Shown piece after piece: positions 1-64,000 of a stretch of 64,000 nucleotides of DNA. Position numbers and translations under genes: made by a program. The notes beneath the pieces were generated by a model, which did not search any database, was not told the DNA's origin, and was given only the letters and a program-made list of their open reading frames with translations. Numbering within the stretch: the first letter of the stretch is position 1; each line of letters opens with the position of its first letter. The DNA is from Candidatus Coatesiibacteriota bacterium (lineage in GTDB: Bacteria; RBG-13-66-14; B26-G2; JAUVZD01): NCBI GenBank assembly GCA_030602715.1, contig JAUVZD010000007.1, forward strand, positions 77,581-141,580, read 5' to 3'.

Positions 1-527
1 TGAAAGTGGAGACCGAATGGGTGATCAAGGAGGACCCCGGTCGGGGCTATCGCCGGGTGGTTCCCTCCCCCATTCCCCTCTCGGTTGTGGAGTCGGAGGT
101 AATCAAGAAGCTTTCCTCCGACGGCGTTATCGTCATCGCCTGCGGCGGCGGGGGCATACCCGTATATTATATGGACGACCACATCCTGGAGGGGGTGGAT
201 GCGGTTATTGACAAAGACCGAGCCAGTGCGGTCCTAGCCAAGGGGATTGGGGCGGAGATATTCGTCATGCTCACTCCAGAGGAGGCGGTATATCTTGACT
301 ACAATAGCCCCAATCAGAAAAAAATCTCCAAGATGACCGTCTCCCAGGCAAAGGAATATCACGCCCAGGGTCACTTCCCTCCGGGCTCTATGGGACCCAA
401 GGTGGAAGCGGCGATTCAATTCCTGGAAGCCCGTGGCGAGCTGGTGGTCATCACCTCGCCGGAGAAGGTGGTCTCCGCTCTGGACGGAAAGGCAGGCACC
501 TGGATAGTGCCGGACAAGAAAAATTAA
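1..527 (+). CDS. arcC: carbamate kinase, C-terminal part (5' end outside window)
   Basis: The reading frame is open from the first bases, so this is the last ~175 residues of a protein that is normally about 310. Carbamate kinase transfers phosphate between carbamoyl phosphate and ADP, making ATP and carbamate; it usually ends fermentative arginine, agmatine or purine-derived carbamoyl phosphate breakdown. The visible part has the family motifs WVIKEDPGRGYRRVVPSP, an ACGGGGIPV glycine loop, a D-K-D-R-A-S-A-VLA segment and a C-terminal G-x-M-GPKVEAAI-F helix. The stop is followed by a strong hairpin terminator. GTG at position 6 is internal, not the start. The upstream partner genes that would define the pathway are not visible. 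Confidence 0.93.
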   Translation, partial: KVETEWVIKEDPGRGYRRVVPSPIPLSVVESEVIKKLSSDGVIVIACGGGGIPVYYMDDHILEGVDAVIDKDRASAVLAKGIGAEIFVMLTPEEAVYLDYNSPNQKKISKMTVSQAKEYHAQGHFPPGSMGPKVEAAIQFLEARGELVVITSPEKVVSALDGKAGTWIVPDKKN

Positions 528-599
528 ACACCTGGAGATGCGAGGGAGGGAAAACCTTTAAACAATCACCTCTCTATCATTTTTAATCTTTCTACAAAA

Positions 600-633
600 A
601 TCGCCAGCCTATTGGCTGGCGATTTGCTTTTTT
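600..633 (+). terminator. intrinsic terminator after carbamate kinase
   Basis: A perfect 10-bp stem (600-609 with 614-623, loop TATT) is followed by a T-rich tract. The A-rich flank on the other side lets it also serve the convergent flippase gene. Confidence 0.85.
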
Positions 634-666
634 AGGTAGATATCCCCCTTAACTATCCATCCCATC

Positions 667-2178
667 CTACCTGCTGAAGAGGGCGAAGAAGCGGTGCATC
701 TTCGGAAAGGCTTTATCCAACAGCCCTAAATCGCTTTCCTCCAGTGGCTTAGCGAGATAGACCAGCGACCCAAAGATGAGCAGGAAGGCTATCCCCCGAA
801 TGAAAAACCACAAAAAACTCCCCGAAGGCAGAATGAAGCTGGGAATCAAGCCGACGGCGACTGCGGCGAGCACCTTTAGGGTGAAGGAGAGTGGAAATTT
901 TCCCTGGATGATGCGACGGGTGAAGAACAACTCAAGTGATATCACCAATACGGTGGCCAGGGCGGTGGCATAGAGCGCTCCCCATACTCCATAAAAGGGA
1001 ATCAGGATGAGCGCCAAAACGATGTTGAATCCTCCGGATATAGCCCGTAGTATCAATGCCAACCGCTCCCTGCCGACGGCGTATAGGGTGGTTATATGCA
1101 CCCCCCCGCCCAGGATGCGCATGAAGATAACGATGTAGGAAAAGACCTGAAAGAGGATGATGCTGGGAGTGTAATCCTCCCCATAAAAGCGAGTGATGAG
1201 CACATCGGCATTGAATATCAAGAAGGCAAAAGCGGGAACGCTGAGCACCAAACCCAGTTTTATGATCGTTGACCAACCCCGCCTTAAAAGCTCGTAGCCC
1301 CCTTTGGCGTAGGCTTCGGAGAGTGCTGCCAGGGATACACCGAAAAGCCCGGAATAGAGCAACATATTCAGGGAAACTGCCAGACCCACGCCAATATGAT
1401 AAAAGGCGATCTTATCCGAAGGCAGGGCGAAGATTGAAAGAAAGAGGATATCAATCTGTTTACTGAGGATAAAATTAATGCCGTTGTTCAACCACAGGGA
1501 CATACTGAAAATATAGACAGGTTTCATCGGCAAACTCTTTAACAATCCAGCCAACTCCCTCTGGGATAGATATACCAAGACACAGAACGATATTGCGCTT
1601 ACCCCAAAAGTTACCAACATTATGGCGGTTATGCCGTAGCCCAAATATAATAGGTAGAATACCAAAGCGAGATTCAATCCGCTACCGAACAATCTTACTA
1701 TCGTGAGAGCCTTCATCTTCAGCCGACCGACAAAGAGGTTCTCAAAGAGCGAACTGACCACGGTTATGAAGACGACCGGTACGGTCAAGCGGAAGTAGAA
1801 GGAGAGATAGGGTCTTGCGAAAACTGCCGATATCTGCGGGGAAAGGATAAACAAGAATAAGCCCGCGCCCATGGCGATGACCAGCCGCCAGCGCAACATG
1901 TGGAAAAAAATCCCCTTGATGACCCCAATCTCGCTGGAGTGTTTGGCGGTGTAGCGATTGAGGGTATCGTCAAAGCCCAGGGTAATTATCAAAATCAATA
2001 AAAAACCATAGCTGGTAATGGTGGCATAATCCCCCTGCAGTTGGGGTCCCAGGTAACGGGCGATGATGATGGTAAGCACGAACCCCAAGCCGAACTGTAT
2101 CAGGCGAAAACCCTGATTCCAGAGATAGCCCCAGGTTGCTTTGTGAGCCAATGACCGTTCCTGTGTGCCTTCGCCCAT
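667..2178 (-). CDS. polysaccharide flippase-type membrane protein (MATE/Wzx-like)
   Basis: A 503-residue protein made almost entirely of hydrophobic helices (about 12-14 predicted membrane segments), matching the length and layout of polysaccharide/lipid-linked oligosaccharide flippases of the MOP superfamily. The N-terminal segment (residues ~15-45, WGYLWNQGFRLIQFGLGF followed by IIARYLGPQLQGDYA) is typical of Wzx/RfbX-like proteins, in which a G-x-x-x-x-G-x-Y/F-A turn follows helix 1. It would move lipid-linked glycans across the inner membrane for surface polysaccharide assembly. The start is supported by a GGAG ribosome site about 8 nt upstream. No glycosyltransferases adjoin it, so the substrate cannot be guessed. 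Confidence 0.8.
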   Translation of the reverse strand: MGEGTQERSLAHKATWGYLWNQGFRLIQFGLGFVLTIIIARYLGPQLQGDYATITSYGFLLILIITLGFDDTLNRYTAKHSSEIGVIKGIFFHMLRWRLVIAMGAGLFLFILSPQISAVFARPYLSFYFRLTVPVVFITVVSSLFENLFVGRLKMKALTIVRLFGSGLNLALVFYLLYLGYGITAIMLVTFGVSAISFCVLVYLSQRELAGLLKSLPMKPVYIFSMSLWLNNGINFILSKQIDILFLSIFALPSDKIAFYHIGVGLAVSLNMLLYSGLFGVSLAALSEAYAKGGYELLRRGWSTIIKLGLVLSVPAFAFLIFNADVLITRFYGEDYTPSIILFQVFSYIVIFMRILGGGVHITTLYAVGRERLALILRAISGGFNIVLALILIPFYGVWGALYATALATVLVISLELFFTRRIIQGKFPLSFTLKVLAAVAVGLIPSFILPSGSFLWFFIRGIAFLLIFGSLVYLAKPLEESDLGLLDKAFPKMHRFFALFSR

Positions 2179-2246
2179 CTAATTCTCCAGACTTATGAGA
2201 CCGCTCATCCAAGTATAGGATAAAAGAAAAACGATGTAAATTATTA

Positions 2247-2271
2247 AAGAAAAACCCCGCTCAAGCGGGGT
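2247..2271 (-). terminator. intrinsic terminator for the small gene at 2284-2445
   Basis: An 8-bp GC-rich stem (ACCCCGCT/AGCGGGGT) lies just downstream of the small minus-strand ORF. On the minus strand it is followed by a run of T residues. It separates that transcript from the flippase gene and supports the small ORF being transcribed on its own. Confidence 0.8.
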
Positions 2272-2283
2272 AAAAAAGAGCGA

Positions 2284-2445
2284 TTATCGCTTACTTCGCC
2301 AGTGCTCGGCGGGATGGAGATTTATGCCTTTCAGCGTCGCATGGGGCTCCTTCTGGGAGCCCAGCAGTAAAGGCAATCCCCCCACCACCAAAGCCCCCAA
2401 CCCCAGTGCGGTGCTTAATATGAATTCTTTGCGGGTGATTTTCAC
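2284..2445 (-). CDS. small TAT-like or membrane-anchored protein, 53 aa, unknown function
   Basis: Read from a GTG at 2445 this encodes 53 residues: a short basic N-terminus with TRKEF (resembling a twin-arginine motif but with R-K), a hydrophobic stretch of ~20 residues, then a short polar tail ending in EHWRSKR. It looks like a minimal membrane-anchored or TAT-targeted peptide; I do not recognise the family. It is supported by a good promoter whose -10 box lies 6 nt before the GTG (leaderless arrangement) and by a dedicated terminator. The frame also stays open further upstream into the promoter, but those starts would lie outside the predicted transcript. Function unknown. Confidence 0.55.
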   Translation of the reverse strand: MKITRKEFILSTALGLGALVVGGLPLLLGSQKEPHATLKGINLHPAEHWRSKR

Positions 2446-2451
2446 AGCTAA

Positions 2452-2480
2452 AATATACCAAAAAACCCTTGACACAGCAA
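2452..2480 (-). promoter_or_regulatory. promoter of the small TAT-like gene, overlapping the tRNA promoter
   Basis: On the minus strand, TTGCTG (2480-2475), a 17-bp spacer and TATATT (2457-2452). The GTG start lies 6 nt past the -10 box, so transcription would begin at or near the start codon. The element overlaps the divergent tRNA promoter, so the two polymerases would compete. Confidence 0.6.
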
Positions 2481-2496
2481 CCCTTTTTGATATATT
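2469..2496 (+). promoter_or_regulatory. promoter of tRNA-Glu
   Basis: Consensus TTGACA (2469-2474), a 16-bp spacer and TATATT (2491-2496), ending 11 bp before the mature tRNA 5' end. Confidence 0.75.
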
Positions 2497-2507
2497 ACCA
2501 CCGTAGC

Positions 2508-2582
2508 GGCGGTATCGTCTAGGGGTCAGGATACGTGGTTCTCAGCCACGCGACCGGGGTTCGAATCCCCGTACCGCTACCA
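2508..2582 (+). tRNA. tRNA-Glu (anticodon CTC), CCA encoded
   Basis: A full cloverleaf can be drawn. The acceptor is GGCGGTA/TACCGCT with a G-U first pair. The D arm contains the TCGTCTAG sequence typical of tRNA-Glu. The anticodon stem is CGTGG/CCACG with loop TTCTCAG (anticodon CTC), the T stem is CGGGG/CCCCG with TTCGAAT, the discriminator is A, and CCA is encoded. It reads GAG codons. Confidence 0.95.
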
Positions 2583-2594
2583 GAATGATGAATT

Positions 2595-2621
2595 TCCCAG
2601 CTATAATTAGCTGGGATTTTT
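2595..2621 (+). terminator. intrinsic terminator after tRNA-Glu
   Basis: A 9-bp stem (TCCCAGCTA/TAGCTGGGA, loop TAAT) is followed by TTTTT. It sits 12 bp past the tRNA and just before the convergent methyltransferase gene. Confidence 0.88.
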
Positions 2622-2629
2622 CTTATAAA

Positions 2630-3562
2630 TTAGAATAATTTTGCTGACTCTTTTTTCTGTTTCTTGAATAGTTCTAACTGATAATCTTCTTTAGGTTTGC
2701 GAACTCTTACCCTTTCTAAAAATATTGGTATCTCTTGTTCTGAGATAGATTCGAGCCTACTACTAGCAATATCAACAAAATCAGGATTTATATCAACTCC
2801 AATATATCGCCTACCTAACATTTTTGCGGCAATGCAAGTTGTCCCCAGACCAACGAACATATCAAGAATAATATCGCCTTCAAAACTAAAATCCGGACAT
2901 TTTTTAAAAGTATACATCTTTATTAAACGTCCAGGTAAAACTAGTGGAAATGGAGCGGGATGACCATCAACTCTCATTACATCTTCTGGATAAATTGGCC
3001 ACACCTGCATGGTTAAATTTAACCATTCTTCTTGGGTTAACTTACTGTTTTCCTTGACTTCCTTCTTTATTTTTCTAGGTACGCCGTCCTTTACGAAAAC
3101 ATTTATAAACTCAATCGTATTGTCTTCATATATATTGGGTGGATAAGGATATGAACCAAACATCTTTTCCGAAGTTTGCTTTTGCCATATGAAAGTGCTA
3201 TAACGATTCATATTCAAATCAGAATTCAAAATAGCATATTCGATATCATTATTTATATTCTTTAAATGTCTTGTATGCTGGTTAGAGATTTTTTTCTTAG
3301 GAATAGGCATAATTGGAGTCACAATTGCCAATTTCCCATTTGGAATTAGCACTCTTTCTGTTTCTCGCCAGACATTTAAAAGGTCCAATAAATACTTACC
3401 ATAGGAACTCTGACCAATTTGCTTATCATTGTTATAATCTACGACATCCCAATATGGTGGACTGGTAATGGCAAGATGAACCGATTCATTCGGGATGCTC
3501 TTCATTATTTCTAGAGCATCACCACAAATAATCTTGTTAGACAGTTCTTCGATTTTTTTCAA
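2630..3562 (-). CDS. type II DNA methyltransferase (beta class, SPPY motif)
   Basis: A 310-residue DNA modification enzyme using S-adenosylmethionine. The catalytic motif SPPYWD (residues ~34-39) precedes the SAM-binding motif D-x-F-x-G-x-GTT (~residues 235-245), the order of beta-class N4-cytosine or N6-adenine methylases. SPPY rather than DPPY leans towards N4-methylcytosine. The C-terminus has the GVDINPDFV cofactor segment. The start codon is TTG at 3562, one base after the stop of the upstream nuclease-like gene, with a GAGGT ribosome site inside that gene, so the two are translationally coupled. It would protect host DNA from the partner nuclease. Base composition is far more AT-rich than the flanking chromosome, a sign of transfer. 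Confidence 0.9.
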   Translation of the reverse strand: MKKIEELSNKIICGDALEIMKSIPNESVHLAITSPPYWDVVDYNNDKQIGQSSYGKYLLDLLNVWRETERVLIPNGKLAIVTPIMPIPKKKISNQHTRHLKNINNDIEYAILNSDLNMNRYSTFIWQKQTSEKMFGSYPYPPNIYEDNTIEFINVFVKDGVPRKIKKEVKENSKLTQEEWLNLTMQVWPIYPEDVMRVDGHPAPFPLVLPGRLIKMYTFKKCPDFSFEGDIILDMFVGLGTTCIAAKMLGRRYIGVDINPDFVDIASSRLESISEQEIPIFLERVRVRKPKEDYQLELFKKQKKESAKLF

Positions 3563-3563
3563 C

Positions 3564-5051
3564 CTACAAAGACCTCGGTTTCAGCTTAACTTCTTTGAAG
3601 GATAAAAACATTTCTGCATCCTCTTTCATCATTCCTATCCTAGCATATATTACTCGGTCTGAAAAGCTCTCAGCTAGAATAATTCCCCTAACTAAATCGC
3701 ACGCTTCAATATTTTGATAGACCCAACCCATATATCTTAACAATTGACCCAAAGCTTTATCATCGGCTTCGCCAGCCTTAATCTCTATTACTACAAATTC
3801 CTCACCCTTGATGCAAAGTAAATCGATTCTACCTATATCTGTAGAATATTGCCTCCCGTCTTTATCATTCTTTCTGTCAAAGAATAGCTTTAATCCATCC
3901 TCAATGATATCCAAATGTTTTACATATAAATCTTCAATGTATTTTTCCTCCAGAATTGCTTTTATTGTTTCTTGTTCTCTTTCATCTAATTTCTTGATTT
4001 GACCTTTTCTCTTCTCAATAACTTCTTTTGCTTGTTGTTTTGAATCACTCGTCTCAATATAATACCCTAGTGCATCTTGAAATCTTGGTCCTTTTTCTTC
4101 ATCTGTGAAATATTCAATCCAATCCTCTAAATTTCTGAAGTTGATTACCTCAAAATCCTTCAAAATTTCCTTCAATAATTCATTTACTTCTTTCTTCGTT
4201 CTACAAGTAATTACTTTTTCACCATTTATTCTATCTTGCTTAATTATCCTTGGGAATGTGAATAAACTTCTTTGATATGGGAAATTCTTCTCTATCGTAT
4301 AATATCTTGTGATTTTCTCCATTCTATCTTTTTTTGATTGTCTAATTATCACCTTAATTTCATTATTAATAATTTCTTTCTCTTTAAAGCTCAACTGCCT
4401 CCAATGCTCTATATCTCCTTTAACCTGCCTTATATCCTCATGTCTTTCCGCAAGATTGATAAAATACTTGAATTCATCCTCGCTCACCCAATAGTCACAC
4501 TTTTTTAATATTTGTAGAAGAAACACGAAAGGCACTATGCTTTGTTTTTCTTTTATCATCCTGTCAGATAATAGTTCTTTTTGCGGGTCTTCTTTTAAAA
4601 CATTTGGGAATTGGATCTTCATTATTTGATTTTCAATAATTTCTTCCCCTCCAATACTTTCAATAAACTTGTTTCCCAATCTAGTAATCGCGATTTTCCC
4701 TTCTCCCTTTTCATCAACTTCAACCCAGGCAAAACCAAGAAACTCGAAAAGTGTAATATTTATCCTGGAAAGAGCAGCGACATCTTGCCTTTTTTCGCCT
4801 TTTTTATATGGTTTAATGAGTCCTTCATCCAACAACATTCTATGATATTCCAACTGTTTATCCAAATCCCAGTTCTTTCCAGAAAAATGATTAAATAACA
4901 CTTTCAATCTATTTCTTATTAAACCAATATTCCTTTTTTTCACAGTTAAAGGCTTTGGAACATACCAATAGGATGAAGTCCTTGAATAACGTTCAATGAA
5001 ATTTTCCCAATATTTTTTATCCTTAAATGTCCCTTTCAACATCTTGTCCAT
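3564..5051 (-). CDS. probable type II restriction endonuclease, AlwI-like N-terminus with PD-(D/E)XK domain
   Basis: A 495-residue protein directly upstream of, and coupled to, the methyltransferase. The C-terminal ~100 residues show a PD-(D/E)XK nuclease core: GRIDLL followed by VVIEIKAGEAD, then a Q-x-x-RYMGWV helix, as in NucS/DUF91-type nucleases. The N-terminal half has short blocks (ITRLGNKF, IMKIQFPNV, SIVPFVFLLQILKK, an L-x-x-DEF-like helix) resembling the DNA-reading region of AlwI/BspD6I endonucleases. The family match is from memory and not certain. The ATG at 5051 has a GAGAGGTG ribosome site; a GTG one codon upstream is possible. Composition is AT-rich like its partner. The target sequence cannot be read from the protein. 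Confidence 0.75.
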   Translation of the reverse strand: MDKMLKGTFKDKKYWENFIERYSRTSSYWYVPKPLTVKKRNIGLIRNRLKVLFNHFSGKNWDLDKQLEYHRMLLDEGLIKPYKKGEKRQDVAALSRINITLFEFLGFAWVEVDEKGEGKIAITRLGNKFIESIGGEEIIENQIMKIQFPNVLKEDPQKELLSDRMIKEKQSIVPFVFLLQILKKCDYWVSEDEFKYFINLAERHEDIRQVKGDIEHWRQLSFKEKEIINNEIKVIIRQSKKDRMEKITRYYTIEKNFPYQRSLFTFPRIIKQDRINGEKVITCRTKKEVNELLKEILKDFEVINFRNLEDWIEYFTDEEKGPRFQDALGYYIETSDSKQQAKEVIEKRKGQIKKLDEREQETIKAILEEKYIEDLYVKHLDIIEDGLKLFFDRKNDKDGRQYSTDIGRIDLLCIKGEEFVVIEIKAGEADDKALGQLLRYMGWVYQNIEACDLVRGIILAESFSDRVIYARIGMMKEDAEMFLSFKEVKLKPRSL

Positions 5052-5183
5052 CACCTCTCTTTTTTATCTTTTATTTATTTTAGCAATTCATCCAGAAAAT
5101 TTCAATCCTTTAATTACAACATTGTTACTCAAAGGGAGAACAACATAAATATCCGCCCCTTTTCTATTCTAAACAAAACCCCC

Positions 5184-6605
5184 TTACAAATTAAAACAGA
5201 CCACCTTGGGCTCGGTCATCTCCTGCAGGGAGAACTTGATGCCCTCCCGACCCAGACCGCTCATCTTGATGCCCCCGAAGGGCATCAGATCTATACGGTA
5301 GTCGGTGGAGTCGTTTACCATCACCCCACCGCACTCCAGCCCGTAAGCCGCCTGAAACGCCGACTGTAAGCTTGTGGTCAGTATCGCCGCATGCAAGCCG
5401 AAGTCCAGGCTGTTTGCCGCATCAATCGCTGACTCCAGCTTATCAAAGGGATAAAGATTGACCACCGGACCGAAGACCTCATCCTTGTGTAGCCTAGCGG
5501 ATTCCGGCATCCCCTCAAAGACGGTGGGCTCAATAACCGTCCCCGCTGGACCTCCCCTCTTTCCGCCACACAACAGCTTAGCCCCGGACTTCTTTGCCTC
5601 CTCAATCCATCCCTCAATGCGTTCCGCCTCCCCTTTGGTGATGACCGGTCCCATATCACAGTCCTCCTCCAGCTTGGGACCGACCTTGTATTTCTCGGCG
5701 CGGGCTACGAAGGCGTCCCTGAACTTGTCGTAGATGGGCTTCTGCACATACAGCCTTTGCACGCCGATGCAGTTCTGCCCGCAAGCCCAGAAGGCACCGC
5801 TTACGCAGGTAGCCACCGCCGGCTCAAAGTCGGCGTCAGCCATAACGATGGTCGGCGAGTTGGAGCCCAGCTCCATCCCTATCTTCTTCAAGCCGGCGAC
5901 CTTGGTTATGTGCAGACCCGCTTCGGTTCCGCCGGTGAAACTTATCATCCGCACCCGCTTATCGGCGACCAGCTTATCGCCTATCTTATCCCCGTAGCCG
6001 GTGACGACATTGAGCACCCCGGGGGGCAGACCGGCTTCCTGGAAGGCTTCCGCCAACATCAGCGCCGAGAGGGGGGTAACCGTAGCCGGCTTGAGCACCA
6101 CCGAGTTTCCCCCGGCAATCGCCGGTCCCAGCTTGTGCGCCACCAGATTGAGCGGGTCGTTGAAGGGGGTTATAGCCAGAATCACCCCGACGGGCATGCG
6201 ATACCAGTAGCCCTTGCGATTCTCACTGCCGGCGACGGAATCAAAGGGCAAGGTCTCGCCGACGATGCGCTTTGCCTCCTCGGCGGAGATGGTGATGGTG
6301 TTCCAACAGCGGAAGGACTCCCCACGAGCCTCCTTGATGGTTTTGGAGCCCTCACGGGCGATTATCTGTGCGAAATCCTCCCTTTTCTCCTCCAGGATGT
6401 CTGCCACCCTCATGAGGATAGCGGTGCGCTCATGAACCGGGGTTGCCCCGGCTACCTTAGCACCCTCGGAAGCGGCGGAGAGCGCCTTCTCCACATCATT
6501 CTCGTCGCCCTCCGGCACTGTGTCAACGACCGAATAGTCATAAGGGTCAACTACATCAATCTTCTCTTTCTTGTCAAGCCACTTTCCGCCTATGAGCATC
6601 TTCAT
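5184..6605 (-). CDS. NAD(P)-dependent aldehyde dehydrogenase
   Basis: A 473-residue ALDH superfamily enzyme that oxidises an aldehyde to a carboxylate. It has the cofactor-binding ITPFNDPLNL and F(T)GGTEAG segments, the catalytic glutamate in MELGSNSP, the nucleophile cysteine in ACGQNCIGVQR, and the C-terminal E-V-FGPV block. The sequence is of the lactaldehyde / non-phosphorylating glyceraldehyde-3-phosphate dehydrogenase type rather than betaine-aldehyde type; the substrate is not proven. The start was moved to ATG 6605 because GGAGG lies 9 nt upstream, whereas the earlier ATG at 6641 has no ribosome site. It lies 59 bp downstream of homoserine dehydrogenase on the same strand, suggesting a shared transcript. 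Confidence 0.9.
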   Translation of the reverse strand: MKMLIGGKWLDKKEKIDVVDPYDYSVVDTVPEGDENDVEKALSAASEGAKVAGATPVHERTAILMRVADILEEKREDFAQIIAREGSKTIKEARGESFRCWNTITISAEEAKRIVGETLPFDSVAGSENRKGYWYRMPVGVILAITPFNDPLNLVAHKLGPAIAGGNSVVLKPATVTPLSALMLAEAFQEAGLPPGVLNVVTGYGDKIGDKLVADKRVRMISFTGGTEAGLHITKVAGLKKIGMELGSNSPTIVMADADFEPAVATCVSGAFWACGQNCIGVQRLYVQKPIYDKFRDAFVARAEKYKVGPKLEEDCDMGPVITKGEAERIEGWIEEAKKSGAKLLCGGKRGGPAGTVIEPTVFEGMPESARLHKDEVFGPVVNLYPFDKLESAIDAANSLDFGLHAAILTTSLQSAFQAAYGLECGGVMVNDSTDYRIDLMPFGGIKMSGLGREGIKFSLQEMTEPKVVCFNL

Positions 6606-6664
6606 ACGATTATGCCTCCAAAAGTTTGAATGATTAATCACTCACTATACTGTTCAATGCTCCT

Positions 6665-7696
6665 CTATCCACCCAAAGCACCATGCACCGCCAGCATGTC
6701 CGCCAGAAGCGACTGCCCGGTCTCCTTCCTCCCCGCACCGGGACCGACCAGGGTCACCTGGTGCAGGTTGTCGGTGGTGTAGGTTAGTGCGTTGGTGGCG
6801 CCCATAACGCTTGCCAGGGGATGGCTGAGCTCCACCTTCTCCGGACGCACCCGACCGAGAACCTTGCCCCCCTCCTTCCACACACTGCCTATCAGCTTCC
6901 AGCGCTTGCCCTCCTCCCCCGCCTTGACGATGTCCTCGGAGGTGATTTCGGTTATACCCTCGCAGTCCACATCGCGGGCGGTGAGCGCTGCACCCATCAC
7001 CGTGCTTGCCAGAATCAGCACCTTGCCCATGGCATCGTAGCCCTCAACATCGCCGGTGGGATCCGCTTCGGCGTAGCCCAGCTCCTGCGCCCTCTTGAGG
7101 GCGGAGTCGTAGTCCATCCCTCCCTCCATCTGGGTGAGGATGTAGTTGGTGGTGCCGTTCATAATCCCCTCAATTTTGCTAATCTCACAGCCCGCCATCC
7201 CCTCCAGAGCAAGGCTTATAGCCGGGGTGCCGGCCATAACCGTCCCCTCATAGCGAAACTGCACCCCCTTATCCTTAGCCATTTTTATAAGTTCCGCACC
7301 GAAGAGAGCCACCGGACCCTTGTTGGTGGTCACCACATGCTTGCCGGCGTTGAAGGCGGCTCTGCAGTGCGATGTCGCTGGCTCGCCGTCGTCCAAATTT
7401 GTATAAGTTACCTCTATTATGATGTCGGCGTTGCTCTCCTTGATTACCTTGAAGGGCACCCAGCCGGCTTCCGGCGTGGTCAGCGCCTCCAGGTCGTCGT
7501 CCTTTGCGGCTGAGACGAGCTTATCGGCGGGCAAGCCTTCAGGGTCATAGATGGAGCCCTTGTGCAGGTCGGATACGGCCACTATGTTCCACTCAAAATC
7601 GTAGCGCTCCTTGAGATAGTCTTTTTTATCCAGTAAAATCTCGGTCAGCCCCTGACCGACCACCCCGAAGCCGATAAAGGCGAGATTGTATGACAT
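6665..7696 (-). CDS. hom: homoserine dehydrogenase
   Basis: A 343-residue enzyme reducing aspartate semialdehyde to homoserine (threonine and methionine branch) or running in reverse. The N-terminal Rossmann fold starts FIGFGVVGQG. The catalytic domain has TTNKGPVALFG, the hallmark GIMNGTTNYILT block and ELGYAEADPTGDVEGYDA with the substrate-binding glutamate and aspartates. It stops after the catalytic domain and lacks the C-terminal ACT domain, so threonine feedback is not expected. The AGGAGG ribosome site is 9 nt before ATG. A hairpin lies between it and the gene upstream. Its neighbours (an aldehyde dehydrogenase and an unidentified protein) suggest amino acid breakdown as well as biosynthesis. 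Confidence 0.92.
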   Translation of the reverse strand: MSYNLAFIGFGVVGQGLTEILLDKKDYLKERYDFEWNIVAVSDLHKGSIYDPEGLPADKLVSAAKDDDLEALTTPEAGWVPFKVIKESNADIIIEVTYTNLDDGEPATSHCRAAFNAGKHVVTTNKGPVALFGAELIKMAKDKGVQFRYEGTVMAGTPAISLALEGMAGCEISKIEGIMNGTTNYILTQMEGGMDYDSALKRAQELGYAEADPTGDVEGYDAMGKVLILASTVMGAALTARDVDCEGITEITSEDIVKAGEEGKRWKLIGSVWKEGGKVLGRVRPEKVELSHPLASVMGATNALTYTTDNLHQVTLVGPGAGRKETGQSLLADMLAVHGALGG

Positions 7697-7727
7697 AGGT
7701 GTGTCCTCCTATAAAAAAAATTAAAGT

Positions 7728-7765
7728 CCCTAATTTTAGGGGCGGAAGCCTAACACCTCCGCCCC
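7728..7765 (-). terminator. tandem hairpins between the U32-like and homoserine dehydrogenase genes
   Basis: A perfect 8-bp GC stem (GGGGCGGA, 7739-7746, with TCCGCCCC, 7758-7765) lies just before a second stem, CCCTAA/TTAGGG. There is no T-run directly after the first stem, so it may attenuate transcription or protect mRNA rather than fully terminate. Confidence 0.55.
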
Positions 7766-7782
7766 ATCATCATCTACTAATC

Positions 7783-8733
7783 TTACACCTTCGGTATAGC
7801 CAAATCCTTAGCCCCCACATCGCTCATGGTGCACTCCGGGCAGTTGGCCTGGATGAACTCGTGGATTATCTGGGCGTATTTGACCTTCTCCCTAGCCCAC
7901 CAGGCGAGCATCTCCTCGCTGGTCCAGGGCTTATAGAGCGCCCCCGGTCCAGCGGCGCAGGCCGGTCCCGGCTCCACCTTGTAGTAACAGGGGGCACAGG
8001 TGCGAGCTATCTCCGGCGCGTCATACATGCGGTTGTATCCGCCGAAGGATTCGGCGAGCATGACATGGAAGTCAATGGGGATGTCGCAGGAGGCGCGGAT
8101 GGAGGCGAACTGGGGCAGGGAGAGGTCGCCGATGGGGTTGAAGGTTCCCGCTCCCAGCTCCTGCAGGAGCTTTCCGCCGGCTCCGCTGGCGTGACCGGCG
8201 TAGATGCTCACCTTGAAGATGATATCTTCGGGGATATCGCCTGCCTTGCGCATCTGGTTAAGAAGCCACAGAAGTCCCTCGTCTATGACTAAAAACCCTC
8301 TGAAGCCGATATCTATACAGCGCATAATGTCGCTTATCACATGGCGCAATTGGTCACTTCCCCGAAAGCGCAGTCCGCTGAAAGCGCCCTCCGGGGTCAC
8401 CAACTGACGACCGGTATCCCAGGCAGAGCGTGGTCCGGGGGTGAGGATGACCTCCAGCTTGGCGTCGGCAGCCATCTGGGCGAAGTCGGTAAGTTCGGCT
8501 TTGTCCAGCAGGGTGGCGCCCATGACCACCGCAATCACCCGGTGGATGGCGATCTTGCGCTTATTCATCTCATCTATGAGGGCGGAAAGCACCCCGGGTC
8601 GCTCTATGCCGGATATCTCCATACGATACCAGGCGCCGTCTGGGAAGCGCTTTTCTGACGTGGGCAGGTCATAGGCGTCACGACCGGGAATCCCGTGCTT
8701 CTCCATTGCTTTTACCGCTTTGGATTGGTCCAT
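7783..8733 (-). CDS. uncharacterised protein, possibly U32-peptidase-like barrel
   Basis: A 316-residue soluble protein without signal peptide. Features seen: an ERPGVLSALIDEM block (residues ~44-56), a GLRFRGSDQLRHVISD block in the middle, an AGHASGAGGKLLQELGAG block, then IPIDFHVMLAESFGG and a late stretch with several cysteines (ARTCAPCYY, GPACAAGPG, ANCPEC). The alternating strand-helix pattern and the G-A-G-T-x-N-P-x-x-D-LSLPQ block recall U32-type TIM-barrel proteins, but I am not confident. The cysteines could bind metal. An AAGGAG ribosome site precedes ATG. It heads a minus-strand unit with homoserine and aldehyde dehydrogenases, so a role in amino acid or aldehyde metabolism is possible but unproven. 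Confidence 0.7.
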   Translation of the reverse strand: MDQSKAVKAMEKHGIPGRDAYDLPTSEKRFPDGAWYRMEISGIERPGVLSALIDEMNKRKIAIHRVIAVVMGATLLDKAELTDFAQMAADAKLEVILTPGPRSAWDTGRQLVTPEGAFSGLRFRGSDQLRHVISDIMRCIDIGFRGFLVIDEGLLWLLNQMRKAGDIPEDIIFKVSIYAGHASGAGGKLLQELGAGTFNPIGDLSLPQFASIRASCDIPIDFHVMLAESFGGYNRMYDAPEIARTCAPCYYKVEPGPACAAGPGALYKPWTSEEMLAWWAREKVKYAQIIHEFIQANCPECTMSDVGAKDLAIPKV

Positions 8734-8791
8734 AATGAAAGCTCCTTTCGGAAAAATCAGTCAGCGATCTATACTTTTTAAACGATGATAA

Positions 8792-8853
8792 TAAAAACCC
8801 CAGCGGGGGTCAAATGAAAAGATTGACATTGAAAAAGCCCACCGTAAGTGGGC
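8792..8853 (-). terminator. two consecutive terminators after the propeller gene
   Basis: Stem GCCCAC/GTGGGC (8837-8853) with a minus-strand CTTTTTC tract is followed by ACCCC/GGGGT (8797-8810) with another T5 tract. Together they insulate the U32-like gene from the gene at 8873-9769. Confidence 0.75.
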
Positions 8854-8872
8854 AAAGATTTGACCGAGAATG

Positions 8873-9769
8873 CTAATCCCTATACAATATCGCCTTTATG
8901 CGGTCAAAGGAGGGGGGGCTGGTGCTCACCTCCCAACTGACCGAGTAGATATCGTAACCGCCATAACCATCCATCCTGACGGAGGTAAAGTAGAGCAGAT
9001 TCTCCTCGGCGTCAAAGAAAGCTCCCCACTCCGGGCTGGATGAGCTGATGAAATCGGGCAGACGCTGTGCTTTCTCCCAGCCCTCGTCGGTGAGATGGGA
9101 GTAGAAGATGTCGTAATCGCCTGCTTGCAGGAGCACATTGGAACTCCACATAAGCAGGTTGTGGGTGAAGAAGGGGTATTTCTCGTTATAAGCGGTATTT
9201 ATACGACTGCCCAGGTTGAGCGGTTCGCTCCATCCCCCTTCAGTGCGCAGGCTGACCCAGATATCCAGTCCCCCGAAGCCCCCTTCCCTGTCGCAGCAGA
9301 AGAAGAGCATCTCCCCGTCCTCGGATATACAGGGCGCCGCCTCCACCCCGGGGGTACTTATGGGCTCACCCAGATTCTGGGGCTTCTGCCACTTCCCCTT
9401 CACCCTGCGGGAGAAATATATGTCCTCACTTCCCAAGCCGTCGGGTCGGTTAGAGTGGAAGTAAAGCACATCAGCCCATCCATCAAATGACGGCGAGGCG
9501 TCAAGATAAGGGGTGTTGACGCCTGCAAGCTCCTCCGCCATCATCCAGCCCTCGGTGGAGGGGTCTATATAGAATATATCCCAATCGCCTGAGCCACCCA
9601 TGTGGTCCCGGGCGGAGAAATACAACATCCCCTCATAGACGGTGGCATCACCCTCATCAAGGTAGGAGTTGACCTCCTCGCCGAGGTTCTTCACCTCTCC
9701 CCACACCTGAGCCCAGGCCGGAAGGGGAGCCGTAAAGAGAGATACCACAATGAGCACCAGATAACGCAT
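8873..9769 (-). CDS. secreted PD40/TolB-type beta-propeller protein
   Basis: A 298-residue exported protein. The first ~20 residues are a signal peptide ending PAWAQ. The rest consists of repeated ~45-residue blades with the PD40 signature: aromatic-Y/F-S motifs such as LYFSARDHMGGSGDWDIFY, DVLYFHSNRPDGLGSEDIYFS, MLFFCCDREGGFGGLDIWVS and LYFTSVRMDGYGGYDIYSV. Such WD40-like propellers act in the periplasm or at the surface as binding scaffolds, as in TolB or the OmpA-linked PD40 proteins of Bacteroidota. No enzymatic domain follows. It stands alone, ending in double terminators. The function is not deducible beyond scaffold. Confidence 0.85.
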   Translation of the reverse strand: MRYLVLIVVSLFTAPLPAWAQVWGEVKNLGEEVNSYLDEGDATVYEGMLYFSARDHMGGSGDWDIFYIDPSTEGWMMAEELAGVNTPYLDASPSFDGWADVLYFHSNRPDGLGSEDIYFSRRVKGKWQKPQNLGEPISTPGVEAAPCISEDGEMLFFCCDREGGFGGLDIWVSLRTEGGWSEPLNLGSRINTAYNEKYPFFTHNLLMWSSNVLLQAGDYDIFYSHLTDEGWEKAQRLPDFISSSSPEWGAFFDAEENLLYFTSVRMDGYGGYDIYSVSWEVSTSPPSFDRIKAILYRD

Positions 9770-9833
9770 GGATTACCCCAAGTGCCAGAAGTGTATCACA
9801 GGGGAGCTTCCCGGTCAAGTGTTGAGAAGAGAC

Positions 9834-10103
9834 TCAGGCCCCAACATCGCTCCCTTCCCTCCGCAAGAAGAGAGCCCAGACGAGCAGGAGATAGCCGGTT
9901 AAGGTGAGGAAGAAGACCACCACCGGCAAGATGCCCACGGAAGCCTTCCCCACCGACTGGATAAGATAGACCAGGGAAAAAGGCAGAAAGGCAATGCCCA
10001 CCCAAAAAAGCTTTCGTCTCCTCCACCGCCTGATGCCGAGGATTAAGATGATGAGTGCAAATATCAGATTGAGCAGGGGTAGATTCTGTGAGAATATCTC
10101 CAT
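9834..10103 (-). CDS. small integral membrane protein, 89 aa
   Basis: Three hydrophobic helices (residues ~8-25, 33-50, 57-80) separated by an RRWRRRK basic loop, with a charged C-terminus. A clear AAAGGAG ribosome site lies just before ATG 10103. It is read divergently from the M1 peptidase gene. I do not recognise the family; the size and layout fit a small inner-membrane protein of unknown function. Confidence 0.65.
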   Translation of the reverse strand: MEIFSQNLPLLNLIFALIILILGIRRWRRRKLFWVGIAFLPFSLVYLIQSVGKASVGILPVVVFFLTLTGYLLLVWALFLRREGSDVGA

Positions 10104-10171
10104 GGATTCTCCTTTCTTTGATTCAGTGGTTAATCATACGAAATTTCAGTCCAGAATTCACTTTTTTCAGG

Positions 10172-10200
10172 TTGTATAAATACGGGAAAAACGTTATATT
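10172..10200 (+). promoter_or_regulatory. promoter of the M1 peptidase gene
   Basis: TTGTAT (10172-10177), a 17-bp spacer and TATATT (10195-10200). The leader is ~38 nt with a GGAAGG site before ATG 10245. Confidence 0.65.
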
Positions 10201-10244
10201 AGTGTAACATACCAACTCACCTCTAATCCTGGAAGGAACAAAGG

Positions 10245-12506
10245 ATGAAAGTAAAATTTGTATTGATAGGCGTCTTTTCTGCCCTAATCTTCGCCTTCTG
10301 CGCCCAGGCGGACCAGCCGGAGTGGTCCTTTGAGGGCTACGACCAGTTCCTTAAGTGGCGACAGGAGCAGAACGAGCGACTGCCACAGACGCTGGACAGT
10401 GAAGCAGAACACAACTACGATGTCAAAGCCTACTACATCTACCTAGATGTTGATATAACCGGTGAATATATCCAGGGATACTGCACGGTCACCATGGAAA
10501 GCACCATTGCCGGCTTGGACACCGTGGAGTTGGACCTGCGCAGTCTGACCGTTACCGACTGCGAGTTCAACGGTTCAAGCGCATCATACAGCCAGGACAC
10601 CTATCTGATAACCATCTATCTACCCACCCCTCAAAATCCGGGCACCGACTTTGATGTAACCGTCTATTATGAGGGCAATCCCGCAGACGGAATGTTCTTT
10701 GATACCGACCCGGTCTGCGCCTTCACCCTCACCGAGCCGACGGAATCCCGCTTCTGGTATCCCTGCTACGACGACCCTTCGGACAAAGCCGACCACTGCG
10801 ATGTGGTCATCACCGTTGACGGCGACTACGAAGTCGCTGGAAATGGACTGGAGGTCTGGCGCAGTTACTCCGGCGGACGCACCATCTCCCACTGGTATGA
10901 GTCCCACCCCATTCCCACCTACCTGGTCGCCGTCGCCATCTGCGACTATTCCGTGCTGGAGGACAGCTATCAGGGAATGCCGCTCAAATACTATGTCTAT
11001 CCGGGGGAGGAGAGCGACGCCTGGATCGCCTTTGAGCATACCTCGGATATGTTTGACCTCTTCAATGATATTTATAGCACCTATCCCTTCCAAGACGAGA
11101 AATACGCCATCGCCGAGCTACCCTTCGGCGGGGGAATGGAGCAAACCACCTGCTGTTTTCTGGGCGAATACTGGGTCATGCCTTCTCACTCTTCGGACTG
11201 GATACTTGCCCACGAACTCTCCCACCAGTGGTGGGGCGATTGGGTTACTTGTGGCACCTGGATGGATATCTGGCTCAACGAGGGTTTCGCCACCTACAGC
11301 GACGCCCTCTTCGCCCAATATTTCTACGGCGAGGAAGCCTTCCAGAACCGCATGCAGAATTTCGCCGATGCCTACTTTGAGGAGGACTCATGGTATCGCT
11401 TCCCCATCTATGACCCGCTATATATGTGGGGGGCGACGGTCTATGAGAAGGGGGCTTGGATTCTGCACATGATGCGCAGAGTATTTGACGACGATGACCA
11501 GTTCTTCCAGATGCTCCGTAATTACGGTAACGCCCACGCCTACAGCACGGCTATTACCAGCGAATTCCAGACTGCTGTGGAGGCAGGCTACGGCGACGAC
11601 TTCAGCTGGTTCTTTGATGAATGGGTCTATCTGGCTGGATATCCGGAGATAGAATATGGGTGGACGGCTGACGGCAATACCGCCACTCTGTATCTATATC
11701 AGGTGCAGGAAGTTGACGACCTGACCCCCCTCTTTGAGATGCCGGTGGATGTTCGCCTCACCACCACCGCAGGCGCTGAGGACTTTGAAATCTGGATGAG
11801 TCAAGAATCGGAGACTTTTGAGTTCACCGCCTCCGGGGAGATCACCGACCTGGAGTTTGACCCGGATAACTGGCTCCTGTGCACAAAGGATGAGACCATA
11901 GACGTAGCATTGCACTACTTCAGCGCAACCGCCACCGCATCGGGCATCAACCTCTCCTGGGAGATTTCAAGCGACGAGGAAATCTTCGGGTTCAACCTCT
12001 ACCGCCGTTTACTGGATACCGATGCCGACCAAACGCCGGAATCCATCGGGGTAAAGAGCAATGCGAACTCATCCGGTGCATGGAGCAAGATCAACGAGCA
12101 ACCCATTACCGGCGAAAATCCCTACTCCTATCTTGACCGGGGGGTATTTGAGGAAAAGAGATACGAATATCGGCTGGAGGTGATAATCATAGCGGGGAAG
12201 AGGACCATCGGCAACACAGAGGTCATCGCCTCCACCACTCCCGGCTCCTTCGCCCTGCTACAGAACTACCCCAACCCCTGGAGCGAGACCACCACCATAA
12301 CCTTCACCCTGCCGGAAGCCTGCGAGATCTCCCTTGGTATATACGATATCTCCGGCAGGCTGGTGAAGGAGGTCGCCTGTGGTTATTACCAGAGCGGTGA
12401 GCACCAACTCACCCTGGACAACTCCCAACTCAGCAGCGGAGTATATGTCCTGCGCCTGTCAAATAGTGAACAGATGTCCTTCAGCAAGATGGTCTTTGCT
12501 AAATAA
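10245..12506 (+). CDS. secreted M1-family metallo-aminopeptidase with T9SS C-terminal domain
   Basis: A 753-residue exported zinc peptidase that would remove N-terminal residues from peptides outside the inner membrane. Signal peptide at residues 1-22 (ending FCAQA), then the M1 beta-sandwich. The GGGMEQTT exopeptidase loop corresponds to GAMEN. The zinc site is HELSHQWWGD (H323, H327) with the third ligand E346 in LNEGFATY. Residues ~530-640 form a linker/fibronectin-like region. The last ~85 residues (from LLQNYPNPWSE, with Y-D-ISGRLV and LSSGVYVLRL) are a type A type IX secretion sorting domain, so the protein should be sent across the outer membrane by a T9SS encoded elsewhere. Single-gene unit with its own promoter and terminator. 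Confidence 0.93.
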   Translation: MKVKFVLIGVFSALIFAFCAQADQPEWSFEGYDQFLKWRQEQNERLPQTLDSEAEHNYDVKAYYIYLDVDITGEYIQGYCTVTMESTIAGLDTVELDLRSLTVTDCEFNGSSASYSQDTYLITIYLPTPQNPGTDFDVTVYYEGNPADGMFFDTDPVCAFTLTEPTESRFWYPCYDDPSDKADHCDVVITVDGDYEVAGNGLEVWRSYSGGRTISHWYESHPIPTYLVAVAICDYSVLEDSYQGMPLKYYVYPGEESDAWIAFEHTSDMFDLFNDIYSTYPFQDEKYAIAELPFGGGMEQTTCCFLGEYWVMPSHSSDWILAHELSHQWWGDWVTCGTWMDIWLNEGFATYSDALFAQYFYGEEAFQNRMQNFADAYFEEDSWYRFPIYDPLYMWGATVYEKGAWILHMMRRVFDDDDQFFQMLRNYGNAHAYSTAITSEFQTAVEAGYGDDFSWFFDEWVYLAGYPEIEYGWTADGNTATLYLYQVQEVDDLTPLFEMPVDVRLTTTAGAEDFEIWMSQESETFEFTASGEITDLEFDPDNWLLCTKDETIDVALHYFSATATASGINLSWEISSDEEIFGFNLYRRLLDTDADQTPESIGVKSNANSSGAWSKINEQPITGENPYSYLDRGVFEEKRYEYRLEVIIIAGKRTIGNTEVIASTTPGSFALLQNYPNPWSETTTITFTLPEACEISLGIYDISGRLVKEVACGYYQSGEHQLTLDNSQLSSGVYVLRLSNSEQMSFSKMVFAK

Positions 12507-12527
12507 AGAATAAGCATAAAGGTAATT

Positions 12528-12556
12528 GGGGCGGTTTTAAAACCGTCCCTTTTTTT
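12528..12556 (+). terminator. intrinsic terminator after the M1 peptidase
   Basis: Stem of GGGCGGTTTT with AAAACCGTCCC (one bulged base) followed by seven T residues. Confidence 0.88.
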
Positions 12557-12867
12557 ACACATTTTTTTAATTTTATGATATAATTATTCCACAAAGAATA
12601 AACAGCATTATTACATTATTTCATGCTAATAAATAGAATACTCAATGATTAGAGTATTCGAATCTGAGAGACTGTAACACCATAAATTCCAAAACAAAGG
12701 AGGTCGGCGCCGGGTTAACCAAGCTTTATCCTACACCAACCATCGGGGATTATTTGACTGAATACCATTAGAGTTGCGTCCCCAGGGCATACTCTCTCTC
12801 ACCCTAAACAAGAATTTGCCCAATCCACAAAGGGATAAAAAAGGGATATTGGGCAGGGAGGAATACT
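12557..12867 (+). promoter_or_regulatory. long leader/intergenic region upstream of the response regulator, with inverted repeats
   Basis: No gene fits here. Two structures stand out. A perfect 8-bp inverted repeat, GAATACTC (12636-12643) with GAGTATTC (12652-12659) around an 8-nt spacer, is a possible operator or hairpin. A longer-range pair, TGCCCAAT (about 12817) with ATTGGGCA (about 12850), sits just before the AGGAGG site of the response regulator. The rest, including a GGCGCCGGG stretch near 12708, matches no riboswitch class I recognise. Confidence 0.45.
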
Positions 12868-13296
12868 ATGTTTTACTACGCTCAGTTGTTATGTTCTGCA
12901 CTGCAAAGCTCAAAGAAGATCCTGATAGTTGATGACCATCCGGATATAGTGGATATCATCTACTACTTCATCACCTTAAGTTGCGATCAAACCTTCAAAA
13001 TTTACAAAGCCAGCGACGGCAAAGAAGCTCTGACAATTGTTAAGAAAGACAGACCGGACCTGATTTTTCTGGACCTGCATATGCCGGTTATGAACGGCTT
13101 TGAAGTCTGCCAAACCCTAAAATCGGACGACAAATTCTCCAATATCCCCATCGTTATCGTCTCCGCCTATCTAAGTAAGGAGAATATTGACAGGATAATC
13201 TCCTTGGGCGCAGACATGTTTATAAAGAAGCCCATTGAAATAGAAGAACTTTTAGGGGCTATTGAGAAATTTGTGACCAACCGAACGACATCCTAA
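12868..13296 (+). CDS. single-domain response regulator (CheY-like)
   Basis: A 142-residue receiver domain with no output domain. The acidic pocket is DD at residues 22-23, the phospho-acceptor D69 lies in IFLDLHMPVMNGFE, the switch Ser lies in IVIVSAY, and the conserved lysine in MFIKKP. It would be phosphorylated by a histidine kinase, plausibly the triple-PAS kinase that follows 360 bp downstream, and act through protein-protein contact. The N-terminus has ~15 extra residues before the fold. An AGGAGG ribosome site 6 nt before ATG fixes the start. A strong hairpin between this gene and the kinase suggests separate or attenuated transcripts. Confidence 0.93.
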   Translation: MFYYAQLLCSALQSSKKILIVDDHPDIVDIIYYFITLSCDQTFKIYKASDGKEALTIVKKDRPDLIFLDLHMPVMNGFEVCQTLKSDDKFSNIPIVIVSAYLSKENIDRIISLGADMFIKKPIEIEELLGAIEKFVTNRTTS

Positions 13297-13653
13297 ATCC
13301 TTATGAGTTCTTAATAACCGGCAGGTTGAGCTATGGATGAAATAAATTGGAGAATTCCCTACCAACTAAACGATACCCTACGTACATCTTCATCCCCAAA
13401 AGGATATAAAAGGTCGTTTACGCAACGACCTTTTGTATACAGCCTCCTTTTAAAATCAATGTAGAAATCTCCCCCTCAAAAAACTCCGGCGACATCTCCC
13501 TTTCCAGTTGATTTTGGTAAAACGAAATCTTAGTATTGTATTGTATAAATAGTCCGGCGATGACCGTCTTAACCACTCTTATTGGCCAAGAAATCCCAAA
13601 ATTTTTGCCATCCACCGATCAAAATAGGTTCCATCGTCAAGAGGAGTTTAGAT
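13297..13653 (+). terminator. intergenic region with perfect 11-bp terminator hairpin (13408-13434)
   Basis: Between the response regulator and the histidine kinase. AAAAGGTCGTT (13408-13418) pairs with AACGACCTTTT (13424-13434) around a TACGC loop; the T tract is the end of the stem, so it can work in both directions. I see no convincing gene in the remainder, although a 65-codon minus-strand frame starts beyond it and overlaps the kinase start. Confidence 0.7.
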
Positions 13654-15669
13654 ATGAATGACACAATAAAGACAAAAAAGCAACTTATAGATGAGTTAAA
13701 AAAACTCAGGCGAAAGGTATCCCATCTGGATAAGTTGAAGGTCAAAGGCCGGAAAGAGGAGGAGGCTTTTTCCGAATCGGAGGAGAAGTATCGCACCACC
13801 TTTGAATCAACGGGAACGGCAACGGTAATCATTGAGGAGGATACAACTCTATCCACGGTTAACTCGGAATTTGAAAGGCTCTGTGGATACTCAAGGGAGG
13901 AAATAGAGGGGAAAAAGAGCTGGACTGAATTTGTGGTGAAAGAGGACCTGGAAAGGATGAAGGAATATCATCGTCAAAGAAGAACTGAAGAGGGAGCCGC
14001 TCCAACAAACTATGAATTTCGCTTTATTGACCGACATGGCAATATCAAAGAGATATTTCTGACCACCGCCGTAATTCCTGGAACGAAAAGGAGCGTGGCA
14101 TCTTTACTGGACATCACCGAGCGCAAGCGGGCGGAGGAAGCCCTGCGCCATTCAGAGGAACGCTACCGCACACTCACCGCCAACATCCCCGTCGGGGTCT
14201 TCCGAACGACAGCGGACCCCGAAGGTCACCTGCTTTCAGTCAATCCAGCACTGGCAAGGATGTTCGGCTACAATAAGCCAGAAGCGATGTCGGAAACTCG
14301 AGTCGCCGACCTATACCTAAACCATGATGACCGTAAGAAGTTTGTGGAAGCGGTGAGCTCAGCAGGGGCTATATCAAACTATGAAGTCCAATTTAAGCGG
14401 AAGGATGGAACGTCTTTTTGGGGGTCGCTCAACGCAAGGGCTGTTACCGATGGTAGCGGAAAGGTGGCATACTTTGACGGCATTTTGGAGGACATCACCG
14501 AGCGCAAACGGGCGGAGGAGGCACTGAGAAAACAGAAAGAGAAAGCACAGAGGTATCTTGACATTTCCGGGGTTATGTTCGTTGTCATAGGTTCCGACCA
14601 AAAAGTTTCCCTCATAAATAAAAAGGGGGGGGAGATCCTAGGGTATAGCGAAGAGGATATCATTGGCAAGAACTGGTTTGATAATTTTCTTCCAGAAAGG
14701 ACTAGGGAGGACATAAAAGCGCGTTTTGATGTGTTGATGTCCGGAGAGAAGGATCCGGATCCATACTTTGAAAATCCTATTTTGACCAAAGACGGTGAGG
14801 AAAGGATAATCCTCTGGCACAATACAATATTGACCGATGATTCGGGCAAAATAATCGGCAATCTTAGTTCAGGTGAAGACATCACCGAGCGCAAGCAGTA
14901 CTTCAGCGACCTGAACGAGTATTCTAAGGCTCTGGAAAGTCTGCTCAAGGAGCGCTCCGAATTCTTCTCCATGGCTTCCCACGAACTGCGCACCCCTATC
15001 ACCGTGGTCAACGGTTACCTGGACATCATGGAAAGAAACCTGGAAGATATGGACAGAGCCCAAATCCATGAAACCATCAAAAAGGCAATGGAACATTCCG
15101 AAAGACTCACCTTATTGGTAGAGACCCTGCTGGATATTTCCAAGATAGAGGACGCAAAATCTATCTTGTCCAGTGAGGTCTGCGAGATAGAGCCGATAGT
15201 CAAGCGAGCACTAAACCTCTGCGAACACCAGGCGCAGGAGAAACAGATTACCTGCCACTTTGAAGGTTTTGACTGTGGAGATAGAAAGCCTTATGTGATT
15301 GGTGACGCCCTAGCCATTGAAAATGTGTTACTCAACATCCTGGGAAACGCCATCAAATATTCAAACGAGGGTAGCGAGGTAATTATCAGATGTGACACCG
15401 AAGATGATACCCTGCGCCTTGACTGCATTGACCAGGGCATCGGTCTCCCCCCCGGGGTGGAGAAGAGGATATTTGAGGAGTTCTACCGTGTGGAGCAGGG
15501 CGGTGAACTGAAGAAGAGCGGAACCGGGTTGGGCTTGAGCATCGCCAGACGGCTGGTGGAGCGAATGGGAGGAAGGATATGGGCACACAGCGAAGGGCTT
15601 AACGAAGGAACCACAGTCAGTTTCACCCTACCACTGGCAAAATCCAAGAACCTTGCAGAAAAGGAGTAA
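13654..15669 (+). CDS. soluble sensor histidine kinase with three PAS domains
   Basis: A 671-residue kinase with no membrane segments, so it senses a cytoplasmic signal. A short N-terminal coiled coil leads into three PAS domains (about residues 35-160, 165-285 and 295-415), each ending in a DITERK(R)-type linker. HisKA has the phospho-acceptor H443 in FFSMASHELRTPI. The ATPase domain has the N box NVLLNILGNAIKYS, the G1 box D-Q-GIGLP and the G2 box GTGLGLSIARRL. It should autophosphorylate and pass phosphate to a receiver, most simply the adjacent single-domain regulator. The start at 13654 was chosen for the AGGAG site 7 nt upstream; an earlier ATG at 13582 lacks one. The three PAS-linker coding stretches are nearly identical at DNA level. 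Confidence 0.93.
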   Translation: MNDTIKTKKQLIDELKKLRRKVSHLDKLKVKGRKEEEAFSESEEKYRTTFESTGTATVIIEEDTTLSTVNSEFERLCGYSREEIEGKKSWTEFVVKEDLERMKEYHRQRRTEEGAAPTNYEFRFIDRHGNIKEIFLTTAVIPGTKRSVASLLDITERKRAEEALRHSEERYRTLTANIPVGVFRTTADPEGHLLSVNPALARMFGYNKPEAMSETRVADLYLNHDDRKKFVEAVSSAGAISNYEVQFKRKDGTSFWGSLNARAVTDGSGKVAYFDGILEDITERKRAEEALRKQKEKAQRYLDISGVMFVVIGSDQKVSLINKKGGEILGYSEEDIIGKNWFDNFLPERTREDIKARFDVLMSGEKDPDPYFENPILTKDGEERIILWHNTILTDDSGKIIGNLSSGEDITERKQYFSDLNEYSKALESLLKERSEFFSMASHELRTPITVVNGYLDIMERNLEDMDRAQIHETIKKAMEHSERLTLLVETLLDISKIEDAKSILSSEVCEIEPIVKRALNLCEHQAQEKQITCHFEGFDCGDRKPYVIGDALAIENVLLNILGNAIKYSNEGSEVIIRCDTEDDTLRLDCIDQGIGLPPGVEKRIFEEFYRVEQGGELKKSGTGLGLSIARRLVERMGGRIWAHSEGLNEGTTVSFTLPLAKSKNLAEKE

Positions 15670-16050
15670 CGGCGAACCCCCATAATCCACAAAGCTCATT
15701 GAGGATATTTATCATAATGAGTATTCCCATTATAATCCATCCTCAAGAGAAGCCCTCCAATGACGACGAACTACAAGCTCTCCACCGCAACCAACGGACC
15801 GCTTCAAAGCCCGTAAAAGAAGCTCAAAGCCGGTGAAGAGCTCTCCGCTATCCCTGAAATTAAAACGCACAAGCCAATCGGCTCCGGCGGAATTTGCTGG
15901 AAGAAACCAGACACAAAAAAAGGTCCGATGTGGGCTATCTTCCCCATCGAACCCAAAATCCGCACCCCCTTCCCCTACCACCAACATCGGTCATATTCAT
16001 TAAAATCTTAGTCTTCCAGGAAAAATCCCCTTTATCCTACCTACTCGTCC
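15670..16050. other. 381-bp region without a convincing gene; possible decayed coding sequence
   Basis: On the plus strand a frame from ATG 15718 runs 39 codons to a TGA, and the next frame then stays open to about 16010, as if a single-base shift interrupted a gene of ~100 codons. On the minus strand an 85-codon frame (15730-15987) also exists. Neither resembles a family I know and neither has a good ribosome site. It is convergent space between the kinase gene and the zinc-ribbon gene. Confidence 0.35.
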
Positions 16051-16794
16051 TCAAAAGACGATCGCCGGTCCAAAAGAGATCGCAAATTTATCAGGATGGT
16101 CAAATCCGGGAAACTTCATCAATTCCAACCTGCCCCCTATCCCAACACTCCTTGTGAACAGAAAGTTGGAGAAAACACCAAAGGCAAGCGTCCTCAAAGT
16201 GTTATGGTGTCCACCGCTGACGTCCCCCTCAAGATAAAGTCTATAACCGATGTATGGGTCCACAAAGGAACCCCTATTGTCAAGATTGACCATAATCCCG
16301 AACTTGGGGATGGGGGCAAACTCAACCACAACCATCCCATCGCCGAAATAGCTCTTGATGAACATCCCCACGCCTAGATGAGGATTGACCTTCACCCCCC
16401 GCAACAGGAAGAACTGGAAGAAGCTGTCCAAGCAAAAGCTGTGTACCTTTTCCCTCTTGGAATAGTATGGGACGATGTGGATGGCATACGACTCACCGAT
16501 ATTGTTGAAGGTAAAGGGGAACATGGTGTCAAATTCGGTATGTTTATATAAAGTGCTACGAACCAGACCGATGCCCGGGGAAAATATGGTGACCGTCTTC
16601 TCCCGATAGTCCAACCGATTGTTCTCATCTATGGGCAGAGCGTAAAAATTAAAACCGCAGTCCGGACACTCCCCCTTATGAACTTCAACTACCGCATGAC
16701 AGCGGGGACAAGTCTTAACATCCCCGGCATAGACCGCAGAAACAGCCGCAACTACCAAAAACAGAACTAAAACTATCCTCAACCACACCTTCAT
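16051..16794 (-). CDS. exported zinc-ribbon protein with predicted beta-barrel, unknown function
   Basis: 247 residues. The signal peptide (1-23) ends AVYAG. Directly after it comes a zinc-ribbon pattern C-x2-C-(~14)-C-x2-C (CPRCH and CPDCGFNFY, residues ~28-50). The remaining ~190 residues alternate hydrophobic and polar residues with many glycines and aromatic residues and end in FGPAIVF, an outer-membrane beta-barrel-like finish. Zinc ribbons are usually cytoplasmic; one right behind a signal peptide is odd. It could be a lipid-free outer-membrane protein with a metal or redox site facing the periplasm. The GGAA ribosome site abuts ATG. No neighbour hints at function. Confidence 0.75.
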   Translation of the reverse strand: MKVWLRIVLVLFLVVAAVSAVYAGDVKTCPRCHAVVEVHKGECPDCGFNFYALPIDENNRLDYREKTVTIFSPGIGLVRSTLYKHTEFDTMFPFTFNNIGESYAIHIVPYYSKREKVHSFCLDSFFQFFLLRGVKVNPHLGVGMFIKSYFGDGMVVVEFAPIPKFGIMVNLDNRGSFVDPYIGYRLYLEGDVSGGHHNTLRTLAFGVFSNFLFTRSVGIGGRLELMKFPGFDHPDKFAISFGPAIVF

Positions 16795-16936
16795 TTCCTT
16801 CTTCCTCTGTCAGCTTCAGCTTCTTTATGAATATCACAATAGCTGTTCACTAAAATTCTTTAATAAACTTACCAAAACAAATCTTAAAGTCAAGCGGTTA
16901 GTAAAATATTTCTTAAATAAAGGAGTAGCTTCCGCT

Positions 16937-17473
16937 TCATTTTCCAAAATTGTTGAGATATCCCATAAGCTCTCCTTTTAGCATGTCACGATTTCCCAAA
17001 GTCACCCTTATCACCTGCACCCCTTCCATACTTTTCAGTCGGTCGCAGATTGGATGGTGCTTCTCCCGAATCACCCCCACCAGAAGTGGAAGTTTTGCCA
17101 CCACTTGCAGACTTAGGTCGGCAAATTTTTGGGAATACATCTCCATAGCCCCAAACTCATCAACAAGTAAGGGGCATCCTTCGCCAAGTGCCCTTTGCAT
17201 CTCCCCCACCATCAAGTTGTCTATATCGGTTACATTGATTCCATAACGGCCCAAGCGGGGCGAGCCTTTAATATTCACCTGGGCGAGAATTCCCCGGCGC
17301 CCGTCCAATGTAGAGATGGAAAACCCCACCCTCCTTCCCCCCTCCCTGATCTCACCAGTTGTGAAGCCCACCCCTCCAAGAGATAGCATCGGGGGTATCC
17401 CCGCTTTGACCAGAGTGGTCTTTCCCACGCCCGGTGAGCCGGTGAATAGAATGACCCTTGTTGATGTATCAAT
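16937..17473 (-). CDS. THEP1-type nucleoside-triphosphatase with no canonical start codon
   Basis: A small P-loop NTPase like the Thermotoga/Aquifex THEP1 family (usually ~170-180 residues). The fold begins VILFTGSPGVGKTTLVKAG (Walker A), continues with GFTTGEIREGGRRVGFSI and ILAQVNIKG, and has the Walker B-like CPLLVDEFGAMEM; a late VGVIREKHHP matches the family. In this frame there is no ATG, GTG or TTG before the P-loop: the first possible ones fall inside it (GTG at 17428). The likely initiation is ATT at 17473, 15 codons upstream, or the 5' end is damaged. It lies directly behind the recJ terminator. Confidence 0.75.
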   Translation of the reverse strand: MDTSTRVILFTGSPGVGKTTLVKAGIPPMLSLGGVGFTTGEIREGGRRVGFSISTLDGRRGILAQVNIKGSPRLGRYGINVTDIDNLMVGEMQRALGEGCPLLVDEFGAMEMYSQKFADLSLQVVAKLPLLVGVIREKHHPICDRLKSMEGVQVIRVTLGNRDMLKGELMGYLNNFGK

Positions 17474-17481
17474 CGCGCCTA

Positions 17482-17513
17482 TAAAGAAAACCCCAAACCT
17501 ATAAAGCTTTGGG
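17482..17513 (-). terminator. terminator between recJ and the NTPase
   Basis: On the minus strand, CCCAAA pairs with TTTGGG (17508-17513 and 17492-17497) and is followed by a TTTTC-TTT tract. It lies only ~20 bp before the presumed NTPase start. Confidence 0.6.
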
Positions 17514-17533
17514 AGATTGGTTTTTAATTAGCC

Positions 17534-19900
17534 CTATAATAATGATTTCAAGTATACGGACCTGCGGTTTCTCTCCGCCTGACAGATACGATAGTGCACT
17601 GAGTCGTCCAGTTCAACCTTATCAACCCTTCCGGAACGCATTGGTTTGAAAAACTTCCCCTCCCGACTGATCAAGCCCAAATCCTGGAATATATACAGTG
17701 CATTCTGGGTTCCCAAAAGGCTCAGTCCCTCGCTCACCGCATCCAGATATTGTTTATAATTATCAAAATGGGGACCCATGGAATCCACTTCAAGAATAGC
17801 CCGATAGACATCAACCAGGTCTTTACGCTCCGGGAATAGGTGTTTGATAACTTCCATCTCCTTCCTGACTACATCCTCGCTGAAAGCCATATAGACGGGT
17901 AGCCTGCTGTAACTTACCGCCTCCCTAAGCATAGCCAGCTCTTGAGGTCCCATCGGTGGTGATAGGAAGATAATTCCCTTTATTTTTGAAATATCCTCCA
18001 CATTCAGCTCCGATTCAAATTGCTTAAAATCTTCCACCTCCATCCAATTCAGAGCGTGCTGCTCTATATTATCCTTCTTAATTATATAAACCTTATCTGA
18101 ACCGGCTCTACCTTCTCCGTCGGTTCTATCTATAATCAACCAGACCGCTTCCTTCCCCCTTCCTTCACCTCTGTAGATTCGCTGGGCGTCCTTGGGTTCC
18201 ATCTGGCGGATCTCAATGAGATCATCAACCATTGCTGGGATGATCTCTTTAACCCTGAATTCCAAGGAAGAGCGGCCGTTCCAGAAATTCATGTAGGGGC
18301 GTCCGGTCAAGCCCACGGGTTTCCCTGAAGAAAGCACGGGCAGAAAGTCTAAATGATTGAAAGCGATGGCGGTGATGACTTTGAAACCATCAGTAATCTT
18401 AAAACGAACATGACGGTCGCGCAAAACCTCCGGTTGGCTCAGCACCCGTGCACTGCGAATGCAGATGATGGGTTCAGGGTTGCCCATCCCGAAGGGTTCC
18501 ATCATAGCCAACCCTTCAGCCAAGGATTCATCTATCTCAGAGATATCGCATTCTAGATCCGCCTTACCGACCGTCAGCAGGTCTTCCCAGACCACATTCT
18601 CCCGGACATATTCATGCAGTCGCACTTCAAGCTCAGCAATACCACCCTGGTCAATGACAAATCCGGCGGCATCCTGATGCCCACCGAAGCGAATGAGCAA
18701 GTCCTCCGTAGAAATCAACGCCTCTACCACATCAAACCCCTCAATCGCCCTTGCCGAGCCCCTGGCCGGGCTGGTGTCAGTTGTAATGAGTATTGCCGGT
18801 CGTAAAAATTCCTCAGCCAGACGAGCAGCGACGATTCCGATTACCCCGGGATGCCAATCCTTGGAGGAGAGGAAGATGCATTCATCATCCACTCTTCCCT
18901 TCAGCATCTCCTTTGCTTGACGATAGACACTATCACATATCTCTCGCCGTTCCCGGTTGCGGGTCTCCAGCTTGGAAGCCAACCTAAGCGCTTCATTAGG
19001 CGTCTTGGACATCAACAACTGCAGGGAGAGAGTGGCATCGCCCAAACGCCCGGCTGCGTTTATCCGTGGAGCAAGCACAAAGGAAATGTGCCAACTGGTA
19101 ATGGCACGAGGGGAGACCCGAGCGGTCTGGCAGAGGGCGGAAATCCCGGGACGCTCCTGCAAAGCCAACCGGGACAACCCCAGTTTTACCAGAGTGCGGT
19201 TCTCCCCCACCAGGGGAACTACATCAGCTACTGTGCCCAAAGCCACCAGGTCAAGGTAACTCTCGGGAGCGATGTCGGGGAAATTCCCCGCCAGCGCCTG
19301 AATCAACTTATAGACCACTCCCACACCAGCCAACCGATTAAAAGGATACTCAGAATCCTTCCGCTTGGGGTTGACCACAGCAAGAGCCTGGGGTATCTCT
19401 TCCCCCACCTTGTGGTGGTCGGTGATAATTACATCCAGCCCCAGTTGTCGGGCTCTTGCCGTCGCCTCAACCGCCTTGGTGCCGCAATCCACGGTAATCA
19501 TCAGTGTCTGCTTCCGCTCTACAGCATAAGAGATGACCTCATCACCGAGGTCATAACCCTCAATCAAGCGATTGGGGATATAATAATCAACATTGGGGGA
19601 GAACAGACTGAGGACATCGTAGAGAATGGCTGTTGCGGTGATGCCGTCGGCGTCAAAATCGCCGTAAATTAGGATATGCTCCTCTTCATTGACCGCCCTC
19701 ACGATTCGCTCAACCGCTGGCTTTATATCCGGCAGAAGGAAGGGGTCATGCAGATGGGAATACTGAGAATGAAGATAAGCGTCCGCCTCTTCTGGCCCAA
19801 TTCCCCTCTGAACCAGAATTTGAGCCATGCGGGGCGGTATGCAATACTTACTTGACAGAATGAACGCCTGGTAAGCGTCATCCAGTGAAAAGTTTTTCAT
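17534..19900 (-). CDS. recJ: single-stranded-DNA-specific exonuclease RecJ, long form
   Basis: A 788-residue 5'-3' single-strand exonuclease used in recombination and repair. DHH-family metal motifs: YGDFDADGITA near residue 80, VDCGTKA, ITDHHK near residue 160 and the G-TVADVVPL segment. The DHHA1 domain has RINAAGRLGDA and GGHQDAAGF. Usual RecJ proteins are ~560-580 residues; here ~200 extra C-terminal residues follow the OB-like domain (ending in a short winged-helix-like stretch with LGTQNALYIFQDLGLISREGKF and an R-V-D motif), as in some Firmicutes and Thermus forms. The start is backed by an AGGAAGAG site. The downstream hairpin separates it from the NTPase. Confidence 0.95.
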   Translation of the reverse strand: MKNFSLDDAYQAFILSSKYCIPPRMAQILVQRGIGPEEADAYLHSQYSHLHDPFLLPDIKPAVERIVRAVNEEEHILIYGDFDADGITATAILYDVLSLFSPNVDYYIPNRLIEGYDLGDEVISYAVERKQTLMITVDCGTKAVEATARARQLGLDVIITDHHKVGEEIPQALAVVNPKRKDSEYPFNRLAGVGVVYKLIQALAGNFPDIAPESYLDLVALGTVADVVPLVGENRTLVKLGLSRLALQERPGISALCQTARVSPRAITSWHISFVLAPRINAAGRLGDATLSLQLLMSKTPNEALRLASKLETRNRERREICDSVYRQAKEMLKGRVDDECIFLSSKDWHPGVIGIVAARLAEEFLRPAILITTDTSPARGSARAIEGFDVVEALISTEDLLIRFGGHQDAAGFVIDQGGIAELEVRLHEYVRENVVWEDLLTVGKADLECDISEIDESLAEGLAMMEPFGMGNPEPIICIRSARVLSQPEVLRDRHVRFKITDGFKVITAIAFNHLDFLPVLSSGKPVGLTGRPYMNFWNGRSSLEFRVKEIIPAMVDDLIEIRQMEPKDAQRIYRGEGRGKEAVWLIIDRTDGEGRAGSDKVYIIKKDNIEQHALNWMEVEDFKQFESELNVEDISKIKGIIFLSPPMGPQELAMLREAVSYSRLPVYMAFSEDVVRKEMEVIKHLFPERKDLVDVYRAILEVDSMGPHFDNYKQYLDAVSEGLSLLGTQNALYIFQDLGLISREGKFFKPMRSGRVDKVELDDSVHYRICQAERNRRSVYLKSLL

Positions 19901-20011
19901 CTCTTCCTGACAACTAACTACAGTTTAAGAACAAAATAAATCCGATAAATGTAACATCCCTTCCCAACTATGTAAAGAAAAATCTCCCCTTTTTTAATTG
20001 TTTTCCTATAA

Positions 20012-20044
20012 GAAAAAAAAAGACCCTCATCTATCCGAGGGTCT
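20012..20044 (-). terminator. terminator of the secDF transcript
   Basis: Stem AGACCCTC/GAGGGTCT (20021-20044), followed on the minus strand by nine T residues. It ends the long que-yajC-secDF cluster. Confidence 0.9.
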
Positions 20045-20063
20045 TTGGAATCGCTTCCCGAGC

Positions 20064-21497
20064 TTATCTTCTTTTCCTGCTACGCCCAATTTTCTTTCTG
20101 GAAACACCCTTTCCCCGCTTACTGCTCCAATTGTTCCACTCAATCAGCAACGGTGCGGTGACATAGATGGAGGAGTAGGTGCCCAGGAATATACCTGCAA
20201 TCATCACCACCGCGAAATCCCTAAGAGCCTGCCCGCCGACGAACAGCAAAACCCCCAACACCAGAAGTGCAGAGACGCCGGTAAGAATGGTGCGGGATAG
20301 GTTCTCATTGATAGCACGGTTCAACGATTCTGCATAGGTCTCCTTGCGCCGCTGGGAAAGCCCTTCCCGGATGCGGTCATAATAAACTACGGTGTCGTTG
20401 ATGGAATAACCAACCGCCGTCAGGAAGCCGGCGATGACCGTCATGCTTACCTCTATATTCAACACCGAACACAATCCCAGGACGATATAGACATCGTGTA
20501 AAAGGGCGATGATAGCCATAACCCCACTGCGCAGGTCGAAGCGGAAGGCTATGTATATCAACATCAACACGAATGCAAGGAGAAGTCCGTAGAGGGCTTT
20601 CTGGGCTATCTCCCCGGAGACCCGAGGTCCGACTATCTCCGAGCCCCGAATTTCAAAGGGGCGGATGAAGAAGCTGTCCCTTATCTTGGAAAGCTCCTCA
20701 TCACTCAAGTCAGCAAAATCGGCGAGCTCATCAAAGCTGGGCACCAGGCTGATGACGGCAATGGGGTCATCCAGGTGGCGGTAGTGAAATATCGCCTCCG
20801 CTATCTCCAGCGCACGGGCTTCGTCCCCTAAAACCTCGGTGAAAGATATCTTCAAAGTCTCCAACTGCTCCATGCGGTTCAGGTCAAATTTGTCGCGAGC
20901 GTAGCCCTCACTGGGAAATAGCTCCTCCAGTATCTCCTCAATATGGGCGGTCATATCCCGAACCACCACCTCCTGCATTCGCTCCAGCAGACCGCTCTCG
21001 CTGATGGCGTTGATGTTTGCCTTATGAGTTACCTCACCGCCGGTCTCCTCTCCGCTGACCTTCTCTTCTCCCACCTCCGCTGTGGTAAATGTGTTCCGAA
21101 TGCTCTGTTCACTCACCTGCTCCATCCCCTCCAAAGCCAATACTTCCTCAATGCTGTCAAAAGACCCTTTCTCCTCTCGGGCTTGTATGACGATTGAGGT
21201 CAGTTCCCTCGCCAATTCCGCACCCTTCTGCTGAATGACCAACTCGTCCTCATTTAGACCCACGGTGTGCACCTCATCCACATCCAGGCGGGAACGGACC
21301 GTAGCCAGCTGGTCGGTGCTGATCCTTTCCAGGAACTTGACATTGACCCTCATACCACCGGCAAAGTCCACGGAGAGATTGGGACCACCTTTAATTAATA
21401 AAGATGCGGTGGTTATAGCCATAAGGGTGAGGGAGAAGACGAAAGCAACCCGTCCGAAGCGAACGAAATTGTAATTGGTGCCCACAAAAAATCTCAT
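20064..21497 (-). CDS. secF: protein translocase subunit SecF with enlarged periplasmic domain
   Basis: A 477-residue inner-membrane subunit that works with SecD to pull exported proteins through SecYEG using the proton gradient. It starts with a membrane helix and the SecF P1 signature VDFAGGMRV. The C-terminal five-helix bundle has GIFLGTYSSIYVTAPLL and VGYSINDTVVYYDRIRE. Ordinary SecF is ~300 residues; here the P1 loop between helix 1 and helix 2 is lengthened by roughly 150 residues rich in glutamate (residues ~75-275), containing two EEVLALEGMEQ-like helical hairpin segments. It is 16 bp after secD. Confidence 0.95.
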   Translation of the reverse strand: MRFFVGTNYNFVRFGRVAFVFSLTLMAITTASLLIKGGPNLSVDFAGGMRVNVKFLERISTDQLATVRSRLDVDEVHTVGLNEDELVIQQKGAELARELTSIVIQAREEKGSFDSIEEVLALEGMEQVSEQSIRNTFTTAEVGEEKVSGEETGGEVTHKANINAISESGLLERMQEVVVRDMTAHIEEILEELFPSEGYARDKFDLNRMEQLETLKISFTEVLGDEARALEIAEAIFHYRHLDDPIAVISLVPSFDELADFADLSDEELSKIRDSFFIRPFEIRGSEIVGPRVSGEIAQKALYGLLLAFVLMLIYIAFRFDLRSGVMAIIALLHDVYIVLGLCSVLNIEVSMTVIAGFLTAVGYSINDTVVYYDRIREGLSQRRKETYAESLNRAINENLSRTILTGVSALLVLGVLLFVGGQALRDFAVVMIAGIFLGTYSSIYVTAPLLIEWNNWSSKRGKGVSRKKIGRSRKRR

Positions 21498-21513
21498 CTC
21501 CGGTTGCCTCCGC

Positions 21514-23046
21514 CTATATAGACAACCGCTTCAACTTGAAGCGATTGGTTATGCCGTCGTATATCATCTTGGTGAACACAATGGCGGTGAACATAGAGGC
21601 GCTGATGCCGATTATAAGTATAACTGCAAACCCCTTGACCGCTCCCTTGCCGAAATAGAGCAGAGCTACACCTGCTATCATAGTGGTCAGGTTGGAGTCC
21701 AGAATGGTGACGAAAGCCCTTCTGTAGCCGGCGTCAATCGCCGCCCGCACCGTCTTGCCGATGTCCCGTTCCTCGCGTATGCGCTCAAAGATGAGCACAT
21801 TGGCGTCCACAGCCATTGCGGTGGAGAGAATAAACCCGGCTATCCCTGGCAGGGTCAAAGCGGCACCCAAAATAACCAGCACCGCAGCGGTGATCAACAT
21901 ATTAAATAGCAGAGCCAGGTCAGCCAGAAGACCGCTGGCGTTGTAATAAAGCACCATGAAGAGAACCACCATAGATATACCTATGATGGCGGCTAGAATG
22001 CCGTTTCGGATGGAATCCCTTCCCAGAGAGGGACCCACCACCTGTTCCTGGATGATGTGCATGGGCGCAGGCAAAGCACCGATGCGCAGAACCAACGCCA
22101 GATCCGAGGCATCCTGCGGGCTAAATTTTCCGGTAATCTCCCCCCGGTCGGTGATGCGAGCTTGAACCACCGGGGCTGACTTGACCACACCGTCCAACAC
22201 GATGGCTAGCTCTCTGCCGATACTGTTACCGGTCAGCTTGCCGAAGGCTTTGCTCCCCTCAGATTTGAACTCAAAGATTACATTCGGTTTGTTGTATTCA
22301 TCGTAGCTCGCCTGGGCATTGGAGAGCATATCGCCGGTCACATCCACCTGCTCCTCGCAGAGATAGACTATGCGCACCTGCCCGCGCGCCGCTTTGAATA
22401 AAGGGTCGTCTAAATCCTCAACAACATCGCCGGGATGGAAGACCACCCCGCTGGGGATAAGCCCCCACTCGTCTGCCTGGGAAAGCATCTTCTGCACATA
22501 GTTCCAGTCGTCACGATAAACGAAGAACTTGTCCCCGTAGCCGGTCAACATGTAGGAGAGGAACTGCGATTGTTTGGCTTCCTCCCCATAAAGCTCTCTG
22601 ACCTTGGCGTCATACGCCTTGATGATGCCCGCAAAGATAGTCGGGTCTGCCAACAATTTGAACTCCAGCATAGCGGTTTGACCGATCACCGCCTTGGCTC
22701 GCTCCGGGTCTAAAATGCCCGCCAACTTGACCACTATCTTGTCCGAGCCCTCGGTCTGAATTGAGGGCTCCTTCACCCCCAGGGCATCAATTCGCTCCCG
22801 AATTATCTCCAAAGCCCGCCTCACAGCATCGTCGGCTTCGCCCCCGCTCATCCCGGTGGTGTCCACCTCATAGACCAGATAGGACCCGCCTTTCAGGTCC
22901 AGACCCAGGTTTATGGGTTTATCCGGTAGCCACCTGGTCACCCAATCGGGGAGTATCTGATAGAGCCCGATGGTGGGAAGGACATAGGCAAAGGATATCA
23001 GAAAGACCAAAGTAACTATAGGAATCCTGAAGCGATTAGCCTTCAT
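21514..23046 (-). CDS. secD: protein translocase subunit SecD
   Basis: A 510-residue partner of SecF. The N-terminal helix is followed by INLGLDLKGGSYLVYEV, the ERIDALGVKEPSIQ P1 block and the FSPQDASDLALVLRIGALPAP membrane-proximal segment. The C-terminal bundle has GILAAIIGISMVVLFM and the STAMAVDANVLIFERIREE motif with the conserved proton-path aspartate. The start was set at ATG 23046 because GGAGG lies 6 nt upstream; the frame is open 29 codons further but without a ribosome site. It lies downstream of the methyltransferase with a 193-bp gap holding a long hairpin, so secDF may also have its own promoter. Confidence 0.96.
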   Translation of the reverse strand: MKANRFRIPIVTLVFLISFAYVLPTIGLYQILPDWVTRWLPDKPINLGLDLKGGSYLVYEVDTTGMSGGEADDAVRRALEIIRERIDALGVKEPSIQTEGSDKIVVKLAGILDPERAKAVIGQTAMLEFKLLADPTIFAGIIKAYDAKVRELYGEEAKQSQFLSYMLTGYGDKFFVYRDDWNYVQKMLSQADEWGLIPSGVVFHPGDVVEDLDDPLFKAARGQVRIVYLCEEQVDVTGDMLSNAQASYDEYNKPNVIFEFKSEGSKAFGKLTGNSIGRELAIVLDGVVKSAPVVQARITDRGEITGKFSPQDASDLALVLRIGALPAPMHIIQEQVVGPSLGRDSIRNGILAAIIGISMVVLFMVLYYNASGLLADLALLFNMLITAAVLVILGAALTLPGIAGFILSTAMAVDANVLIFERIREERDIGKTVRAAIDAGYRRAFVTILDSNLTTMIAGVALLYFGKGAVKGFAVILIIGISASMFTAIVFTKMIYDGITNRFKLKRLSI

Positions 23047-23147
23047 CCAGCCTCCAGTGTATGACCTTACATTGTTGTGAATTTTCTTCAGACAATTATT
23101 TCCACCCCATACAGGGATGGGAATATTAAGCACATTGTAAAGCTAAA

Positions 23148-23177
23148 TTCCCCAAAAGACAAGGGGTTTTTGGGGAA
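23148..23177 (-). terminator. 10-bp hairpin between the methyltransferase gene and secD
   Basis: TTCCCCAAAA (23148-23157) pairs with TTTTGGGGAA (23168-23177). The stem's own T/A ends provide a weak T tract in both directions. It is likely a partial terminator that lets secDF be expressed separately. Confidence 0.5.
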
Positions 23178-23239
23178 CTTGTGGGGAGGTGGTGGTAATT
23201 TTCGGGATATTTTTCTACGGTGGAAAATATCCAATCCTC

Positions 23240-24019
23240 TCACGACCCAATCCGCTTCACTATAACGGTTATGCGGGTGCTGTGTTTATCCGGTATCTGC
23301 GGTCGGTCAATATCAAAGCCGGCGCCGAAATACTCGGCTATCTCAAAGAACCCGCTTCTGCCCACAAAACCACGAAAATCGGCTATGGTGTATGGACGGA
23401 CTACGCTCTCCTCAACAAGCTCATATCTCCCATCGGAACTGTTGACCGTGCAGGTAATGACCATTCTCTCCCGGTGGTTCTTCAGGTCGGGGACACCGGC
23501 GGAGACCACGGTGCGCACCTTAATGCCCTCCCGCTCCATATCCCAGACCTCAATATCGCCGGGATAGTTCTCCGGGTCGCCGACCAGGGAAAAATCCAGC
23601 ACATAGATCCCGCCCGGCTTAAGAGCCCCAGCCACCGACCTAAAATGGCTCTTCACCTCCTCCTCGCTCAAAAGACAACGAAAGGTATCCACCATACAGA
23701 AGGCGCCGTCAAAGTTCTCCTGGCCCAGATCAAAGTCTGCCATATCCCCCTCCACTATCTCTATCCGACCCACATAATCACGGGTTCGCCTGCGGGCAAA
23801 GGCAACCATCTCCGCACTTCTATCCAGCCCCACGACGTTGAAACCCCTCTCCGCCAGTGGGGGAAGCAGACGACCACCGCCACAGCCCAGCTCCAACAAG
23901 CGCCCCTTCCCTCTGCCATAGCGCATAAAGGCTTCAGTCAGAGACTCCACCTCCATATCGGGTTCCCACCCGAAGGCGATGTCGTATATACGGGGGCTTT
24001 CGTAAAGTGAAGGGGACAT
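23240..24019 (-). CDS. SAM-dependent methyltransferase, class I
   Basis: A 259-residue protein. Motif I is LLELGCGGGRLLPPLAERG (residues ~40-58). The acidic ribose-binding residue lies in VVGLDRSAEMV, motif II is FDGAFCMVDTFR and motif III GGIYVLDFSL. The C-terminal half is a beta-barrel-like substrate domain (R-V-VSAGVPD, ERMVITCTV) like small-molecule methyltransferases. The substrate is unknown. ATG 24019 was preferred over a TTG three codons earlier. It sits in the que-yajC-secDF cluster, 57 bp after the amidotransferase. Confidence 0.85.
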   Translation of the reverse strand: MSPSLYESPRIYDIAFGWEPDMEVESLTEAFMRYGRGKGRLLELGCGGGRLLPPLAERGFNVVGLDRSAEMVAFARRRTRDYVGRIEIVEGDMADFDLGQENFDGAFCMVDTFRCLLSEEEVKSHFRSVAGALKPGGIYVLDFSLVGDPENYPGDIEVWDMEREGIKVRTVVSAGVPDLKNHRERMVITCTVNSSDGRYELVEESVVRPYTIADFRGFVGRSGFFEIAEYFGAGFDIDRPQIPDKHSTRITVIVKRIGS

Positions 24020-24076
24020 AAGAAACAATAGTCAGGAGTTTTTTCACAATCTTCGGGCAGATGTCACCCACAATCT

Positions 24077-24796
24077 CTACAATATCCCTGCAATCCTAAA
24101 AAAATTCTCAAGAATCAGTGAACTCAGCCTATAATACTCCGCCTCATGCTCATTGAACTCTGCGGACATCTTCCGTGGCGAGAATCCCTTCTCCTCCAGC
24201 GCCCCACCATACATCCGAATCCAATCGTCCAGGGTCTCTCTGGTTATCTCCGGGTGAAACTGCACCCCATAGACCCTCTCCCCAAAACGGAAGGCTTGAT
24301 TTTGGGCGATGGCACTCTCCGCCAGATGGACGGCTCCCGGAGGGAGGTTAAATGTGTCATTATGCCAGTGGAAGGTGCTGAAGGGGTTAGGGAAGCTGGA
24401 AAAGAGGGGGTCAGCCACACCCATCCGATTCAAAGTTGCCTGATGACAGCCTATCTCTGCTCGGCTGTGGCGATATACCCGCCCCCCCAGAGCCAACGCC
24501 AAAAGTTGACAACCCAGGCAGACCCCCAGGACGGGTCTCTGGCGCTCGGCGAGTATGTTCAGGAGCTCCATCTCCTCAAGAAGGAAAGGGTGACGCTCCT
24601 TTGCCTGATAAATATGATACGGTCCCCCTAAAATGATGAAGGCGGAGTAGTCCTCTATCCGTTCGGGGGGGACCCGGTCGCTCCGAGAATAGTCTATCAC
24701 CTGATGAGGAATATTCCAGCGGACAGAGAAATCCCCCAGTGAACCGGGGGTGTCATAATTAACATTCTTGATGTAGAGCAGGGGCTTGTCAGTCAT
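24077..24796 (-). CDS. class I glutamine amidotransferase-like protein
   Basis: 239 residues with the GATase-1 triad: nucleophile Cys in VLGVCLGCQLLALALGG, His and Glu in YGVQFHPEITRETL. It resembles stand-alone GMP-synthase-like amidotransferases (gamma-glutamyl hydrolase type) rather than a subunit of a known synthase, and has no synthetase domain. It would hydrolyse glutamine or a gamma-glutamyl compound. It starts 6 bp after the HD-domain gene, so the two are probably co-translated; whether they cooperate is unknown. Confidence 0.85.
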   Translation of the reverse strand: MTDKPLLYIKNVNYDTPGSLGDFSVRWNIPHQVIDYSRSDRVPPERIEDYSAFIILGGPYHIYQAKERHPFLLEEMELLNILAERQRPVLGVCLGCQLLALALGGRVYRHSRAEIGCHQATLNRMGVADPLFSSFPNPFSTFHWHNDTFNLPPGAVHLAESAIAQNQAFRFGERVYGVQFHPEITRETLDDWIRMYGGALEEKGFSPRKMSAEFNEHEAEYYRLSSLILENFFRIAGIL

Positions 24797-24802
24797 AGAA
24801 GA

Positions 24803-25582
24803 TCAGCTCATCTCCACATCGTTTATCTCCAGAATAAAGCTCAAGCCCAACTTGCGAGCGGCTTTACGAGAGATTATCATCCGAGTGAGGAATATCTCAA
24901 AATACTCCATCACATGAGATATTTTAGTATCAATTGTAATGGAGAGTTTGATCTTATCCTCGTCAGCATTGACGAACAAGTGGGTATTCAGAACCGCATA
25001 GTTGACCCGGTCATGGATGTCAAAGGAGATCATTGAGGGGTTGCGCACCCGACTGCGGTGGACATCGCTCTTGTCCGCAAGTATCAACGCTGCGGTTATG
25101 GGGGTTACCGGCTCACCGGTCTTCTCATCGTGATTGCCGATAGCCATCATACACTCTATGCGCTCCTCGGTCTCCATCCCCAGCCGTTTGAGGATGCTTC
25201 CGGAGATGATAGCCCCGGATTGCTCGTGCATCTGGCGATTCACCACCCCACCGATGTCGTGCATATAACCGGCAACCGCAGCCAGCTCCTGCTCCCTGGG
25301 TGAGTAGCCCAACTGGCAAAGAATCCAGTAGGAGCGGTAGGCGGTTATGCTGTGGTGACGACTGCCGTGTTCGGTGTAACCCAAAGCGCCCAACACCTCG
25401 TTGGACTTCTCCAGGTAGATACGCACCTCCCTATCCCCCATAACATCAGAGAGCCCGACCACTCCTTCAACCTGAGGATAGAGCTCGGCAAGCACGCTCT
25501 CCAGCGTCTCGCCCTCCACTATCATCTGCTGGGCGCGCTCCTGGAGGTTGCCGGTTACCCTCTCTTTACTTTTAGGATTCAT
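24803..25582 (-). CDS. HD-domain phosphohydrolase-like protein
   Basis: A 259-residue cytoplasmic protein. The HD core is visible: H in HGSRHHSITAY, the HD pair in GYMHDIGGVVN, a further HEQSGAII and the late D in ALILADKSDVHRSRV. Such proteins hydrolyse phosphate esters of nucleotides or second messengers. The final ~90 residues form a separate alpha-beta domain (IKLSITIDTKISHVMEYFEIF). It begins 8 bp after yajC and ends 6 bp before the amidotransferase gene. The substrate is not predictable. Confidence 0.85.
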   Translation of the reverse strand: MNPKSKERVTGNLQERAQQMIVEGETLESVLAELYPQVEGVVGLSDVMGDREVRIYLEKSNEVLGALGYTEHGSRHHSITAYRSYWILCQLGYSPREQELAAVAGYMHDIGGVVNRQMHEQSGAIISGSILKRLGMETEERIECMMAIGNHDEKTGEPVTPITAALILADKSDVHRSRVRNPSMISFDIHDRVNYAVLNTHLFVNADEDKIKLSITIDTKISHVMEYFEIFLTRMIISRKAARKLGLSFILEINDVEMS

Positions 25583-25590
25583 ACTCCAAC

Positions 25591-25953
25591 TTAACGGCCA
25601 AAGAGTCCTCTCTTCTTTTCCATACCACCCTCCCCAGGCAATCTTCCCACCACCTCTATGCGGGTTCGCACTACCTCCAACTTAATCCCTTCCCCCACCT
25701 GAATGACCACTATCTGGTCGTTGTCCTTGAAGCCCACAATTTTGCCCCGGATTCCACCGGAGGTGATAATCGTATCCCCCTTCTTCATCAACTCCAGCAT
25801 CTCCCGACGTTTCTTCGCCTGTCTCCTCTGGGGCATAATTATCAGGAAGTAGAAGACCAGGATGATGATGACAAAGGGAAGCAGAAAGTCCATAATCCCA
25901 CCACCGCCGTTACCTTCACCTGAACCCATAGCATAGGCTACATCTACAAACAT
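25591..25953 (-). CDS. yajC: preprotein translocase subunit YajC
   Basis: 120 residues: a short N-terminus with a glycine-rich GEGNGGGG stretch, one membrane helix (~residues 20-42), then the YajC signature MPQRRQAKKRREMLELMKKGD and an SH3-like C-terminal domain (TITSGGIRGKIVGFKD). It binds SecDF and aids export. The start at ATG 25953 was chosen for the AAGGAGG site 6 nt upstream. Its position between queuosine genes and secDF matches the widely conserved queA-tgt-yajC-secDF order. Confidence 0.95.
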   Translation of the reverse strand: MFVDVAYAMGSGEGNGGGGIMDFLLPFVIIILVFYFLIIMPQRRQAKKRREMLELMKKGDTIITSGGIRGKIVGFKDNDQIVVIQVGEGIKLEVVRTRIEVVGRLPGEGGMEKKRGLFGR

Positions 25954-26085
25954 TAACTCCTCCTTAAGTTGTTCCCACGTCACATTCACATTTTGTGCTT
26001 AACGATTATAACCGAAAACGATACTCCTGCCAAGCTATTTTTTACCGAATGAAAGATAATCGCTAATAAACCCCCCGTGAAACCA

Positions 26086-27150
26086 TCAACGGATGACCTT
26101 ATACACCAGCAATTCCCTGGAGGGAATATAGACAAAGTCCAGGGCAATTCCCCCATCCATCTCCACCTCTTTGACCTGATAAAGACCCATCCCCTTAACG
26201 GGAATCACACCCAGGGAGGCAGGTCCCGAGCGAGGCACCCAGGAGAAAAGAATGGTTCTGCGCTCATTATCAAAATCCAGGGCGGTTATGCTCCCCCGGG
26301 AGAAATCAAAGCCCAGGGGCATCTCAATGACCTCTTGTCCACCCTTCTGGATAAGATATATACCCACCGGAGGCCCATAACCCCCATAAGCATCCCCTTC
26401 CACCACAACCAGCAGGGAGTTATACTCCCCCAGCCAGATGTAGGAGGCGCTCCCGAAGGCTTCACTTATTGGAGTGGTTACCGTATCCTCATCCCGGTCA
26501 TATATGCGCAACTGCCAGCCTCCACCTTCGGCAGTCTCCATCATATAGGCGATGTATCTTCCATCGGGCGACGACTTGGAATGGCGGCACTCTCCCAGGG
26601 GGGAACTATCTATGCCCAATCCGTCACTGCGTATCTCCCAGGCTTCGCCGGGACGATCGCTACCGGGGACGAGGCTCAATTTCTCCCCGTCCCACCGCCA
26701 GAAATACTGCGGAGGAGTGCCAACAATGTCCCCGGAGAACACTTTGGTGAATCCGCCGAACCAACCGAATTCCCACACCCCCAGGTTATATCTATCCCCC
26801 TTGGAAAGCAAGCACGCCACCCTATCCCCCTGGGGGGACCAGGTGAGATACGAACCCTGATACGGTGATATGTCCTCCTCGTCCAGCTTGTTCAATTTCA
26901 GGTCGGTGTGAATCAATCGCTCCCCGCCCTCTATCCAGGCAAGCTCCTCACCGTTGGGGGAGAGGTTGGTGGGATAAAGATTGACCACCTCAAACCCCAG
27001 ATACTCCGAAAGCGAAAGGACATAGTAACCACCATACTTCTCGCCCAGCTCCGCCTGCGCCCAGGTGCGCTGCGCCTCACCAAAATAGAAGATAACGACC
27101 AACACGATGAAAATTGTTACCACAGAGATGAAACAAGTTCTAACCCTCAT
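26086..27150 (-). CDS. exported WD40/TolB-like beta-propeller protein
   Basis: A 354-residue protein with an N-terminal membrane segment or uncleaved signal (residues ~5-25, ending FGEAQRTWAQ), then a propeller: repeats include NLSPNGEELAWIEGG, LTWSPQGDRVACLLS, KSSPDGRYIAYMMET and IWLGEYNSLLVVVE, the P-D-G-x-x-I/L-A pattern of TolB-type blades. No enzymatic motifs. It overlaps the end of tgt by 11 bp (ATG 27150 inside tgt), with GGAGG upstream inside tgt, so it is translationally coupled to it. This gene is an unusual insertion between tgt and yajC. Confidence 0.85.
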   Translation of the reverse strand: MRVRTCFISVVTIFIVLVVIFYFGEAQRTWAQAELGEKYGGYYVLSLSEYLGFEVVNLYPTNLSPNGEELAWIEGGERLIHTDLKLNKLDEEDISPYQGSYLTWSPQGDRVACLLSKGDRYNLGVWEFGWFGGFTKVFSGDIVGTPPQYFWRWDGEKLSLVPGSDRPGEAWEIRSDGLGIDSSPLGECRHSKSSPDGRYIAYMMETAEGGGWQLRIYDRDEDTVTTPISEAFGSASYIWLGEYNSLLVVVEGDAYGGYGPPVGIYLIQKGGQEVIEMPLGFDFSRGSITALDFDNERRTILFSWVPRSGPASLGVIPVKGMGLYQVKEVEMDGGIALDFVYIPSRELLVYKVIR

Positions 27151-28288
27151 CACTGCACTCCTCCAGTTTGATCTCCTCATCTTCGGAGTGATATTTCTCC
27201 AAAAATACTTTACCAAACGAGGCGAGCATCCCCTCGCTGATTGCGGCGCGGATGGCTGACATAAGGTCGGCGTAGAAATAGAGATTGTGCAGGCTGGCAA
27301 GCCGGGGAGCGAGCATCTCCTTGCTTAGAAAGAGATGGCGCAGATATGCCCTGGAGAAACGGGTGCAGACCGGACAAGAGCAACCCTCATCCGGCGGGGA
27401 ATCGTCCTCCCGAAAGCGGGCGTTGCGTATGTTGATGGGACCTGAAGCGGTAAAGAGCAAGGCGTTTCGCCCACAGCGGGTGGGCAGAACACAGTCAAAG
27501 ATGTCAATTCCCGCCGAAACCGCAAAGAGCATATCCTCCGGTCTTCCGATGCCCATCAGATACCTCGGTCTGTCCTCAGGTAGTTGGGGGGAGAACTCAG
27601 CCACAATCCCCTCCCGTTCCTCCTCAGTTTCACCCACGGCAAGCCCCCCCAGGGCGTAGCCGTCAAAATCCAGCTCACAAGTTCCCTCCAGGCTAATCTT
27701 ACGCAGTTGTGGATAGACCCCCCCCTGCACGATACCGAAGACAGCCTGTTCGGGCTTGGCAGTCTCCTTACAGCGAGCCGCCCAGCGCAGGGAAAGCTCA
27801 AGCGACCTTGTCGCCTCCTGCTCCGTCGCCGGATAGGGGGTGCATTCATCAAGAACCATAGCGATATCGGTGGAAAGCGAGCCCTGAACCAACATGGAGA
27901 GCTCCGGGGTCAGCAGATGGCTTGAGCCGTCAATATGGCTCCTGAAGGTGATCCCCTCATCATCTATACGGCGAATCCGGGCGAGTGAGAAAGCCTGAAA
28001 TCCCCCCGAATCCGACAACAACGCCCTTGACCAGCCCATGAAGCGAGCCAGCCCTCCCTTTTCACGGATCAGCTCATAGCCGGGACGAAGATAGAGATGA
28101 TAGGTATTTACGCAGAGCAGGGAGTAGCCGGCGACCGCCACCTCCTCCGGGGTCAGCCCCTTGACCGTCCCCTGGGTGGCTACGGGTAAAAAAGCCGGCG
28201 TCTCCACCGCACCGTGGTCGGTGTATATGGTTCCCAGTCGGGCTTTACACGATTCGTCCCTGGCAATTACCTCAAAGGCGAAAGACAT
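27140..28288 (-). CDS. tgt: queuine/7-aminomethyl-7-deazaguanine tRNA-ribosyltransferase
   Basis: A 382-residue TIM-barrel enzyme that swaps guanine-34 for the queuosine precursor in tRNAs with GUN anticodons. Motifs: FLPVATQGTVKGLTPEEV, NTYHLYLRPG, LLSDSGGFQAFSL with the catalytic Asp, FGIVQGGVYP and YALGGLAVGE. The zinc site is C-x-C-x2-C (CSCPVC) with a downstream H (LHNLYFY). ATG 28288 fits the family N-terminus; the frame is open to a TTG at 28327 right after queA. It follows queA directly. Confidence 0.96.
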   Translation of the reverse strand: MSFAFEVIARDESCKARLGTIYTDHGAVETPAFLPVATQGTVKGLTPEEVAVAGYSLLCVNTYHLYLRPGYELIREKGGLARFMGWSRALLSDSGGFQAFSLARIRRIDDEGITFRSHIDGSSHLLTPELSMLVQGSLSTDIAMVLDECTPYPATEQEATRSLELSLRWAARCKETAKPEQAVFGIVQGGVYPQLRKISLEGTCELDFDGYALGGLAVGETEEEREGIVAEFSPQLPEDRPRYLMGIGRPEDMLFAVSAGIDIFDCVLPTRCGRNALLFTASGPINIRNARFREDDSPPDEGCSCPVCTRFSRAYLRHLFLSKEMLAPRLASLHNLYFYADLMSAIRAAISEGMLASFGKVFLEKYHSEDEEIKLEECSDEG

Positions 28289-28327
28289 CTCCGAGTCCCC
28301 AGGAAAGCGAGAAGGACTGATTATCAA

Positions 28328-29401
28328 TTACAGGATGAGCATTGCATCCCCGTAGCTATAGAAGCGATACCTCTCTTTCTGAGCCAGTTTATAGAGCTTC
28401 TTTATCTCCCTCAAGCCGGCGAAAGCCCCCACCAGAGCCAGCAGACTACTCCGGGGAAGATGGAAGTTGGTCAGCAGTGCATCCACCATACGGAATCGGA
28501 AGCCGGGGAGGATGAACAGCTCAACCATCCCCGAGCCGGGGAGCAGATAACCCCCACCCACAGTGGCTGATTCCAGACAGCGCACCGTTGTGGTGCCCAC
28601 CGCCACCAGGGGACGACCCTCGTTTTTAGCGGCGTTTATCTGCCGGGAGGTGCCTTTACTTATTGAATAGTATTCACCGTCCAGTCTGCCCTCTCTCAAG
28701 GCTCGGTTATCCAGGGGTTTGAAGGTGGCGTAACCTATATGCAGGGTGATGAAAGCAGTCTCCACTTTGGCTTTTTGTAACCTGTCCATAAGCTCCTGCG
28801 AAAAATGCAGGGCGGAGGTGGGTGCAGCCACCGAGCCGGGGCGGCGGGCAAAGACCGTCTGATATCGCTCCTTGTCGCTCTTATACGGACCCTTGGGGCG
28901 TTTTATGTATGGTGGAAGCGGTGGTTTCCCCAACTCCTCCAGATAATCGCTTATATCTCCCTCCGAAAGAAAGTCAACCACCCGCTCAGCTCCCTCCAGC
29001 ACCCCGGCAATCTCCGCATAGATACCCTTTCTGCCCAAGTTTATCCGCTGTCCCAGAGGAAGCCCGGGGCTGACCAGCGCCCGCCAGCGGTTGGGCTCAA
29101 GCTCCCTGAGGAGCAGTATCTCCACCGCTCCACCGCTCTTCGCCTTCCTGCCCCAAAGGCGGGCGGGGATGACCTTGCTGTCGTTGAACACCAAAAGACA
29201 ACCCGATGGAAGCCAGTCAATTATATTCCCGAACCTGGCATGATTTACAGTGCCGTCCTTGCGGTTATAGACCATCAGACGAGAACCGTCTCGCCTGCGG
29301 GCAGGTTCCTGAGCGATGAACTTCTGGTCAAAGGGATAGTCCAGGTCTCTTAGCCGAAGGAGTTTCTTAGGCGACTGGGAGTTGAAGTTTTCCCCTTTCA
29401 C
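28328..29401 (-). CDS. queA: S-adenosylmethionine:tRNA ribosyltransferase-isomerase
   Basis: A 357-residue enzyme making epoxyqueuosine on tRNA by moving the ribosyl group of SAM to the 7-deazaguanine. Family blocks: IAQEPARRRDGSRLMV, LLVFNDSKVIPARLWG, KPPLPPYIKRP, ERYQTVFARRPGSVAAPTSALHF and HIGYATFKP, with the ending LTNFHLPRSSLLALVGAF. The start overlaps the queH stop by 4 bp (ATGA), so the two are coupled. The N-terminus has ~15 residues more than E. coli QueA. Confidence 0.97.
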   Translation of the reverse strand: MKGENFNSQSPKKLLRLRDLDYPFDQKFIAQEPARRRDGSRLMVYNRKDGTVNHARFGNIIDWLPSGCLLVFNDSKVIPARLWGRKAKSGGAVEILLLRELEPNRWRALVSPGLPLGQRINLGRKGIYAEIAGVLEGAERVVDFLSEGDISDYLEELGKPPLPPYIKRPKGPYKSDKERYQTVFARRPGSVAAPTSALHFSQELMDRLQKAKVETAFITLHIGYATFKPLDNRALREGRLDGEYYSISKGTSRQINAAKNEGRPLVAVGTTTVRCLESATVGGGYLLPGSGMVELFILPGFRFRMVDALLTNFHLPRSSLLALVGAFAGLREIKKLYKLAQKERYRFYSYGDAMLIL

Positions 29402-29940
29402 CCCAGCTCAACCTCCCTCTTGGAGTAGCGCTCATATTCGCTGAAGATACAACCGCAGTAGGGCTGAAGATAAAGCCCCAACTTTCGGGCATCGGCTTGA
29501 CCCTCTCTGAAATGGGGGCGCAGGTCGCTATGAACGAACTCCACCCCGGCATCGTCTGCAGCCCGCTCTCCAACCCTTATTATCTGCTCCCGGTTCTGGT
29601 GAGGGGAGATGAGCAAGGTGGTGGTGAAGGCGTGCATGGAGAGTTCGGAGGCTTTCTCTGCGGTGCGGGTGAGCCGAAGTCGGTAACAGCCGGAGCAACG
29701 CTCCTCCCCGCAGTCAACCGCGGTGAGAAATTTTTTCAAATCGTAGAGGTCCTCATCGTGGAAGGGATAATTTCTTTCCTGAAGATACTGAAAGAGCGCC
29801 TCCCTCCGCCTGAGGTATTCCCTGTAAGGATGGATGTTGGGGTTGAACCAGAATATGTGCGGAAGGTAACCCTCCTCCGAGAAGACCTCGGCGGTCTTAA
29901 CCAGACAAGGAGCACAGCAGGTGTGGATGAGAATGTCCAT
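29398..29940 (-). CDS. queH: epoxyqueuosine reductase QueH
   Basis: A 180-residue metal-dependent reductase that turns epoxyqueuosine into queuosine in organisms lacking QueG. It has the family cysteine pairs: IHTCCAPC near the N-terminus, CGEERCSGCYRLRL in the middle and PYCGCIFSEYERY at the C-terminus, which bind the Fe-S cluster and metal. It heads the minus-strand cluster queH-queA-tgt, giving the last three steps of queuosine synthesis. A promoter lies ~30 bp upstream. Confidence 0.96.
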   Translation of the reverse strand: MDILIHTCCAPCLVKTAEVFSEEGYLPHIFWFNPNIHPYREYLRRREALFQYLQERNYPFHDEDLYDLKKFLTAVDCGEERCSGCYRLRLTRTAEKASELSMHAFTTTLLISPHQNREQIIRVGERAADDAGVEFVHSDLRPHFREGQADARKLGLYLQPYCGCIFSEYERYSKREVELG

Positions 29941-29969
29941 AATTGCCCGCCTGAGGAAAACGAATTATC

Positions 29970-29997
29970 AGTATATCACCAAAAAACTACGTGTCAA
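29970..29997 (-). promoter_or_regulatory. promoter of the queH-queA-tgt... cluster
   Basis: On the minus strand, TTGACA (29997-29992), a 16-bp spacer and TATACT (29975-29970). Confidence 0.75.
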
Positions 29998-30044
29998 GGT
30001 GTATAGCCACGAAGATATACACCGAACGATGCGAAATATTCCCC

Positions 30045-30073
30045 TTGAGAAGTCCCCCGCTGTGATATATATT
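30045..30073 (+). promoter_or_regulatory. promoter abutting the PQQ-propeller gene
   Basis: TTGAGA (30045-30050), a 17-bp spacer and TATATT (30068-30073). ATG 30082 begins 8 nt after the -10 box, so the mRNA would be leaderless or nearly so. Confidence 0.6.
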
Positions 30074-30081
30074 ATAATAAA

Positions 30082-31128
30082 ATGAATGAAGCTTTCCACT
30101 ACTGCGCTGTAACCCTGCTTACAGTCACCCTTCTATCATCAACGCCCACTGCGGCGCTCTCCGCTTCACCTCCCCAGATAGTGGAGGTGCTCAAGATAAA
30201 AGGCATTGCCTCCAATCCCCCATTGATAGACGGAGGCATCCTCTTCATCGGCACTATGAATAAAAAGGCTCTTGCCATTGACCTGCAAAGCGGAAAGAAA
30301 CTATGGAGCAAGGGGTTCAAGTCGGCGGTTGTTGCCTCCCCGATAAAGTTCAACTCCCTGGTCATCTTCATAACCGATTTCGGCGATGGGAGGATATACG
30401 CCCTCAATTCCACCCAGCTCAAAAAAGCCTGGCAGGAAAGGTTCGGCGTGGGCAGTTCCATCCCTCTCGTCGCAGGCGACCGTTTGATTATCCCCCAAAG
30501 GGAGTGGGTGATCTGTCTGGACGGAGCTTCCGGCACCCTATTGTGGGAGACATATCTGGACGGCACAGTCATCTCTTGCGGGGTAATCACTGATGACAAG
30601 ATATTTCTGGGCGCTGATAATGGAACTCTGTATATCTTGAACGATGATGGGGAGATAGTGGAGGAGGTGGACTTGGGGGAACCAATTCTGTCCGACCTGG
30701 CCTTTGCAGGGGGGTTTATCGCTGTGGGTGATTATGGCGGCGTCCTTCATATTCTACGGGTGGATGACCACAAGCAGGTCTGGCAGAGCCAGTTCCCTGC
30801 TCCCATCCTCAGCCGACCGATATTCTATGATGATACAGTCCTGGTTTCCAGTATGAACGGCACCTGGCGGGGTTTCAATCTGGAAACCGGAGACGAACTC
30901 TGGGAATACACATGTAATGCGCTGGTGAGGGGAAACGGATTGATCTGGGAGGGGTCTTTGGTCTTCGGCGCCGATGACGGATACCTGTATGCGCTTGACC
31001 CCGAGAACGGCAATGTGAGATGGAAGGTGAACCTGGGCGGACAGCTCTCCTGTGGTATCACATTGGAAGGGGACCGACTCTACACCCCCTCCACAGATAA
31101 AAAAATATATGTCCTGTCGTATCAGTAG
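30082..31128 (+). CDS. exported PQQ-type beta-propeller protein (BamB-like fold)
   Basis: 348 residues. Signal peptide 1-28 (ending TAALSA). The rest is an eight-bladed-type propeller with repeated W-x-x-x and A-x-D-x-x-(S/T)-G-x-x-x-W motifs: AIDLQSGKKLW, CLDGASGTLLWE, FNLETGDELWEY and ALDPENGNVRWKV, and glycine-rich FLGADNGTLYIL and VFGADDGYLYAL turns. This is the PQQ-repeat architecture of BamB and quinoprotein-like scaffolds, without catalytic residues. It has no BAM neighbours here. No ribosome site precedes ATG; the promoter is immediately upstream. Confidence 0.85.
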   Translation: MNEAFHYCAVTLLTVTLLSSTPTAALSASPPQIVEVLKIKGIASNPPLIDGGILFIGTMNKKALAIDLQSGKKLWSKGFKSAVVASPIKFNSLVIFITDFGDGRIYALNSTQLKKAWQERFGVGSSIPLVAGDRLIIPQREWVICLDGASGTLLWETYLDGTVISCGVITDDKIFLGADNGTLYILNDDGEIVEEVDLGEPILSDLAFAGGFIAVGDYGGVLHILRVDDHKQVWQSQFPAPILSRPIFYDDTVLVSSMNGTWRGFNLETGDELWEYTCNALVRGNGLIWEGSLVFGADDGYLYALDPENGNVRWKVNLGGQLSCGITLEGDRLYTPSTDKKIYVLSYQ

Positions 31129-31244
31129 ATGGGAAATGGGCATCCAACTCCATCCAAAAGAATTGTCTACCTCCACCCACGATTACCCACTGTTTAAGCG
31201 GCAAATATTTACAGATAATATGTAACTTTAGGCTAAAAAAACCC

Positions 31245-31273
31245 TTGACATTGGACGATTCATTGTGTTAGTC
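31245..31273 (+). promoter_or_regulatory. promoter of the haem-c lipoprotein gene
   Basis: Perfect TTGACA (31245-31250), a 17-bp spacer and a weak -10 TTAGTC (31268-31273). Confidence 0.5.
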
Positions 31274-31355
31274 TTGCCAGGCTGATACATCGTAACCAAA
31301 GAAAATCAATATACTCGTTAAAAGTTTTTCTCCTGTTTAGGAGGTGAATAGCGGT

Positions 31356-32645
31356 ATGAATCGCTGGTTAACTCATCTGTCCGCTGGAGCTTTAGCAATG
31401 GTAATCTGTTTTACCATCGCCTCTTACTTCATCGGTTGCTCCGAGGACACCACCACACCTACCACGCCGGAAATCAACTTCAAGGATCAATATTTCTCCT
31501 TTGCCATAGGTAATGGTAGTGACATCGAACATTCCGGCAGTAATCTTATTCTCGTTGACTGGCTGAACGACGACAACTACACACCCAAGTTAGTTCCTCA
31601 ACATGTCTTCCAACTGCCCTCCATTGATGGAGTTGGAGACGACGCTTGCTGGGGCGAAGCTCAAGCATTGAATCTCACCCTATCCTTCATCCCCGAAGGT
31701 GTAGAACCACCACTGTCCTCGGTTCAGTTTCCTGACAATCATGACCCCATTACCCAGGTAACCATCAAATCCGTTTATAACTACATTGGAGACGAAATTG
31801 CCTTCCTGGTAACCTGGAGCGACGATACCCAGGACATCAAGAAAGACGGCGCCGAGAAAATTGGTACCGGAGGTAGTGATTGGGAAATCCATCTGGATTG
31901 GGACCAGGATTGGTTCTGCTTTATGTGGAGCATCTGGCAGTGGCACACCAACTCCGAAGGAGACATTGACGGCTTGGCTGAACTGCACACTGATTTCCAG
32001 ACCCAGGGATGCCAGACCACCTGCCACGAATCGGCCAGACCATACCACCTCAACAGCACTATGGACGACCCCTTCAATCCCGGAAACACCATTTCTGAGA
32101 AGTGCGATATCTGGTTTTGGGGCTCAAACTACACCAACTATGCCGGTGAAGCCGAGCAAGAAGGTTTACCCCAACCCCCAGCCTGTATGGTTGACGGCTT
32201 CATAGACGATTATAGCGGTATCATCGGTGACTACAACGACCCCGACGCAGAGGACCCCGATGGGCACAAATACGCTTATGATGTTCAATACTTCACCTTC
32301 CAGAATGACATGGGCACCCCCGGATACCAGCACAACACCAGGCAAGTGGGTTCCGCCTACTATCCTGCAGATCAGCACATTGATCAGGCAGACGATTATA
32401 GCATCTATTATCCCTACCTCTGGCTCTCAGCCGATACTGTCGTACCAGTTATTCTAGGAGCTGCTTGGCCACTCGGTGCTGTGATTACCGGTTACATAAA
32501 CCGTTCAGGTCTAGGCGCCGCATCACAGGTAAACGGATTGGGTACATACGACAATGGAACCTGGACCGTTGAATTCTCCCGTGACCTCTCTACCGGAGAC
32601 CCCGACGACACCATGCTTGACATCTACGAACCCCACGACTACTAG
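31356..32645 (+). CDS. lipoprotein c-type cytochrome, ethylbenzene-dehydrogenase-like haem domain
   Basis: A 429-residue exported lipoprotein. The hydrophobic N-terminus ends in a lipobox-like YFIGC, followed by a TTTPTTP spacer. From about residue 85 it has a DOMON/ethylbenzene-dehydrogenase-related pattern: D-DACWGEAQALNLTLSF, VTIKSVYNYIGDEIAFLVTWSDDTQD and a late GTWTVEFSRDLSTGDPDD. A single haem-c site CQTTCH lies in the middle, with the neighbouring W/H/M residues (WSIWQWHT). It probably carries electrons at the cell surface or in the periplasm. ATG 31356 was chosen for AGGAGGTG 9 nt upstream. Single-gene unit closed by a strong terminator. It encodes no catalytic partner nearby. Confidence 0.82.
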   Translation: MNRWLTHLSAGALAMVICFTIASYFIGCSEDTTTPTTPEINFKDQYFSFAIGNGSDIEHSGSNLILVDWLNDDNYTPKLVPQHVFQLPSIDGVGDDACWGEAQALNLTLSFIPEGVEPPLSSVQFPDNHDPITQVTIKSVYNYIGDEIAFLVTWSDDTQDIKKDGAEKIGTGGSDWEIHLDWDQDWFCFMWSIWQWHTNSEGDIDGLAELHTDFQTQGCQTTCHESARPYHLNSTMDDPFNPGNTISEKCDIWFWGSNYTNYAGEAEQEGLPQPPACMVDGFIDDYSGIIGDYNDPDAEDPDGHKYAYDVQYFTFQNDMGTPGYQHNTRQVGSAYYPADQHIDQADDYSIYYPYLWLSADTVVPVILGAAWPLGAVITGYINRSGLGAASQVNGLGTYDNGTWTVEFSRDLSTGDPDDTMLDIYEPHDY

Positions 32646-32664
32646 AGACATCCACTCACAATAC

Positions 32665-32694
32665 AAAAGCCCCTCGCATCTGCGAGGGGCTTTT
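32665..32694 (+). terminator. very strong terminator after the haem-c lipoprotein
   Basis: A perfect 14-bp stem (32665-32678 with 32681-32694) with core GCCCCTCGCA/TGCGAGGGGC, ending in TTTT. Confidence 0.92.
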
Positions 32695-33049
32695 CTACTT
32701 TCTTTATGAAAAATATGGCAAAATTCTTAAGATTTTTTTGATAATATTTGAAACATCCTAAATTAAATTTCACATATAAAAACTTAAGAAACATTCACAT
32801 GATATTAACAAATAACACTCCTTAAAACCAAATACCAATTCTACTAAAAAATACTAAACAATTGAGATGTATTTAATATAGCTTATAGCAACTGCGTTTT
32901 AGAAATATAACTTTACTATTAATAGTTATTCAATGTTAATATTTTCATTCCAAATTTTAATATTTTCTACTTGACTTATTGTCTATTCTGTGTTAACAAA
33001 TATTGTTTAAAAATATGAAAATTCCATTAACCTAAGAAAAGGAGGAGTT
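32695..33049. other. AT-rich intergenic region without a gene
   Basis: 355 bp of very AT-rich DNA with frequent stops in all frames. It presumably carries the promoter of the small lipoprotein gene (a TTGACT near 32970 is a possible -35 element, with no single clear -10). The composition contrasts with the genes on both sides. No hairpin beyond the terminator at its left edge. Confidence 0.6.
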
Positions 33050-33409
33050 ATGAAAAGGATTTTAATCTTATCAATCATGGCATTTTCAATTGCCATGTTA
33101 ATGCTTTCCTGCTCTGAAGGTGTTTTTGATGTTCCAGAAGGTGAAAACATTTCTTCAAGTAAAATAAATGAAATCTATGGTTACGTGTGGGATTACCAAA
33201 CACCTTTAGACGCAACACTTACACTTCAAAAAGAATATCCACCAGGCCAGATGACGAGAACAGATGAAGATGGCTACTATGAGTTTTTAAACCCTGTTTG
33301 GAAAACACAATATACACTAATCTGTGATCCTGACGACCCAAGCTACGGAACAAAACGCGAAGAATTCTTCTATTGGGGTGGTGAAAAAATGGTTAACTTC
33401 ATTTATTGA
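33050..33409 (+). CDS. small lipoprotein with carboxypeptidase-regulatory-like fold
   Basis: 119 residues. The signal with lipobox MLMLSC places Cys at residue 21. The mature part has the CarboxypepD-reg / Cna-B-like pattern: INEIYGYVWDYQTPLDATLTL, then TRTDEDGYYEFLNPVWKTQYTL, i.e. an I-x-G-x-V strand, a D-G-x-Y-x-F turn and a Y-x-L strand. Such domains are surface or periplasmic adhesive modules. An AAGGAGGAG site lies before ATG. Codon use is much more A/T-ending than the neighbours, in line with the surrounding AT-rich island. Function unknown. Confidence 0.8.
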   Translation: MKRILILSIMAFSIAMLMLSCSEGVFDVPEGENISSSKINEIYGYVWDYQTPLDATLTLQKEYPPGQMTRTDEDGYYEFLNPVWKTQYTLICDPDDPSYGTKREEFFYWGGEKMVNFIY

Positions 33410-33433
33410 TTAAAATGTAACCCAAAATAATTT

Positions 33434-33462
33434 AAAACCTCTCGCTTTCGCGAGGGGTTTTT
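33434..33462 (+). terminator. terminator after the small lipoprotein
   Basis: AAAACCTCTCGC with GCGAGGGGTTTT and a T5 tail. Its core is very similar to the terminator at 32665-32694. Confidence 0.88.
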
Positions 33463-33486
33463 ACATGCAGTTAAGCTCTCTTTCTC

Positions 33487-33515
33487 TTGACCAAATTTTG
33501 GGAATATGTTAAAAT
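33487..33515 (+). promoter_or_regulatory. promoter of the split transketolase genes
   Basis: TTGACC (33487-33492), a 17-bp spacer and TAAAAT (33510-33515). Confidence 0.75.
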
Positions 33516-33576
33516 TCTCACAATCTAATTTTCGCATAACATCCCTCTCACTATTTCATCTTCGGAGGCTCTACAT

Positions 33577-34404
33577 ATGGCTAAAAAGCCGCTACCAAAA
33601 GCGGAGTTGGACAAAATTTGCAAACAACTCCGTCGTGATATTATGACTATGTTGGTAAAAGCCGGTTCGGGTCATGCCGGTGGTTCTCTGGGGTCCGTGG
33701 AGATTATTGCCACACTCTACTGGAATATCATGAATTTTGACCCTGCCAATCCCCGGTGGGATGAGAGAGATTACTTCATCCTCTCCAAGGGGCATGTCTG
33801 TCCCGCCCAATATGCGGTTCTGGGAAATCTGGGCTTCTTCCCCAAAGATGAACTCTGGACTCTGCGTAAATTGGGCTCCATCCTGCAAGGACACCCCCAC
33901 TGGCTGAAGACACCCGGTCTGGAAGCCTCCACCGGTTCTCTGGGTCAAGGTCTATCCATCGCCAACGGCATAGCCATGGCTCTGAAGCGCGACGGCAAGC
34001 CCAACAGGGTCTTCTGCCTGATGGGTGATGGGGAGCAGGACGAGGGGCAGATTTGGGAAGCGGGTATGACCGCAGCTCATTACAAACTGGACAACGTCTG
34101 CGGAATTGTCGACCGCAATTATCTCCAGATTGACGGCAACACTGAGGATGTAATGGGCTTGGACACACTGTCCGACAAATGGCGGGCTTTCAACTGGAAT
34201 GTAATAGAGTGCGATGGGCACGATGTGGATGCTTTGACCGATGCCTATAATCAAGCGATAGCGACCAAGGGCAAACCAACGATCATCATCGCCAGAACCA
34301 CCAAGGGTAAAGGGGTCTCCTTCATTGAGAATCAGGTTGACTGGCACGGAAAAGCACCCAATCAAGAACAGTATGAAAAAGCTATGGCCGAGTTGGCCGA
34401 TTAG
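33577..34404 (+). CDS. transketolase, N-terminal (thiamine diphosphate-binding) subunit
   Basis: 275 residues, equivalent to the first half of a full transketolase. Motifs: the KAGSGHAGGSLGSVEI loop, ILSKGHVCPAQYAVL, TGSLGQGLSIANGIA and the ThDP/Mg site LMGDGEQDEGQIWEA with D-N-V-C-G-IVDRN. It moves two-carbon units between sugar phosphates in the pentose phosphate pathway together with the subunit encoded 17 bp downstream. CGGAGG lies 8 nt before ATG. Confidence 0.95.
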   Translation: MAKKPLPKAELDKICKQLRRDIMTMLVKAGSGHAGGSLGSVEIIATLYWNIMNFDPANPRWDERDYFILSKGHVCPAQYAVLGNLGFFPKDELWTLRKLGSILQGHPHWLKTPGLEASTGSLGQGLSIANGIAMALKRDGKPNRVFCLMGDGEQDEGQIWEAGMTAAHYKLDNVCGIVDRNYLQIDGNTEDVMGLDTLSDKWRAFNWNVIECDGHDVDALTDAYNQAIATKGKPTIIIARTTKGKGVSFIENQVDWHGKAPNQEQYEKAMAELAD

Positions 34405-34421
34405 AGAACGGAGACAAAAAG

Positions 34422-35408
34422 ATGAAAGTGGAAAAAGAGATGCACCTGGTAGAGGACCTCCACCAACCTCAGGAGAAGCCCACCCGTGACGGTTACGGAG
34501 ACGGCCTCCTCTTCCTCTGCGAGACCAACCCCAATGTGGTAGTTCTGGACGCCGATTTGGCTAAATCCACTCGCACCGTCTGGGTGCGGGATAAATATCC
34601 CGAGCGGTTCATAGATATGGGCATCTCCGAACAGGATATGCTGGGAACCGCCGGGGGACTCTCCCTGGGGGGAAAGATACCCTTCGTCTCCACCTACGGT
34701 GTCTTCGTCGCCGGGCGAGCATGGGACCAGATCCGCACCACCGTCTGCTACGGAGGGCTGAATGTCAAGATAGGTGGGGCTCACGGAGGGATATCCGTCG
34801 GTCCCGACGGCGCCACCCATCAGTCTCTGGAGGAGATCCCTCTGATGCGAGTCCTGCCGGGGATGACCGTCATCGCCCCCACCGATTGCCACGAGACCAA
34901 GAAAGCCACTTTGTGGGCGGCTGAATACACAGGACCCGTCTATCTCCGCTTCGGTCGTGAGGCGGTGCCGATAATAACCACCGAGAAGACCCCCTTCACC
35001 GTGGGAAAGGCGGAGACATATCGCCAGGGCGATGACTGCGCCATCGTCGCCTGCGGCACTCTGGTCTGGCTCGCCCTCTTAGCCTCTGATGAGCTGGAAA
35101 AGGAGGGCATCCAGTGCCGGGTGATAAACAACCACACCATAAAGCCAATTGACAAAAAGACCCTGGCCAAGGCGGCACGGGAATGTGGTTGTATGGTCAC
35201 CGCCGAGGAACACAGTATATTCGGTGGTCTGGGGGGCGCCGTCGCCGAAGTAATCTGCCAGGAGCATCCAGTCCCCTTGCGGATTATCGGCATTGAGGAC
35301 CGCTTTGGAGAATCCGGCGAACCCTGGGAGCTGATGGAAGAGTTCGGTATGTCCAAGGACAACATCAAAAAGAAGGTCAAAGAAGTGCTCAAGATGAAGA
35401 AAAAATAA
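34422..35408 (+). CDS. transketolase, C-terminal subunit
   Basis: 328 residues: pyrimidine-binding domain (VVVLDADLAKSTRT, ERFIDMGISEQDMLGTAGGLSLGGKIPFVSTYGVF, with the catalytic glutamate in SEQDM) followed by the transketolase C-terminal domain (VRVIN-like HTIKPIDKKTL, VTAEEHSIFGGLGGAV). The split two-gene form is common in archaea and many anaerobic bacteria. Co-transcribed with the N-terminal subunit and closed by a hairpin. The first ~20 residues are an extra charged extension. Confidence 0.95.
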   Translation: MKVEKEMHLVEDLHQPQEKPTRDGYGDGLLFLCETNPNVVVLDADLAKSTRTVWVRDKYPERFIDMGISEQDMLGTAGGLSLGGKIPFVSTYGVFVAGRAWDQIRTTVCYGGLNVKIGGAHGGISVGPDGATHQSLEEIPLMRVLPGMTVIAPTDCHETKKATLWAAEYTGPVYLRFGREAVPIITTEKTPFTVGKAETYRQGDDCAIVACGTLVWLALLASDELEKEGIQCRVINNHTIKPIDKKTLAKAARECGCMVTAEEHSIFGGLGGAVAEVICQEHPVPLRIIGIEDRFGESGEPWELMEEFGMSKDNIKKKVKEVLKMKKK

Positions 35409-35429
35409 ATCATGTGAATGTTACTTTTC

Positions 35430-35453
35430 AGGGGGATGGTCTTCCATCCCCCT
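35430..35453 (+). terminator. terminator after the transketolase pair
   Basis: A perfect 10-bp stem AGGGGGATGG/CCATCCCCCT with a TCTT loop, followed by a modest T-rich tract. Confidence 0.8.
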
Positions 35454-35533
35454 TCTTCTATTACTACCGGTCAATTACGAGCGAATATGTAAAAAATAAA
35501 GTTGAATTATTTGCTTTATTTTTTCCTGGATTG

Positions 35534-35542
35534 TGGTATAAT
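35534..35542 (+). promoter_or_regulatory. extended -10 promoter of the M23 peptidase gene
   Basis: TGGTATAAT gives a TGn extended -10 with a perfect TATAAT (35537-35542). A T-rich stretch lies upstream with no good -35 at standard spacing. Confidence 0.6.
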
Positions 35543-35616
35543 CGGAATGAGAATATACTATCTCATCTTTTTTAACATTTTTACATTGGAAATCACACCG
35601 ACCTAATGTAAAAGCC

Positions 35617-36735
35617 ATGATCAAAAATTCCATATCCATAGTCATAGTCCCCCATTCCTCCGGCAAACCCTACACCATCTTCATCCACCGTTATCTACTC
35701 AGTTTCATCTTAGGCTTCTCCTGCCTGGCAATGCTGGGGCTTTTTGGCATAGTCTTCACCTACACCTTTGACTACATACAAATGCAAGAGGCGTTAGAGC
35801 CCACCAAATTGGAGATAGACAACCTGATTGAGGAAAACCAGATGCTCAACGGTGCCATAACCCAAGCCTCCAATCATCAGGATGACCTTGCCCTACTGCT
35901 CAAGGAGGAGCGAGAACAACACGCCCAGGCGCTTATTGAGATACACGACCGATTGAAGATGCTGGAGAAATTTTATGCCGACCTGCGAATTATGGCTGGC
36001 TTCAAGCTAAATGTTGACGACGCCAAGGCTCTGGACAAAGTCGCTCCCGACCCCCTGGACGCCCACGGTGGTCCGGTGGAAGTCATGGACAAGCACTTTG
36101 AGGGGATAAACCTTTTCTCCATGCCCCAGGATGAATATCTCCAATTGATGCAAACCAAGGAAATGGCTTTAAAGAATGAGCTCAACGAGCACATCACCAC
36201 CATCCAGAAGCTGAAGATGCTTCTGGAGAATAAAGCCTCTCTCGTTGACGATGTGCCTTCAATGGTGCCGGTGGAGGGCACCATAACCTCCTTGTTCGGT
36301 GAGGTGCGTAAGGGCGGCACCCACGGCGGATTGGATATCGCTGCACCCGAGGGCACCCCCATCCACGCTCCGGCTGACGGCGTGGTGGTGAAGTCCGGTC
36401 CAAGTATGGGTTACGGGAGGGTCATCATCATTGACCACGGCAACGGCTACACCACCCGCTTCGGCCACCTGAGTGGGGAGACAGTCTCCTTGGGAGATCG
36501 GGTGGAGGAAGGGGATATCATCGGCTATGTCGGCTCCACCGGCTGGGCTACCGGACCCCACCTGCACTACGAAGTGCGGTTAAACGGCGTCCCGGTTGAC
36601 CCCATCAACTACCTGAATACCAACCTACCCCAGGAACTGCTTGACAATACCGACAACCCCAACACCTCCATTGAGGAGCTACCGCCCTCCTATCCCTTTA
36701 TAGGGGACCTACCACTACAGGAAAGTGACCTTTGA
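35617..36735 (+). CDS. M23-family peptidase, membrane-anchored with coiled coil
   Basis: A 372-residue envelope protein. One membrane helix (residues ~25-50) leads into a coiled coil (~50-120 and ~165-200), then the LytM/M23 domain: GGTHGGLDIAAPEGTPIHAPADG (first zinc ligands H and D), VIIIDHGNGYTTRFGHLS and the second site GPHLHYEVR. With both the H-x3-D and H-x-H motifs intact it should cleave peptidoglycan cross-bridges, or act like the EnvC/MepM group in cell division and wall growth. The last ~30 residues are a disordered acidic tail. Single-gene unit between two terminators. Confidence 0.93.
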   Translation: MIKNSISIVIVPHSSGKPYTIFIHRYLLSFILGFSCLAMLGLFGIVFTYTFDYIQMQEALEPTKLEIDNLIEENQMLNGAITQASNHQDDLALLLKEEREQHAQALIEIHDRLKMLEKFYADLRIMAGFKLNVDDAKALDKVAPDPLDAHGGPVEVMDKHFEGINLFSMPQDEYLQLMQTKEMALKNELNEHITTIQKLKMLLENKASLVDDVPSMVPVEGTITSLFGEVRKGGTHGGLDIAAPEGTPIHAPADGVVVKSGPSMGYGRVIIIDHGNGYTTRFGHLSGETVSLGDRVEEGDIIGYVGSTGWATGPHLHYEVRLNGVPVDPINYLNTNLPQELLDNTDNPNTSIEELPPSYPFIGDLPLQESDL

Positions 36736-36761
36736 CCTTTAAGAAAACAACTCTACTTAAG

Positions 36762-36791
36762 AAATCAGCCACCCGCATGGATGGCTGATTT
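36762..36791 (+). terminator. bidirectional terminator between the M23 peptidase gene and thiDN
   Basis: A perfect 10-bp stem AAATCAGCCA/TGGCTGATTT with a 10-nt loop and a T-rich plus-strand tail. It lies between converging genes. Confidence 0.85.
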
Positions 36792-36814
36792 TCATTTTTT
36801 CTTCTGGGTAATCC

Positions 36815-38158
36815 TCAGCGCAGTGAATTAGCCAGTTCCTCCACAATCTCAAGGACCCTGAAGATATTCTCGCCCAATATTCGCACCATCGGTTCTTTGC
36901 CAATATCTCCACGGTCATAGATGAGTTGCGGTGGCTCACCACCCTCTAAACTCTGCGCTATCCATCCCAGGGTTGTCCCCTCCTTCCCCCTCTGCTGAGG
37001 GGGCTCATCCCTTCGCTCTACAGCTTCCACTCGTAATCCCAGACCCCGAGCGGCATCAACGATCTCCTCACAGAAAGATATATTCATCCCCGCCCGTATG
37101 TTCGGCCAGCGTCTATTTACCTCCAAAACCAGTCTAGCCACATGCGACGAACCCCCCAAGCAGGGCTGACCGGTAATCAGAGGACCCTGGGGACCCTTTA
37201 CAATTCGGCTGGAAAGACCTATCACCTCCTCCACACTATCAGCTCCACCCCAGGGTATGAAGGCTATATTTATCCCCACCTCGGGGACAAAATACTCAAA
37301 TCCCTTGATCTGGGAGAGCTTCCTGAGGGCATTGGAAGTGATGTTCATAGCCTCCAGTGCGTTTTCAGCACGGGATTGGCACAAGCCGTGGCGCAGTAGC
37401 CAATCCTCTTCTCTGGAGGCTTGTAAAAGGTTATAGACAAAATACCGTGCTTTCAAAATGGATTTGAACATGTCCAATCCGAAGGTGGTATAGACGGCGA
37501 TGGCGGAAGATAGAGCACAACCCAGACCATGCCAAGTCCTTTCGCTCTCGGTTACCGCCTTGCGCTTCAACTCCCTGATCTGCCCTTTATAAAGAAAGAT
37601 ATCGCCAATTATATTATCCGGCCAGCGAACGCCGGTAGCTAAAAAATCGGTATTATACATCTCGGACAATTCATTTAGGGCGGAGACCACCTCGCTGGGA
37701 ATGGAGACATCCTTGCCGGTTAGGATGGAAAGTTCTTTGGTGTTGGGGGTTACCAGAGTGGAGATGGGAAATAGCAGGTCGGCGACCTCCCTGGGGGAAG
37801 TGTCATCTATCAAGGCTCCCCCACTGCTGGCGGAGAATACCGGGTCGTTAATTATCGGTCCCTCATAACCTTGGAGCATATCATGAATCTTCTTTGCGTT
37901 ATCAAGCGAGCCCACAGCACCTATTTTGTATGCTCTGGGATTTAACTCCTGATGAACCGCCTCAAGCTCCTTCTGGAGGAGGTCCGTGGGTATGGGAAAG
38001 AGTTCCAATACACCGTTTTTACTCGTCTGAGGCGCCAAGGCGGTCATAACCCCGGCGCCCTGGACACCGAGACAAGCAAATACCTTTATATCTGCCCCTA
38101 TACCAGCCCCACCGCTTGGGTCATAGGCAGCAATGGAGATTACACCCTCAGGTTTCAT
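36815..38158 (-). CDS. thiDN: bifunctional HMP/HMP-phosphate kinase and ThiN-type thiamine-phosphate synthase
   Basis: 447 residues in two domains. Residues ~1-250 are ThiD: SIAAYDPSGGAGIGADIKVF, GVMTALAPQT, DPVFSASSGGALID and LVTPNTKELSILTG, plus a divergent C-terminal ATP/anion loop (WHGLGCALSSAIAVY in place of the usual GTGCT). Residues ~265-430 are ThiN: ALRKLSQIKGFEYFVPEVGINIAF, SSRIVKGPQGP, GGSSHVARLVLEV and NIRAGMNISF. ThiD phosphorylates hydroxymethylpyrimidine; ThiN joins it to the thiazole, replacing ThiE. The fusion is typical of archaea and Thermotogae and scarce in ordinary bacteria. ATG 38158 follows a GAGGT site. No TPP riboswitch is seen upstream. Confidence 0.93.
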   Translation of the reverse strand: MKPEGVISIAAYDPSGGAGIGADIKVFACLGVQGAGVMTALAPQTSKNGVLELFPIPTDLLQKELEAVHQELNPRAYKIGAVGSLDNAKKIHDMLQGYEGPIINDPVFSASSGGALIDDTSPREVADLLFPISTLVTPNTKELSILTGKDVSIPSEVVSALNELSEMYNTDFLATGVRWPDNIIGDIFLYKGQIRELKRKAVTESERTWHGLGCALSSAIAVYTTFGLDMFKSILKARYFVYNLLQASREEDWLLRHGLCQSRAENALEAMNITSNALRKLSQIKGFEYFVPEVGINIAFIPWGGADSVEEVIGLSSRIVKGPQGPLITGQPCLGGSSHVARLVLEVNRRWPNIRAGMNISFCEEIVDAARGLGLRVEAVERRDEPPQQRGKEGTTLGWIAQSLEGGEPPQLIYDRGDIGKEPMVRILGENIFRVLEIVEELANSLR

Positions 38159-38185
38159 ATCCAACCTCTGAAGACACTGCAACAG

Positions 38186-38205
38186 AAAAGGGGCGCTCTC
38201 GCCCC
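38186..38205 (-). terminator. terminator after the GYF/AgmX gene
   Basis: On the minus strand, GGGGCG with CGCCCC around a four-base loop, followed by TTTTCTG. It closes the ExbB-ExbD-AgmX operon. Confidence 0.85.
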
Positions 38206-38260
38206 GACTTTACTTAACCATAGAGATAAAACCGCATTCGTCCGGCACAACAGAATCGTC

Positions 38261-39778
38261 CTAAGCTGCTGAGAAGAAGATGAAAGGATAAACAATTATA
38301 GTATCACCACTGGATATGGTGGGGAAGTTCCAACCATAGACTACAGAGACTACCTCACTCTCCATGGTGGGATTATTCATAGTTGACGATATAAGGTAAC
38401 AGTTGGAAACTCGTCCGGAGGCGGAGATGGTAAAGCTGACCACAATCTTTCCCTGAAGCGTTGGGTTTGTCTTAAGGTATTTCTTGTAGATGTATTCTAA
38501 ACCTACTTTATGCCTTTCTATTACCTCCCGAATGATGACAGAGGAGCGGTTAGCATCAGCGGAACCTTCGCCGGAGATACTGCTGGGTGATGTGAGGGAG
38601 ACACCTCCACTAACCTCCATCTCAAAACCCACCCCTCCCCCTCCCCCAGAGCCCAGCATGGAGATCAGATCGCCCAGACCACTGCCACCTCCACCACCCA
38701 AACCCAAGCCACCACCTCCACCACCAATGGAAGAGTAACCACCGGTCTTCAAACCCCCGATACCGCCGATGATTCCATCAAAATCACCAGCACCTCCCCC
38801 ACCGAGGATATCTACTACACCACCGCCAGGACCATCAGAGGTTATCAATCCCAAAACTCCGTAACCCAGAGGTCCTTCGCCCAGACCGGCTCCACCTGGA
38901 CCATGCCCCCCACCTGAGCCTCCACCACCAGCTCCTTCGCCCTCGCCCACACCGAAGCCCGTTCCTTCACCGTCGGGGATATCCGCAAACATATCCTCAT
39001 CCGTCACCAGCTCAGCAATTCTCCCGGTAATATCCAGTATGTCCTCCTCCTCCCTCTCGGGGAGATGCAGATAAAATGCTGACGCCATGAAAAGCCCGCA
39101 TAGAATGGCGATTGAGATGAAAGAAAGTATGAAGTTACGGTCATCGTGATATTCAGACATTTCCCGGCGATATTGGGGCTCCTCCAGCTTTCCGTCTTTG
39201 AACAGCTCACTAATGGGTAAAGGTTCACCCCGCACCAGCCTTCTCTCCGGTTTTTCCGTGGATATTTGCGGTTCTTGAGCGGGCTCAGCTTCCACGTCTG
39301 CAGTAACGACATCTTCCACACCTCTACTCATTGCCCGTTCCCGTAAAGTCTCCTCTAGTATATTCTTCTCCCCTACGCTTACTTCCCGCTCAGGGGCAAA
39401 GTCAGTCGGCCAATCCTCCCCCAGCGCCCTGTCAGCCCGCATCCACTTACCCCGGTAAAAAACTGAGTCGCCGGCTTCAACCCGCCCTATTTTTACCAAG
39501 CCGACTATCTCCTCCCGGGTGATAGGACCAAGGTTTTTCTCTCCCGCCCGCAAGTAGAAGAAATCCTCACCACCGGTGCCAGCTTTCCTCAATTCATACT
39601 GTTCAATAAGCGTAACCAGCGAGGAAACCACCCCCACCGAAACCCATCTCTTCTGCTGAGGAGACCAGATATAGTGGTTTCTCAACACTTGACCTTCCAG
39701 TGCCTGTTGTTTAACCTCTTCTACGGTCATCGGCCCGAATCTCTCCGAGCCCTTTGCTATGTATATGCCAGCACTCAT
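38261..39778 (-). CDS. glycine-rich AgmX/PglI-type energy-transducer protein with two GYF-like domains
   Basis: 505 residues. The N-terminus carries two GYF/DUF4339 modules: KGSERFGPMTVEEVKQ...W (residues ~8-50) and GEKNLGPITREEIVGLV...W (~75-115). A single membrane helix follows (~residues 213-233), then ~150 residues of glycine-rich linker (repeats such as GGGAGDFDGIIGGIGGL). The C-terminal AgmX/PglI domain (~400-505: VIIREVIERHKVGLEYIYKK, KIVVSFTISASGRV and VYPFIFFSA) resembles TonB C-termini. Expected role: spans the inner membrane, couples ExbB/ExbD motion to the periplasm or outer membrane, and reads a cytoplasmic proline-rich partner via GYF. Last gene of the exbB operon, paralogous to the gene at 39881-41260. 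Confidence 0.88.
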   Translation of the reverse strand: MSAGIYIAKGSERFGPMTVEEVKQQALEGQVLRNHYIWSPQQKRWVSVGVVSSLVTLIEQYELRKAGTGGEDFFYLRAGEKNLGPITREEIVGLVKIGRVEAGDSVFYRGKWMRADRALGEDWPTDFAPEREVSVGEKNILEETLRERAMSRGVEDVVTADVEAEPAQEPQISTEKPERRLVRGEPLPISELFKDGKLEEPQYRREMSEYHDDRNFILSFISIAILCGLFMASAFYLHLPEREEEDILDITGRIAELVTDEDMFADIPDGEGTGFGVGEGEGAGGGGSGGGHGPGGAGLGEGPLGYGVLGLITSDGPGGGVVDILGGGGAGDFDGIIGGIGGLKTGGYSSIGGGGGGLGLGGGGGSGLGDLISMLGSGGGGGVGFEMEVSGGVSLTSPSSISGEGSADANRSSVIIREVIERHKVGLEYIYKKYLKTNPTLQGKIVVSFTISASGRVSNCYLISSTMNNPTMESEVVSVVYGWNFPTISSGDTIIVYPFIFFSAA

Positions 39779-39880
39779 AAAGAGAAAAATTCCTTGCAGA
39801 AGCTAGTTCACTTAATAATACTTAATCTCACCCTTCTGCAGGTCAGCACTTAATCCTTAGGGCGAATTTTCAGACCATCA

Positions 39881-41260
39881 CTAGGTTTTTATGAACACAA
39901 AGGGATAGACTACAGTTACCTCTCCACCGGAAACGGCTGGGAATTTCCAACCGTAGATACGGCTGGCTATTTGCGATTCCATCTCCGGGCAGTTCATGGT
40001 GGAGGAAGAGACATAAGCGTTGGTGACTATTCCCTGAGCGTTGATTGAAAAAGTAACCACTACCTTTCCACTTAGGTTAGGATTCTTCTTTAGTTGGGCA
40101 TTATACACCGATTGCAAGCCAGCCATGTGGGCGGAGATCACATTGGAGATAGCCGAAGAGCTACGACCGGATTCCCCTTCTGCAGTTCCACTAATACTTT
40201 GAGGACCGGAAAGGGTTACCATCCCCACAGTTTCCAACTCACTGGTATCAAACCCACCACCACCACCGCCACCCAACAATGCCGCCAGGTCCATTCCACC
40301 GGGACCGCCCAGACCTCCGAGACCGAGACCCCCACCCCCACCCAACCCCCCACCGGAACCGCTGGTAGTCAGACCGCCGATACCTCCAAGGATCGCATCT
40401 ATATCACCAGCTCCACCTCCACCTCCAAGTATATCAACCACTGAGGGACCTCCGGAGGGTCCTTCGGTGGTTAAAAGCCCAAGCAAACCGGTGCCGTATA
40501 CTCCGGGTCCATCATCAGTCCCCGGTCCATAGTTTGTCCCTCCTCCCCCTCCACCGCCAGGACCGATTGCCTCACCTTCTCCCTCGCCGACACCCATCAT
40601 ACTCTCCTCCAAATCCTCAACATTTATCAACTCAGCGATTACCTCAGGTATATTCACAATCCTTAGCGAACCTCCCATTGGACCGACTTTGAAAGCGAAT
40701 ATCAAGAAGAAAACGGAAAGGGTGAGAGTGCCCAGGAATAGATAGGTGAAGTGACGGTCCTCCTCATCCATGGTGCTGGTTAAGCCCCTGCGGGTGGGCA
40801 TAATCTCGGCTATGGAGACCGGCTCCGGCGGTGCCGGTGGGGATATGTAGCCAAATCTCAAGGTCAGTTCGCCAAATTGAAGCTCTCCCTCCTTCCCTTC
40901 CACCATCTCCAGTTGATATACACCATCCTTGCGGGGAAGGAGCCCCTGAATGATCAAGGTGCGGAAATCTACATCCGAGCCCATGTAACTGACCTTGCCG
41001 GTCATCTGCTCGGTCATATTGAGTAGATAGCGGTCGGGTCCGGTCTTCTCCAGTAGGGAAAAAGCCTCACTTCCCTGCCAATCGTAATAGACAATATCGT
41101 TATCAGCGCCCCGCCCGATGGTTATCGTCTCGTCAGGGAAGAAGGTCCTCAACTTCTTCCCGTTGCGAAGTATCGTCAATCCTAACTTGCGAGGCTCAGC
41201 CGTTGCCACCCCTCCGCCGTCTATAGTGCCATCCGCCCTCTTCTTTTTTGCTAATGGCAT
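39881..41260 (-). CDS. glycine-rich AgmX/PglI-type energy-transducer protein with FHA-like N-terminus
   Basis: 459 residues with the same plan as the next gene. The cytoplasmic N-terminal ~140 residues are FHA-like (LGLTILRNGKKLRTFFPDETITIGRGADNDIVYYD; the GR and DNDI positions fit, but the usual S-x-x-H phosphothreonine pocket is absent). One membrane helix follows (~residues 175-195), then a glycine-rich linker (SVVDILGGGGGAGDIDAIL, GLGLGGLGG) and the AgmX/PglI C-terminal domain (NVISAHMAGLQSVYNAQLKKNP, KVVVTFSINAQGIV, VTVVYPFVFIKT). It probably replaces TonB as the transducer. GGGGAGG lies 8 nt before ATG. It is preceded by two exbD genes and followed by its GYF-bearing paralogue. Confidence 0.88.
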   Translation of the reverse strand: MPLAKKKRADGTIDGGGVATAEPRKLGLTILRNGKKLRTFFPDETITIGRGADNDIVYYDWQGSEAFSLLEKTGPDRYLLNMTEQMTGKVSYMGSDVDFRTLIIQGLLPRKDGVYQLEMVEGKEGELQFGELTLRFGYISPPAPPEPVSIAEIMPTRRGLTSTMDEEDRHFTYLFLGTLTLSVFFLIFAFKVGPMGGSLRIVNIPEVIAELINVEDLEESMMGVGEGEGEAIGPGGGGGGGTNYGPGTDDGPGVYGTGLLGLLTTEGPSGGPSVVDILGGGGGAGDIDAILGGIGGLTTSGSGGGLGGGGGLGLGGLGGPGGMDLAALLGGGGGGGFDTSELETVGMVTLSGPQSISGTAEGESGRSSSAISNVISAHMAGLQSVYNAQLKKNPNLSGKVVVTFSINAQGIVTNAYVSSSTMNCPEMESQIASRIYGWKFPAVSGGEVTVVYPFVFIKT

Positions 41261-41313
41261 TTATCATACCTCCCCAGGTCCAAAATCGCAAACCGAGGCA
41301 AACCCCAAAATGG

Positions 41314-41859
41314 CTATTGTTTTCTCAAAACAGCAAGAGCAATATTGCCATACTTGGAGCGACCACAGGTGTACATCACCCTGGTTAATAGGTCAAAGGT
41401 GATCAGCTTATCACCCTGTATGGTTACCTCTCCCTTGAAGGGTCGGGTGGGGTCTTGCTCAGCAATAGCCTCCTTGATCCTGCGAATACGGGTCATCTCC
41501 ACCAGCAGGTTATCTATGACCAAATCCTGGTCGTTCAGGGCGTCCTCCGTGGTGCAAACCGCTGACCCCTCCACCAGTATATGTTTATTTGTTACCGCAA
41601 CAATAACCGACTGAACCGGATTCTTGATGGATTCGGAGGCAGGTAGCTTGAGGTCGGGAGCCACGGACATAATATCCCCCTCTGCGGAGTAGGTCATAAA
41701 CAGGAAGACGACCAGAATAACGAAGGTGTCTATCAATGAGACCAACAGAATTCGTACTTCCTTCGTCCGCTCCTCCATTATCCGTTCTTTTATCCGCCCA
41801 GTCTGTTGCCCACGCCGCCCCTTCGCAGCTGCGCGGGTAGGTTTTTTAGCTTGAGCCAA
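41314..41859 (-). CDS. exbD: ExbD/TolR-family protein (second copy)
   Basis: 181 residues: a basic cytoplasmic N-terminus (~40 residues, longer than usual), one membrane helix with the proton-carrying aspartate (VRILLVSLIDTFVILVVFLFM) and a periplasmic domain (VSVAPDLKLP-like, then VIVAVTNKHILVEG and GDKLITFDLLTRVMYTCG). It works with ExbB as a proton-driven motor. Initiation is at TTG 41859 with AAGGAGG 9 nt upstream. The first exbD ends 55 bp upstream. Confidence 0.93.
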   Translation of the reverse strand: MAQAKKPTRAAAKGRRGQQTGRIKERIMEERTKEVRILLVSLIDTFVILVVFLFMTYSAEGDIMSVAPDLKLPASESIKNPVQSVIVAVTNKHILVEGSAVCTTEDALNDQDLVIDNLLVEMTRIRRIKEAIAEQDPTRPFKGEVTIQGDKLITFDLLTRVMYTCGRSKYGNIALAVLRKQ

Positions 41860-41914
41860 CGAACCCCACCTCCTTAACTATTGCTGGTCCACGCCGGTTG
41901 CCCTCAACTTCCGA

Positions 41915-42394
41915 TTAGGTGATCTTCGGCGCCAGGGCGATCTCCGGCAGGTCTTTCGCCAAACAACAATCCATGGTCTTGATTATGTCCTCGTACATTA
42001 TCTGTTGTTCCGCCGCAATGATTACACTGGTCTGACTGGGAAACTCATCCTTTATCTGCTCTAACTGCCCCGACAAACCATCCCAATCATACTCCCCACC
42101 TCGTTTGGGAATCGGCGGAAGAATTGCACCCGAACCCCCTACAATAAAACCTTGGTCAGTTATTATCACCGTGAGGTTAAGCTGTTGCTTTTTCTCCTCC
42201 TCTAATTCGGTCCCTTCGCCTGCGCCAGCAGCGGTAGGAAGATTGATCTCAATGATCGACGTCTGCAGAATACAGGCAGTCATCAATAGAAAGACCAAAA
42301 GCACAGCCATTATGTCAATGAAAGGAACTAGCTCTAATTCCTCATCAACCCTCTGCTTCTTCCTCCTTACTTTCCCTGAGACCGGATATGCCAT
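41915..42394 (-). CDS. exbD: ExbD/TolR-family protein (first copy)
   Basis: 159 residues. The membrane helix carries the conserved Asp in LELVPFIDIMAVLLVFLLM. The periplasmic part has IIEINLPTA, LTVIITDQGFIVGG, a longer-than-usual loop (about residues 85-110) and FPSQTSVIIAAEQQIMYEDIIKTMD. It is the more typical of the two ExbD proteins in this operon and starts 7 bp after exbB. Confidence 0.94.
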   Translation of the reverse strand: MAYPVSGKVRRKKQRVDEELELVPFIDIMAVLLVFLLMTACILQTSIIEINLPTAAGAGEGTELEEEKKQQLNLTVIITDQGFIVGGSGAILPPIPKRGGEYDWDGLSGQLEQIKDEFPSQTSVIIAAEQQIMYEDIIKTMDCCLAKDLPEIALAPKIT

Positions 42395-42401
42395 CGCCTA
42401 A

Positions 42402-43034
42402 CTACCTCCGCACTTCTTCCAGAGTGTTCAATATCTTTACCACACTGGAGTCTATGTCAGCCATTATCTTGTTTGAACGACCCACCAAAAAACCGTGGAA
42501 GACTATCGCAGCGATAGCTACAAATAGCCCAAAGGCAGTGCAGTGCATAGCTTCGGAGATGCCTGCGGAGAGGATGGCGGTCTTCTCTGCGGCACTGACC
42601 CCAGCCAAGGAACCGAAACAGGCGATCAGACCGGAGATGGTTCCCAAAAGACCAAGTAGAACCGCCACATTAGCCAGCATACCCAAATAAGGGATGCGTC
42701 GGTCAAGTCTCGGAATCTCCACCAGACTGACCTCGTCGGTCACCTGCTGTATGTCCTCCTCACCCTCCATAAAAGCCTGCAAAGCTGATTTTACGATGCG
42801 GGTCAGGGGTGTATCGTGCCTATTACACAGGTTGATAGCACCATTGATGTCCCGCTTCTTTATCAGCTTTAAACATTCCAGGGTGAAAGGCTCCGCTTTG
42901 ATGTTGGACTTTATGGCAACATACCATATCCGCTCAATGATGATACTAAAGGCAAAGACCATAGTCGCCAAAATGAGATGCATCCCCCACTTCCCGGCCA
43001 TATACCATCCAGCTACACCCTGTAACCATTCCAT
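42402..43034 (-). CDS. exbB: ExbB/TolQ/MotA-family proton channel
   Basis: 210 residues with three membrane helices: an N-terminal one (LILATMVFAFSIIIERIWY), then the pair containing YLGMLANVAVLLGLLGTISGLIACFG (TolQ/ExbB signature) and EAMHCTAFGLFVAIAAIVFHGFL. Head of the five-gene minus-strand operon. Together with the two ExbD proteins it would form the motor that moves the two AgmX-type transducers. AGGAGG lies 9 nt before ATG and a promoter ~115 bp upstream. Confidence 0.95.
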   Translation of the reverse strand: MEWLQGVAGWYMAGKWGMHLILATMVFAFSIIIERIWYVAIKSNIKAEPFTLECLKLIKKRDINGAINLCNRHDTPLTRIVKSALQAFMEGEEDIQQVTDEVSLVEIPRLDRRIPYLGMLANVAVLLGLLGTISGLIACFGSLAGVSAAEKTAILSAGISEAMHCTAFGLFVAIAAIVFHGFLVGRSNKIMADIDSSVVKILNTLEEVRR

Positions 43035-43150
43035 TCTTTTCTACCTCCTAAGAATTTATCCACTTACTTCCCAAAATTTTCCATAAATGCGAATTTTGAT
43101 TGCAAAATTTCTGTCGCCTACCTTCACCTATATTCTATAATACCCTACTA

Positions 43151-43179
43151 AACATACCACGAAAGGGTTATTTTGTCAA
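43151..43179 (-). promoter_or_regulatory. promoter of the exbB operon
   Basis: On the minus strand, TTGACA (43179-43174), a 17-bp spacer and TATGTT (43156-43151). The leader is ~110 nt. Confidence 0.7.
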
Positions 43180-43228
43180 GCCTTACTTGCCCACGAAATA
43201 ACCTTTAGCCACATAATTTTTTGCCTGA

Positions 43229-44839
43229 CTACCTCCTCCAGAATTGAAATCTCCTCCAATCCCTGCGTTTCTTTCTTCCCTTCACCTCCTCCTCCTCCTC
43301 CAAGGTGCATACTTCTATCTCCTCCAGCCGCTTGCCCAACATCTTATTCAAGTGGTCAAAATCCTGATAGCTAATTCGCCCCTGCCGTAGAGCTTCCTGC
43401 AACGCCTCCCGTTCCTTCTGGATGAGTAGACGACGGGTGGCGGTCAGTTCCTCCCCCTTCAAGTCCGGGTATTCATCCTGCAGTTTATCAAGCTCTTTCT
43501 CCAGCTCGTTTATCCCCTTACGGTATTCTCGGCGCAGAAGGATATAATTGCTCCGCAATAACCCCCCACCCTTCCACGACCGCTCCAGTTCTCGCAAAGC
43601 CTCCTGAGAAGTAATCAATCTTCCCATCAGCCGCTGGTATCGCCCCTTCTGCTCTGGCAAGCGAGTGAAACCTAAAAAATGAACCAATGGGTTTATGGTC
43701 AACCCTTGAACCAACAGGGAGAGGAGAACCACCCCAAATGTCGTAGCCAAGATGAAATGGTATTGGGGCATTCCCTGGGGAATGGAGAGAACCAAGGCTA
43801 AGACTACTGTGCCACGCATAGCACCCCACACCATAACATGGCGGTTGCGGAATGGAATCTTTCCGTCTATTAGCGAACATATTGGGGTAATACAGTAGAT
43901 AATTGTTGAGCGAGAAACGAGTATCGCCCCAAAGACGATGACTATAGGAAAGATGTAGTGGGTAATATTCACATTGGACATCTGCATTCCGATAAGCAGG
44001 AAAATTATAGAGTTAACGATAAAAGTGGCGAACTCCCAGAAAGAGACGATGGTAATCCGAGAGATGGGTGATAGCGCACGACGGAATCCATAATTACCCA
44101 CCACCAGCCCAGCAGCCAATACTGCGATAATCCCCGACTGGTGGAGGAGTTCTGCCACCAGAGTAGTGCTATAGACCACGATAGTTGTCACGGTGACCCC
44201 AATAAGGTGATTATCAATTCGCTGGAGGATGACCGAGCCGATAAGTCCAAACACCAACCCCAGAGCCAGCCCCCCAAAGGTGACCATGAAGAAGGAGCCT
44301 ATGGCGTTAGTTAAGGAGAACTCTCCCACCAGCAGGATACCCAGAACTATCTGGAAGACCACTATAGCCACACCATCGTCAACCAGGCTCTCGCTCTTCA
44401 TGGTAATGGTCAAACGCTTATCCACGCCCAGCCTTTGGAAGACAGCTAACACCGATACTGGATCCGTCGCCGAGAGTAGTGCCCCCAACAGAAGAGCATA
44501 TCCCCACTGGACACCGGAACCGAGATGGATAATTATTGTGCAGATCCCCATTCCCACCAATAAGCCCGGAATGGCTAAAATCAGGATAGTGCGTATGTTA
44601 CGCAGAAAATCCCTCAAGGGAATATTTATCGCTGCATCAAAGATGAGCACCGGTAAAAGAACGGTCATTATCAGCCCAGAGGTCAGCTCCAACACAGGAA
44701 GCAGTTTGAAATAGCCTATCACCAACCCCACTAATACCAGAGCGATGGTATAGGGTAGGCGAATGTAGGAGACCAGCACAGCAACCGAGCTAAAAATTAT
44801 CAGAATCAGTATGTATATCTGTAGGTCCGGGAACTCCAT
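43229..44839 (-). CDS. monovalent cation:proton antiporter, CPA1 family (NhaP-like)
   Basis: 536 residues. About 12 membrane helices occupy residues 1-400, with the CPA1 signature GALLSATDPVSVLAVF (T-D-P unwound helix) and KSESLVDDGVAIVVF (the ion-binding DD-like segment) and MVWGAMRGTVVLALVLS near the end of the helical part. A C-terminal cytoplasmic tail of ~130 residues is charged and coiled (ELEKELDKLQDEYPDLKG), likely regulatory. It exchanges Na+ or K+ for H+ in pH and salt balance. A promoter sits right at the start codon, suggesting a leaderless mRNA. Confidence 0.94.
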   Translation of the reverse strand: MEFPDLQIYILILIIFSSVAVLVSYIRLPYTIALVLVGLVIGYFKLLPVLELTSGLIMTVLLPVLIFDAAINIPLRDFLRNIRTILILAIPGLLVGMGICTIIIHLGSGVQWGYALLLGALLSATDPVSVLAVFQRLGVDKRLTITMKSESLVDDGVAIVVFQIVLGILLVGEFSLTNAIGSFFMVTFGGLALGLVFGLIGSVILQRIDNHLIGVTVTTIVVYSTTLVAELLHQSGIIAVLAAGLVVGNYGFRRALSPISRITIVSFWEFATFIVNSIIFLLIGMQMSNVNITHYIFPIVIVFGAILVSRSTIIYCITPICSLIDGKIPFRNRHVMVWGAMRGTVVLALVLSIPQGMPQYHFILATTFGVVLLSLLVQGLTINPLVHFLGFTRLPEQKGRYQRLMGRLITSQEALRELERSWKGGGLLRSNYILLRREYRKGINELEKELDKLQDEYPDLKGEELTATRRLLIQKEREALQEALRQGRISYQDFDHLNKMLGKRLEEIEVCTLEEEEEVKGRKKRRDWRRFQFWRR

Positions 44840-44847
44840 AATTATTT

Positions 44848-44876
44848 ACTTTAATTATTATTATAAGTTTTGTCAA
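44848..44876 (-). promoter_or_regulatory. promoter abutting the antiporter gene
   Basis: On the minus strand, TTGACA (44876-44871), a 17-bp spacer and TAAAGT (44853-44848). ATG 44839 starts 8 nt after the -10 box. An alternative TATAAT (44865-44860) would give a ~15-nt leader. No ribosome site is visible. Confidence 0.6.
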
Positions 44877-44912
44877 GGAAATTCCATAGATACGGGAAAG
44901 TGAAAAAAACCA

Positions 44913-44941
44913 TTGACAAGCTTGGTTACTACATATATAAT
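44913..44941 (+). promoter_or_regulatory. perfect-consensus promoter
   Basis: TTGACA (44913-44918), exactly 17 bp, TATAAT (44936-44941). The strongest promoter sequence in the window; it drives the gene carrying an in-frame TGA. Confidence 0.9.
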
Positions 44942-44988
44942 ATATCTAGAATTTGCAGAAGACACCCCCCTATTGGAGGAGGAAAGCG

Positions 44989-45618
44989 ATGAAAAAAATC
45001 ATCCTTTCATTTGGCGTTCTTTCTTTAATGGTCGCCCCGCTCCTGGCCACTGAGGTAATTATTGGAGACCAGGACGGATTCCATAACGACCCCTGGTGTG
45101 GCGGCTGAAGTGCACAAATGAGGTATCAAGCCTTAATCCTGCAGTCGGAGATCGGACTTGCGGGCGAAATCACCAAGTTAGCATTTCAAGCCTACACCAG
45201 CTCGGGAGGAAGCTTCAATAACGTCCATGTTTATCTCTGCCATACTTCCGTTGATTCATTGAGCACCAGCTTTGAAGCCAACTACGGTGGAAACGACCCC
45301 GGGGAAGTATTTTATGCCCCAACAAAGTCAATGTCGGGATCAGCCGAAAGCTGGACGGACATAGTATTTGACGACCCCTATTACTACAACAACAGCGACA
45401 ACCTGCTGGTGGAAATTAAATGGAGCGGGGGAAGTGGCACATACTACTCCCACACATCCAACACATCCGGCTACTACTCCTGCGGTTACGCCTTGAGCTA
45501 CTCCGCCCCCACCATGACCCACCACAACCAATGGCACAATCGCTTCCGCCTGACCATCGAACCCACCGATGAAGTCCAACCCGCTTCCCTGGGTAAACTG
45601 CGTAGTCTATACCACTAG
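44989..45618 (+). pseudogene. secreted beta-rich protein gene interrupted by in-frame TGA (45106-45108)
   Basis: The ATG at 44989 has a GGAGGAGG ribosome site and encodes a signal peptide (ends LLATEV), then about 20 residues up to DPWCGG; a TGA follows (codon 40), and the same frame continues with SAQMRYQ for ~170 residues to a TAG. Without the TGA it is a 209-residue exported protein rich in Tyr/Ser/Asn, with the ITKLAFQAYTSSGGSFNNV and DNLLVEIKWSGGSG blocks of a jelly-roll-like surface domain, ending in PASLGKLRSLYH. The TGA could be a nonsense mutation (for example TGG to TGA), a sequencing error, or readthrough; CGG-TGA would give a CxxU pair if selenocysteine. Other genes here use TGA as a normal stop. 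A perfect promoter and a terminator frame it. Confidence 0.75.
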
Positions 45619-45633
45619 ACCTAAGATAAGCCT

Positions 45634-45662
45634 CCCCCCAGCCATCAAGGCTGGGGATTTTT
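45634..45662 (+). terminator. terminator after the interrupted gene
   Basis: CCCCAGCC/GGCTGGGG stem (45636-45643 with 45649-45656), ATCAA loop, then ATTTTTT. Confidence 0.9.
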
Positions 45663-45742
45663 TATACCCATTCCGACCTTCTAATTCACCAGCAAACGAC
45701 CATTTTACTACCCCGCTTATCCCGCCACCTTACCACCTTCAC

Positions 45743-45771
45743 TTGCGCAAAAGCCTTCTATGTGCTATCCT
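45743..45771 (+). promoter_or_regulatory. promoter abutting the ABC ATPase gene
   Basis: TTGCGC (45743-45748), a 17-bp spacer and TATCCT (45766-45771). ATG 45780 is 8 nt past the -10 box. Confidence 0.5.
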
Positions 45772-45779
45772 GTTCCCAA

Positions 45780-46763
45780 ATGACCGCCGAGGATAAAATT
45801 CTCCCAAAACCACTGGTCTCCGTCCGGGGTCTTCGCAAATTCTACCCCGCCGGGCGAAGGTTCCCCTGGCTCCGCTCCAAGCCCCCCATTCTCGCCCTGG
45901 ATGGATTTGATATGGACATATTCCCCGGCAAAATCCACGCTCTTATTGGTCCAAACGGCGCCGGCAAGACCACCCTGCTTAAAATCCTCTGGAACCTGAT
46001 CCAGCCGGATGAAGGCTTAATAGAATCCAACCACTTAGCCGACGATGATACAGTCCTGGTATCCGGGGAGGAGCGGGGTTTCTACTACCGCTTAAACGGC
46101 TGGGCTAACCTGGTATTCTTCGGTCGGCTATCCGGCAACTCCCGTCAAGAAACCCTCTCCCGGGCGACACAGTTAGCCGAGCGCCTGCGCCTCTCAGGCA
46201 TCCTCAATCGCCGTTATCAGACCTACTCCAGCGGTGAGCGCCAGAAGTTAGCCATCCTGAGAGCTTTGTTGCAGGCGCCCCGCTTGATGATGATAGACGA
46301 CCTGGCTAAGGGGCTGGACCCCCAAGCCACCCGGGAACTCACTGACATTCTCCTTGAGTTGGCCAGGGATGGTATGAGCATACTCTTAGCCACCCACCGT
46401 CTGGATTTAGCCGCCCAAATGTGCGACACCATCACCCTGATTCACCGGGGGAAAAACATCGCCACCGGAAGCCCTCAAAAGCTCTCCCAACAGGTCTTTC
46501 CCCACCGCCATTACCGTATCGTTTTGAGCGGGGATGAGGTGACCGCCCGAAAAATACTCGCCGGGTCCATCACCTCCGATATTGAGATAAAGGATGGGCA
46601 CCTCAGCGCTGAACTGGTGGTAAGCGATGAAGAGGAACTCGCTAAGCTCAGCCTGACCCTGGCCCAAAACGGCATCTCCATCATAGAGCTCTCCTCCTTA
46701 GAGGAGGAGCTGGAGACGGTCTATAACCACCTTTTGCAGGATAGCGATTCCAATGACGGATAG
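45780..46763 (+). CDS. ABC transporter ATP-binding protein
   Basis: 327 residues. Walker A GPNGAGKTTLLKIL (near residue 55), a divergent region before the signature, signature YSSGERQKLAILRALL, Walker B RLMMIDDLAKGLDPQATRE (the usual catalytic Glu after Walker B appears as D-D-L, i.e. not the canonical D-E) and the H-loop LLATHRLDLA. The C-terminal ~90 residues are an extra domain as in DrrA/NatA-type exporters. It pairs with the permease overlapping its end by 11 bp; the set most likely exports a lipid, drug or polysaccharide. ATG 45780 was taken; a GTG six codons earlier lies inside the promoter. Confidence 0.92.
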   Translation: MTAEDKILPKPLVSVRGLRKFYPAGRRFPWLRSKPPILALDGFDMDIFPGKIHALIGPNGAGKTTLLKILWNLIQPDEGLIESNHLADDDTVLVSGEERGFYYRLNGWANLVFFGRLSGNSRQETLSRATQLAERLRLSGILNRRYQTYSSGERQKLAILRALLQAPRLMMIDDLAKGLDPQATRELTDILLELARDGMSILLATHRLDLAAQMCDTITLIHRGKNIATGSPQKLSQQVFPHRHYRIVLSGDEVTARKILAGSITSDIEIKDGHLSAELVVSDEEELAKLSLTLAQNGISIIELSSLEEELETVYNHLLQDSDSNDG

Positions 46764-47586
46764 AGCAAAAAGAAAATTAAGATTCCCCTCCCAGATGGCT
46801 GCCTTCTTCATCCGAGACCTGCAGATATGGGTCTCCTATCGCCTGTCACTGTTCCTGGACATCGTCGGCTTGGTGGGGACCGCCCTCGCCTTCTTCCTTC
46901 TGGGGCTTGCATTTGAGGGCTACATCCCCCCGATGTTAGAACAATACGGGGGCTACTTCCCCTTCGTCATCATCGGCATCGCCTTCTTCGGCTTCCAGTC
47001 CAACGGTCTTTACGGTCTCTCCGGAAGCCTCCGTGAAGAACAGCTGCAAGGCACCCTGGAGCCGATGCTTTCCTCCCGCATCACCCCGCTCTCCCTCTCC
47101 CTGGCGACAAACACATTCAGCTTCCTGCGCACCCTGGTCAGGGCGGTGCTCTTCCTGGTGCTGGGGGCGTTGGTCTTCTCCGTGGACCTCTCCTCTATGA
47201 ACATTCCCTCCGCCATTGTCGTGCTTGCCCTCTCCCTTCCGCCCTTCCTCGCTCTGGGGATGCTCTCCGGCGCCTTCACCCTGGCATTCAAACGTGGCGA
47301 CCCCGTTCGTTTGGTCTATGGGGGGCTCTCGGTGCTCCTCTCCGGCTTATACTTCCCCTATCAGCTTCTGCCCCAGCCCCTGCAGTGGTTGGCTCACGCC
47401 TTCCCGCTCACCCACGCACTGAGCGGCTTACGAGCCGCCCTGCTGAACGGCGCCAGTTTCTCCGAGGTATCCACACAGATTATTTGGCTTTTGGGCATGG
47501 GAGTAGTATTGCTCCCCCTGGGCATAGTAGCCTTAAAGCTGGGTCACCGCAAAGCCCGCCGGGACGGGAGCTATGCGCAGTATTAG
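46753..47586 (+). CDS. ABC-2 type transporter permease
   Basis: 277 residues with six membrane helices and the ABC-2 signature region (FGFQSNGLYGLSGSLREEQLQGTLEPMLSSR; LYFPYQLLPQPLQWLAHAFPLTHALSGLRAALL). Its start lies inside the end of the ATPase gene, so the two are coupled. The family includes NodJ, DrrB and polysaccharide exporters; the cargo is unknown. Confidence 0.92.
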   Translation: MTDRAKRKLRFPSQMAAFFIRDLQIWVSYRLSLFLDIVGLVGTALAFFLLGLAFEGYIPPMLEQYGGYFPFVIIGIAFFGFQSNGLYGLSGSLREEQLQGTLEPMLSSRITPLSLSLATNTFSFLRTLVRAVLFLVLGALVFSVDLSSMNIPSAIVVLALSLPPFLALGMLSGAFTLAFKRGDPVRLVYGGLSVLLSGLYFPYQLLPQPLQWLAHAFPLTHALSGLRAALLNGASFSEVSTQIIWLLGMGVVLLPLGIVALKLGHRKARRDGSYAQY

Positions 47587-47637
47587 GGGGGGGATAACCA
47601 CCCCAGCTCAAAGGATAAAAAGCGCTCATATCTTCAA

Positions 47638-47666
47638 TTGACTTTTGGGGAAAGATTTAATAAAAT
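47638..47666 (+). promoter_or_regulatory. promoter of the C39-like lipoprotein gene
   Basis: TTGACT (47638-47643), a 17-bp spacer and TAAAAT (47661-47666). Confidence 0.75.
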
Positions 47667-47711
47667 TTACAAAAAATAGCCTTCAATGATAAACAATGGA
47701 GGTTTGGGAAG

Positions 47712-48767
47712 ATGAAGTCCAGAAATATGCTCAGCTTGAAAATCGCGGGAATACTTCTTGCCACGATACTTTTGGCATTCTCCTCGTGCGAAATAATAGA
47801 GGAACTCCTGAACCCATACAACGCCGAACTGGTATTTGAACAGATAGACTTTGATTTGGGCGGGGAGATAATCACCAACTCCTCCTGGGGCTCGGTAACT
47901 CTTACCTATACCGGCTCGCGGGATGTGCTCTACTTCAACCTGGCGGTGAACGATTCGTGGGTCATCCAGAACATACCCGTCCTGAGCCCTAAGGGAGAGG
48001 GTATTATACAGTCACTTACACTTAGATTTGACCTGGGGGTGTCCAGCGGAACCGAGGTGCTCACATTGGAATATGCCTTTGACTTGAACACGGACACGCT
48101 TGAAACCATGCCCAGGGTGGTGCAAACATCATCGGTCAGAGACGGAAATATCATCTTCTATCCCGGCTTCACCGACGAAGATGTAAGTCTGGACCCGCCA
48201 AGCATACTGGTCGGGGGAGTGTCAATCCGCTACGCCTATCATGAGGGTGATTTCCCCAATCAAGAGTGCGGGATAAACGAGTGCACTCCGGTAGCGGTGT
48301 CCAACAGCCTTCAGTTTCTCAACGATGAATATGGTCTCGGATTTACCGACGACCAGATGAGCATCGCTACTATGAAAATGGCTACCGAATGGACTCCAAA
48401 CGGTTGCCTGATTTATGACTGGAACGACCAACTCGCCTGGTGGAAGGTAAAGGACCAATATATGGAGGATAACGATTATCCGATAACCACCCGTAACATA
48501 ACTGACTTTAACCAGATTATTTACGAAATAGCAGATGGACAAGATGTCGAACTCGTTCTAGACTCTCACTGCGCAGCGGTAACAGGACTCTACCAACTTG
48601 ATAGCAAATATGTCCTATACATTGCCCATGATATCAAACAAGGGCAATCTGGTGGAACTGTAACTGAGGGGCTTATTTACGATCCCTCAACCGGTACTTT
48701 CAGTGGGGCAACTTGGGCTAACGGTGATATTTTTCACTATTTTGTGGTAGAGTGTCCTGAGGAGTAA
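47712..48767 (+). CDS. lipoprotein with possible papain-like (C39-like) peptidase domain
   Basis: 351 residues. Hydrophobic N-terminus with lipobox AFSSC (Cys ~26). Residues ~35-150 form an Ig-like/beta-sandwich region. From ~residue 185 there is a candidate cysteine-peptidase core: CGINECTPVAVSNSLQFLND, where a Cys begins a helix, then QDVELVLDSHCAAVTGLYQLDSKYVLYIAHD, where a His begins a strand and an Asp/Asn follows, the order Cys-His-Asp of C39/papain-like folds. The assignment is from motif layout only; it could be an inactive homologue. GGAGG lies before ATG. Single-gene unit with a promoter and a terminator. Confidence 0.72.
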   Translation: MKSRNMLSLKIAGILLATILLAFSSCEIIEELLNPYNAELVFEQIDFDLGGEIITNSSWGSVTLTYTGSRDVLYFNLAVNDSWVIQNIPVLSPKGEGIIQSLTLRFDLGVSSGTEVLTLEYAFDLNTDTLETMPRVVQTSSVRDGNIIFYPGFTDEDVSLDPPSILVGGVSIRYAYHEGDFPNQECGINECTPVAVSNSLQFLNDEYGLGFTDDQMSIATMKMATEWTPNGCLIYDWNDQLAWWKVKDQYMEDNDYPITTRNITDFNQIIYEIADGQDVELVLDSHCAAVTGLYQLDSKYVLYIAHDIKQGQSGGTVTEGLIYDPSTGTFSGATWANGDIFHYFVVECPEE

Positions 48768-48815
48768 AAAAAATAAACAAAACCACTTAGCAATTTTGGT
48801 GAATTTATTGTAAAC

Positions 48816-48845
48816 AAAGCCCCCACTTCCGGCGAGGGCTTTTTC
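48816..48845 (+). terminator. terminator after the C39-like lipoprotein
   Basis: AAAGCCC with GGGCTTT around a C-rich loop, continuing into TTTTT. Confidence 0.78.
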
Positions 48846-48939
48846 ATTCTCCCAAATGCTCACAGCCTTAAACAAGGCACTTAATGAAAAAACGCCCATA
48901 TCCTGCCGGGCGTCTCATTTCGCTATCGGCGCTACCCCA

Positions 48940-49623
48940 CTATCCGCTCCCGAAGTCCACCTTGCTCGCTCCCCCCCAACTGACTCCCTCGGTGATAGCG
49001 CCCTTAAAGCTGGTGTTGACGATGCTTGCGCCATGAAACTGTGCCCCGGAGATGTCGCTCTCGTCAAAGCTGGAACCGACGATATTGGCAGAGCTGAAGT
49101 CGGCGTTCTTGGCGCTTCCCCCCTCAAAGCTGACCCCCACCATGTTAACCCCGTTGAAGTCAGCTCCGTTGGCTACCGCCCCGTCCAATATTGTATCAAC
49201 CAGGTTAGCCCCCTCCAGGAGGGCGCCGTTCAGCATTGCCCCCTCCAGATTTGCGCCCACCAGCTGGACATCGGAGAGGTCCGCCCCGGCAAGATTGCAG
49301 TCCGAGAGATCCGCCCCGACAAGTATTGCCCCGCTGAGCTTGGCGGCGGAGAGGTCGGCGCCGTTGAAGTCCACCTCAGCCAGATTGTAACCGCTCAAGT
49401 CCTCACCGTCTTTGACCTTAGAGACGATGAGCTGAACATAAGCCTCCTTCTCCTTCAGGTGGGTCCAGCAGTAGTCGGCGCCGGTGAGGGCGTTCTTATC
49501 GCAGTCTCCCTGCCCACAATCCTTTGTTACCACCCAACTCCCTCTACCGCAGGATATGAGCACCGCAAAGAAGAATAAGAGCAATAGAAAAGCAAGCCAT
49601 TTTTTATCTTTATCATTCAACAT
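48940..49623 (-). CDS. pentapeptide-repeat lipoprotein with Cys/His motif
   Basis: 227 residues. Signal with lipobox VLISC (Cys ~25). A Cys/His cluster follows, C-x4-C-x10-C-x2-H (DCGQGDC then DYCWTH), matching a small zinc-binding motif seen in front of pentapeptide repeats. From residue ~75 to the end there are some 28 A(D/N)LXX pentapeptides (LSGYN, LAEVD, FNGAD, LSAAK...), forming a right-handed quadrilateral helix. The function of such envelope repeats is generally unknown. ATG 49623 was chosen for the GGGAGG site 5 nt upstream. A TATAAT lies ~55 bp upstream on the minus strand. Confidence 0.9.
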   Translation of the reverse strand: MLNDKDKKWLAFLLLLFFFAVLISCGRGSWVVTKDCGQGDCDKNALTGADYCWTHLKEKEAYVQLIVSKVKDGEDLSGYNLAEVDFNGADLSAAKLSGAILVGADLSDCNLAGADLSDVQLVGANLEGAMLNGALLEGANLVDTILDGAVANGADFNGVNMVGVSFEGGSAKNADFSSANIVGSSFDESDISGAQFHGASIVNTSFKGAITEGVSWGGASKVDFGSG

Positions 49624-49754
49624 AACTTCCTCCCCAGAGAAAGACAGATTCGCAAGCGATAAAAATCCATTAAAAAAATTATAACATACAGATTGAAATG
49701 TAGTATCAAAAAAGCCTCCATCCGCCCTTAAATCACAACCTGCCACTATCACTA

Positions 49755-49783
49755 TTGACCAGCCCCCAACGAAGTGCTATCAT
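49755..49783 (+). promoter_or_regulatory. promoter abutting the DUF5683-like gene
   Basis: TTGACC (49755-49760), a 17-bp spacer and TATCAT (49778-49783). ATG 49794 begins 10 nt after the -10 box; no ribosome site. Confidence 0.65.
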
Positions 49784-49793
49784 TCAGCTACTA

Positions 49794-50474
49794 ATGCCAA
49801 AGACCCCGAAAATTAAGTTACAATCGCTGATTATCACCGCTTTCGCACTCTCGCTTACCCTTATCCCAGCATCCCCCGCATCGGCTCAAGACGAGACCGG
49901 TGAGGAGGGGGCAGTCTCCTCCACCGCACCTCCCAGCGAGGAGTCCACCGGTCTCTCTCCGGAGGAGATAGAGGCGCTCATTCTAGCCCCCAGGGAGGGG
50001 GAACTCTTTCTGGACTCCTCTTATCTTGTGGTCAGCACCGTGGAGATGAAATCGCCCACCGGCGCCCTGCTCCGCTCCCTGGTTCTGCCCGGCTGGGGGC
50101 AGTTCTACAACCGCGCCTGGTGGAAGGGGCTCCTGGTAATAGGCGGGGAGGCAACTCTTGCCGCCATCGCCGTGCGTCAATATCTCAAAAGCAAGGATTA
50201 CCTTAGTAAAGCCCGGGAGACCTCCGGAGCGGAATCGGACTACAATCTGAGCCAATATCAACATTACCAGGTGGAGGCGGAGAAATACGGCTGGTTCTTC
50301 GTCGGCGTGCTGGTCTTCTCCATGCTGGACGCCTATGTTGACGCCCACCTCTATGACTGGGATGTGGGCGACATAGAGAGGGAGGAGGAAGCTGACAGCG
50401 TTGAAGACAAGTTCTCGCTTGCTCTCCTCCCCCGAAAGGATGGATTTGGGCTTGCGTTTGGGTTCAGTTTTTGA
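49794..50474 (+). CDS. DUF5683-like envelope protein
   Basis: 226 residues. Signal peptide (~1-32, ending PASAQ), an acidic low-complexity stretch, then the conserved block SLVLPGWGQFYNRAWWKGLLVIGGEA typical of DUF5683 proteins, a charged helix and a second hydrophobic helix near residue 165. The tail ends GLAFGFSF, like an outer-membrane strand. Function unknown in the family. Start at ATG 49794 because the TTG in the same frame 13 codons earlier is the -35 box of the promoter. It is followed 36 bp later by the guanylyltransferase gene and may be co-transcribed with it. Confidence 0.8.
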   Translation: MPKTPKIKLQSLIITAFALSLTLIPASPASAQDETGEEGAVSSTAPPSEESTGLSPEEIEALILAPREGELFLDSSYLVVSTVEMKSPTGALLRSLVLPGWGQFYNRAWWKGLLVIGGEATLAAIAVRQYLKSKDYLSKARETSGAESDYNLSQYQHYQVEAEKYGWFFVGVLVFSMLDAYVDAHLYDWDVGDIEREEEADSVEDKFSLALLPRKDGFGLAFGFSF

Positions 50475-50510
50475 GCAGGCTTTACACTTTAGATAAATCA
50501 AGGATTGCTG

Positions 50511-51590
50511 ATGAGCAAAAGAATCGTGGTTATAATGGCTGGCGGAAAGGGCGAGCGTTTCTGGCCCCTCTCCCGAAACACTCGTCCCAAGCAGTTCCTG
50601 CGCCTATTGGGAAAAAACACCCTTCTGGAGATGACCCTGGATCTAGCTGTCACAATCCCTAGCGTGGAACAGGTCTGGGTAGTCACCGGAAAGAATATGG
50701 TAGAGCAAATCCGCTCCATCTGTCCCGAGCTTCCCCCGGAAAACATTCTGCTTGAACCGGTGGGGCGCAACTCAGCCCCCTGTCTGGGGCTTGCCGCCAT
50801 CAACGCCAAAAAGCGCCTGGGGGCGGAGACGACCATGTTAGCCATGCCCGCTGACGGACTGATTGAGGACAAAGAAGGTTTTGTCAGGCGGGCGGAGGTA
50901 GCCTTCAGCGCCGCCGAGAGCGGTGATTGGCTCTTGACTTTCGGCATCAAGCCCACCCGCCCGGAGACCGGCTACGGCTATCTGGAGCTGGGAGAGGCGC
51001 TGGATGAGGAGAGGGGAATCTACCGGATAAAACGTTTCCACGAGAAGCCCGACTTTATAGATGCAAAGAGATATCATGCCTCCGATGAGTTCCTGTGGAA
51101 CAGCGGAATGTTCGCCTTCCGCGCCGACACCTTCCTCTCCGCAGTGAGCACGCACGCACCCGGGCTGGCTGAGGGACTTGCCAGGCTGGAGGAAGCCCTG
51201 GGCACCCCCGAATACCCAGCCCGCCTGGCGGAAATCTTTCCCACCCTGCCGGCGGAGTCGGTTGACTACGCCATAATGGAGAAGGCGGACAACATCCTGA
51301 CCGTCCACACCGACATCGGCTGGGACGACATCGGCAACTGGGACGCCCTGGACAGGCTGGTGGAGAAGGATGCGGACGGCAATGTGGTCGTCAATCGGGC
51401 GCTCACCGTTGAGAGCGGTGACAACATCATAGTCGGCGAAGATGTTACCATCGCCACTCTGGGTGTGGAGGGGCTGATTATCGTCGCCACCAAAGACGCC
51501 GTCCTGGTCACCCGTAAAGACCAGGGGCACAACATCCGCAAGCTGATAGAGAAAATTAAGGAAGACGACGAGCTGGAGGGGCTACTCTGA
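50511..51590 (+). CDS. manC: mannose-1-phosphate guanylyltransferase
   Basis: A 359-residue nucleotidyltransferase making GDP-mannose from mannose-1-phosphate and GTP for polysaccharide or glycolipid synthesis. Motifs: VIMAGGKGERFWPLSR and PKQFLRL (nucleotide binding), ENILLEPVGRNSAPCLGLAA, GYGYLELG, FHEKPD and WNSGMFAFR. It lacks the extra C-terminal isomerase domain of bifunctional ManC/AlgA. ATG 50511 was chosen over an upstream TTG; an AGGA site precedes it. Confidence 0.93.
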   Translation: MSKRIVVIMAGGKGERFWPLSRNTRPKQFLRLLGKNTLLEMTLDLAVTIPSVEQVWVVTGKNMVEQIRSICPELPPENILLEPVGRNSAPCLGLAAINAKKRLGAETTMLAMPADGLIEDKEGFVRRAEVAFSAAESGDWLLTFGIKPTRPETGYGYLELGEALDEERGIYRIKRFHEKPDFIDAKRYHASDEFLWNSGMFAFRADTFLSAVSTHAPGLAEGLARLEEALGTPEYPARLAEIFPTLPAESVDYAIMEKADNILTVHTDIGWDDIGNWDALDRLVEKDADGNVVVNRALTVESGDNIIVGEDVTIATLGVEGLIIVATKDAVLVTRKDQGHNIRKLIEKIKEDDELEGLL

Positions 51591-51640
51591 GGACGGAAGG
51601 TAAAGGCGAGGGGAAGGGAATCTTCCGTCGCCTGCGCCGT

Positions 51641-52396
51641 ATGCAGGAGGGTGAAGGAGGAGAGAAGCCCCCAAAGGAGGAGAACTCGGCTGACGGCAAG
51701 CGGATGGGTTTTCTGAACCATCTGGAGGAGCTACGCAAGGCTCTACTGCGCATCCTGCTCACCCTCGTTTCGGGCACTATCGTATGCTTCTACTTCGCCC
51801 GCCAACTATTAACCTTCATAACACACCCCGCCGGCATTGTTTTACAATATATCACCCCCTTTGAGGCTTTCTTCGCCCAGCTGAAGGTGGCATTCGCCCT
51901 TGGTCTCTACATCACCCTACCGCTCAACGCCTTCTTCCTCTGGCAGTTCATCGCCCCAGCCATCCACCGCCGACGCAAAGCCTTCATCGTCCCCTTCATG
52001 GTCTTCATCTTCATCTTCTTCACCGTCGGTGCGGCTTTCGCCTATTACATCCTGCCGGTCACCATGAAGTTCTTCCGCAGTTTTGAGATGGAGGGGACTC
52101 TTGAAGCCCACTGGACCATCGGGCGTTATGTGGACTTCGTCCTGCGCATGCTCATCGGCTTCGGGATGGTCTTTGAGGGACCGGTGGTGGTCTTCTTCCT
52201 TGCTAGGATGGGGATACTCTCAGCGGGGACAATGCTTTCCAAGTGGAAGTGGTTTATACTGGGGATATTCATCCTGGCTGCGGTAATCACCCCGGGACAG
52301 GATGTCTTCAGTATGATGCTATTGGCGGCGCCTCTGGTGGCGCTCTATTTCATATCCATCCTGGTCGCCTGGCTGGCTTACCCCAAGCGGAGATAA
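51641..52396 (+). CDS. tatC: twin-arginine translocase subunit TatC
   Basis: 251 residues. A charged N-terminal extension (~20 residues) precedes the TatC core GFLNHLEELRKALLRILL, which binds the twin-arginine motif. Six membrane helices follow, with ITPFEAFFAQLKVAFALG, the proline-rich LPLNAFFLWQFIAPAIHRRR loop, and AVITPGQDVFSMMLLAAPL at the end. It exports folded proteins with TatA, which is not nearby. Start chosen at the ATG in the extension; ATG 51704 at the core is also possible, and neither has a clear ribosome site. It follows the guanylyltransferase by 50 bp. Confidence 0.95.
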   Translation: MQEGEGGEKPPKEENSADGKRMGFLNHLEELRKALLRILLTLVSGTIVCFYFARQLLTFITHPAGIVLQYITPFEAFFAQLKVAFALGLYITLPLNAFFLWQFIAPAIHRRRKAFIVPFMVFIFIFFTVGAAFAYYILPVTMKFFRSFEMEGTLEAHWTIGRYVDFVLRMLIGFGMVFEGPVVVFFLARMGILSAGTMLSKWKWFILGIFILAAVITPGQDVFSMMLLAAPLVALYFISILVAWLAYPKRR

Positions 52397-52450
52397 TAAT
52401 ATAGCGGAGATAATAAAATCCCCGCTACAACTCAACCAGCGGCTAAGACC

Positions 52451-53635
52451 TCACATCACCACATCAAATTCCCCCTCAAAGAGATAGTCCTCTATCCCCT
52501 CCTTGCCCAGAAACTCCATCACCGGCTCCTCCTCCAGCAGGTCGTCTATCTCTGCCGACCCATCGGAGAGAGTAACCCGCACCTCAAAGGTATGGTGCGC
52601 CTCGCCCAACAGCCCCTCGCCGAAATCAACCCACACTGCAAGCACCCGCACCAAAACCACCACCGCCTCCCCGTCGTCGCGCAGTTTAGTCGCAGACTCA
52701 ACACGATATGCGCTCAAGCGTTGCTCGGAAACTTTACCGAAGTAAGCCACAGCCCCATCCACACCTCCATACCCGGCAATCAGATTGTTGCTTGCCAGGG
52801 CTAGGCACTCCTCTCCTCTGTGGTTTATCCAGGCGCTCATGAACCGCTCCACAGCGTTACGAGAAATCTCCAGGACCACACCCAGCAGGTCGCTGTAGGC
52901 ACTCACCCCCTCGCTCTTTAGCAGTTCACCAAGCGACTTTGCCTCATCCATTAGTTCCTCCGCCCTCTCCTCCATCTCCCCCTGAATGAGACCCACCTCC
53001 CGCTTATATTGATAATTCTGATAGAGAATCAAGCCGACCCCAAGCATCAATATGACTACGGCGATAAATATCGGCACCGCACGCCGGGAGTAGGGGATGA
53101 CCATCACCGCAAGCAGAACCACCCCGCCCGCAAGAAGGGGCCACAACACAGAAAGCAGGGAGGCGGGGCTTCTCTTCATGCGAAAGACCGTCCCCTCTCC
53201 GCTCAGACGGGGGAACTCCACTCCATCCGGGGGCTCCTCTCCGGCGGTGACCGTTATGCTTTGATAGCCCCGCCGTTCACATCTTATCTCCGCTATGAGC
53301 TTCCCCTTGTATCCCGAGGGACCGAAGGCTCCCCCCTGGGCATCATATCCAAGCAGACCGGGTTCCCCCATATCCAGCAGGACCAGGTGAGCCAGACCGT
53401 CGCTTCCGCTAGCCCCCTCAACCGACACCCCGGAGTAAACTCGGGCCTGGAGGTCGGCGAAATCAATATCCTGATAGGTGACGGTTATGAGTGCATCGCT
53501 CAAAGGGTTCCCCTCCGCATCCAGGATGACGAAGGTATAGACCCCCTCAAGCCCGGAAGCCCACACCGCCCCGGCAAAGGAGAGCAGGGTCAAAAATCCG
53601 ACCAGGAAGGTCAAGTGTCGGCGAACTCCTCTCAT
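52451..53635 (-). CDS. membrane protein with N-terminal Ig-like domain and periplasmic tail, unknown
   Basis: 394 residues. Signal peptide (1-26, ending AVWAS), then an Ig/carboxypeptidase-regulatory-like module (GVYTFVILDAEGNPLSDALITVTY ... GYQSITVTAG). Two membrane helices follow (~residues 160-180 and ~188-208), then a long helical region (EMEERAEELMDEAKSLGELL) and a C-terminal alpha-beta domain (~260-394) reminiscent of an NTF2/SnoaL-like fold (FMSAWINHRGEECLALASNNLI ... VLAVWVDFGEGLLGEAHHTFEVRVTL). I do not recognise it as a whole. A GAGGGAAAGG site fixes ATG 53635. Converges with tatC. Confidence 0.72.
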   Translation of the reverse strand: MRGVRRHLTFLVGFLTLLSFAGAVWASGLEGVYTFVILDAEGNPLSDALITVTYQDIDFADLQARVYSGVSVEGASGSDGLAHLVLLDMGEPGLLGYDAQGGAFGPSGYKGKLIAEIRCERRGYQSITVTAGEEPPDGVEFPRLSGEGTVFRMKRSPASLLSVLWPLLAGGVVLLAVMVIPYSRRAVPIFIAVVILMLGVGLILYQNYQYKREVGLIQGEMEERAEELMDEAKSLGELLKSEGVSAYSDLLGVVLEISRNAVERFMSAWINHRGEECLALASNNLIAGYGGVDGAVAYFGKVSEQRLSAYRVESATKLRDDGEAVVVLVRVLAVWVDFGEGLLGEAHHTFEVRVTLSDGSAEIDDLLEEEPVMEFLGKEGIEDYLFEGEFDVVM

Positions 53636-53826
53636 GGTCCTTTCCCTCACAATCCAATGATATACAAATTCTGGCAGAAGTAAACCGTAAAAAGGGCGGG
53701 CAGGCATTATTTGGCTTTACATGCTTTCCGCTTATGCTATCATAATCCCCAAATTGATAAAATTCTCACAATCTTCCCCTCCCCCCAAATAAAGCTCTGC
53801 CCAGAGGGAAAGAGAGCTTCCTGGAT

Positions 53827-55038
53827 ATGTCCATAATACTGGTGGTCAATGTCGGTTCCTCCTCGGTGAAGTATCAGCTCATAGACATGGGCAAGGACAA
53901 ACCAGTCCGCCTTGCCAGAGGTTTGGTGGAGCGCATCGGGCTGGACAGCTCCATTCACACCTACATCCCTTTAGACGGAGAGATGATGCGCAAAGAGCTG
54001 GAGGTCCCCGACCACAGCAAGGCAATTGAGGTCGCCCTGGAGACCCTCCTTGACCCCGATGTGGGCGTGATCGCCGACAGGGGGGAGATAGCCGCCGTCG
54101 GTCATCGTGTGGTGCACGGGGGGGAGAAGTTCTCCTCCTCCACCATCATCAACGACGAAGTAATGGAGCAAATAATGGAATGCCGGCGCCTGGCTCCACT
54201 GCACAACCCCCACAACATAAAGGGCATTGAGGCTTGCCGACGGCTCTTTCCCCACACACCACAAGTAGCGGTCTTTGACACCGCCTTCCATCAGAGCATG
54301 CCCCCCCACGCCTTCCTCTACGCCCTCCCCCACGAGCTATACACCGAGCAGGGGGTGCGCAGATACGGCTTCCACGGCTCAAGCCACCGCTTCGTTGCCC
54401 GGGAAGCGGCACGGGAGCTGGGCAGACCTCTCTCCGAGCTGAAACTGATCACCGTCCATCTGGGAAACGGCTGCTCCATAACCGCTGTGCAGGGCGGGGC
54501 ATCCATGGACACCTCCATGGGTCTAACACCGCTGGAGGGTCTGGTAATGGGCACCCGCTCGGGGGACATAGACCCGGCCATACCTTTGATGCTGATGCGC
54601 ACTTCGGGAATCCATACCGAGGGGATGGAGCGGATATTGAACCGCAAGAGCGGAATTCTGGGGCTCTCGGGAATCGGAAGCGACATGCGGGAGATTGAGG
54701 AAGCTGTAGAGGCGGGGGACGAAGCCGGCATCCGCACCCTTGAGGTCTTCTGCTATCGGATTAAGAAATACATCGGCGCCTATATGACGGTTCTGGGCGG
54801 ATTGGACGCCCTGGTCTTTACCGGCGGAATCGGCGAAAACTCCATGGTGGTGCGGCAAAAATCCACCGCGGGTCTGGAGTTTCTGGGCATCCATCTTGAC
54901 CATGAGCAAAACCGGAGGCTCAACCGCAGTCGCGGGCGGATAAGCAGGCAAGATTCACCGGTGGCGGTCTTCATCATCCCCACCGACGAGGAGCTGGTGA
55001 TAGCCGAGGACACCTACGCCCTCCTGGGCGGGGGCTAG
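53827..55038 (+). CDS. ackA: acetate kinase
   Basis: A 403-residue enzyme making ATP and acetate from acetyl phosphate, the last step of acetate fermentation. Motifs: VVNVGSSSVKYQL, VGHRVVHGGEKFSSS, VFDTAFHQSMPPHAFLYALP, GFHGSSHRFVAREAA, TVHLGNGCSITAVQGGASMDTSMGLTPLEGLVMGTRSGDIDPAI and FTGGIGENS. No phosphotransacetylase gene is nearby. Its final ~60 codons plus the downstream intergenic DNA are duplicated ~1.9 kb further on. Confidence 0.97.
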   Translation: MSIILVVNVGSSSVKYQLIDMGKDKPVRLARGLVERIGLDSSIHTYIPLDGEMMRKELEVPDHSKAIEVALETLLDPDVGVIADRGEIAAVGHRVVHGGEKFSSSTIINDEVMEQIMECRRLAPLHNPHNIKGIEACRRLFPHTPQVAVFDTAFHQSMPPHAFLYALPHELYTEQGVRRYGFHGSSHRFVAREAARELGRPLSELKLITVHLGNGCSITAVQGGASMDTSMGLTPLEGLVMGTRSGDIDPAIPLMLMRTSGIHTEGMERILNRKSGILGLSGIGSDMREIEEAVEAGDEAGIRTLEVFCYRIKKYIGAYMTVLGGLDALVFTGGIGENSMVVRQKSTAGLEFLGIHLDHEQNRRLNRSRGRISRQDSPVAVFIIPTDEELVIAEDTYALLGGG

Positions 55039-55158
55039 GGGAAATTTCCTCTTTTGGAGTTATTTTCGGGTGTTACATCTGTGGGGGTATCGGGGCGGAT
55101 ATTATACCGTTAAACTTAAGACCCATCCATCAATTGAACAGAGCCCTTAAATTACCCA
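54856..55158 (+). repeat. 303-bp direct repeat, copy 1 (ackA 3' end, intergenic, remnant tail)
   Basis: Covers the last ~60 codons of ackA, its stop, the spacer and the minus-strand codons for SLGNLRALFN plus a stop. Copy 2 has the same length, so the two align with base substitutions but without a net indel. The minus-strand tail in copy 1 has lost its gene body: upstream of the tail the frame reads through unrelated DNA. The rest of the 55039-55375 gap is this repeat, ~100 bp of unremarkable DNA and a promoter. Confidence 0.9.
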
Positions 55159-55256
55159 ATGAATCCTGTCCACCACAACACGCGTGGGGAATACTAACAC
55201 ACCACCCGTAACCCACCTGTCAGTTTTTATTCTGACCGCAAACAAATGAATACCAC

Positions 55257-55285
55257 TTGACAAGCGGAGATTTTTATATTAATAT
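55257..55285 (+). promoter_or_regulatory. promoter of the propeller gene between the repeats
   Basis: TTGACA (55257-55262), a 17-bp spacer and TAATAT (55280-55285). The leader is ~85 nt, with an ACGAGGAGG site before ATG 55376. Confidence 0.8.
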
Positions 55286-55375
55286 GTAAGTAGGGCGGCG
55301 GGCACTTTTTAGATTACCAAAGAACCTGAAAGTTCCTATCTAGCTTGCTCTTTAAAATCTAACGAGGAGGATAAG

Positions 55376-56572
55376 ATGAGTAAGCAACTCAAAAAAACAT
55401 CCCTTGTTGGGATGGTTATGCTCTTTTTGGCAATCCCCCTCTTTGCCCAACCACCTGACATCCTGTGGACGAAGACGTACGGTGGGGAAGGCACGGAGGA
55501 GGGTTATACTGTTCTCGAAACCTCGGATGGCGGGTATATCATCTCAGGGTGGACAACCTCCTACGGTGCAGGTGAGATGGATGTTTACCTTATCAAGACC
55601 GATGCTGACGGTAATTTGTTGTGGGAAAAGACCTTCGGTGGCGAATCGTGGGATCAGGGCCTTGAGATGTGTCAAACCTCTGATGGTGGATACGCAATAA
55701 CCGGCAAGTCGGCCTCGTTCAATATGGAGGAGGAATTTGAGTTCCCTGCCATGATGTTTGACGCTTACCTGGTAAAGACCGATGCTGACGGTAATCTGTT
55801 GTGGGAAAAGACCTACGGTGGCGAATCTATGGATCAAGCATTTGGGATATGCGAGACCGCAGACAGCGGGTTGATTTTTACGGGCAGCAGCAACGACGAC
55901 GTTTATCTTGTGAAGACCGACGCTGAAGGCGAGGTTGAGTGGGAGAAGACTTACGGCGGAGAACGGGCTGACTGGGGCCAAGGGGTGAGCCAGACAACTG
56001 ACGGCGGCTACATCATCTCAGGATGGACGAACTCCTACGGTGCAGGTGAGATAGATGCCTACTTTATAAAGACCGATGCCTCAGGCGACACGTTGTGGAC
56101 AAGTGTCTACGGAGGGGTAGCCATGGATTTTGCTGGTTCGGTATGTCAGAACCCTGATGGCTCCTACATCGCTTCAGGTATGACCGCATCCTTTGGTGAA
56201 GGCCGGAGTGATATGTGGCTTATAAAGCTCGATGCTAACGGTGACAGCCTGTGGACAAAGACATACGGCGGCGAAGGCTCGGAGGTGGCTTTTGACTACT
56301 GCTTCACCCCTGACGGAGGGTGTGTAATAGCGGCGATGACCGATTCTTACGGCTCCGGAGAAGGGGATGCTTACCTGGTAAAGATAGACGCCGAGGGTAA
56401 TCTCTTGTGGGAAAAAACCATGGGTGGCGAAGCCAAAGACGGTGCCTACTACGTGACCCAGACCGCAGACGGCGGTTTCATTGTCACCGGCTGGAACGCC
56501 TCAGAGGGAGCAGGCGCTGAGGACGTGTACCTCGTAAAGCTGGGACCCGATCCAGGAACCGGCGGGGAGTAG
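55376..56572 (+). CDS. secreted repeat protein, beta-propeller-like
   Basis: 398 residues. Signal peptide 1-24 (ending PLFAQ), then seven repeats of ~50 residues with the pattern W-x-K-T-(Y/F)-GGE-x-x-D/E-x-G-x-x-(V)-x-(E/Q)-T-x-DGGYI-(I/A)-SG-W/x-T-x-S-(F/Y)-G-AG-x-x-D-x-Y-L-(V/I)-K-TDA-x-GNLLWEKT. It is a common secreted domain of uncultured bacteria, with no known catalytic function. Some repeats are also nearly identical in DNA (the DADGNLLWEKT segments at ~55600 and ~55783), implying recent internal duplication. It ends without a sorting domain. Flanked by the 303-bp duplication. Confidence 0.88.
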   Translation: MSKQLKKTSLVGMVMLFLAIPLFAQPPDILWTKTYGGEGTEEGYTVLETSDGGYIISGWTTSYGAGEMDVYLIKTDADGNLLWEKTFGGESWDQGLEMCQTSDGGYAITGKSASFNMEEEFEFPAMMFDAYLVKTDADGNLLWEKTYGGESMDQAFGICETADSGLIFTGSSNDDVYLVKTDAEGEVEWEKTYGGERADWGQGVSQTTDGGYIISGWTNSYGAGEIDAYFIKTDASGDTLWTSVYGGVAMDFAGSVCQNPDGSYIASGMTASFGEGRSDMWLIKLDANGDSLWTKTYGGEGSEVAFDYCFTPDGGCVIAAMTDSYGSGEGDAYLVKIDAEGNLLWEKTMGGEAKDGAYYVTQTADGGFIVTGWNASEGAGAEDVYLVKLGPDPGTGGE

Positions 56573-56759
56573 CATTCCGATTATGACTCTGAGTTGAATC
56601 CGTGCCAGGAGGTAATCCCAATTATCTAACAATAAAAACACAGAGCGGCGAGGTTAATGGTGTTGAGATAATATCATTTCCATAAGCCTCGCAGGGCAAC
56701 GTTCGCGACCTGTGAATGTCCTTATCTGGGTGATTTATCGCATTTCCTTTTCGTTCCGC

Positions 56760-56942
56760 CAAAAATCCACCGCCGGTATGGAGTTTCTGGGCATCCATCT
56801 TGACCAGGAGCAAAACCGGAGGCTCAACAGCAGTCGGGGGCGGATAAGCAGGCAAGATTCACCGGTGGCGGTCTTCATCATCCCCACCGACGAGGAGCTG
56901 GTGATAGCCGAGGACACCTACGCACTGCTGGGCGGGGGCTAG
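56760..56942 (+). pseudogene. ackA 3' fragment (about 60 C-terminal codons)
   Basis: Encodes the KSTAG-EFLGIHLD...LVIAEDTYALLGGG end of acetate kinase with only a few substitutions against the intact gene (for example H to Q, R to S). The reading frame is kept and can be extended to an upstream start at 56712, but the protein would lack everything catalytic. Confidence 0.88.
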
Positions 56943-57062
56943 GGGAATTTTCCTCTTTTGGAGTTATTTTCGGGTGTTACATATGTGGGGGTATCGGGGC
57001 GGATATAATAAAGTTAACCATAAAGCCCATCCATCAATTGAACAGAGCCCTTAAATTACCCA
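56760..57062 (+). repeat. 303-bp direct repeat, copy 2
   Basis: Matches 54856-55158 over its whole length. Its left part is a promoterless fragment of the ackA 3' end; its right edge is the true 3' end of the secreted-protein gene at 57034-57534. The gap 56573-57033 holds this repeat and ~190 bp of unremarkable DNA. Confidence 0.9.
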
Positions 57063-57534
57063 GAGACTTCGGTTCCACACCTGTATTAGTAAACCTATCA
57101 ACCCAACTGTTATCCTCGTCAAATATAACCCAGCCTTCACCTTCAGGGATAGTGTTAAGAAGTATTAATTCATATCCCTCTCCATGTTCAGAGTAAAAAC
57201 CGCAGTCAAATTGCTCCTCTATGTAGGTATCACCAGGATTAATATCAAAGTAAAAATCAGCATAATCATCGTAATCATAAACAATAAAATGAAAATTTAG
57301 TACATTCGTATTAACTAAGGTGTTTTCAGAGAGATATATACCTATCTGGATATAATCCAAATAAGCAGATGGTTCATTTTGACCATCCTCACCATAGTCC
57401 CAATTGTAGTGCCACCTTGGATAATCCTCCAAATCCCAGTCCCAATAGGTGTCTGTAAAGTCGTAGTCCGCCGGGGCTTGCGCCGCGGTCAGGCTTATTG
57501 CCAATACCGCTAAAGCTATAATTGTGGTTTTCAT
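57034..57534 (-). CDS. small secreted acidic/aromatic protein with SLGNLRALFN tail
   Basis: 166 residues. Signal peptide 1-22 (ending AQAPA), then a domain very rich in Asp, Tyr and Trp (YDFTDTYWDWDLEDYPRW, IYLSENTLVNTN, VYDYDDYADFYFDINPGD), ending in VEPKSLGNLRALFN. It is probably a beta-sandwich envelope or surface protein. The tail is shared with the gene at 44989-45618 and may be a targeting or anchoring signal. AAGGAGG lies 6 nt before ATG 57534. The last ~10 codons lie inside the 303-bp repeat. Function unknown. Confidence 0.8.
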   Translation of the reverse strand: MKTTIIALAVLAISLTAAQAPADYDFTDTYWDWDLEDYPRWHYNWDYGEDGQNEPSAYLDYIQIGIYLSENTLVNTNVLNFHFIVYDYDDYADFYFDINPGDTYIEEQFDCGFYSEHGEGYELILLNTIPEGEGWVIFDEDNSWVDRFTNTGVEPKSLGNLRALFN

Positions 57535-57570
57535 TGCGGTCCTCCTTGGGTTTATCAATTCAACATATCT

Positions 57571-57636
57571 CTAAGGCTGGTGGCAAAATAAAAATGCCCC
57601 CACGATGACCATAAGGGCACAGGCGTATTTACTCAT
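57571..57636 (-). CDS. possible 21-residue hydrophobic peptide upstream of the secreted-protein gene
   Basis: An ATG at 57636 has a good AAGGAGG site 8 nt upstream and encodes MSKYACALMVIVGAFLFCHQP, a signal-peptide-like mini-protein with two cysteines. It lies in the leader of the 57034-57534 gene, 36 bp before its start. It could be a small membrane peptide, a leader peptide or chance. Confidence 0.35.
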   Translation of the reverse strand: MSKYACALMVIVGAFLFCHQP

Positions 57637-57752
57637 CCATCTCACCTCCTTATTAAAGATTGGACTTTATATCATCAAAATACCGGAAAAATTGCCATAT
57701 TCCACTCCTCTTGATAACAGATCAAACCTCAATATAATTAAAATACCTTATG

Positions 57753-57781
57753 AAATTACCATAAAAACTATGAGTTGTCAA
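57753..57781 (-). promoter_or_regulatory. promoter of the small secreted-protein gene (long leader)
   Basis: On the minus strand, TTGACA (57781-57776), a 17-bp spacer and TAATTT (57758-57753). The leader of ~210 nt holds the 21-codon ORF. The 57535-57961 gap otherwise contains only the opposing rpmF promoter. Confidence 0.7.
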
Positions 57782-57893
57782 GGTGTTCTATAATCCAGCA
57801 AATAATCTTTACTGCAAGTCCAAACATCCTTAAAACGCTCGGCGCCCCCCATTCCACCCCCTACCACAGACCACCATCCGCGCCCTTTTTACC

Positions 57894-57922
57894 TTGACTT
57901 TTCCACCCCTTTCCCCTATAAT
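57894..57922 (+). promoter_or_regulatory. promoter of the rpmF-plsX-fab operon
   Basis: TTGACT (57894-57899), a 17-bp spacer and perfect TATAAT (57917-57922), ~40 bp before ATG of rpmF. Confidence 0.9.
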
Positions 57923-57961
57923 CGCTGATTGACCGTCGCCTAGAAAGGGGGAGTGAGCGAG

Positions 57962-58162
57962 ATGGCATTACCCAAAAGACGCATCTCCAAACAGAGAAAG
58001 CGCAAACGCCGCACCCACTGGAAGCTGACCGCCCCTTCGCTGGTCCGCTGTTCCAACTGCGGTATCTATATAAAACCCCACCGGGTCTGCCCGGATTGTG
58101 GCTACTATCGGGGTCGGCCGGTGGTAGTCATCACCAAAGAGGAGAAAAAGGAGAAGAAGTAG
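57962..58162 (+). CDS. rpmF: 50S ribosomal protein L32, zinc-binding form
   Basis: 66 residues: [21 protein letters not shown] at the N-terminus and paired cysteines CSNC / CPDC (the C+ zinc form), a normal L32. The start was set at ATG 57962 to match the conserved MALPKR N-terminus; GTG three codons earlier is in frame. GGGGGAG precedes it. It heads the fatty-acid operon, the conserved arrangement that ties ribosome and lipid synthesis. Confidence 0.97.
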
Positions 58163-58219
58163 ACGGGTCTCCTCCACTAGCTGTATCTCTCTTCCGATCG
58201 GATACCGACCTACAACATC

Positions 58220-59233
58220 ATGCGCACAAAGATCGCCTTAGATGCCATGGGGGGTGATTTTGCCCCCAAAAATCTCATTGACGGGGCTCTGCAAGCCCTG
58301 CTTGAGGAATCCCGCTTGGAGGTGGTCCTGGTCGGCGACGAAGATGCCCTCAAAGAAAGCCTCCTGCACCGCTCCTACGACTCCGACCGGCTGGAGGTGG
58401 TTCACGCTGAAGAGGTCATCGGCATGGACGACTCCGCCGCCGCCTCAGTGCGCAAGAAACCAAACTCCTCGGTGATGGTCGCCGCCGGGCAGGTGCGGGA
58501 GGGAAGGGCTGACGGACTGGTAACTGCGGGCAACACCGCCGCCGCGGTAGCCGCCTCCCTGCTCAACATCGGTCGTCTTCCCGGCGTGCACCGCCCGGCA
58601 ATCGCCTCCATCTTCCCCACCATGCGGGATAAAGCCTGCGTGGTCTTAGATGTCGGCGCCACCAGCGAGGTCCAGCCCCGCAATCTCCTCCAGTTCGCCA
58701 TCATGGGGGAGATGTATGCCCGCTTCATTCTGGAGATAGATGAGCCCACCGTCGGCTTGCTCTCCATCGGCGAGGAGGAAAAGAAGGGCAGTGAGGTGGT
58801 GGTGGAGACCAACCGTCTGATGAAGGAGAAACTGCTCAAGTTTTACGGCAATGTGCAGGGTGGGGACATCCTCAAAGGAACCACCGATGTGGTGGTCTGC
58901 GACGGATTTGTGGGCAATGTTGCCCTCAAGTTCGCCGAAGCCATAGGGGAGATGGTCTTCGCCACCCTGAAAAGGGAGATTCGCAAAGGCTTCTGGACCC
59001 GGGTGGGTGCCTGGCTCATGAAGCCCGCCTTTCGGCGTTTCCGCAAAGCGTGGGACTATTCGGAATACGGCGGAGCTCCCCTTCTGGGGATAAAAAATGT
59101 GGTCATCATCTGCCACGGCAAATCCAATCCCAAAGCCATCAAGAACGCCGTTCTGGTGGCTGGCAAGTTCGTCTCCGAGGAAGTGAACCGCCACATCTCC
59201 GGGCAGGTTGCCGGGGAGGATACCGGAAGATAG
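58220..59233 (+). CDS. plsX: phosphate acyltransferase PlsX
   Basis: A 337-residue enzyme turning acyl-ACP into acyl-phosphate for phospholipid synthesis. Motifs: IALDAMGGDFAP at the start, SVRKKPNSSVMVAAGQVREGRADGLVTAGNTAA, KACVVLDVGAT and DVVVCDGFVGNVALKF, with GGAPLLGIKNVVIICHG. Second gene of the operon, 57 bp after rpmF. Confidence 0.97.
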   Translation: MRTKIALDAMGGDFAPKNLIDGALQALLEESRLEVVLVGDEDALKESLLHRSYDSDRLEVVHAEEVIGMDDSAAASVRKKPNSSVMVAAGQVREGRADGLVTAGNTAAAVAASLLNIGRLPGVHRPAIASIFPTMRDKACVVLDVGATSEVQPRNLLQFAIMGEMYARFILEIDEPTVGLLSIGEEEKKGSEVVVETNRLMKEKLLKFYGNVQGGDILKGTTDVVVCDGFVGNVALKFAEAIGEMVFATLKREIRKGFWTRVGAWLMKPAFRRFRKAWDYSEYGGAPLLGIKNVVIICHGKSNPKAIKNAVLVAGKFVSEEVNRHISGQVAGEDTGR

Positions 59234-59268
59234 ATTTTTCAGTTTAGATAGAACCCCAAAAAAACAAA

Positions 59269-60255
59269 GTGGAGAACAGAGCGGCAATATTAGGGACCGG
59301 CAAGAGCGTTCAGGGAAGGGCGATAACCAACCAGGACCTGGAGAAGATGGTTGACACCTCCGACGAATGGATTACCGCCCGTTCGGGGATAAAGATCCGC
59401 TACTTCACCGACGACCAGACCGCCGCAAGCGACCTTGCCACCGAGGCAGGGAGGCAAGCTCTGGAGATGGCCGGGGTGGACGGTGCCGATGTGGACCTGT
59501 TCATCGTGGGCACGGTTACCCCGGACTTCGCCTATCCTGCCACCGCCTGCCTGGTCCAGCACAATCTGGGCAACAAGAAGGGAGCCGGCTTTGACCAGGA
59601 GACCGGCTGTTCGGGCTTCCTCTACGGCCTGACCATCGGTGAGCAATTCATAAAGACCGGCAAGTGCAGGTATGTTCTGGCTATCGGCGTGGAATGTCTC
59701 TCCAAGGTAATGAACATGCAGGATAGGGGCACCTGCGTCCTCTTCGGCGACGGCGCCGGAGCCGCCTTGCTGGGTCCAAGCCCCGACGGAAAAAGCGGCA
59801 TCCTGGATACTTTCATCAAATCCGACGGTTCCCTGGGCGACCTGCTCAAACAGCCCGCCGGGGGAAGCCGTATGCCCGCCTCCATAGAGACGGTAACCAA
59901 TAATCTGCACACCATACACATGAAAGGTAATAAAGTCTTCCCACTGGCGGTGCGGTGTATGGAGGAGGCGGCCACCACCCTGATGAACCGTTTGGGCTTG
60001 ACCGGGGAAGACCTGGATGTGCTCATCACCCATCAGGCTAACCTGCGCATCATTCAATCTCTGCAGAAGCGCTTGCAGGTCCCCGACGATAAGGTCTTTG
60101 TGAATATAGATAAATACGGCAACACCAGCGCCGCCTCCATCCCCATCGCTATGGACGAAGCGGTGCGCCAGGGGATAATTAAAAAGGGGAACTTGGTGAT
60201 GCTTGCCTCATTCGGAGCCGGCTTCACCTGGGCTTCTGCGGCTATCAGGTGGTAA
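59269..60255 (+). CDS. fabH: beta-ketoacyl-ACP synthase III
   Basis: A 328-residue condensing enzyme that starts fatty-acid chains by joining acetyl-CoA to malonyl-ACP. The triad is visible: Cys in FDQETGCSGFLYGL (near residue 112), His in LITHQANLRI and Asn in YGNTSAASIP. Start is GTG 59269 with no clear ribosome site. Confidence 0.96.
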   Translation: MENRAAILGTGKSVQGRAITNQDLEKMVDTSDEWITARSGIKIRYFTDDQTAASDLATEAGRQALEMAGVDGADVDLFIVGTVTPDFAYPATACLVQHNLGNKKGAGFDQETGCSGFLYGLTIGEQFIKTGKCRYVLAIGVECLSKVMNMQDRGTCVLFGDGAGAALLGPSPDGKSGILDTFIKSDGSLGDLLKQPAGGSRMPASIETVTNNLHTIHMKGNKVFPLAVRCMEEAATTLMNRLGLTGEDLDVLITHQANLRIIQSLQKRLQVPDDKVFVNIDKYGNTSAASIPIAMDEAVRQGIIKKGNLVMLASFGAGFTWASAAIRW

Positions 60256-60276
60256 CACTCACTTTCTGGGAGAGCA

Positions 60277-61230
60277 TTGGCAAAAAGATACACAGTATTC
60301 ATCTTCCCCGGACAGGGCTCGCAAGATGTGGGCATGGGCAGGGATTTCCTGGAAAGTTCCGCCCGTGCAAAGGAGCTCTTCAATGAAGCGGGGACGGCTC
60401 TGGGCAGAGACCTGGCAAAGCTCTGTCTGGAGGGACCGCTTGAGGAGCTGACCGACACCCGCTGGGCTCAGCCGGCAATCCTGACCGTCTCCGTGATCGC
60501 CACCACCCTTCTGCGGGAGTCACTCCCCCGGCTGGAAGTGAGCGCAGGAGCCGGTCACAGCCTGGGAGAATATTCCGCCCTGTGGGCTTCAGGCTCTTTG
60601 AGCTTCCCTCGGGTAGCCTGGATGGTCAACCGCCGGGGTCAGTTCATCACCGACGCTTGCGCAAAGAGCCCCGGCACCATGGCTGCCGTCGTGGGCTTGG
60701 ACGATGAAGTGGTGGAGGAAATCTGCGCCCGGGCAACCGAGGAGGCGGGCTTGGTGGAGCCGGCAAACTACAACTCCCCGGACCAACTGGTGGTAACCGG
60801 GGTCAAGGCGGGGGTGGCGAAAGCCGTTGAACTTGCCAAGGATGCCGGCGCCAAGCGCGCAATGGAGCTTACCGTCAGCGGTCCCTTCCACTCGTCAATG
60901 CTGGAGCCGGCAGGAAGAGCAATGGCTGAACTTCTGGACTCAGAAGAGGTGAAACCCACCAACTTCCCGGTCTACGCCAACGCCGCCGCTGTTCCTCATG
61001 GCAGACCGGAGGAGATAATCTCCACCCTAGCCAGGCAGATTTATTCTCCGGTGCTCTTTAAGCAGACCTTTGAAGAACTGGCTCGTCCCGACACCACCTT
61101 CGTTGAGCTGGGACACGGCAGGGTGCTCTCCGGTCTGGTAAGACGCACTTTAAAGGATTTTGAGGGGCTCAAGATAATTAACATAGGTAACATGGAGGAG
61201 CTGGAACAAGCGGTTGAGGAATTGGGATAA
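60277..61230 (+). CDS. fabD: malonyl-CoA:ACP transacylase
   Basis: 317 residues. It loads malonyl groups onto ACP. Motifs: FPGQGSQDVGMG at the N-terminus, the catalytic Ser in GAGHSLGEYSAL, Arg in VNRRGQFI and His in VSGPFHSSML. The start is TTG with a GGGAG site close upstream. 22 bp after fabH. Confidence 0.96.
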   Translation: MAKRYTVFIFPGQGSQDVGMGRDFLESSARAKELFNEAGTALGRDLAKLCLEGPLEELTDTRWAQPAILTVSVIATTLLRESLPRLEVSAGAGHSLGEYSALWASGSLSFPRVAWMVNRRGQFITDACAKSPGTMAAVVGLDDEVVEEICARATEEAGLVEPANYNSPDQLVVTGVKAGVAKAVELAKDAGAKRAMELTVSGPFHSSMLEPAGRAMAELLDSEEVKPTNFPVYANAAAVPHGRPEEIISTLARQIYSPVLFKQTFEELARPDTTFVELGHGRVLSGLVRRTLKDFEGLKIINIGNMEELEQAVEELG

Positions 61231-61271
61231 TTTTTGAAATTTTCTCTTTTCTTTCAAGAAGGTGACCATAG

Positions 61272-62015
61272 ATGTCTTCCCTCGCTGAAAAAGTAGCCAT
61301 AGTGACCGGCGCCGCCCGGGGAATCGGTCGTGCCATTGCTGAGGCTTTTGTCGCCGAGGGCGCCAAGGTAGCCCTCTGGGATGTTTTAGCCGATGAGGTG
61401 GCTGAAGCGGCAGGTGAGTTGGGAGATTCTGCTCTCGGTCAAGTTGTGGACATCACCGAAACCGGGCAGGTAAAGGATGCCGTCGCTCTAGTTTTAGAAA
61501 AGTTCGGCGCTATCCATATTCTGGTCAACAACGCCGGCATCACCCGGGACAACCTGCTCATGCGCATGAAGGATGACGATTGGGACCGGGTCCTGGATGT
61601 CAACCTCAAGGGTATGTTCATCTGCTGTCGGGAGGTATCCCGCCCCATGGGCAAGAACCGCTGGGGGCGGATAATCAATATCTCCTCGGTGGTGGGGCTC
61701 ATCGGTAATCCCGGCCAGGTCAACTACGCCGCCTCCAAAGCCGGCGTCGTCGGCTTGACCAAGACTCTTGCAAAAGAACTGTCCAGCCGTGGGATCACCG
61801 CCAATGTCATCGCTCCCGGTTTCATAGAGACCCAAATGACCGCCGAGCTTCCCCCGGAGATGAAGGACGCCTATTTCAAGCGCATCCCCCTGGGTCGGCT
61901 GGGGCGTCCGGAGGAGATTGCTGACCTAGCGGTATTTTTAGCCAGCTCCAAGGCGGATTACATAACCGGGGAGGTTATCGCCGTTGACGGGGGGATACTG
62001 CTCAATACTATTTAG
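61272..62015 (+). CDS. fabG: 3-oxoacyl-ACP reductase
   Basis: A 247-residue short-chain dehydrogenase using NADPH to reduce the beta-keto group. Motifs: VTGAARGIGRAIAEAF, LVNNAGITRDNLLMRM, ISSVVGLIGNPGQVNYAASKAG with the Ser-Tyr-Lys triad, and VIAPGFIETQMT. A GAAGGTGA site precedes ATG. 42 bp after fabD. Confidence 0.97.
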   Translation: MSSLAEKVAIVTGAARGIGRAIAEAFVAEGAKVALWDVLADEVAEAAGELGDSALGQVVDITETGQVKDAVALVLEKFGAIHILVNNAGITRDNLLMRMKDDDWDRVLDVNLKGMFICCREVSRPMGKNRWGRIINISSVVGLIGNPGQVNYAASKAGVVGLTKTLAKELSSRGITANVIAPGFIETQMTAELPPEMKDAYFKRIPLGRLGRPEEIADLAVFLASSKADYITGEVIAVDGGILLNTI

Positions 62016-62042
62016 TAAAAATCCGGACAAGCCCCTTTATTC

Positions 62043-62071
62043 TTGACATTTCTTCCCAGTTTATGTTAATG
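62043..62071 (+). promoter_or_regulatory. internal promoter for acpP
   Basis: TTGACA (62043-62048), a 17-bp spacer and TTAATG (62066-62071; weak -10), in the fabG-acpP gap. It would give acpP the extra expression that ACP usually needs. Confidence 0.5.
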
Positions 62072-62126
62072 CTATCAACATAGTATTACTGCCATTAGAA
62101 GATATCTTTTCCAAGGAGGAATTGAA

Positions 62127-62366
62127 GTGGCTGAGGCTGTAGAAGAGAAAGTGCGTGAAATCATCGTGAAACAGTTGGGAGTGACCCCGGAGGAGGTAAC
62201 CCTAGAAGCTTCATTCATAGAAGACCTGGGAGCCGATTCTCTGGACACCGTCGAACTGGTGATGGAGTTTGAGGAAGCCTTCGGGTTGGAGATTCCCGAC
62301 GAGGAAGCGGAGAAGATCACCAAAGTGGGTGAGGCAATAGAGTACATCAAGAAGAACACCGCTTGA
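62127..62366 (+). CDS. acpP: acyl carrier protein
   Basis: 79 residues, acidic, four-helix ACP fold. The phosphopantetheine Ser lies in [15 protein letters not shown] (near residue 37). It carries acyl chains between the fab enzymes. Start is GTG 62127 with AAGGAGG 8 nt upstream. It has its own promoter and is followed by a strong hairpin. Confidence 0.97.
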
Positions 62367-62392
62367 GCTTTCCTCCGAAAGTAAGAGATTTT

Positions 62393-62422
62393 GCGGGAGG
62401 ATGTCGCTTGCCATCCTCCCGC
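62393..62422 (+). other. strong hairpin between acpP and fabF, no T tract
   Basis: A perfect 11-bp stem GCGGGAGGATG/CATCCTCCCGC with an 8-nt loop. Without a T-run it is unlikely to be a full terminator; it may protect the acpP mRNA 3' end or set the acpP:fabF ratio by processing. Confidence 0.7.
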
Positions 62423-62487
62423 CTGATGAAAAAGCGGTCTTCTATCCAAATTTATAGACTGGCTTATCTCTATGAGGTGATTCTAGT

Positions 62488-63726
62488 ATGAGGCGAAGAG
62501 TGGTCATCACCGGTATGGGAGCGGTAACTCCCCTGGGCAACAGTGTGGACGAATACTGGCAGGAACTTCTTGCCGGCAGGAGCGGTGCCGGACCCATCAC
62601 CCATTTCGATGCCAGTGACTACCGGGTACACTTCGCCTGTGAACTTAAGGACTTTGACGCCACCAAATGGATAGCGCCCAAAGAGAGCAGACGCATGGAC
62701 CCCTTTGTGCACTACGCTATCGCAGCCTCTCACATGGCGTTGGAGGATAGCGGTTTGGGCACCGACAAGCTGAACGATGAGCGAGCCGGCACCTTCATCG
62801 GTTCCGGCATCGGGGGGATAACCTTCTGGGAGAGGGAACACCAGGTGCTGCTAGAGAAGGGCTTAAGTAGGGTCAGTCCCTTTCTCATCCCGGCTATGAT
62901 TGCCAACATGGCTTCGGGGATGGTCTCCATCAGATTCGGTCTGAAGGGTCCCTCAAACTGCGCGGTTACCGCCTGCGCCACCAGCACCAATACCATCGGC
63001 GACGCATATCGGCTGATTCAACACGACTACGCTGATATGGTAGTCGCCGGCGGAGCTGAGGCAGCGATCACCCCTTTAGGGGTTTCAGGTTTCGGCAATA
63101 TGCGAGCCATCTCCCAGCGAAACGACGAACCACAGAAAGCCAGCAGACCCTTTGACAAGGAGCGGGACGGCTTTGTAGTCGGCGAGGGAGGTGCAATCGT
63201 CATCCTGGAGGAGCTGGAGCGCGCCAAAGCCAGAGGGGCAAAGATCTATGCTGAGGTGATCGGCTACGGAATGTCCACCGACGCCTATCACATCACCGCC
63301 CCTGCGCCTGAAGGGGAAGGGATGGCTAGAGCGATGGCGAACACCATCAAAGATGCCGGCATTCCTCCAGAGGAGATTCAGCACATCAACGCCCACGGCA
63401 CCTCCACACCCCTAAACGACATCTGCGAAACCAAAGCCATTAAAAAGGTCTTTGGAAAACACGCTGAGAAGATCGCCATAAACTCCACTAAATCAATGAT
63501 CGGACACCTTCTGGGTGCCGCCGGAGCCATTGAAGCCATTCCCACGTTACTGTCCATCAAAGAGGGAAAAGTTCATCCAACCATAAACTACGAGTTTCCC
63601 GACCCGGAGTGTGACCTGGACTACACCACCGAGGGGAGCAGAAAATTGGACATCACCCATGCCATATCCAACTCCTTCGCCTTCGGGGGTCATAACGCCT
63701 CCATGGTCTTCAAAAAATATGTGTGA
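62488..63726 (+). CDS. fabF: beta-ketoacyl-ACP synthase II
   Basis: A 412-residue condensing enzyme that elongates acyl chains. Catalytic Cys in [18 protein letters not shown] (near residue 163), first His in [13 protein letters not shown], Lys in [19 protein letters not shown] and the second His in the same block, ending [10 protein letters not shown]. Follows acpP by 121 bp, the conserved acpP-fabF pairing. Confidence 0.97.
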
Positions 63727-63773
63727 TAATCCACCAATTCACCTCATGAAATGTAAAAAATATCCGGCAAGCG

Positions 63774-63806
63774 CTAGCTCCCAGTGGGAGCTAGACGCCT
63801 TTTTTT
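63774..63806 (+). terminator. hairpin terminator between fabF and rnc
   Basis: CTAGCTCCC/GGGAGCTAG (63774-63782 with 63786-63794, AGT loop) is flanked by outer GGC/GCC pairing and followed by seven T residues. Confidence 0.88.
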
Positions 63807-63840
63807 AAGTGGCATACTCCAATGCACCAAAGGAAACGAC

Positions 63841-64000
63841 TTGGCAAAAGAGGAAAAAAAGGAATCCCCTCCATTTGAAGAGAAGCAGGTGAAGGTTGAG
63901 CTTTCCAGGGAACTGCGCAACCTGTTTACCATGTCCGCAATTCACCCCGAGGGGATACGCCAATTAAGCGAAGCCCTGACCCACTCCTCCTACGCCAACG
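63841..64000 (+). CDS. rnc: ribonuclease III, N-terminal part (runs off window)
   Basis: Initiation at TTG 63841 with an AAAGGA site. After a ~20-residue charged extension comes LSRELRNLFTMSAIHPEGIRQ then LSEALTHSSYAN, the start of the RNase III endonuclease domain; the signature catalytic helix lies beyond the edge. RNase III cuts double-stranded RNA such as rRNA precursors. The fabF-rnc order is widely conserved. Confidence 0.85.
   Translation, partial: MAKEEKKESPPFEEKQVKVELSRELRNLFTMSAIHPEGIRQLSEALTHSSYAN

Follow-up and report, generated by a model that had tools for sequence, protein, structure and literature searches.

In Myxococcus xanthus, complexes of the AglRQS motor include two TonB-like transducers, of which GltG (also known as PglI) combines FHA and TonB-like domains (PMC3169522) and GltJ (also known as AgmX) a zinc ribbon with a GYF domain (profile matches; PDB 7z3c). 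Luciano et al. (2011, PMC3169522) grouped gltC, gltD, gltE and gltG with aglRQS as the Agl/Glt 'core complex', which in their account is functional in bacteria that do not glide but has no known role there. In combination with Nfs proteins, the Agl motor moves the Exo polymer of the spore coat, which is exported by a Wza homologue (PMC3858216).

We analyzed a stretch of 64,000 nucleotides (the window) from a phylum outside the survey of Luciano et al. (2011; PMC3169522), which contains a module with clear likenesses to these systems. As in M. xanthus, a single ExbB is combined with two ExbDs (gene order R-Q-S), and there is one FHA-related and one GYF-related TonB-like transducer. Unlike in M. 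xanthus, all five genes lie in one operon, the canonical FHA domain and the zinc ribbon are missing, and the GYF protein has a doubled GYF domain and a GltG-type tail. The pairing of FHA and GYF transducers is therefore a known theme, since Myxococcus GltG and GltJ already carry these domains. With the core complex, the window genome shares the motor and a GltG-type transducer, and it has large TPR proteins as possible counterparts of GltC, GltD and GltE; in the related family f3, motor, transducer and TPR proteins are all in one cluster, whereas the window genome has them on two contigs and has the GYF transducer in addition. Likeness to the Agl-Nfs spore-coat machine (PMC3858216) consists in the motor family and, in relatives, a link to Wza-type polysaccharide export, although no Nfs genes were identified in the window genome. 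From ExbBD-TonB and TolQRA, which have a homologous motor and a TonB-like C-terminus, the module differs in that its ExbB falls in a separate clade, its two ExbDs are unlike each other, and its transducers have glycine-rich linkers and GYF or FHA-like heads in the cytoplasm; no receptor, TolB or Pal gene adjoins it.

The five-gene operon

The first-pass annotation had described exbB, a pair of exbD genes and two single-pass transducers as one unit, and all five genes were confirmed in the expected positions by Pfam or NCBIfam matches (Table 1). They are separated by gaps of 7-102 bases. The promoter and terminator that had been said to bound the unit fared less clearly: well-placed sites exist, but such sites are as numerous in shuffled sequence. 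The order exbB-exbD-exbD-FHA-like-GYF, for which recurrence elsewhere had been an open question, is the same in six relatives (G001-G006). The module is real and conserved. Its neighbours are a Na/H antiporter gene and a ThiD-ThiN fusion gene.

Table 1. Features of the module, in window positions
Feature	Position	Strand	Evidence or remark
exbB	42402..43034	-	ExbB/AglR-type motor subunit, 210 aa; Pfam MotA_ExbB 87.6 bits
first exbD (AglQ-type)	41915..42394	-	159 aa; Pfam ExbD 72.4 bits
second exbD (AglS-type)	41314..41859	-	TTG start, 181 aa; Pfam ExbD 41.2 bits
GltG-type transducer	39881..41260	-	459 aa; NF033768 97.2 bits, GltG tail 95.5 bits
FHA-like domain, cytoplasmic, without pThr-binding motif	40841..41188	-	hhalign
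AgmX/PglI (TonB-like) C-terminal domain of GltG-type transducer	39893..40162	-	NF033768, residues 367-456
GYF-type transducer	38261..39778	-	505 aa; NF033768 89 bits
GYF domain 1	39620..39763	-	Pfam GYF_2 43.4 bits, residues 6-53
GYF domain 2	39413..39562	-	residues about 73-122; below Pfam detection; GP...W repeat and predicted fold
AgmX/PglI (TonB-like) C-terminal domain of GYF-type transducer	38276..38536	-	NF033768, residues 415-501
possible promoter TTGACA-17-TATGTT, upstream of exbB	43151..43179	-	consensus scan, 10/12
possible intrinsic terminator after GYF gene	38190..38205	-	six G-C pairs, then T-rich tail

Named relatives of the GltG-type transducer come from Candidatus Coatesbacteria assemblies. 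Two further relatives are labelled Zixiibacteriota, and the genomes that match them fall in the window's class. In family f5 of the same phylum, the genes that follow those for the motor and the GltG-type protein mostly encode a different, coiled-coil-containing GYF protein and an M23 peptidase. An M23 gene also occurs in the window near the module, at 35617-36735.

Kinship of the motor and the proton-carrying aspartate

In the ExbB tree, the operon ExbBs of many bacterial families group with myxobacterial AglR in one clade (support 100/99). E. coli TolQ and ExbB fall outside this clade, and so do the ExbBs of a second set in the window genome, an ExbB-ExbB-ExbD-ExbD cluster on contig C3. The two ExbDs can also be told apart in trees, with the first clustering with myxobacterial AglQ (98/89) and the second with AglS (89/79). 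In the concatenated tree of all three subunits, with myxobacteria represented by two AglRQS sets, the window's class is sister to AglRQS (95/92). By sequence comparison, the motor is thus sister to that of gliding, a closer kinship than the first-pass annotation had supposed when it tied the AgmX and PglI domains (those of GltJ and GltG) to gliding motors of Myxococcus. One myxobacterium-type genome (G041) has high-scoring GltG (1033.6 bits), GltJ (908 bits) and CglB (569.6 bits) genes, and a locus on its contig C32 with ExbB, an AglQ-like ExbD of 162 residues (the published length of AglQ) and an AglS-like ExbD. A single clade of Coatesbacteria motors was rejected in the concatenated tree (p-AU 0.016); transfer or an old duplication may be the cause.

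The two ExbDs differ at the alignment position of E. coli ExbD Asp25. Among 42 operons, some of them from close relatives, the second ExbD has Asp in all 42, whereas the first has Asp in 11, Asn in 23, Gly in 5 and Ser in 3. Both ExbDs have the Asp in the window's class, in the myxobacterial AglQ/AglS sets, in L068/L069 and in family f25. In the window, the residues are Asp27 of the first ExbD (about 42314-42316) and Asp44 of the second (about 41728-41730), both in the membrane. An Asp that is always kept in one subunit and usually missing from the other suggests that, in most lineages, the two ExbDs form a heterodimer in which each has a role of its own.

Two transducers with different cytoplasmic heads

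Both transducers have a cytoplasmic head, one transmembrane helix, a glycine-rich linker and an AgmX/TonB-like C-terminal domain. The C-terminal domain, which the first-pass annotation had recognized in both proteins, scores 97 and 89 bits with NF033768, the NCBIfam model of the AgmX/PglI C-terminal domain (cut-off 40). In PDB sequence searches, the transducers gave only weak TonB matches or noise.

The head of the GltG-type transducer had been called FHA-like. Pfam FHA did not match the window protein, and only one weak match (E=0.019) was found among 11 homologues. Remote homology was nevertheless seen in profile-profile comparison, as hhalign gave a probability of 99.4 against the second, membrane-proximal domain of myxobacterial GltG and 96.9 against canonical FHA, versus 0.2 against a GYF control. 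By sequence, the head is a degenerate homologue of this second GltG domain, and no other part of the GltG head has a counterpart in the window protein. A PDB fold search with the predicted model found no confident match; this speaks neither for nor against FHA, since the model was built from six sequences and has low-confidence stretches. The SRxH and SNGTxVNG motifs for phosphothreonine binding are absent from the window domain, so that the suggested reading of phosphoproteins is unsupported. Many relatives with an Agl/Glt core likewise lack a canonical FHA domain.

The GYF-type transducer had been reported to carry a double GYF domain, with proline-rich peptides as its proposed ligands. The first copy matches Pfam GYF_2 (about 43 bits). 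The second has no Pfam match, but the GP...W motif is repeated and the strand-helix pattern is duplicated in the predicted model. PDB matches of the model include 7z3c, the solved GYF domain of GltJ. We considered the gene as a GltJ orthologue and rejected this, as the tail scores higher with the GltG model (81.9 bits) than with the GltJ model (36.3 bits, with a cut-off of 450 and 908 bits for the true GltJ of G041), and profile searches found no GltJ-type zinc ribbon.

Identity between the two tails is 49%, and each is mostly nearer to its orthologues (47-60% and 52-58%). This is consistent with a duplication before the class diversified, combined with an exchange of cytoplasmic heads. Since orthologues are mostly closer than paralogues, there is no sign of gene conversion between the transducers.

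Candidate partners, load and competing readings

In f3 relatives and several other families, genes for large, GltD/E-like TPR lipoproteins lie directly upstream of exbB. One of them (from G027) scores as GltE with 69.1 bits, under the cut-off of 225. Contig C11 of the window genome carries their homologues, arranged as barrel-like protein, TPR protein, two TPR lipoproteins and a 166-residue protein, and G001 has the same arrangement. The barrel-like protein has no Pfam match and is called a barrel from its appearance only. In the last of the TPR lipoproteins, one domain weakly resembles the sugar-binding domain of glycoside hydrolase family 2 (E=1.1e-5). The C11 TPR proteins score similarly against many families, the best specific match being GltC with 31.6 bits (cut-off 450). 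It is likely that this set is coupled to the window motor.

Many genomes carry Wza, Wzc, ligase or Wzz genes beside such operons. A Poly_export (Wza-type) gene was located within 5 kb of the operon in 11 of 54 genomes, which were picked as relatives and by profile match and not at random, while 0.34 would be expected by density (calculated from a Pfam search of all Poly_export genes in the 54 genomes). Without the loci that had prompted the idea, the count was 9 of 48 (0.31 expected), and with one genome per family 7 of 33 (0.21 expected). In a simulation, none of a million draws reached the observed counts. Polysaccharide genes were present in 1 of 19 control regions, a sample too small for testing the link. 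Operons so often found beside export genes for surface sugar chains hint at the role of the machine, and by analogy with Myxococcus Agl-Nfs we lean slightly towards surface polysaccharide as its substrate. In the window genome, the link is by kinship only, as neither the module nor the C11 set has a Poly_export gene nearby.

The operon very probably belongs to an Agl/Glt-type envelope machine; its gene content, conserved order, AglRQS kinship and domain layout are clear at the level of sequence. The first-pass annotation had already proposed a proton-driven envelope machine with transducers, and both the AglRQS-sister motor and the AgmX/PglI domains agree with this. Our main reading, to which we assign a probability of roughly 0.6, is that of an Agl/Glt(-Nfs)-type machine with its inner-membrane half encoded in the operon and with surface polysaccharide as the load. 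An AglRQS-like proton motor of ExbB and two different ExbDs would pull or turn both TonB-like transducers, the GltG-type protein and the one with the GYF head. Their glycine-rich arms would span the periplasm and reach products of genes outside the operon, namely the TPR lipoproteins and a likely barrel in the outer membrane, with the C11 genes as the putative outer half. The machine would thus act on a polysaccharide, as Myxococcus Agl-Nfs does on the spore-coat polymer, rather than move the whole cell.

True gliding, in which MglA-controlled AglRQS-GltG-GltJ complexes travel along the cell while outer-membrane adhesins transmit their push to the substrate, is unlikely. The sister relationship to AglRQS and a GYF head as in GltJ would fit, and the window genome has an mglB-mglA pair on contig C12 (L213:8340-8840 for MglB, 100.5 bits and under the model's cut-off of 200; 8861-9445 for MglA, named by sequence motifs and Pfam Arf, 33 bits). 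However, MglA is also present in bacteria that do not glide in the Myxococcus manner. The CglB model (NF033757) matched the adhesin in G041, a myxobacterium of the gliding type, whereas seven Coatesbacteria (the window genome and six others) gave no match. The missing zinc ribbon and the low GltJ score of the GYF transducer also speak against gliding, and the Agl/Glt core by itself does not drive motility (Luciano et al., 2011, PMC3169522).

Two other systems with homologous motors are less probable still. A Tol-Pal-like system, which would anchor the outer membrane to the cell wall in dividing cells, is quite improbable: TolQ and TolR give the best single-gene profile scores, and TPR genes of relatives score with YbgF/CpoB, but no TolB or Pal genes lie next to the module, the ExbB tree sets its motor apart from TolQ, and a pair of transducers with cytoplasmic domains is not a Tol feature. 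Nutrient uptake of the TonB type with two TonB proteins, against which the first-pass annotation had already argued, is the least probable of all. ExbB, ExbD and TonB-like C-termini are present and the genome encodes three TonB-dependent receptors, but all three are on contig C3, which also carries the ExbB-ExbB-ExbD-ExbD cluster, and none is on the window's contig. In addition, TonB_C scores are below the Pfam cut-off, and the window ExbB is outside the branch of E. coli ExbB and TolQ.

Beyond the window, we tentatively raise the possibility, which we regard as rather doubtful, that Agl/Glt-type machines are bacteria-wide surface-polysaccharide motors in which two unlike ExbDs are obligate heterodimer partners, with the proton-binding Asp mostly in the second ExbD only (in both in the window's class and in the gliding motor). 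The GYF transducer might then have been added in Coatesbacteria so that one motor takes two cytoplasmic inputs.

The window thus offers, outside Myxococcota, an example of a sister of the gliding motor that is accompanied by an FHA-related and a GYF transducer. The absence of the proton-carrying Asp from one of two ExbDs in many operons bears directly on a question raised in PMC9389320, namely the homo- or heterodimeric state of AglQ and AglS. The repeated adjacency to Wza and Wzc genes offers a testable answer for the role of the core Agl/Glt complex outside gliding bacteria (PMC3169522).

Paired ExbD proteins

In operons of the Agl/Glt type, the membrane aspartate was not evenly distributed between the two ExbD proteins. 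It was present in the second ExbD of 42/42 operons, and absent from the first in 31 of the 42, where asparagine, glycine or serine was found instead. The count covers the sites of L043-L137 and the two ExbD genes of the window.

Additional transducer and energizer genes

The genome of the window (G000) also encodes a third TonB-like transducer, whose counterpart in f5, another family of the phylum, adjoins the motor operon. All three TonB receptors of G000 are located on contig C3, together with a second energizer cluster. A TPR lipoprotein carries a weak GH2-type sugar-binding-like domain toward its C-terminus.

Features and their positions
Feature	Position	Remarks
First ExbD	window 41915-42394	AglQ-type
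Second ExbD	window 41314-41859	AglS-type
Third transducer	L009:9670-10842, contig C4	GYF, TM, coiled coil, AgmX tail
Second energizer cluster	L011:7177-9861, contig C3	ExbB-ExbB-ExbD-ExbD
TPR lipoprotein	L095:15148-17631	827 aa
M23 peptidase	window 35617-36735	close to module
ThiD-ThiN fusion	window 36815-38182
ThiD-ThiN fusion, G001	L063:4696-5994

Relatives and gene neighborhood

Two assemblies labelled Zixiibacteriota (L066, L067) match G003 and G004, genomes assigned to the class of the Coatesbacteria window; the label may be wrong. M23 peptidase homologues are also found close to the module in the relatives G007, G008, G010 and G011. Local gene order is conserved past the module, as a ThiD-ThiN fusion gene follows the GYF gene both in the window and in the related genome G001.
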